A stretch of 26,878 nt of DNA, from positions 245,577 through 272,454 of the forward strand of contig NW_003135343.1 in the NCBI RefSeq assembly GCF_000003605.2, given 5' to 3'. The position numbers and the translations under genes are program-made. Position 1 is the stretch's first letter, and the number at the start of each line of letters is the position of its first letter. The DNA comes from Saccoglossus kowalevskii. Lineage: Eukaryota > Hemichordata > Enteropneusta > Harrimaniidae. The notes beneath the pieces were generated by a model. It did not search any database. It was not told where the DNA came from and saw nothing but the letters and a program-made list of their open reading frames with translations. This document shows, piece by piece, positions 1 through 26,878 of this stretch.

Positions 1-1187
1 TTAAATTTTTTGACAAATTCACTAAAAACATGCCGGGGAGTATTTGACTTGTATATTGTGTTTATTATTGTATGATAGTTTTATCAGTTGTTACCAACTG
101 CGTGTAGACTTAGCTTATCCTAATACCTGCCAACTGCCACTCGCATAACAAGGATACACTGCGAGAACATCACCATACACATATTTTAGCTCAACTTCAC
201 GGTGTCACACAATCATAATAAGAACCCTGCGGTCTCTTAATGCAACATGGAGGCACATTCATCGCGTATGCCCACCAAAATTCAAAGGAACAGTTAGGCA
301 AGAATCAGAATAATAATGTGTCATAAATCAGAATCATAAAATGCCAATTTACAAACCTCTGTAAAGCCAACGGTTGAGGAAACAACTGTTTTTCCGAATA
401 AGCAAACCACCAGTTGTCACGAAATGTCACAACATACATTACTCCAATCAACGCTAATATAATGAATATTGCAAAGTTACTGTAATACATAATATAAGTA
501 ATAGGTCGTCAATCCATATGTTAATTGTCACAAACAGGTGTATATGTATTTTCAAACCATTCACTGACAATGTATTATATTTTATAGAATGGTCGTGTTC
601 ATAAAATATCATAAAATTACAAGTTTTTATAGAAAAAAAACGCGTATTGTGTACATTGTTATATTAATAATTATTATTTTAATGACGCACACAACATTGT
701 GAGACACATCACGTGTTGATTTTTGACACATATAACATGAAATTCATTGAACCTAGATAACACGTTCATCGCATTGAAAGCACATAACCACAAAAACGCG
801 CGTCCACATTAGAAATAGACAACGCCTTGCAAACGTAACCATGATTAAATACTACAAATTAATCACACAACACTTGTATCTACGTACCTTTTCCAATTCC
901 GTATATAAGTCATTTTTATATGAGCAATCTGTGATCTGTTTTTCAATATGTGAACCTTCATTTAGTTATCTATTAGTATCCACTTATAACTGCAAGAAAT
1001 TAGCACATGAATTATTAATTTATTTTGCCTGATCGCATGCTACAGCGGGAACAGCAAAACTCGGTCATGAAGTGCTACAGTCATCCATCTTGAGTTCTGG
1101 CGTACGTTTGCTGTTATAATATATACCGTTCTGTTAACAAATTAATAGTTTCAAAAAACACGTGTCTTCACAGATTGAATTGATAAC
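1..1187. repeat. Left arm of a large palindrome (inverted duplication)
   Basis: This stretch matches the reverse complement of about 2405-3590 along its length. Matching landmarks include the outer ends (ctaaaaacatg motif near 24 and its complement near 3567), the TM-coding exon (357-479 vs 3136-3258) and the inner ends (gattgaattgataaca near 1174 vs its complement near 2410). The match is very high around the exon and its donor site and weaker toward the outer end, where small indels occur. The arm may begin at or just outside the left edge. It holds the 5' exons of a second sulfotransferase copy on the minus strand plus the presumed promoter region. Confidence 0.85.
357..913 (-). CDS. 5' exons of a second, divergent sulfotransferase copy (partial)
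   Basis: Two exons mirror those of the plus-strand sulfotransferase: 913-888 (ATG then TYIRNWK, donor GTACGT) and 479-357 (NFAIFIILALIGVMYVVTF membrane segment, donor GTTTGT). The intervening acceptor TTACAG and the phase-2 junctions are conserved, so the joined N-terminus reads as a short basic cytoplasmic tail followed by a signal anchor. An alternative start is the ATG at 490-488, giving MYYSNF without the upstream exon. The reading frame has no indel relative to the other copy, with a few substitutions (for example AYSEKQ instead of ALPKKH). The catalytic exon would lie left of position 1. The copy could be a live divergent paralogue or a duplicated 5' fragment with no body; the window cannot decide. 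Confidence 0.55.
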
Positions 1188-2200
1188 AATGCCAACCTAA
1201 TACAAAGACGATATAAAAATGTCAAGACAATGCCAACATAATGCAAAGACGATATAAAAATGCCAAGACAATGCCAACCTAATACAAAGACGATATAAAA
1301 ATGTCAAGACAATGCCAACCTAATACAAAGACGATATAAAAATGTCAAGACAATGCCAAGCTAATGCAAAGAAACTATAAAATTGTTAAGACAATGCCAA
1401 GCTAATGCAAAGAAACTATAAAATTGTTAAGACAATGCCAAGCTAATGCAAAGAAACTATAAAATTGTTAAGACAATGCCAACCTAACGCAATATAAAAA
1501 TGTCAAGACAATGCCAACCTAATGCAAAGAAACTATAAAATTGTTAAGACAATGCCAACCTAATACAAAGAAATTATAAAATTGTTAAGACAATGCCAAC
1601 CTAATGCAAAGAAACTAAAAAAATGTCAAGACAATGCCAACCTAATGCAAAGAAACTATAAAATTGTCAAGCCAATGCCAACCTAATGCAAAGAAACTAA
1701 AAAAATGTCAAGACAATGCCAACCTAATGCAAAGAAACTATAAAATTGTCAAGCCAATGCCAACCTAATACAAAGAAACTATAAAATTGTCAAGACAATG
1801 CCAACCTAATGCAAAGAAACTATAAAATTGTCAAGACAATGCCAACCTAATACAAAGAAACTATAAAATTGTCAAGACAATGCCAACCTAATACAAAGAA
1901 ACTATAAAATTGTCAAGACAATGCCAACCTAATGCAAAGAAACTATAAAATTGTCAAGACAATGCCAACCTAATGCAAAGAAACTATAAAATTGCCAATC
2001 GAATGCCAACCTAATGCAAAGAAACTAAAAAAATGTCAAGACAATGCCAAACTTATGCAAAGACAATAAAACAATGTAAAGACAATGTCAACCTAATGCG
2101 AAGACAATTTAAAAATGTCAAGCCATTGCCAACCTAATACAATGAGAATATACAAATTACAAGACAATGCCAACCTTATGCAAAGACAATAAACAAATGT
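1188..2200. repeat. Minisatellite, 41-bp unit, about 25 copies
   Basis: Tandem 41-bp units start with AATGCCAACCTAAT and end with GTCAAGAC or GTTAAGAC; unit starts are exactly 41 bp apart at, for example, 1188 and 1229. Variants come in blocks: units with ACGATATAAAAATG first, then units with AAACTATAAAATTG. A two-unit (82-bp) higher-order pair repeats twice near 1607-1770. The last units (2040-2200) are degenerate. The period is not a multiple of three and stops are frequent, so it is not coding. It sits between the two arms of the palindrome and so between two divergent promoters. Confidence 0.95.
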
Positions 2201-2404
2201 TAACATAAGGATAATATACTGAAAAAAAAACACTCAAATAAAGCAAATAAAAATAATGTTGGCACTGATCTTACCCATACAGATAATGCCAACTAAATGA
2301 ATGTTGTAGATTTGTGACATCGTGATGACGCCGCATATAAATGATAATTATTTTTAAATATATTATTTGTGGTAAAATGTAACAAACTTTTCGACAGCGG
2401 TCAA
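2201..2404. other. AT-rich spacer between minisatellite and right arm
   Basis: This is AT-rich, non-coding sequence with one isolated minisatellite-like fragment (AATGCCAACTAAAT near 2285). No gene or clear signal was seen. Confidence 0.5.
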
Positions 2405-3590
2405 ACTGTTGTCGATTCAATCAGTGACGACGCGTGTTTTGTGATACTCATTAATTTGTTAACATGACGTAATATATAACAGCAAATGTACGCCAGAACT
2501 AAAGATGGCTGACTGTAACACTTCATGACCGATTTTTGCTGTTCCCCATATAGCATGCGTTCATGGCAAAATAAATTAATGATTCATGTGCTAATTTCTT
2601 GCACTTACAAGTGGATAATAATAGTTCCAATGTTAGGGAGTCCATATGTAATGAAGGTTCACGTATGTCTACTGGAAAACAGATCACAGATTGCTCGGAT
2701 GAAAATGATTTATATACGGAATTGGAAAAGGTACGTAGAAACAAATGTGGTGTGATTAATTTAATCATGGTTACGTTTGCAAGGCATTTTCGATGTTTTC
2801 CATTACTAGTGTTGATGCGCGATTTGTGGTTATGTGCTATTCAATGCGATGAACGTGTTATCTAGGTTCAATGAATTTCTTGCTATATGTGTCAACAATC
2901 AACACGTTATGTGTCTCACAATGTTGTGTGCGTCATTAAAATGATATTATTAATATAACAATGTACACAATACGCGGTTTTTTTTTATAAAACTTGTAAT
3001 TTGGTGATATTTTATAAACACGACATTCTATAAAATATAATACATTGTCAGTGAATGGCTTAAAAATACATATACACCTGTTTGTGACAATTAACATATG
3101 GATTGACGACCTATTACTTATATTATGTATTACAGTAACTTTGCAATATTCATTATATTAGCGCTGATTGGAGTAACGTATGTTGTGACATTTCGTGACA
3201 ACTGGTGGTTTGCTCTTCCGAAAAAACATTTGTTTCCTCAACCGTTGGCTTTACAGAGGTTTGTAAATTGACATTTTATGATTCTGATTTATGACACATT
3301 ATTATTCTGATTCTTGCCTAACTGTTCCTTTGAATTTTGGTGGGCATACGCGATGAATGTGTCTCCATGTTGCATTAAAAGACTGCAGTGTTCTGAACTA
3401 CTATATATTAGTGTATGGTGTTCTTCCATTGTATACATGTTATTCGAGTGGCAGGTGGCAGGTATTAGGATAACTTGTGTCAACACGCAGCTGGTAACAC
3501 CTGATAAAACTACCATACAATCATATACACAATTTACAAGTCATTGTCAATGATATAGTACCCGCCATGTTTTTAGTCAAAAACTAACAG
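2405..3590. repeat. Right arm of the large palindrome
   Basis: Reverse-complement counterpart of 1-1187. It carries the presumed promoter, the first two exons and about 330 bp of intron of the plus-strand sulfotransferase gene. It ends near the motif catgtttttagtcaaaaac at about 3567-3585, matching the leftmost bases of the window in reverse. Confidence 0.85.
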
Positions 3591-6500
3591 CATAGTCAGA
3601 TTATGTTTAAATACTAGTGTTTTGCATAATAACTGCAAAAGAGCATGAAACAAGTATAAAGACTAAGTTTGAATGAATTTGCTCAAAGTTTGTCTCAGTA
3701 ACTGTTAATAACATATCCAAATTTTGGGGTTAATTAATGGCTGTCAGTTGAAGGTCAACAAAATAAAACAAAGCGATATTCACATGTATCATGACTTTTG
3801 ATGTACCAACTTTGAAAAAACACACACCATATACCACATTATATCTTGTCTTTGCACAAATTTAAACCCAGTCTCTAAATTCAACCCTGTAAAATTGGCA
3901 GAACACCTGCAAAAAAATGGCCACCAGTCTGCCATGTTGATTTGAATCACGGAAAAAAATGAAGTGCATCAGTAACCCACTATGACTGATGTCAATGACA
4001 AGTTCGAATGAAGTCGGTGAGGCCATATTCGAATTTTGTGATTTTATTGTTGTTTGACGAAAATGGCTGCCATTCGGCTAATTTCCCATGAACATGAAAA
4101 ATAACTAAAAACAGCATTTAATCAATTATATCTTGCCTTTTTACAAAATTTAGCCCAAATCTGTACAATCATCTCTGTCAAATGAGCAGAACACTCGTTA
4201 AAAAAATGGCCGCCAGTCCATGACGGCATAGTAATCCAATAATTCCTCTTCGGCTGAGAATTTGTCTTTATTGTCAAAGTATAGGAAGATCAGTGGTTGC
4301 GGATGTATTCATTTTATTAGTAGTGAACTGAAACTAACAATAACATCTTTAAACCCTTTTCTTTTCTATCCGTCAAATCGTTTGATTGCCTATTTTCACC
4401 ACTTTTAAAATCTCTCTCTAAAACCGGATGTGTGGTATTTTACACCTGAGTTCTTCTAGCATAGAGGTCACTGAGCCAACGATATTCACAGGACAAAATT
4501 AATTCCGAATATTAGCAATATCATCTCGTCCGCTTCGATCTCTTCTCTTAAAAAATGAAAAGTATAGAATTATAAAAATCCGCACATGTAATGTGAAAAC
4601 ACAAACACTATTACCACGAATTGAACTTTATTATCTGGTGCTATAAATGATTGAGTTTAATGAGTTATCCCGCACATAATAAATCGAGGCCGCATTAAAT
4701 ATCAATGCAGTACGCTTGCTCTATCAATTACAATTTCCACATGTTCCATAGTAGAGTAACAATATCATCATTCCTTCGGGTTTGTTTACGATAACTTTGG
4801 GTTCCCTTCTTTCTTCAGAAAATCTAAAAAGGCATCATTCGGCCCAAGTTGTGTTGCTTCTTTAACAAATGTGCCACCTGTCCACACACTGCCGATAGTA
4901 TATTTCAATCAGTGAATGAGTCTGCGTGCGACACAAGTTAACAATCACTTGAACACGCAACATGATATATCTCAAAATGTTAAATTATTGTTCAATATAT
5001 TTTTTTAATATTGTATTTATTGTATTAATGATTTTTTTCGATAACAGTTAAATAGTTGTGTATTATTAGAGAATTATAGGAGCTCGTTCAAATCAAATAC
5101 AAATTTGCACAAGTGTGTGGTAATCATCATATTTGAATTCAACACTGAGGCTCCGCCAATAAAATAATAGCAACGGAGGAAAACGAATCCAATTACATCA
5201 TAATCAAATTCACAGACCAGCATTCAATAATATCGAAATCCCAAATTCTGCAACTAATAAATTTCATCAGCACGAGGGGCAATGAAACTGTGAAGCTAGT
5301 CACCATTGGTCAGTTGTTTTATCACTATCATCATCATCATCAACCACTACTACTGCAATCTCAAACACAACTGACATCATTGTTACTAAAAGAACTGCTC
5401 ATCAATACAGCCATCACTACCAACTTCATTACAACCACTAAAAGCACTATCACCACCATCTGTCAACACCACCAACTTAACTATCAACTATTCATCACCA
5501 CTACTACCGTCGCCTCAATCACAACCACTGCCATACTATCAACTCCATTATCACTGCCGACCCCTCAACCATCACTACAAACACATCTACCACTACCACT
5601 ACGCCCGACGTGTTTGGCTTAACGTGACCAATATTCTTCACATTATCCAAACGTATATTGTATAGTGATATGTTAGGTTATTTCCATAATTTACTTAATG
5701 TTGATTGATATATTTTAATTATTGCCATTTTTGTTTTCTTTAAAGTTCATCAAATGGAGACAACACAAACGCACCAACTCGCCCTGACAAACAAACTGTT
5801 ACGGTGCAGGAGAAGAAAGAATTTCCAGACACATACTACCCATTGCCGGACATACGTACATATATACCTAACTTCTACACTAAGTTAAGTCCGAAGGATG
5901 CAAAGAAATATCTCAACAACGAGACAACAATGGTGTATTTACACCATCATAAAGCTGGAGGCAAATACATGATCAAGTGCTTGACATCAGCCCATGATAA
6001 AATGCCTTTCCCTACAGGTTTTGCTCATTTGACACTGAAAGATTGGGAGAAATGGCGCAACAGCAGGACGCCGAACACTAATGATCCCATAGAACTTCTC
6101 GTATGTGGTGGCATGGCGTTTGGGGCATGTGAGTTTGCACAAAGCCATCACCCGTGTTCGTATATCACCATACTTAGAGAACCATATGATCGTATGTATA
6201 GCTTGTACAACCACTGTCATAAAAGCCCCGGAGATTGGATTTGCTCGCGGTGGGACATCAGTGAGCTGGCCATTACAGACTTGGCAATATATACAGGCAG
6301 TCACTTTTTCCATCAGGTATTGACCAATCCTAGCATATGTGGAGGAAATAAAAGTGATGAAGCATATGCCTTTTCTGCAACTACACAACAATGGAAGCCC
6401 CATGGAAAATCCTGCTCTACATTCAGAACAATGGCATACTTGAAGTATTATTTGAACAAAAGCCAAAAGGAGGAACTGTTAGAATACGTAATTGAGAATC

Positions 6501-6796
6501 TAGAAAACTGGTTTACAGTAATTGGAATGCAAGATGAGATTGTATTAAGTTTACAGATGATAGAAAGGGCATATCAGCGGCCTGTGTATCAGGTGTGTAA
6601 AAACAGTTCTAAGAGAAACCCACCTCCTCCCGAACAAGTCAGAAATAAAGATGAGAAGATAAAGGAACTGAAGTCCGATCCAAGAGTATATGATGCATTA
6701 TACTACGACATTCGAATATACGAAGCTGCTCGAAAAATATTCAATCGACAAATAAGCAAATTTAATAATTCTGTTGATATTAATACTGGTGTATAA
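2699..6796 (+). CDS. Golgi type II carbohydrate sulfotransferase (3 exons)
   Basis: Proposed join 2699-2730, 3136-3258, 5746-6796, giving 401 residues. It would transfer sulfate from PAPS to a glycan in the Golgi lumen. Residues 1-11 (MKMIYIRNWKS) form a basic cytoplasmic tail, and about 12-29 (NFAIFIILALIGVTYVV) a signal anchor. A Thr/Asn/Pro-rich stem follows, then the catalytic domain with the 5'-phosphosulfate loop HHHKAGGK and the 3'-phosphate motif ILREPYDRMYSLYNH, as in the HS2ST/Gal3ST-like family. Both junctions are phase 2 and compatible (AG|T gives Ser each time). Donors are GTACGT and GTTTGT; acceptors are TTACAG and TTTCTTTAAAG. An alternative start is the ATG at 3125 (MYYSNF, 394 residues) with no upstream exon. 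Length suits the family. The substrate cannot be told. Confidence 0.75.
3125..3258 (+). CDS. Membrane-anchor exon of the sulfotransferase
   Basis: This exon encodes the signal anchor plus FRDNWWF and a Pro-containing stem start, ending in LALQ and a phase-2 AG before donor GTTTGT. The coding part is 3136-3258 if the upstream exon at 2699-2730 is used, or 3125-3258 if translation starts here (A at -3). The same 134 bp occur inverted at 490-357 with only substitutions, so the frame is preserved in both copies. Confidence 0.7.
3591..4785. other. Sulfotransferase intron, first part, with a diverged tandem duplication
   Basis: No gene on the plus strand. Two diverged copies of a block lie about 288 bp apart (about 3836-3931 and 4124-4219). 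Both contain TATATCTTG, ACAAA, GCAGAACAC and AAAAAAATGGCC(A/G)CCAGTC. This looks like an old tandem-duplicated interspersed repeat. The stretch after 4240 is unassigned. Confidence 0.5.
4786..4908 (-). pseudogene. Unidentified coding-like remnant on the minus strand
   Basis: A stop-to-stop frame of 40 codons reads as YTIGSVWTGGTFVKEA, then TQLGPNDAFLDFLKKEGNP, then KLS and a TAA stop at 4788-4786. Its residue composition and balanced codons look like a real protein C-terminus, unlike the AT-rich sequence around it. I do not recognise the family. It lies antisense inside the sulfotransferase intron, with a minus-strand AATAAA about 160 bp downstream (near 4624). It could be the last exon of a nested gene, a processed pseudogene piece, or chance. 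Confidence 0.25.
4909..5319. other. Sulfotransferase intron, no gene seen
   Basis: AT-rich intronic sequence with no repeat structure or coding signal that I can support. Confidence 0.4.
5320..5605. repeat. Degenerate CAC/ACT/ATC simple sequence
   Basis: A long run of C, A and T triplets (CATCATCATCATCAACCACTACTACTG and variants) with very few G on the plus strand. The open frame across it encodes only low-complexity T/I/L/H/P residues, so I treat it as decayed trinucleotide microsatellite in the intron just upstream of the catalytic exon, not as protein. Confidence 0.7.
5746..6796 (+). CDS. Catalytic exon of the sulfotransferase
   Basis: It begins after the acceptor TTTTCTTTAAAG with one base that completes the split Ser codon. 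It encodes the stem (SSNGDNTNAPTRPDKQ) and the whole catalytic domain to TAA at 6794-6796. PAPS-binding motifs are HHHKAGGK at about residues 118-125 and REPYDRMYS at about 196-204 of the 401-residue form. Several Cys and N-glycosylation sequons (NNET, NKSD, NKSQ, NNSV) fit a Golgi-lumenal protein. A one-exon catalytic domain is common for this superfamily. Confidence 0.9.
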
Positions 6797-6804
6797 GTGA
6801 TACA

Positions 6805-6920
6805 AATAAATCAAAGTGGGATCGATTGCATTATACCGTAAATGCGATTGTTGTGGTGGCGATGGTATTGAGGGTGGTTTGGCAGTCATGTAAAGACAAA
6901 TGTTTGTTGGGATAAATAAA
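6805..6920 (+). terminator. Polyadenylation signals of the sulfotransferase gene
   Basis: AATAAA occurs at 6805-6810, nine bases past the stop, and again at 6915-6920. The second is at a more usual distance for a short 3' UTR and is followed by a T/G-rich stretch. Confidence 0.55.
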
Positions 6921-7393
6921 GACATTGTTTGTCATTTGCATGTACATTTATTGACTATCCTTGGGCTTAATATTGCATGATCACCTATTTGTAAAGATTC
7001 ATATTTCACTGACAATTATTTTTATAATATTCAAATTTCGATTGTTCTACTACAACCTTTATGCTCAATTACTGCATTGCATGACTTTCATCAAACCAAC
7101 TTTACCAATAGACCAATTTCCGTGAGATCAAGCGTTATGCCTGAAATTGAAAGTAAACAAATGACAACAAATTACATGGTGATAAGCAACGATTCGTCAA
7201 ACGCAAAACTATTGTTGTGATATTCCTGCACTCAATAATGTGCTATACACATCTAATGAGGTCAACTTTGATGAAATAAAGACTTCACGTTCCTCTCTAT
7301 GGAAAAATGCAATTCAAGCTGGCAGACGTTCAGATACCCTGTTTTGATAGTTGTCGCTAAAGCAAATAGTATTGACATAGTAAATTTGGTAGC

Positions 7394-7430
7394 ATTCATT
7401 CATTCATTCATTCGTTCATTCATTCATTCA
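7394..7430. repeat. (ATTC)n microsatellite
   Basis: About nine ATTC units with one G-for-A change in the middle. Confidence 0.9.
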
Positions 7431-7667
7431 AATATACCCAAACAAACTGTTTTTGTTAAGATACAACATTAAACAGTATAAACAATATTCAAAGTGTCAG
7501 ATATTCAACTGCATACACAGTACGTATATCGAAACTACTGTTATGTTGTAGAGCAAACTGGCTGAAAAATGTTGAGTATGCAAATTAGCTAATTCGCTAA
7601 ACTCACATCAAATTCCAAAGTAGCGTGCACGTCTCATGTTTAACCCTAATTAAACTGTAGTTAGGGT

Positions 7668-7691
7668 CACAACAAATTTATATTTGTTGTG
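7668..7691. repeat. Short hairpin
   Basis: CACAACAAAT and ATTTGTTGTG form a perfect 10-bp stem with a 4-base loop. An adjacent ACCCTAA / TTAGGGT pair (about 7643-7667) makes a second small stem. Confidence 0.6.
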
Positions 7692-10044
7692 ATACAATAT
7701 TCGTAAAATTATCTAAAACATATACATTGATGGAGTCCATCTATAATACATTTTTAGCAATAAGTATTTTAACAACTGTTTTAAAAAGTATAAAGTATGG
7801 CGGTATCTAAACGTCATAATCATTAATATTGGTAAATTGCATTGTGTATTCTAACAAAAAAACTTAAAACGATGGGCATCATTCAATTCTTAAAAAAAAA
7901 AATACGAAAAAATACTTTCCAAAACGTATATTTTTTAAATCAGCAGGGGATTTAAGTCTGTTCAATTCTATTTCTATATGAATGGCTTGTTATTAATTGT
8001 GATTAGTGTATATAAATATTGAGTTGTAACACCTGATAGAACTATAGTCTCACAGACTTGAATGTCTATGTGTAAACATGTCTTTTTATTCAAATCTGCA
8101 CGCCAATATACGTCGAATTTATATTGCTTATTTTTATTCAGTAATACACAATATAGTGTCAAATTATGGATGGTCCTGACTTGAAGAGGCTGGTTTAGTA
8201 AATAGCAAAATGATTTCATGAAGTACAGTTTAAAGAACATATCAAATATATTTCAAAGCAAAACTATCATGAAATATTGCTGCTAATACGACATACATAA
8301 TCCTGTACCTATTTTAAACATCATTGGACATGATGTTCATGCATTCATCTCATTCAATGTCCGGTTATTATACCTACAACCAGCTGAAGGTAGCTATCAA
8401 TGCAACTGGTGAACACTGGATGTGTTCATAATTGCAAAAAAATTATCATCCTTGAAAATTTATTAGTGATTAAACCCTAACATTTTGGTTAGTCCATATT
8501 GAGTACACAGTGATGCACAATGTGTCATAATTTATCAACTAACAGCAGTTTACTTTTTTCAATCAAGTTCTCATGAAAATAGTTTCCTCTTTCCTACAAC
8601 GTGTTCATAGTGCATGAATTACATCAAAATAAAACTGAAAGCGGGAAAATATAATAAAAGTTTGGATATAGTGATACAGATTTTGTTTTCACCAGCATTA
8701 GTCTCAATTGAAGCCATACAAAATGTATACAATTGAGAGACAAGAACCTCAAAACAAAACATCATCATTTAGAATATCAAAGACTAAACCTTAAAGAATA
8801 CGAATATCTAATATCCATATACATTCCACACTGACCGAAGAAAGTGTAACAATATAAAACTCTGTTTTGTTATCATAGTTTTTTCTATTTCAACTACGTC
8901 AATGCAACTGATGTTTTCAATATATAAATAGATAGATACAAAGCAAATAAACATTTTTATATTCTTATGCTTAAACTTAAATAATATGACACTTATAATT
9001 AATAAAATGATCGGAATTTGACCCGAGTGACATAATATTTTTTTCAATGTCAATATAATTTGAATTAAAATGACGTACTGGTACGATTATACTAATTGAT
9101 ATAATCTGCAATAGCCATCGGTAAAATAAACGTGTTATAACACGTGCTATCTGAATACAAAGTTAATATATTTATCATGTTGACATTCTCCAGTTTTAAA
9201 ATCTACTTTGAGTCAGGAGTTCAAATCGTATGACGTTGTACAGTAATTGCCACGTCACATATTATACCACGTACACATACAAATGTGCATATATTAAGTG
9301 GCACACTGTACTCTCTGGTATTACCACAGATGTCAGACCTTTAATTGTCGTGCTCGTCCACGTTCTCCAGGTCAGTCTCAAGTGCTTGTTGCTGTTTGCT
9401 CTATATCAAACCGGATTCAGCACACTGGTATGATTGATTCAAAATACATCGGCAAAGTACGCAAAATAACGCATTAACGAAATTGTTACTTATTTACATA
9501 TATGACCTTGGTATGGTTTTGTCCCAATGGCGCCGTCTCTGTGATTTTATAACCAATGATTCATGCTTGTTCATCCAATCGAGAAATTTACATTGCCTTA
9601 GGCCATATCCAAAATACACACATAGAGTCATAATAGTATTATTTTGTTCTATTCCCGACTGCTTAATTTAAAACCAACACAAGCACGTCTAATTTTTTTT
9701 TGAAATTCATAGAGGCAATTGTTTGTGGAGCTAGATGATATAGGCATATATTTGTTTTTCTTTACTACGGTCTAAACTAAAATTGTGGATGTGAAAAATT
9801 ACATAGCACTTGTTCGTAATGATAGGACAAATTTCAAGCAACATCGGATAAACTATAAATATCATGTAAATATCAATAATTATAAACTCAGTATTTCGGC
9901 ACATGATAGCCGAACACGCCAAAATAAATCGCTCCTGTCATTTAATATGTTTGTTATTCCCTTGTTTTACACACCCACGAGTGTTCTTTTAGGAACTTTG
10001 CGGATGTTCTGTTACATCTTTTTATTGTTTGATATCGCCCCTCC

Positions 10045-10080
10045 CACACACACACACATATACACACACACTCACTCACT
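10045..10080. repeat. CA-rich microsatellite
   Basis: (CA)n interrupted by TA and followed by CTCACT units. Confidence 0.85.
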
Positions 10081-10119
10081 CTACCGTACATATAAGACGT
10101 GATATCGGTGTGTACGAAT

Positions 10120-10433
10120 GAATGTTTTATTCAGATGCCATGAGATTGATGGCAAACGCCAATACCACAAGCATGCATCATATTGTAGAAGAGAAATGAA
10201 ACTTTACCATATTACAGAGGCAGGTATGATGGTTCTACCAAAACCATGTATAAGTACTATGGTTGTTATACTTCCACAGCTGCCCAAAGTGTTTCCCCAG
10301 AAGGAATGAGACGAATCTCAAGAATGAACTCAGTATGGTCTCCCTCTATGGGAGGTTCCTGACGAAGGAAGAGTGGTTGGAATTTAAAGGATATGCGATG
10401 GCCCGCTCTGGAAACCTGCCCCCGAAATATTGA
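10120..10433 (+). pseudogene. Broken fragment resembling the nuclease-like region before a family-B DNA polymerase
   Basis: Three frames in succession carry one apparent protein trace. The first has YCRREMKLYHITEAG, the second RYDGSTKTMYKYYGC, and the third HSCPKCFPRRNETN followed by LYGRFLTKEEWLEFKGYAM. The order and the Y-x-GC-x-x-H-x-CP-x-CF signature resemble the nuclease-like segment in front of DNA_pol_B_2-type polymerases carried by large self-replicating elements (Polinton-like and relatives) in invertebrate genomes. At least two frameshifts and a terminal TGA at 10431 show it is dead. No polymerase motifs follow. The family match is from memory of the motif, so it is tentative. Confidence 0.4.
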
Positions 10434-11030
10434 GCTGACCGAAAACGATTTTTGAAAAAGTTATTAATTTGTCTTTATTTTATGGAGTCATGTCATGATT
10501 TTTTTACCAATTGAAGTGTACAGTTTAGTGCGCGTTTGGGGACTGCAAACAGTTATTACAAATACAAGGATATTGTTTCTTATTTCTCAAAAATATACAG
10601 TGTAGTATATATATGGATTTGTTAAGCACATTGAAGATTATATGCGATCTTCTTAATTCTTTCATTACGGTGTAATAAAGTCATTGAGATACTGAAAACA
10701 AAAAAATAGGGTCATCAGACTATTATTGGGAAAACGAAAGTCCAAAATTATTACATAATATCTCAAAATTAGGACGCATGCTGAGAGAGTCGTATATTAT
10801 TATTGATATTAATCCTAAACATTAATTCTGCATATATGTGTAGTCACGTGCTCATTAGTGCACAATTTGAATTTGTTCAAACTCCCTCAAATTGAACTTG
10901 AATTAGGACTCGTAGTGACGTACACAACGCGGGTGGAATGCATTATTTGTCTTAACAAAATTCACGCACGACGACGAGCGCCACAGTTTATGTTAAGTTC
11001 TTTTAGGGGGAACTAAAATTGTTTCATTGA
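10434..11030. other. Intergenic, no gene seen
   Basis: AT-rich on the left and mixed on the right (CACGACGACGAGCGCC near 10967). No coding frame or repeat that I can support. Confidence 0.4.
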
Positions 11031-11183
11031 TGGCGCACTATAAAAAAATGGATTGAAGTCGCTAGATCCCGCGCTGTTCTAAAGAGACTGTGGTCATCAA
11101 GCGAGACTAAACCCCAGCTAAACAAACTTAAACAAATGAAACGCTTAATTACAGACATCGCCAAACTACTAGGAAGAACATAA
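11031..11183 (+). pseudogene. Unidentified coding-like remnant, 50 codons
   Basis: Starting after a TGA, this frame reads WRTIKKWIEVARSRAVL, KRLWSSSETKPQLNKLKQ and MKRLITDIAKLLGRT, then TAA. It is Lys/Arg/Leu-rich, looks amphipathic and is clearly non-random in codon use compared with its flanks. It has no start codon or splice context that I can defend, and I do not recognise the family. A tail of a mobile-element protein is plausible. Confidence 0.3.
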
Positions 11184-11510
11184 CAAATCTACTAAAATTT
11201 ACCATTTGTCCTAATGTTCATGTCTCGATTAAATGTCACACCAAGCCGATTGGAGGAAAGCCGGTCACGTGCATTGGAATGAATCAAATTACACATTTAT
11301 TTTCAACAAATTACATATTGTGTGACATATTACACAACACTGCTATGTGAAAAAGGTAATGGCATTGATGATGTACTCCATCAAGCTGCTCGAAGTTTAC
11401 ATTTATTATTTAAAAGAATAATTCATGGCATAACTATTTTAAGCATTACATACTATGACAGAACCCCACACCCTCCCCGTGGATTTCGTTGCATGTGGAA
11501 GTTATTTTCA
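11184..11510. other. Intergenic, no gene seen
   Basis: A short frame near 11340-11440 (CEKGNGIDDVLHQAARSL) looks mildly coding-like, but nothing supports it further. Confidence 0.3.
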
Positions 11511-11588
11511 CGAGTGATGCGGTGTATCCTGCGGCCGTACTTTCACGAGCGAAGCGAGTGAAAGTACAGCAGAATACACCGCATCTCG
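11511..11588. repeat. Large near-perfect hairpin, about 75 bp
   Basis: GATGCGGTGTAT...GTACTTTCAC pairs with GTGAAAGTAC...ATACACCGCATC across a short loop (GAGCGAAGCGA). The outer CGAG/CTCG pair extends the stem with a small bulge. It lies about 330 bp past the polyadenylation signal of the minus-strand gene. It looks like a palindromic interspersed repeat; it may not be functional. Confidence 0.75.
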
Positions 11589-11915
11589 AATACACCCGAA
11601 AACATTATTGCATGGGTGATATGCAAATTAGTTTGTGCCAAAATAAGTGACTGCCTAAAAGTACCATTACTGTTGTTCAAATTTCATGTCACTCGGCAAG
11701 TATATTCATGTACCCCAAGGGGAAAATATCGTACTTCTAAATATTGTTTATTCCGAAAAACTGTACTCCTGAAGGGACTACTTTGTTTGCTCTCGGACCT
11801 CATTTGCATACGGGTTGTGGAAATAAAAATCAAAATAAACTGCAGTACATATGTAATAATAACTGAAACTATCATCCAACCACAGTAATCTGATTTACTT
11901 GCACACTATATTGTT
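11589..11915. other. Intergenic between the hairpin and the minus-strand gene
   Basis: No gene seen; the short frames on both strands overlap each other and lack coding character. Confidence 0.4.
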
Positions 11916-11921
11916 TTTATT
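11916..11921 (-). terminator. Polyadenylation signal of the Ig-protease-fibrinogen gene
   Basis: AATAAA on the minus strand, about 50 bases downstream of the TAA stop at 11975-11973. Confidence 0.6.
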
Positions 11922-11972
11922 ACTCAACCGAATCATTTTGATATGAAACAAGTTGTTTGGATGCTCTTCGAG

Positions 11973-12601
11973 TTACCCAGTTTTTTGTATTCTCATTGTG
12001 GATGATTTAAGGACATGCCAGTAATTCCATGAAAACACTCCCACACCATTATCATGTTTTTCATCCCGTGGGAATACCCCGTTTAGATTCACATAACTGC
12101 ATGAATAGAACCACCATCCACCGTGGTAGTCTCTGGCGCAGTTACCATCATGACTATCGTTGTCTCTGTCATAGGTGGAGAAGGGTTGACCATCTAAACT
12201 ATGGGGTCTCATTGCGTCGCCTGCTGTCCCTGAATATCGTCCCAAATGCAATATATAGTGAGAGCTTTCATTTTCAATCCAGAACGAATCATACTCGGCA
12301 TATGCACTTTCACCATTAATCTTTTCCAAGTCAATTCTCAACTTGTACGAATATTGGTTTGTCAATCCATATATATTATCATTTCCTATCCAGTATTCAC
12401 TGTTGGCATTCCCAAAACCTGCTTTATAATCAGACCAGTTTCTTTCAAAGTTTACACAGCCACTGTATCTTCGTTGTATGATGGTCCATGTACCAGACTC
12501 GGTCATCTCACAGTACGCTACAAAGGGTTGGACCGTTTCACTAAGTTTCATTTGATACACTCCGCTGTAGCTACCGACATCATCTCGCACAGAGTCACAA
12601 T
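11973..12601 (-). CDS. Exon 8: fibrinogen C-terminal domain and stop
   Basis: A single exon encodes the whole domain of about 209 residues. It starts with DCDSV after acceptor TTATTCGCAG and contains [34 protein letters not shown], the calcium-site-like [30 protein letters not shown] and a closing [17 protein letters not shown]. These are the standard landmarks of the family found in ficolins, tachylectins and FREPs, which bind acetylated sugars. The exon enters in phase 1. The single-exon form differs from the several exons usual in vertebrate members. Confidence 0.95.
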
Positions 12602-15600
12602 CTGCGAATAAAATGTGTTTTTTTAATTAAAATACGCGCGTCCTTTATTTAATTTAATGACTTCAACAGAGTTTTCTGAAATTAACGTCACTAGTATTAC
12701 ATTGTTTTTCGTCAGTAACTACACTACCTTAAGTATTGGCGATCCGCTCCGCTAGGATTGCCCTTATAATCACTTTTGTCGTTTTGTGTGTGTGTGTGTG
12801 TGTGTCTGTGTGTGTACATTTCCAGTGTTTCAGTGTTCACGTATTATTTCTTCTGTGACTTTTTTGGCTTGGCCGATTTCGTTCAAACTTGGCAGGTAGG
12901 TCACACCTTAACCCTAGTTATAAGGAAAAATCTGAAATTTTTTTTTGGACCACTGTTGCCATAGCAACAGCCAAAAAACTGATTTTTGGATAGCTTCGCG
13001 CCAAATGTATCTCCTTCTACAAATTTGGGATACAACACTTCAAACATAGCTCATTCTACTCAGCTTGAGTATGGGCACAAAGTTACCATTTGAATTTTTG
13101 ATATCTGTTTTCATTACCGAGAAATTTGACCCTAAAGTTGTGGTAACTTTTCACCAGCAACGGCTCGGCTGGTTTTGTTCATACTTCACAGGTAGGTCGT
13201 GCCGTCACTAATTGGAAAAAAATCCTGGCCCACCACTGCCATTGCAACATCCAAAAACTGATTTTTGAATACTTTCGCCCCAAATGTATTACCTCCTACC
13301 AGTTTTGTACACAGTCAGCTGGCATCGGTGTCCCTGGGTGTATATGATAAAGGGAAGTTGTGCAACCAAATTTGCCGAGTTCGCAGATTTCGCCAATAAA
13401 AAAATAACTAAGGCAACCACTCACGGTTTTTCAGCATTTTTGTAATAAAGACATTATTCTCTATCAATAATCCGCCCAAAACAGGAACATTTCTACTAAT
13501 TCTTGTGTTTTTTAGACGTTTTTCGAAAAACCTGCTATTAGGCTGCAAAAGTAGAACATTCCGGAGGGGGCGAAAGGGAAGAGCCAAATTTAACGCGTAA
13601 AAATAGAACGCGTATTTTGACCTCTATATGTGGTCGTTGCCAAAGAGCCCTGCGTCCATCGCCTGGCGATGCTCTTCCGTTTCACCAGTTGCGTTTTTTG
13701 ACTAAAATTTGGGCAGTACTGTCAGTCACGAAAATTGATGAATAAATTAATACACATAAAATATGAATCACGGGCTAATTCAATGGTCACCGAACACTCC
13801 ACTACTAAACAATCTGTGGCAAGATAGTAGCGTACTGTATATTTGACCCAGATTTGACAAGCGTGGTAGTGGTACAGTTTTTTGCGCGTGTCCGTAATAA
13901 CGCGCACAAAGGATTGTGGGACAGAGTCCTTTATTTGCTGGCATTCTTGACTTTTAACTGCAGTTCTTTTTTTTATATTTTAGAGTAAATGCTTCTGATA
14001 TGCTCTTAGGTTGCTTAATATCCGTCTGAAATTCTGGACTGTGGTCATATTTTTCGATTAGGAGTCGTATATTTAAATTACTCACTGTGAATAGTGTTTT
14101 GCATTATGAAGTATATTGTTATGAAGGTCAACACACTGCAATTTAGGTAAATATTTACCATTTCGTTATTTCATTATTTCGCTTTCCAGCATTTCCGGGA
14201 AACGCTTCATTCTAAAAAATGCTATCGCAAAACGGTTGGAAATAATAAATGTAACAGCAGAATACGTCCTAGCACAGTAACTCTACTAGGAGAGAGTAAC
14301 TGTGGTCCTAGTACTAAACTAAGTGACTTCTAAAGACTGAATTGTGTTTGCGAACTTCGTATTAGTTATAAACCGACGTCAGCTTCACGTTTATGTCACC
14401 ATGGAAACAGCCAAAAAACATGTTGCTTGTTTTTGAGCGGAGCGGATCGCCAACCAGCCTACCGGCTTGTATTATCATTTAGTCAGCCATCATATACGAC
14501 ATAAGATTCAATTTCCACATACAGTTTGAGCTCAACATCGTCGACTATTAGCCTAACTATTACACTGTAGATCTTCGATAAGAAATAAGACTGAAATATG
14601 GCTAGAAATTAGAATGATTGATATGTATTTTCTGTCACATGATATAGATTAAATAATATATTGTTGTATATACCAAGTTAGTGGATATAGTTTGAATATA
14701 TGTAATATAATAATTTACTTTTAGTAATTCTATTAAAAAATCATAAGTAAAATAATTATATCTTACAAGTGGACTCTCACAGCTTGTTCAATGGCCATTT
14801 TTATTCAATTACTATGTGAACACATGGTAAAACATTAGCTATGCGTTCTTACCTCTTTCGCTATTTAAAGTACAAATTTCATTTGCGGTCTTTTCCCAAG
14901 AATCGTCTGTTAAAAATAACGAAATATGGACTGAGCTCAAACCATCATTAAGTTACATTACCAAAACACAATAATAAATGCATCAGTACTATAACAACGA
15001 GCTATACGCAACAACGTGTCAATAAATTGAATGATGATCGTTCCTATGCGACATATTTGGCACACTCATTATCGAGCGTGGTGTCGCTCTTTAATCCCGT
15101 ATGGCACTGTGTGGAGTTTATTATTGGTAAAACGATAAATCGTCAGTTATTATTGTTGAACACTGAGGAAAATTATAGGACAATTGTTTCAGGTACATAC
15201 ATGCTTCCATAAATGCGGTTTATTGTACACCGGATTTTTCATAGTAATATATGTTCTTTTCAACTTCATGCATATTACACCAACATACCTTGTATTAAGG
15301 TATTGGGTTATTATGTATAGAAATGACGCACCAAAGTGTACACATTTGCGCAATTGAATGTTACGGCGCCCTCGTTCAATTTACGTGACTGGCCAAAAAT
15401 GTTGTTTATACCTGTAAAGCCACACTGTCGAGTGAGTGTTTTAGACAAATATCATGAAATAATCATAACATGGACTTAGCAATCGATTGCATTGCTAGAA
15501 TACAGCGCTGAATGTATGTTAATTTATGTAAATACAAAAGATGTATTGTACGCTTTGTCATTTCCTCGTGAATAATTAAATGCATAACACTTTACATGAC

Positions 15601-18600
15601 ATTTTTAATACCTGTTAGATAGCTTAGTCGCTGGCTGATACATGTGCTGTATTTGTTGTTGTGGGTTTGAAACCTTTTCTTGGGCATTTTTTTTAAATAA
15701 TTTAGAAAAAATTCTATCTCCTCGTCAACTCAGAAGATGCATCTTGAATAAAGCTGCGAAATTACTGGTGCATATGAACTGTGGCCGGTTTAAAATTAGC
15801 AAAGACGAAGGGAAACATACCAACGGCCAGAAACATGGGTCACATACTACTAAGAGTGGCATTAGCAATGGTAAATGATATAAACCTCTATATAAACCAA
15901 ATTTCATTTAATTGCCCATTCAAATTATGTATTTAATATACAACGCATCTAAACAAAATAATACAAATATACCTTATAGTAAATAGTTCAAAGTAAACGT
16001 GTCTTTACTTGTGCACAATATTTACAACAGTGAATAATATTACCTGAAATGTTGATACATTCGTCAGATGTTATGCCTGTAATCCAATCATGAAATATGT
16101 GAACAGCTGTGTATATTCCTGGTGTGTCTGGCGTAGCACATCCCATTCCCCAACTCACTAGTCCCAATAAATACCACTGGTGAAGATGAAGATCCTGTAA
16201 TTATTTTGAAATGGACGTCATATAAAAATGACATATTCATCACAAATGTTACAGTAACAACTAGTAATAATTAACGCTCTAAGTTATAGTGTGCCGTAAT
16301 TTTGCGGTATTTTACGGGGTATTTTCATTCTACCATGTTAGGAAATGCGAAATCCAAATATGGAATGATTACGCGTGTAGGCGTCCTCTAATAATAAAAA
16401 CAAACATGGCTGCCATCAGAGTTTGACCGGACTCCACACAAAGAAGTTCGCTGATTCTGTTCTAAACATTTTAGAATTTAGCATCCCCGTGATGTATTCT
16501 AGGAAGGAAAAGATGTATAATAATAAGGTTATTACGAGGTTGCCTTATAGTATGCACTCAGACAGTACGCCGCGCATCGACCTCTGCTGCGCATCAGTCG
16601 ATACTCCAGGTACACTGTCTTCGTGCATACTTTGGGGTATCCCCGTAATAACCTCATTGTATTTAGCGAACATAGATATTGGCCAAACGGGAATCAATAA
16701 TTCAATGTTTGAGATTTCAAAAATATGTGTGATAACTGTGATATTTTGAATAATTTTTGAATAATAGACTTTTCGGGGGAACATGACATATCATTTGCAA
16801 ATTTAAATACATTTATAGTAAAGGTGTCATTACAAGCAGTTGATTGCATGACAGAAAATAATTATCACTTGACTAAGCTGGCATATTAGGGAAACAAATG
16901 CAAGCTGTCCCAGGGAAAATCACTTTACTGGACGCAAAATATATGTGCGACGGATGCGGCCACTCGTCATCAACCGCAATTTTCATTCCGGAATGTACTA
17001 AACCACCTATATCTATACAGATTCTTATTACAAAATCAAAAACATTATCAGAGGTACAATTGAGCTAATTTGACGGAACATATTCAAATCATTGTGATTT
17101 TACTATTATTACTAATATTTTAATGTGCTGAGATAGTGTCCTACCTTTCCCATATATGGTCCACCGCTATCTCCTTGACATGCATCTTTCTCTTCTTCTC
17201 CCGGGGGTGGACCTGCGCAGAACATGTCATTAGTCACGTTAAATATATGAGCATTTTTGCAGTCGTCATGGCCATGTATTGTCAGCTGAACCTGAAGGAG
17301 AGTGTGGAAAACAGAGTGTCAGCAAAATTGTGCTGACATAGTAGTATTATACACAAGTTGCTGTGAATAGTATATTCACATATATTAGTATAGGCATCAA
17401 CCATAGTTATTCAGGTAAGATATTTGTTCAAATTATTATATATTATACATCGCAAGATTTACATCCATCACATAACCTAACTGGCGTATAACTGTGACCA
17501 AAACTAAAATGGTAAAACACATGTATTATAACACTAAGATACAAATAGCACTATGTGACGATAATTCACATGTGACGTCAAAACACATTCACCCGTCGAC
17601 GAATAATAAACTTTATTTGTTTATCACAAGACCCCATACACTGTTCTACCTGAAACATAATAATGTTTGGCTCATTTGTCTGCTAAACACAATAAAAGCA
17701 AACAAAGATCTATGACGAGGCAGTATTCAATATAAATTGTATTTCTTTTCTATCAAAGAGTAAACGATATTGGCAAAATAGACAATATGGCTATAAGACC
17801 AAATATGGCTATAAGACCAAATATGGCTATAAGACCAAATATGGCTATAAGACCAAATATGGCATGCAATATCCAATAGATATTAGTAGTATCATGGTTG
17901 TGTGCATATAAAATTAGCAGTATATGCACTACAGATTTGTGGATCAAATTCTGATGTACCAACAAATTCTGTGTATAAACGCAGATGTACTTACAAACTA
18001 ATCTTACCTCACGCAGTTCACTGAACTCGTTCATTGTATCTTCACTTTTTGTGTCACCCCATCCTATCACAGTGCCGAATTTGCCAGCTTTTAACATCTC
18101 TTCGGCTAGGTTTGTAGATGGCAAACAAACTGCAATTTGAAAGCATTGTCACAAATATGTTAATTATTTTGCGTGACACAAAGTACTGTGGTAGAATAAA
18201 GTTTGTTTGTTCATGCACATTGATATTGAATCTATCAAATGCTTCAAAATTAACAAACTAACATACTGTAGTAAGTAGCACAGGACAACGACTAAGTCGA
18301 AAAATACATAAAATGATTTTGTGAATGCTCTTTAATTTGCATATTAACAATCCAATACCAAAGTTTTCAAGGCAACTCGGTTGTTAAGTTAGAACTCGAA
18401 CTAGATGCGTTATACATGACGAAGTGTAATCAGTTTACATTTTTTATACTAACAATTTCAACTTAGGTCATGTGACCCGCTACTTGATGAAAGGGGCATT
18501 ATCAGTAAGCTAGAATATTTATTAACTTATTTGTCGAATTTGGGCGTTATATAAGTATCAGCATTTCCACGAGAACATAAATATTATTTTACAGCTGATT

Positions 18601-21600
18601 TTATTTACAGTAATTAGTTTAAAACAAATCAAATCCTTGAATTCCACATTAAGATTGATGGTGTAACTTTCCATCAACAATCTTGAATTTAGTGACTTTA
18701 TTCCAATGATAAATGCAGTTGATTTAGGAGGCTACGAAATATGCTTCTTCTGCTAGATATTTCGATCAATGCCGCGAAAGGGGGAGCTTTTTATTTGACA
18801 AGAGAGATGATTTTTATTTTTATTTTCTTACTTTCACATCCGTATCTTGCCTACCTCTGGGGTAAATATTTCCCAACCCATTTGCTATGTACCTGTGATA
18901 CATATGTAGACTTGTTTCAATCTTTTTTCATTTAAAACTATCAAATCAAAGGTTTTGTAGAGAAAAACTGGCCTTAATACTTAAATTTTGCGTCCAGTAA
19001 AACGATTTTCCTGGGACAGCTTGCATTTGTTTTCCTAATATGCCAGCTTAGTCAAGTAATAATTATTTTCTGTCAGACTACATGCAATCAACTTTAATTT
19101 CATTTACTATAGATGTATTTAAATTCGCAAATGATATTTTTATATACATGTAAATTTGGTTATTTCATGTTCTTCCAAAAAGTCCATTATTCAAAATATC
19201 ACAGTTATTACACATAATTTTTGAAATCTCAAACATAGAATTATTGATTCCCCTTTGGCCAAGGGATGGTCTTTTGATACACGAAGACAGGGCAGCTGGA
19301 GTATCGACCGATGCGCAGCGAAGGTCGATGCTAAAGCGTACTGTCTGAGTGCATACTTTGATGTATCCTCGTAAAAACCTTATTATTATACATCTTTTAT
19401 TTCCAATGATACATCATGGGAATGCCGAAATTCAAAAGGTTTCGAACAGAATCAGCGAACTTCTTTGTGTGGAGTCCGGTCAAACCCTGACGGCAGCCAT
19501 GTTTGTTTTTATTATTAGAGGACGCTTACCCGCGTAATCATTCTATATTTGGAATTCGCATTTCTTTATAAGGTTGGATGAAAATACCGCGTAAAATACC
19601 ACAAAATTACGGCACATTATAACTTAGGGCGTTGCGGTGACAGATGTATAATAATGACTCATATTGATATATAGCGGCGCCTTATGGCAGGCGCGGAGCA
19701 GAATTTGCTCACTCTTTATATTCTTAGAATTGTATCACTACCATGTAAAGACTTCAACCCTTTTGCCTAAATATACCAGATATGGTGATATTATTTATTA
19801 TCTGACGAAACATATAATTTGCAATGCCAATTATGGATATAGGGGCATTCAAAATTGTTCGAAAATTTTACATACAGAAAAAAATTAGAATATTCAATAT
19901 TTGTTTGTTAAAGATCTATTTTGAGTTTGTTCTACAAACATTCAAAATATATCCAAACTTTTACATGCAATCCCACACGTTATTTCGAGTACTGCCTACA
20001 AAATAATATATTAATTAACATAGACACCATGTGTTTGTGACGTACACATATCTTGTGTACTAAACTGATGCACAGTACCTGGCTTTATATAATCCGTGAA
20101 ATTTACAGGCTTTCTCAGTCGAATGAGAGCGATGTCTGCGTTGTACGTTCGTTTGTCAAATTTCGGATGCATAGTGATTTTATCAACTTCGACCTCAATC
20201 TCCCCGTCTTCAACCACGTCGGCAATGTGTTTGCCAAGATATAATCGCAAAGTGTTCTTTGTTACACCCTTTTTCACAATGCAGTGGGCAGCAGTTACAA
20301 CCCATTTAGATTTAAGAAGAGCCCCTCCACAAAATGCTTTCTCTGTTCTCGTGTCATATAACATTGCCATCCACGGCCACTCTCCTTTTTCCGCCGTTTG
20401 TCCGCCAACTATTCTTGCTCTCGTTTGTGCAATGCCACACTTCCCTGAAGAAAAAAAACAAGGGCATTATCTGTGTGTTACTAAATTCTAGAGTACTTTA
20501 CCAATTACATATTAAAAGTTCTCTACTCTGCGAAAGCATCAATTAATGACGATTCAGGTGTAGTAGTAGTAGAACATATAGGAATATTAATAGTAACCTA
20601 CGATAAATGGCATGATTGGTTACGAGACAGTTTTGTGAGGTAGGCTACATTGAACCTCATGTACTTTAGATGTGATACCATATATGTCATACATTAATCA
20701 TTACTTTAGTAGTTTTACTTGGTAACATGTGACGAATGTTTTCATTTATGGTAGACCATGTGATTTTTTTATTGTGCAGAGCACGTATTTGCTTTACTTA
20801 CCATCACTTACACGTGGTTTCTTGCCCATACGAGCAGGTGATTTATCTACATTAACACGCCATCCATCCGTTTTAATTCTTTCTGCAATGCAAACGTACA
20901 CATATTACAAATTTCGTCTTCCTAGACTTGAATTAGCCATGGTTATTGAAGCACTGCCATCTTTAACAGGTGGTGCTTCATGAACATTGACACGTTACTT
21001 CACATCAACAATGGACGTTTTTTACACTTCTTCCAATACACTTCTTGTCTCTATACCAAGTCCTTCTTGCAAGCTGTCTCTATACCAAGTTTTATAGTCA
21101 AATTTGTACTTTGTATTTTGTATTTTGAGTGGGTTTAATGTCATCATATTTGCTTCTTGGCAGATTATCAGTCCTCCCAGTCTTGTTAATTTAGTGTGAT
21201 GGTCTTTATTGCAATCAAAGGCCTGTGGCCCAAAATACATAAACTATGAATAAAATATAAAGTAACAAAAACAGTAATGTCACACACTGTGTTTATAAAT
21301 TTCATAATGTAATTTAAGGGAATGAAAAAGAAAGGCTGCAAGAGATTTGAATTCATTTCTGTCTTCAGTCAATAACAAGGTTAATAACTTCTCATATGAG
21401 GGCGGGGTAAAATAATATCTAGGGATGTACGTTTTCCTACATTCATCAAAGAAGGGATAAATCAACAAAAAGTGTAATTCATCTTCAATTTCTACGTTTT
21501 CACAAAGTGGGCAAAGGCGTTCATCTCTTGGGATATCATTTCTCCTGTCGGTTTCTATCCTAAGACAATGTGAAGAACAACGAAAACGGGATAACATAAA

Positions 21601-22693
21601 CCTATGATAGGGAATAGAAACAGCAAACAAATAACGCTCGGGCTCAAGCCGCGTTTTAAAATTACAATAATTATTAAGTTTGTCCAAAGTTGTGACATCT
21701 CCTTGCCAATCTAAGTATAAACGATATTTTAGTCTAGAAACAAAAATGTTAACAAAATGACTTGTGTTCGATATCTCTTGCGACTCCCACACCTCGTGCA
21801 TGTTAAAAGAAAATATCCCAGTCTTGTAATTCCCAACAAAATCGATGATTTTATACCAAGGTATCATTGTTATAGTCTGATGCGTCACATCATGTGGGTG
21901 AACGTGGCACAAGAGTTTATTATTCCAAATAGCCTAAACTGCAGACAAACCTCTTGGGTGGGATACATTGTGAAGTGTTGTACATCTTATCTCTACTAAT
22001 AGATTGCTCGACTGATCAGTACAATGAATAGTCTTGCCTCTATCCATGTATCTATCTCGCCCTCTCCCACGTATGGTGTGCTATATTGCCGATTTGTTTG
22101 GTAATTATGATTACATTGTGGCTTGCATGCATTCGTCTTCTCACTTAATGTATACCTTGACGACAGGATATCTTTTGTCTGCTGTGTATTGTGGTGTATT
22201 TTTCTGTAGTTTTGTCTTGCTCTTGTGATTTTTTTTTTAAGAAATTGAGATGTGCTTCCTAATTTGTCAGTCTTTGTTTACCTGTAAAAAAATCAGTTTA
22301 TGATTTGTTTGTCAATCCATTTTATTTGGTGTGATAGTTTAGATGATTATGATCAGTTTTTGTCATGCATCAAAATACACTCACCAGTCACATGACGATC
22401 AGGTTGCTCGATGATGTTGACCCATGCATCAGCTTTATCATATTGGCTGCATGCCTTTCTGATACAACGACTACATGTATACATTCCGCTATCCTCTAAT
22501 TTAGCGTCAAGTACTAATAAATGGTTTTCAGGAGAAAAAAACATTCTGTCGTCTCTATATGCGTTTGCTCTCGCAATGTTGGTATTGTCTTTCCTCCAAT
22601 ATATTGCTGTACCATGGTTGCCTTTACATCTTAACAGGAACCGTTCCCCTGTCACTGTAGATATGTTGACAGGGGTTTCAGAGAACGGAACAT
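11973..22693 (-). CDS. Ig - trypsin-like serine protease - fibrinogen C-terminal fusion protein (8 exons visible, 5' end missing)
   Basis: Exons, in transcript order: 22693-22385, 20882-20802, 20444-20079, 18129-18008, 17291-17145, 16194-16044, 14906-14853, 12601-11973. Every junction is GT-AG and phase-compatible, giving 619 residues and TAA. Residues 1-103 are an Ig domain (C23, W33, DSGMYTC 68-74) and 104-130 a basic linker. The protease has a zymogen Cys133, cleavage at R141/IVGG, His184 (TAAHC), Asp234 (NADIAL) and Ser335 (GDSGGP). Asp329 in the S1 pocket predicts Arg/Lys specificity. 393-410 is a second linker and 411-619 a complete fibrinogen C-terminal domain. Likely secreted and possibly a pattern-recognition protease; that role is inferred. 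No signal peptide was found, so upstream exons probably lie beyond the retroelement block. Confidence 0.85.
12736..14453. mobile_element. Terminal-inverted-repeat element, 1.7 kb, non-coding
   Basis: An 18-bp motif TTGGCGATCCGCTCCGCT at 12736-12753 is exactly inverted at 14436-14453. Between them lies a TG microsatellite and a block repeated about 290 bp apart (about 12860-13030 and 13150-13310) with CAGGTAGGTC, CCACTG(T/C)TGCCAT and CCAAAAA(A)CTGATTTTTG. A third partial copy (CAGCCAAAAAACATG) lies by the right terminus. No transposase frame is visible, so it would be non-autonomous. No clear target-site duplication was seen. It sits in the intron before the fibrinogen exon. Confidence 0.55.
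12785..12816. repeat. (TG)n microsatellite
   Basis: TG dinucleotide run with one TC interruption, inside the terminal-inverted-repeat element. Confidence 0.9.
14454..14852. other. Intron sequence, nothing seen
   Basis: AT-rich intron between the 1.7-kb element and the small linker exon; no repeat or coding signal seen. Confidence 0.4.
14853..14906 (-). CDS. Exon 7: 18-residue linker between protease and fibrinogen domain
   Basis: [18 protein letters not shown], phase 1 at both ends, between acceptor TTTTTAACAG and donor GTAAGAAC. It has one Cys, as does the end of exon 6 (DECINIS), so the two may form a disulfide. Acceptor, donor and phase all fit, which makes this tiny exon credible. It is symmetric and could be skipped without changing frame. 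Confidence 0.7.
14907..16043. other. Intron between protease domain and linker exon
   Basis: No repeats or nested gene that I can support. A short plus-strand frame at 15642-15878 is Lys/His-rich and has no homology that I recognise. Confidence 0.4.
16044..16194 (-). CDS. Exon 6: protease C-terminal part
   Basis: Encodes [19 protein letters not shown] and [19 protein letters not shown], the end of a trypsin fold (SWG-x-GC and PGIYT loops forming the S1 pocket walls). [12 protein letters not shown] follows, leading to the linker. Acceptor ATAATTACAG; donor GTAATA; enters phase 0, leaves phase 1. Confidence 0.92.
16273..16940. repeat. Inverted intronic repeat, arm 1 (about 668 bp)
   Basis: Starts with AACGCTCTAAGTTATAGTG and ends with TTTACTGGACGCAAAAT. 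The reverse complement of the whole stretch is found at 18985-19633 (landmarks TGTGCCGTAATTTTG, AACATGGCTGCC and CAAGCTGTCCCAGG match). It lies in the intron between exons 5 and 6. The open frame at 16423-16749 is not conserved between the arms as protein, so I do not call a gene. The two copies are probably insertions of the same repeat family in opposite orientation. Confidence 0.85.
17145..17291 (-). CDS. Exon 5: protease exon with the catalytic serine
   Basis: Reads [15 protein letters not shown], then [11 protein letters not shown], then [15 protein letters not shown]. The Ser of GDSGGP is the nucleophile, and the Asp six residues before it marks trypsin-like specificity. Acceptor CTCCTTCAG, donor GTAGGA, phase 0 at both ends, 49 codons. 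Confidence 0.95.
17785..17863. repeat. 18-bp tandem repeat, 4.4 copies
   Basis: Four exact copies of ATATGGCTATAAGACCAA plus a partial fifth. It is in the intron between exons 4 and 5. On the minus strand it reads IFGLIA repeated, but only by running through the exon 4 donor site, so it is not protein. Confidence 0.95.
18008..18129 (-). CDS. Exon 4: protease middle part
   Basis: Completes a split Val codon, then [19 protein letters not shown] and [21 protein letters not shown]. The VCLP and GWG landmarks fit the trypsin family between the catalytic Asp and Ser. Acceptor TTTCAAATTGCAG, donor GTAAGA; phase 1 in, phase 0 out. Confidence 0.93.
18130..18984. other. Intron sequence before exon 4
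   Basis: AT-rich; no gene or repeat that I can support. Confidence 0.4.
18985..19633. repeat. Inverted intronic repeat, arm 2 (about 649 bp)
   Basis: Reverse complement of 16273-16940 with moderate divergence and small indels. It lies in the intron between exons 3 and 4, so the two arms bracket exons 4 and 5 about 2 kb apart. Confidence 0.85.
19634..20078. other. Intron sequence after exon 3
   Basis: Apart from a GC-rich spot near 19674-19700 (GGCGCCTTATGGCAGGCGC), AT-rich with no supported feature. Confidence 0.4.
20079..20444 (-). CDS. Exon 3: activation site and catalytic His and Asp
   Basis: Starts after TTTTTTTTCTTCAG with [15 protein letters not shown]. Cleavage after Arg would free Ile-Val-Gly-Gly, and the preceding Cys would tether the light chain. 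[17 protein letters not shown] holds the catalytic His and [11 protein letters not shown] the catalytic Asp. It ends in YIKP with a phase-1 G before donor GTACTG. The open frame continues briefly past the donor but loses trypsin similarity there. Confidence 0.95.
20445..20801. other. Intron between linker exon and exon 3
   Basis: No feature seen apart from the acceptor and donor signals at its ends. Confidence 0.4.
20802..20882 (-). CDS. Exon 2 (visible): basic linker between Ig and protease
   Basis: 27 codons, phase 1 at both ends: [19 protein letters not shown] then GKKPRVSD. Acceptor TTTGCATTGCAG and donor GTAAGT are both strong. It is Lys/Arg-rich and may be an exposed, protease-sensitive hinge. 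A decayed near-copy lies just upstream at 20958-20994. I recognise no domain. Confidence 0.7.
20958..20994 (-). pseudogene. Decayed near-copy of the linker exon
   Basis: CGTGTCAATG...GATG reads [12 protein letters not shown], aligning with RVNVDKSP...RVSD of the real linker exon with a seven-codon deletion. Where the real exon has donor GTAAGT, this copy has GCAGTG, and a TAA stands just before it in frame. It looks like a duplicated exon that has lost its splice sites. Confidence 0.35.
21195..21960 (-). mobile_element. 5'-truncated LINE, C-terminal ORF2 and 3' UTR
   Basis: The frame down to 21280 encodes about 210 residues ending a LINE polymerase polyprotein. It includes LYLDWQG, YNCNF-like spacer, [40 protein letters not shown] and [15 protein letters not shown], the Cys/His tail common in invertebrate LINE ORF2 proteins. 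The 3' UTR contains TTTGGGCCACAGGCCTTTG and AATAAA near 21205. The reading frame meets a TAG near its 5' end. It is inserted in sense orientation in the intron after the Ig exon. Confidence 0.75.
21961..22384. other. Intron sequence next to the Ig exon
   Basis: T-rich intron on the plus strand; perhaps more decayed LINE sequence at its low end; nothing else seen. Confidence 0.35.
22385..22693 (-). CDS. Exon 1 (visible): Ig-like domain
   Basis: 103 codons, phase 1 at both ends, between acceptor TATCTTTATTGCAG and donor [18 protein letters not shown], then [25 protein letters not shown] and AWVNII give the B-strand Cys, core Trp, D-x-G-x-Y-x-C and G strand of an Ig fold. Two extra Cys (SRCIRKAC) next to the second canonical Cys may form a further disulfide. 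The phase-1 start means at least one more exon upstream. Confidence 0.9.
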
Positions 22694-23242
22694 CTGCAAT
22701 AAAGATATTTTAAGAAGAAAAAAACGATTTTTTTGGAGACCGTTATAGTGCTGATATATTATATTATATGGTTTAGTTTCCCATGATAACTGAATGGCCG
22801 AAAATATCAATAAACCTTATAAACGTATAAGTATATACCTAATAAAATGAAAACAAGCGATCACTTAACTGTGTTTATGATATAACTATTTCAAATGTAA
22901 TGGAACAATCTATGGGTTTGAAAAATCACGTTCAGATGTAAAATGTTATGCTTGAAAATTTGGGTATTATAATTTATCATACACGTGGACACATTATCAC
23001 CAAGTTGTGACGTCATACTGCGGTGATATGCAGTACATAAGTACATGTGTGCGATATGGTATCAAACTACTTTCAGAATTTACTTGTTCAGATTTGCCGC
23101 TGGTGTGAACATGTGCAAAATGTGGCGTACAAAACAAAAAATGATATATTTGTTTTTTTTGGATTTGTACACGCTGAAGAACCCTATGTAACGTGTCCAT
23201 TGTTCTAAGTATGATATTTAGTGATTTATGCGACTAAAAATA
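22694..23242. other. Upstream of the Ig exon, no exon found
   Basis: I looked on the minus strand for a phase-1 exon with a signal peptide and found none that fits. AT-rich. Confidence 0.35.
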
Positions 23243-23364
23243 CACTATAATTATCAACAGACTGTTCTAGTCTCAAGGTCTGAGTCGGAGGTGCGCAAAA
23301 CCACCAAAAAACAAGACTGTAACCTAACCAAGGCCCCAATACAGTCTGTTACTTAGCAATAGTG
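23243..23364. repeat. Possible small MITE, 122 bp
   Basis: CACTAT-N7-AACAGACTGT at the left end is matched in reverse at the right (ACAGTCTGTT-N8-ATAGTG). The interior is GC-richer than the flanks. Confidence 0.4.
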
Positions 23365-23938
23365 ATCGAGCAGGCGTAGTCAAGCGACGTTTACCGCCAG
23401 TTGTGTATTGTCACATTTCCATGTCTTCTTAATATGCCATGCTTCTACCATGCTTCATCGGACTTTTTTCAAAGTAGGCACAATAACAAGAAATATAGTA
23501 CGTAATATATATCTGTCGATTAGTTTGCCATTCTGTTACCGTACGACCGACTTGTGGCCTATTTAGACCCCCCCCCTCAAGAAAACGCCTAAAATTCATA
23601 TTCAACATGTCACCAACTGTTTGCTAGGTACGCATTGATCGATTTCATTCAAACTTATATTAACATCACTCACGATTTATATCCGTTTCTCGAAATGTTC
23701 TTTTACAGGCAATCTTTAAATTTGATACAACGTCAAAACATAATGGGTTGTACAGCCACTTCGGTTATTTCTTAATTTTGATGAAATTTAATCGACTGGC
23801 AGTCAATTTGGTAAAATAAAAAATATTAAATCGCAAATATGTGAATGGTTTTTTTTTTCTGGTGTCCTTGAAAACTGTGTTGAAAGTAATTACCAAAATT
23901 GACATAATATGAATTAGGGAAAATTGCAGGTTTGGTTC
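23365..23938. other. No gene seen
   Basis: AT-rich, with a C7 run near 23569; no coding or repeat signal. Confidence 0.35.
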
Positions 23939-24372
23939 GGCATTTTATGATATCTTTAATCGACTTTCGTCAAAGTACGTTAAGATAAAATCAGCTCATA
24001 AACGCCCTAATTCTATTCGCAAACCATGGCTAATCAAAGCTATGGTTAAATCTATTATTACTGCACAAAGGCTTTGCACTGAAATGGAAACAATATAGAA
24101 ACATGTTTACCAAGCTCCTTAAGTTGTCCAACAATTGTATTTTAGAAATCAGATCTCAGCTGCTATTGGTACCACTAATACGACGTGGAAAGTAATCAAC
24201 GAAATATATATTTACAATCTTCCATCTAAGCATATCATCTTTACTTGTTAAATTCCACATGAATTCTGGGCCATAATTTGTTTGTTGTTTACATCTATTA
24301 TATTTTTAATTCTGCCAATGTGTTTAATATTCAACTATTCGCCGATGATACTGATTTATTCATATTTATTAC
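23939..24372 (+). mobile_element. Decayed LINE reverse-transcriptase fragment
   Basis: A trace spread over several frames: AFYDIFNRLSSKYVKIKSAH, then RKPWLIKAMVKSI (linker between endonuclease and RT), WKQYRNMFTKLLKLSNN after a frameshift, TTWKVINEIYIYNLPSKH, and finally FNIQLFADDTDLFIF with the catalytic F-x-DD motif. The order matches LINE ORF2 proteins of the Jockey/CR1-like type, but most of the RT fingers and palm between the last two blocks are deleted. There are several stops. It is on the opposite strand to the Ig-protease gene. Confidence 0.75.
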
Positions 24373-24387
24373 GAACTATACAATTAA

Positions 24388-24546
24388 ACCAACCCGCATT
24401 GGACCAGCGTGGTGAGTTACGGTTCAACCCCACAACACAATGAAGCTTCTGTGGAGGCCATCCGCCAGCAGTGGCGTGAAAGGCTGAGGAGGAGGAGGAA
24501 GAGGAGGAGGTGGTGGTGGTGGTGGTGGTGATGATGATGATGATGT
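24388..24546 (+). mobile_element. LINE-like 3' tail ending in GGA/GGT/GAT repeats
   Basis: CCGCATTGGACCAGCGTGGT and CCAGCAGTGGCGTGAAAGGC are the kind of sequence found at 3' ends of some invertebrate LINEs and their derived short elements. It is followed by (GAG)n, (GGT)n and (GAT)n to 24546. Assignment to a family is from memory of the motif only. Confidence 0.45.
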
Positions 24547-24735
24547 CACCCGAGTAGAATGTGGCGTCACAGTGCTCTCGCTTTACAAGCCTTTCCGAAG
24601 TTTGTAGAACTCGTACACGCTAAAACACAGCGATAGTATACTTGTGAATACAACTACTCTGCATAGGTGAGCTACATTGACATTTTTATTGAATTCCAAA
24701 AAAGAAAAATCAACTCGGTACTGGCAAAAAGCAAG

Positions 24736-26258
24736 ATGGCGTCCCAACCCGATGCCGAAGATAGACCAACCCAGTCGCTTGCTGGCCTAACAAGAAAACA
24801 CGCCATTAAGTGTGAATCGATTGATGGGACTAGGATTGAAATTTACTTAGAAGCTATTGCCGGGATTACTGGACCTAAGAATATTGTAGCGGCATCAAGT
24901 GTGAATGGTTCCGTGATTGTTTTTCTTAGCTCGGTCACCTGGGTGAATGACATCTGCACTAGAGGTTTGGAGGTGATACACGTAGAGCCACTAATTAAAC
25001 CTGCAACAAAGATCCTGGTCTCCGGTGTACCACCGTTTATACCTGACGCGCTTATTCATAATGAATTGTCACGATTTGGTAAAGTTATAAGCACTATTCG
25101 ATCTATACCACTGGGATGTAAGAACGAGGCCCTTAAACATGTAAAATCTTTCCGGAGATACGCATTTGTACTACTGATTTCTGACTTACGGGGTGAACTA
25201 TATGGGCAAACGGATATACAATTCCAAGAAAAAAGCTACAAAGTTTATTTGTCAGCAGACCAAATGAGATGTTTTTAAATGCTAACAAACAGGTCGCATA
25301 CAAAGAAACTGTCCAAACTTACGACAGTCAATTGAAACACCTGACAACAATACTACTATTGATGCCACTGAGCACCCGAACAACAAAACATCTGCCCACG
25401 TAGATCAACAGCCAACCAATGACTGTGTACCAGCTTCGGAACCTATGAGCAACAATGAGATAACCAACAAAGTAAACACCGAGTCAATCAACAGCAACGA
25501 AAGCACACCAAATGACGTAACCGATCAGGCTATTATAACACACGAGCCAAATGCACACAACAATACCCCGGACGTACACACCGAAAACGACCAGCCTGAA
25601 ACTGATCAACAACTAATGGATACTAGTTTTGACACCGAAAGAGCAACCAACAACAACGACAACACTGATTACAAACAACAACCCACTAGCAACGATACTG
25701 ATACCGAAAATAACCACCGTGATGATGATGATGATGATGACGAAAGAGATAGGGTACTAACCCCTACTCCAACACCCCCTCTGCACCTTTCCTTTTCGAT
25801 TCGCCATTGCCTCCATCACCACCGCCCCTTGCCACGCCACCACTGGTAGAGCCTGGGTTTGTACCGGACAGTATCGGCAGTACTCGATACTCGCCGCTTA
25901 CGACACAGAACATCGACACTCTATCTGAGAACACAACCCAGGAAACAGACGACAACGAATCAGTAATGTCCGATTTGTCAGAAATATCACAATCTTGCGA
26001 AGCATCTATTACATCGATTATAGAATTTCTAGAAGACGTCAAACATTCAAAAAGGTTCATAGAAAAGTGTATGAAATACAACCCAAACCTCAGAGAACTT
26101 CAAAACAACTAATGAAATACCGATCATCACAGTCACTAATAAAATCACAACAAGCTCGAATCTACAAAATGATCACTAAAATAAGAAGCCACCTGAAATC
26201 AACCGGAAGAGCCACCGCAGTTGAGGACAACACGCCACCTTTGCAACCAACATGTTAA
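24736..26258 (+). pseudogene. Tx1-like ORF1, several frame lesions
   Basis: Start chosen at ATG 24736 (MASQPDAEDRP, good context AAGATGG); an upstream in-frame ATG at 24667 is possible. An RNA-binding-like part runs to CF at 25278. There a one-base shift, a stop and a His-to-Arg change break what would be a CCHC knuckle (C-x2-C-x4-R-x4-C). The frame resumes at about 25300-25790 as an Asn/Thr/Asp-rich segment with a D-run from (GAT)n. It shifts again near 25770-25800 into SPLPPSPPPLATPPLVEPGF and a helical part (IIEFLEDVKHSKRFIEKC), and once more near 26100 into QLMKYRSSQSLIKSQQAR, ending at TAA 26256-26258. Either dead or error-laden sequence. Confidence 0.7.
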
Positions 26259-26297
26259 TACACAAAGTTTACATCATATATACTTTTAGTCACGTCC

Positions 26298-26878
26298 ATG
26301 GCTCTGTCGTGTTTAACCCTTAACGTGCGTGGATGTAGGGACTCACTCAAACGTTCCCAAATCTTTGAGTTTTTAAAACATAACAACACAGCAGACGTCT
26401 ACCTATTACAAGAAACTCACACGAATCCTAGAGACAAGGTAACTTGGCCGTTGATATGGAGGGGAAAATGCATTCTATCGCACGCCACTACGTACAGTGC
26501 GGGGGCAGCTATTTTATTCGCTCCAAATTCCAACATAGAAATAACCAGCAAATCTGAACCAATCCTCGGACACTTAATACACGCTAATGTAAGGATCAAC
26601 GATATCCAAACCAACATCATCAACATATACGCACCTACGGACCCTGGTGAACGCATTGCTTGCTTCACTAAACTTTCTACACTCCTCTCCGGCTTGAACG
26701 AAGATCCAATAATTATCGGCGGAGATTTCAACTGCACTATTAAACCAGACCAAGACAGAATTCACAGCACCGAACCCGCACCTCGCACAGCACGATATTT
26801 ATCCAACCTCATAAGTAAACATAAACTCACGGACAGCTGGCGCTATCACCATGGCAACAACAGAAACTATACCTGGCA
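26298..26878 (+). CDS. Tx1-like ORF2, N-terminal endonuclease domain (partial)
   Basis: ATG at 26298 opens 193 codons without a stop to the window edge. Motifs of the exonuclease III-like nuclease of non-LTR elements are in order: LTLNVRGCRDS (Asn), VYLLQETH (Glu), GAAILFAPNS, INIYAPTDPGE, and PIIIGGDFNC (catalytic Asp/Asn). This nuclease nicks target DNA to prime reverse transcription. The RT domain would follow to the right. Unlike ORF1, nothing visible here is broken. It starts 39 bp after the end of ORF1. Confidence 0.88.
   Translation, partial: MALSCLTLNVRGCRDSLKRSQIFEFLKHNNTADVYLLQETHTNPRDKVTWPLIWRGKCILSHATTYSAGAAILFAPNSNIEITSKSEPILGHLIHANVRINDIQTNIINIYAPTDPGERIACFTKLSTLLSGLNEDPIIIGGDFNCTIKPDQDRIHSTEPAPRTARYLSNLISKHKLTDSWRYHHGNNRNYTW

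Follow-up and report, generated by a model that had tools for sequence, protein, structure and literature searches.

We identified, in a 26,878-nt stretch of the Saccoglossus kowalevskii genome (the window), a minus-strand chain of eight exons whose in-frame joining gives 618 open codons, open at the 5' end, and encodes an immunoglobulin (Ig) domain, a trypsin-type (S1A) protease, a fibrinogen C-terminal domain and a TAA stop codon, in that order. On balance we favor reading these exons as a single gene for a secreted chimeric zymogen, assembled by exon shuffling and anchored by recognition, for which one mRNA, secretion and ligand-driven activation are predicted. In animals the domains joined here usually sit on separate immune proteins.

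Gene Structure

A sequence-only reading of this DNA had proposed eight exons joining without a frame break, and the gene model bears this out (Table 1; residues are numbered in the model, counting from exon 1). AG/GT dinucleotides flank the exons, and the phases are compatible throughout (1-1, 1-1, 1-1, 1-0, 0-0, 0-1, 1-1, 1-stop). Were any of the seven introns retained, the reading frame would end at a stop codon 2 to 84 codons past the donor; skipping of exon 7 would also preserve the frame. The polyadenylation-type signal is by itself a weak match, because 33 AATAAA/ATTAAA sites occur on the same strand between 11500 and 23000.

Table 1. Features of the Ig-protease-fibrinogen locus (window coordinates)
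Feature	Position	Strand	Description
Exon 1 (in model)	22385..22693	-	Single Ig domain, I-set type; phase 1-1
Exon 2	20802..20882	-	27-codon basic linker; phase 1-1
Exon 3	20079..20444	-	Pro-peptide Cys132, activation site R140/IVGG, His183, Asp233
Exon 4	18008..18129	-	Protease domain; first residue Cys (C253), expected partner of Cys132
Exon 5	17145..17291	-	D328 (= D189) and catalytic Ser334 (AGC codon)
Exon 6	16044..16194	-	End of protease domain; exit phase 1
Exon 7	14853..14906	-	18-codon linker with one Cys; phase 1-1
Exon 8	11973..12601	-	Entire fibrinogen C-terminal domain and stop codon TAA
Polyadenylation-type signal	11916..11921	-	AATAAA, beginning 52 nt past TAA
Transposon	12736..14453		Exon 7-8 intron; 18-nt perfect terminal inverted repeats
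Interspersed repeat	21195..21815	-	Exon 1-2 intron; probably LINE 3' end

Two of the introns carry repeats. The transposon has at least 61 matches in the genome, itself included (40 of 831 candidates scored), the best near-full-length copy being 97% identical; the interspersed repeat has 34, again counting itself, with a best whole-length copy at 94% identity. An open reading frame at 21280-21933, which has no Pfam match, is probably of LINE nature, as judged by eye.

Domain Content

The domain order first read from the sequence was recovered by Pfam on the joined protein, where Trypsin (PF00089, 4.8e-63) and Fibrinogen_C (PF00147, 2.8e-61) both score far over their cut-offs. The protease has the full S1A complement: the triad H183/D233/S334, the specificity residue D328 (equivalent to D189) and an IVGG-type activation site at R140/I141, so that the zymogen with intact triad claimed earlier is indeed encoded. 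From these residues, the domain is very probably a catalytically competent zymogen. Thrombin is the best solved match to the domain and accounts for all 60 solved chains among the matches listed as best for this protease or for that of a MASP-like gene in the same genome (C3976). The residue aligned at position 225 is Pro, whereas the sodium-binding thrombin type has Tyr or Phe there.

The fibrinogen domain contains Cys411 and Cys440, together with the sequence DRDND at 554, a DxDND calcium-type motif; Cys564, Cys577 and both Asp residues of DRD are invariant in 12 aligned fibrinogen domains. We take the motif to have a calcium role and the cysteines to pair in disulfides. The nearest solved relatives are a mixture (FGL1, angiopoietin-like 2, tenascin-R and ficolin-3), so the ligand is not deducible from them, and microbial acetyl-sugars, the example offered by the sequence-only reading, are at most a conjectural ligand. 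The structure model of the domain is poor (pLDDT 58). A search of NCBIfam gave nothing beyond one sub-threshold match. We consider it somewhat likelier than not that the fibrinogen domain serves as a targeting module.

Of the Pfam models for Ig, four match the joined protein, but none reaches its cut-off (Ig_2 comes closest, at 2.6e-5 and 24.8 versus 27 bits). Although the scores are low, conserved residues and a predicted fold argue that the domain is genuine: C22, W32 and D67-x-G69-x-Y71-x-C73 are invariant across nine aligned Ig domains from the same genome, and an AlphaFold2 model (pLDDT 89.5) matches the fifth Ig domain of Robo1 in Foldseek (E 4.4e-9). In a genome-wide search, the closer Ig domains belong to genes other than C3976.

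Relatives in the Genome and Probable Origin of the Fusion

Among at least 72 genome matches (71 of 130 candidates scored), protease and fibrinogen-like pieces occur together on this contig only, and those matches include no second copy of the whole architecture, with the reservation that contig ends may split genes. At least 16 other contigs have fibrinogen-like matches and at least 19 have protease matches, without overlap between the two sets. Two genes are informative as relatives. The protease is 48% identical to that of C3976, which encodes CUB domains, Ig domains and a protease; its last Ig exon reads phase 1-1, and its protease exon is entered in phase 1 immediately before Cys-Gly. Exon 8 is 61% identical to a plain fibrinogen-related gene (C4443), with which it has its 5' exon boundary and phase in common. 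MASP-like ancestry of the protease is a proposal based on pairwise identity. The protease of C3976 lies in a single exon, whereas that of the fusion gene is split; this weighs against the proposal, as do the thrombin matches of the protease and the closer Ig domains in other genes. A further protease paralogue (C2928) has the border of exon 4 in common with the fusion gene.

Synonymous divergence (dS) between exon 8 and C4443 is 0.73, and nonsynonymous divergence (dN) is 0.27; for the protease, dS is saturated against C3976 and stands at 1.5 and 1.8 against two pieces of C2928. Weak as single dS values are, they suggest a later acquisition of the fibrinogen exon. The fusion is best explained by phase-1 exon shuffling, in which an Ig-protease unit related to the MASP-like genes would have received a terminal fibrinogen exon from an ordinary fibrinogen-related gene.

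Alternative Gene Models

All eight exons very likely belong to one gene, with a single mRNA predicted from the splicing signals. Two scans support this: no other good phase-compatible exon competes with exon 2 or exon 7 in its interval, and the one candidate start for a separate fibrinogen gene falls inside the transposon. Exon 2 is the only phase 1-1 open candidate in its interval of 1,940 nt, as is exon 7 in its interval of 3,442 nt. The thresholds, derived from exons 2 and 7 themselves, let through one candidate in 88,419 nt of control sequence, and a looser one let through 10. A crude scan for the start exon of a separate protease or fibrinogen gene, which covered phase-1 exits and recovered one of two known positive controls (C4443 but not C3976), found no candidate in six of the seven introns and one, the transposon-borne candidate, in the exon 7-8 intron. 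In the competing model, an Ig-protease gene adjoins a separate fibrinogen-related gene in the same orientation, and the signal-peptide exon of the latter was missed. Agreement in frame would then be coincidental, which is conceivable given how often extracellular modules have phase-1 borders; C4443 and C3976 have them too, and C4443 is a stand-alone fibrinogen gene with its own start exon. In addition, exon 6, if read on into the exon 6-7 intron, stays open for 18 codons up to a stop, so that an independent Ig-protease mRNA could end there; AATAAA is found at 15224 and 15122. Against two genes, exon 7, open and well spliced, sits precisely in the gap; the start-exon candidate lies in transposon sequence; and with the insertion discounted, no more than about 0.5 kb separates exon 7 from exon 8. 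We regard the two-gene model as improbable. A recent chance chimera, unexpressed or decaying, is slightly less probable still: damage is seen in related copies elsewhere in the genome (in the C2928 protease the frame breaks at the activation site, with a mariner-like fragment, identified by eye, upstream, and a fibrinogen copy, C2915, changes frame), but the fusion keeps 618 open codons and every functional residue, and dN in exon 8 lies well under dS, a comparison that pools both lineages and in which the constraint could partly predate the fusion.

The single gene is incomplete as modeled, because exon 1 is entered in phase 1; at least one upstream exon, encoding the signal peptide, is absent from the model. 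No candidate for it was found in the 4,185 nt of the window upstream of exon 1, and 22.7 kb of readable sequence beyond the window gave seven weak candidates; a stricter setting left no upstream candidate. With its 5' end unseen, the Ig-protease-fibrinogen arrangement may be just the C-terminal portion of a larger polypeptide. Extra N-terminal domains, such as CUB or further Ig domains, would turn it into a fibrinogen-tailed MASP-like protease, an extension that we hold possible but doubtful. It accords with the need for an upstream exon, with the CUB and Ig domains that precede the protease in C3976 and with upstream sequence that is in part unreadable, but the domains of C3976, used as queries, failed to match any CUB or Ig in the readable part upstream (best minus-strand E 0.26), and among the 150 CUB candidates scored, out of 402, none lies on this contig.

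Comparison with Known Systems

The contrast with ficolins, MASPs and mollusc FREPs drawn in the sequence-only reading stands. The protease lies between the Ig and fibrinogen domains and the joined protein has no collagen match in Pfam. Absence of collagen sets the protein apart from ficolins, and the CUB-EGF-CUB-CCP-CCP order of MASPs is not present in the joined protein, nor was a CUB seen in the partly readable upstream sequence. Secreted fibrinogen-related, ficolin-like lectins of the C4443 type, in which a start exon with a coiled coil (by eye) precedes the fibrinogen domain, resemble the fusion in their terminal exon, but the fusion has neither coiled coil nor collagen and carries its fibrinogen domain behind a protease. 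Thrombin, the closest solved protease, differs in that the fusion has no visible Gla or kringle domain and bears a fibrinogen-like domain on the enzyme itself. To our knowledge, a recognition domain C-terminal to the protease is an unusual order among S1A enzymes.

MASP-like proteases that carry two Ig domains in place of two CCP domains (MASPL) have been published, in a report that also describes the MASP-like architecture as much altered in hemichordates, among others (PMC11312191). The fusion resembles MASPL, as presented there, in having Ig ahead of an S1A protease and in its identity to the CUB-Ig-protease of C3976; as modeled, it differs in showing one Ig domain instead of two and no CUB or EGF, and in carrying a fibrinogen domain C-terminal to the protease. 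Mollusc FREPs (PMC8878817, PMC9334734) likewise combine an N-terminal Ig with a C-terminal fibrinogen domain on one chain, but here a full serine protease separates the two, the genome is that of Saccoglossus and not of a gastropod, and kinship of the Ig domains is not established. The cnidarian CniFL proteins, putative lectin-pathway receptors, combine Ig and fibrinogen domains with the collagen that defines them and that the fusion lacks, and have no protease (PMC5094078). S. kowalevskii has another newly combined protein that ends in a fibrinogen-related domain, the predicted, tenascin-like XP_006814129, but this one has EGF, CUB and FN3 domains and no protease (PMC11401434). In the open-licence literature, no description of Ig, trypsin and fibrinogen domains on one chain was found; an automatic gene model may well exist.

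Proposed Action and Significance

The one-chain zymogen is best read, by analogy, as resembling a ficolin and a MASP-like protease united in one protein. The fibrinogen domain, perhaps with the Ig domain, would bind a surface or soluble ligand and thereby concentrate the zymogen. Cleavage after R140 would follow, by a trypsin-like enzyme that might be a neighboring copy of the protein, and the new I141 terminus would activate a protease that cleaves after Arg or Lys. Given the predicted disulfide between Cys132 and C253 and the position of the fibrinogen domain C-terminal to the protease, the active enzyme would be tethered to its target at both ends.

Vertebrates assemble a recognition domain and an initiating protease from ficolin and MASP; in acorn worms, a MASP-like Ig-protease that gained a terminal exon of the ficolin-like kind might have become a self-contained initiator of a lectin-type pathway, with recognition and activation in one gene. 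We give this, like the broader idea of a complement-like immune initiator feeding a complement- or coagulation-like cascade, roughly three chances in ten, in other words a minority reading. Somewhat less probable is a real but non-immune function, in which a thrombin-like protease that bears a fibrinogen-like tail would take part in clotting, wound closure, matrix remodeling or development. Thrombins as the nearest solved proteases, and FGL1, angiopoietin-like 2 and tenascin-R among the nearest solved fibrinogen domains, speak for it; Pro at 225 and the MASP-like architecture of the closest multidomain relative of the protease among the genome matches speak against it.

Should the single transcript prove real, nature would have fused both halves of the lectin pathway in a relative of the chordates. 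Proteins that become fused frequently work together, and for that reason this fusion would support a functional partnership of fibrinogen lectins and MASP-like proteases outside the chordates; it would also offer a compact system for asking whether ligand binding alone activates such a zymogen.

Exon Chain and Functional Residues

The sequence-only reading had eight exons joining without a frame break and all catalytic and activation residues kept, and both claims hold. The minus-strand exons predicted from splice signals have AG/GT borders and join in frame, leaving 618 codons open; retention of any of the seven introns would bring a stop 2 to 84 codons past the donor. Pfam recognizes Trypsin (4.8e-63) and Fibrinogen_C (2.8e-61) in the joined protein. 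Ig models all fall under the cut-offs (best 2.6e-5); the Ig signature residues are invariant across nine aligned Ig domains, and the predicted Ig structure is confident (pLDDT 89.5), with a Foldseek match to Robo1 Ig5 (E 4.4e-9).

The protease retains its triad (H183, D233, and S334, codon AGC), D328 as the equivalent of D189, and an intact activation site (R140/IVGG); the nearest solved proteases shown are thrombins. By family precedent, the pro-peptide cysteine Cys132 would pair with C253, the counterpart of Cys122, keeping the activated enzyme attached to the N-terminal part. Two linker cysteines (C387 and C403) and one in the fibrinogen domain (C458) lack an obvious partner and, speculatively, could join chains. 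The sequence also carries seven N-glycosylation sequons. Among solved structures, those closest to the fibrinogen domain are FGL1, ANGPTL2, tenascin-R, and ficolin-3.

Predicted exons, repeats in their introns, and the multidomain protease gene on contig C3976 of the same assembly
Feature	Position	Strand or location	Basis or detail
Exon 1, Ig	22693-22385	minus	splice borders, frame
Exon 2, linker	20882-20802	minus	splice borders, frame
Exons 3-6, protease	20444-20079, 18129-18008, 17291-17145, 16194-16044	minus	splice borders, frame
Exon 7, linker	14906-14853	minus	splice borders, frame
Exon 8, fibrinogen domain and stop	12601-11973	minus	splice borders, frame
Transposon	12736-14453	exon 7-8 intron	18-nt perfect terminal inverted repeats, 12736-12753 and 14436-14453
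LINE 3' end (probable)		exon 1-2 intron	repeat search
Old diverged repeat		middle of exon 6-7 intron	
Interspersed repeat, two inverted copies	16273-16946 and 18979-19633	exon 5-6 and 3-4 introns	
C3976 gene	1148498-1157655	L012, L039, L043	signal peptide (by eye), CUB, CUB, Ig, Ig, one-exon protease

Evidence for a Single Gene

The linkers on either side of the protease, exons 2 and 7, were tested for chance at thresholds equal to their own scores, hence chosen post hoc. No other open phase 1-1 candidate occurs in the 1,940-nt interval of exon 2 or the 3,442-nt interval of exon 7, compared with one in 88,419 nt of control; relaxing the donor threshold leaves both without rivals and raises the control count to 10. 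When six introns and the 4,185 nt upstream in the window were scanned for an exon able to begin a secreted protein of its own, no candidate emerged; the scan recovered one of two known positive controls, missing the C3976 signal peptide. The exon 7-8 intron gave one candidate (14161-14086), rejected as a fibrinogen gene start since it sits between the transposon's inverted repeats. Much intron space is repeat, so the underlying gene is compact, with scant space for separate promoters or first exons. Against a single gene, exon 7 could be skipped with the frame preserved, and an alternative end may lie 18 codons past exon 6.

Repeats and Other Features

The element in the exon 7-8 intron is a transposon with at least 61 matches in the genome, including itself; its many copies, one near-full-length and 97% identical (the best among the matches listed), indicate a recently active family. 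The inverted copies around exons 4 and 5 are 86-96% complementary by block, and, once transcribed, could fold into a long hairpin there. A plus-strand LINE (24667-26878) has a weakly RRM-like ORF1 (0.023, under cut-off), then an endonuclease ORF (Exo_endo_phos 3e-9) continuing past the window edge. An intronless open frame of 350 residues (5744-6796) resembles a Golgi sulfotransferase when judged by eye, though Pfam gives nothing at 1e-3 and, up to 1, just two chance-level matches. Tandem repeats occur at 1186-2186 (24.6 copies, 41-nt unit, 90% matches) and, perfect, in the exon 4-5 intron (17784-17863; 18-nt unit, 4.4 copies).

On the assembly's mitochondrial contig, nad1 and cox2 share a strand and cox1 lies opposite; the three contain 32 ATA, 11 AAA, one AGA, and no AGG codons. 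Judged by eye against conserved motifs, several ATA codons presumably fall at Ile sites and AAA codons at Lys sites of animal mitochondrial proteins. For the S. kowalevskii mitochondrion, the available part of PMC3121625 gives an inverted COX1, AUA as Ile, AAA as Lys, AGA as Ser, and no AGG. These traits place the assembly in Saccoglossus or a close relative.

Relatives in the Genome

Searching the 572-Mb assembly with the joined protein gave at least 72 matches, and a profile search found 39 fibrinogen domain matches. Apart from the window's contig, at least 16 contigs carry fibrinogen-like matches and at least 19 carry protease matches; among the matches listed, the window's contig alone has both.

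The closest fibrinogen relative (contig C4443; 61% identity, dS 0.73, dN 0.27) has a fibrinogen exon identical in border and phase to exon 8, and a start exon in which a signal-like segment and a run rich in heptads can be made out by eye. The four other fibrinogen relatives compared lie further off, with dS ranging from 2.45 up to saturation. Elsewhere, a copy of about 60% identity (C2915:445047-445716, L015) changes frame within the domain, three matches stand in tandem inside 8.5 kb (C1213:94992-103435), and one fibrinogen and two CUB domains share a strand inside 7.6 kb (C3651:171762-179322). This last cluster may be the tenascin-like CUB/FN3/fibrinogen gene of PMC11401434, whose product is a further shuffled fibrinogen-domain protein already published for S. 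kowalevskii.

The window's protease has a damaged paralogue on contig C2928 (48108-49800, L023), 62% identical to it in one exon and with the same borders in two; the paralogue's frame is broken at the activation site, and the contig ends soon after. It adjoins a mariner-like transposase fragment (by eye). The C3976 protease (Trypsin 2.2e-64) is 48% identical to the window's. Each C3976 CUB is split over two exons, with three half-domains matching Pfam (5e-15, 2.5e-9, and 2.2e-13) and the fourth seen by eye; the first Ig, on two exons, is under cut-off (0.0024 and 0.0098), and the second matches I-set (1.7e-8). No fibrinogen match was found on C3976 among those listed by the profile and joined-protein searches. 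By architecture the gene fits the MASP-like class with two Ig domains after the CUBs, as described in the available part of PMC11312191, and it may be the MASP1L which that paper names in S. kowalevskii. As in the window, its last Ig exon is phase 1-1 and its protease exon is entered in phase 1 directly before Cys-Gly (borders by eye). Over 72 residues, this last Ig shares 29% identity with the window's; in a genome-wide search, Igs of other genes outscored that of C3976.

Proposed Origin and Mode of Action

In the simplest history, a MASP-like Ig-protease gene would have acquired the last exon of a fibrinogen-related gene through a shuffle that the phase-1 borders permit. By its defining domains the predicted protein is neither MASP, ficolin, FREP, nor CniFL. 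As far as covered, neither the full-text literature at large nor the available parts of PMC3121625, PMC11312191, PMC9835746, PMC8878817, PMC9334734, PMC11401434, PMC5638244, and PMC5094078 showed a protein combining trypsin with a fibrinogen domain in a single chain; an automatic gene model may exist. The protein may act in immunity, clotting, or matrix biology. It would be secreted as a zymogen, its protease flanked by a domain on either side and remaining tethered once activated, and would work like the ficolin-MASP complex, as one chain.
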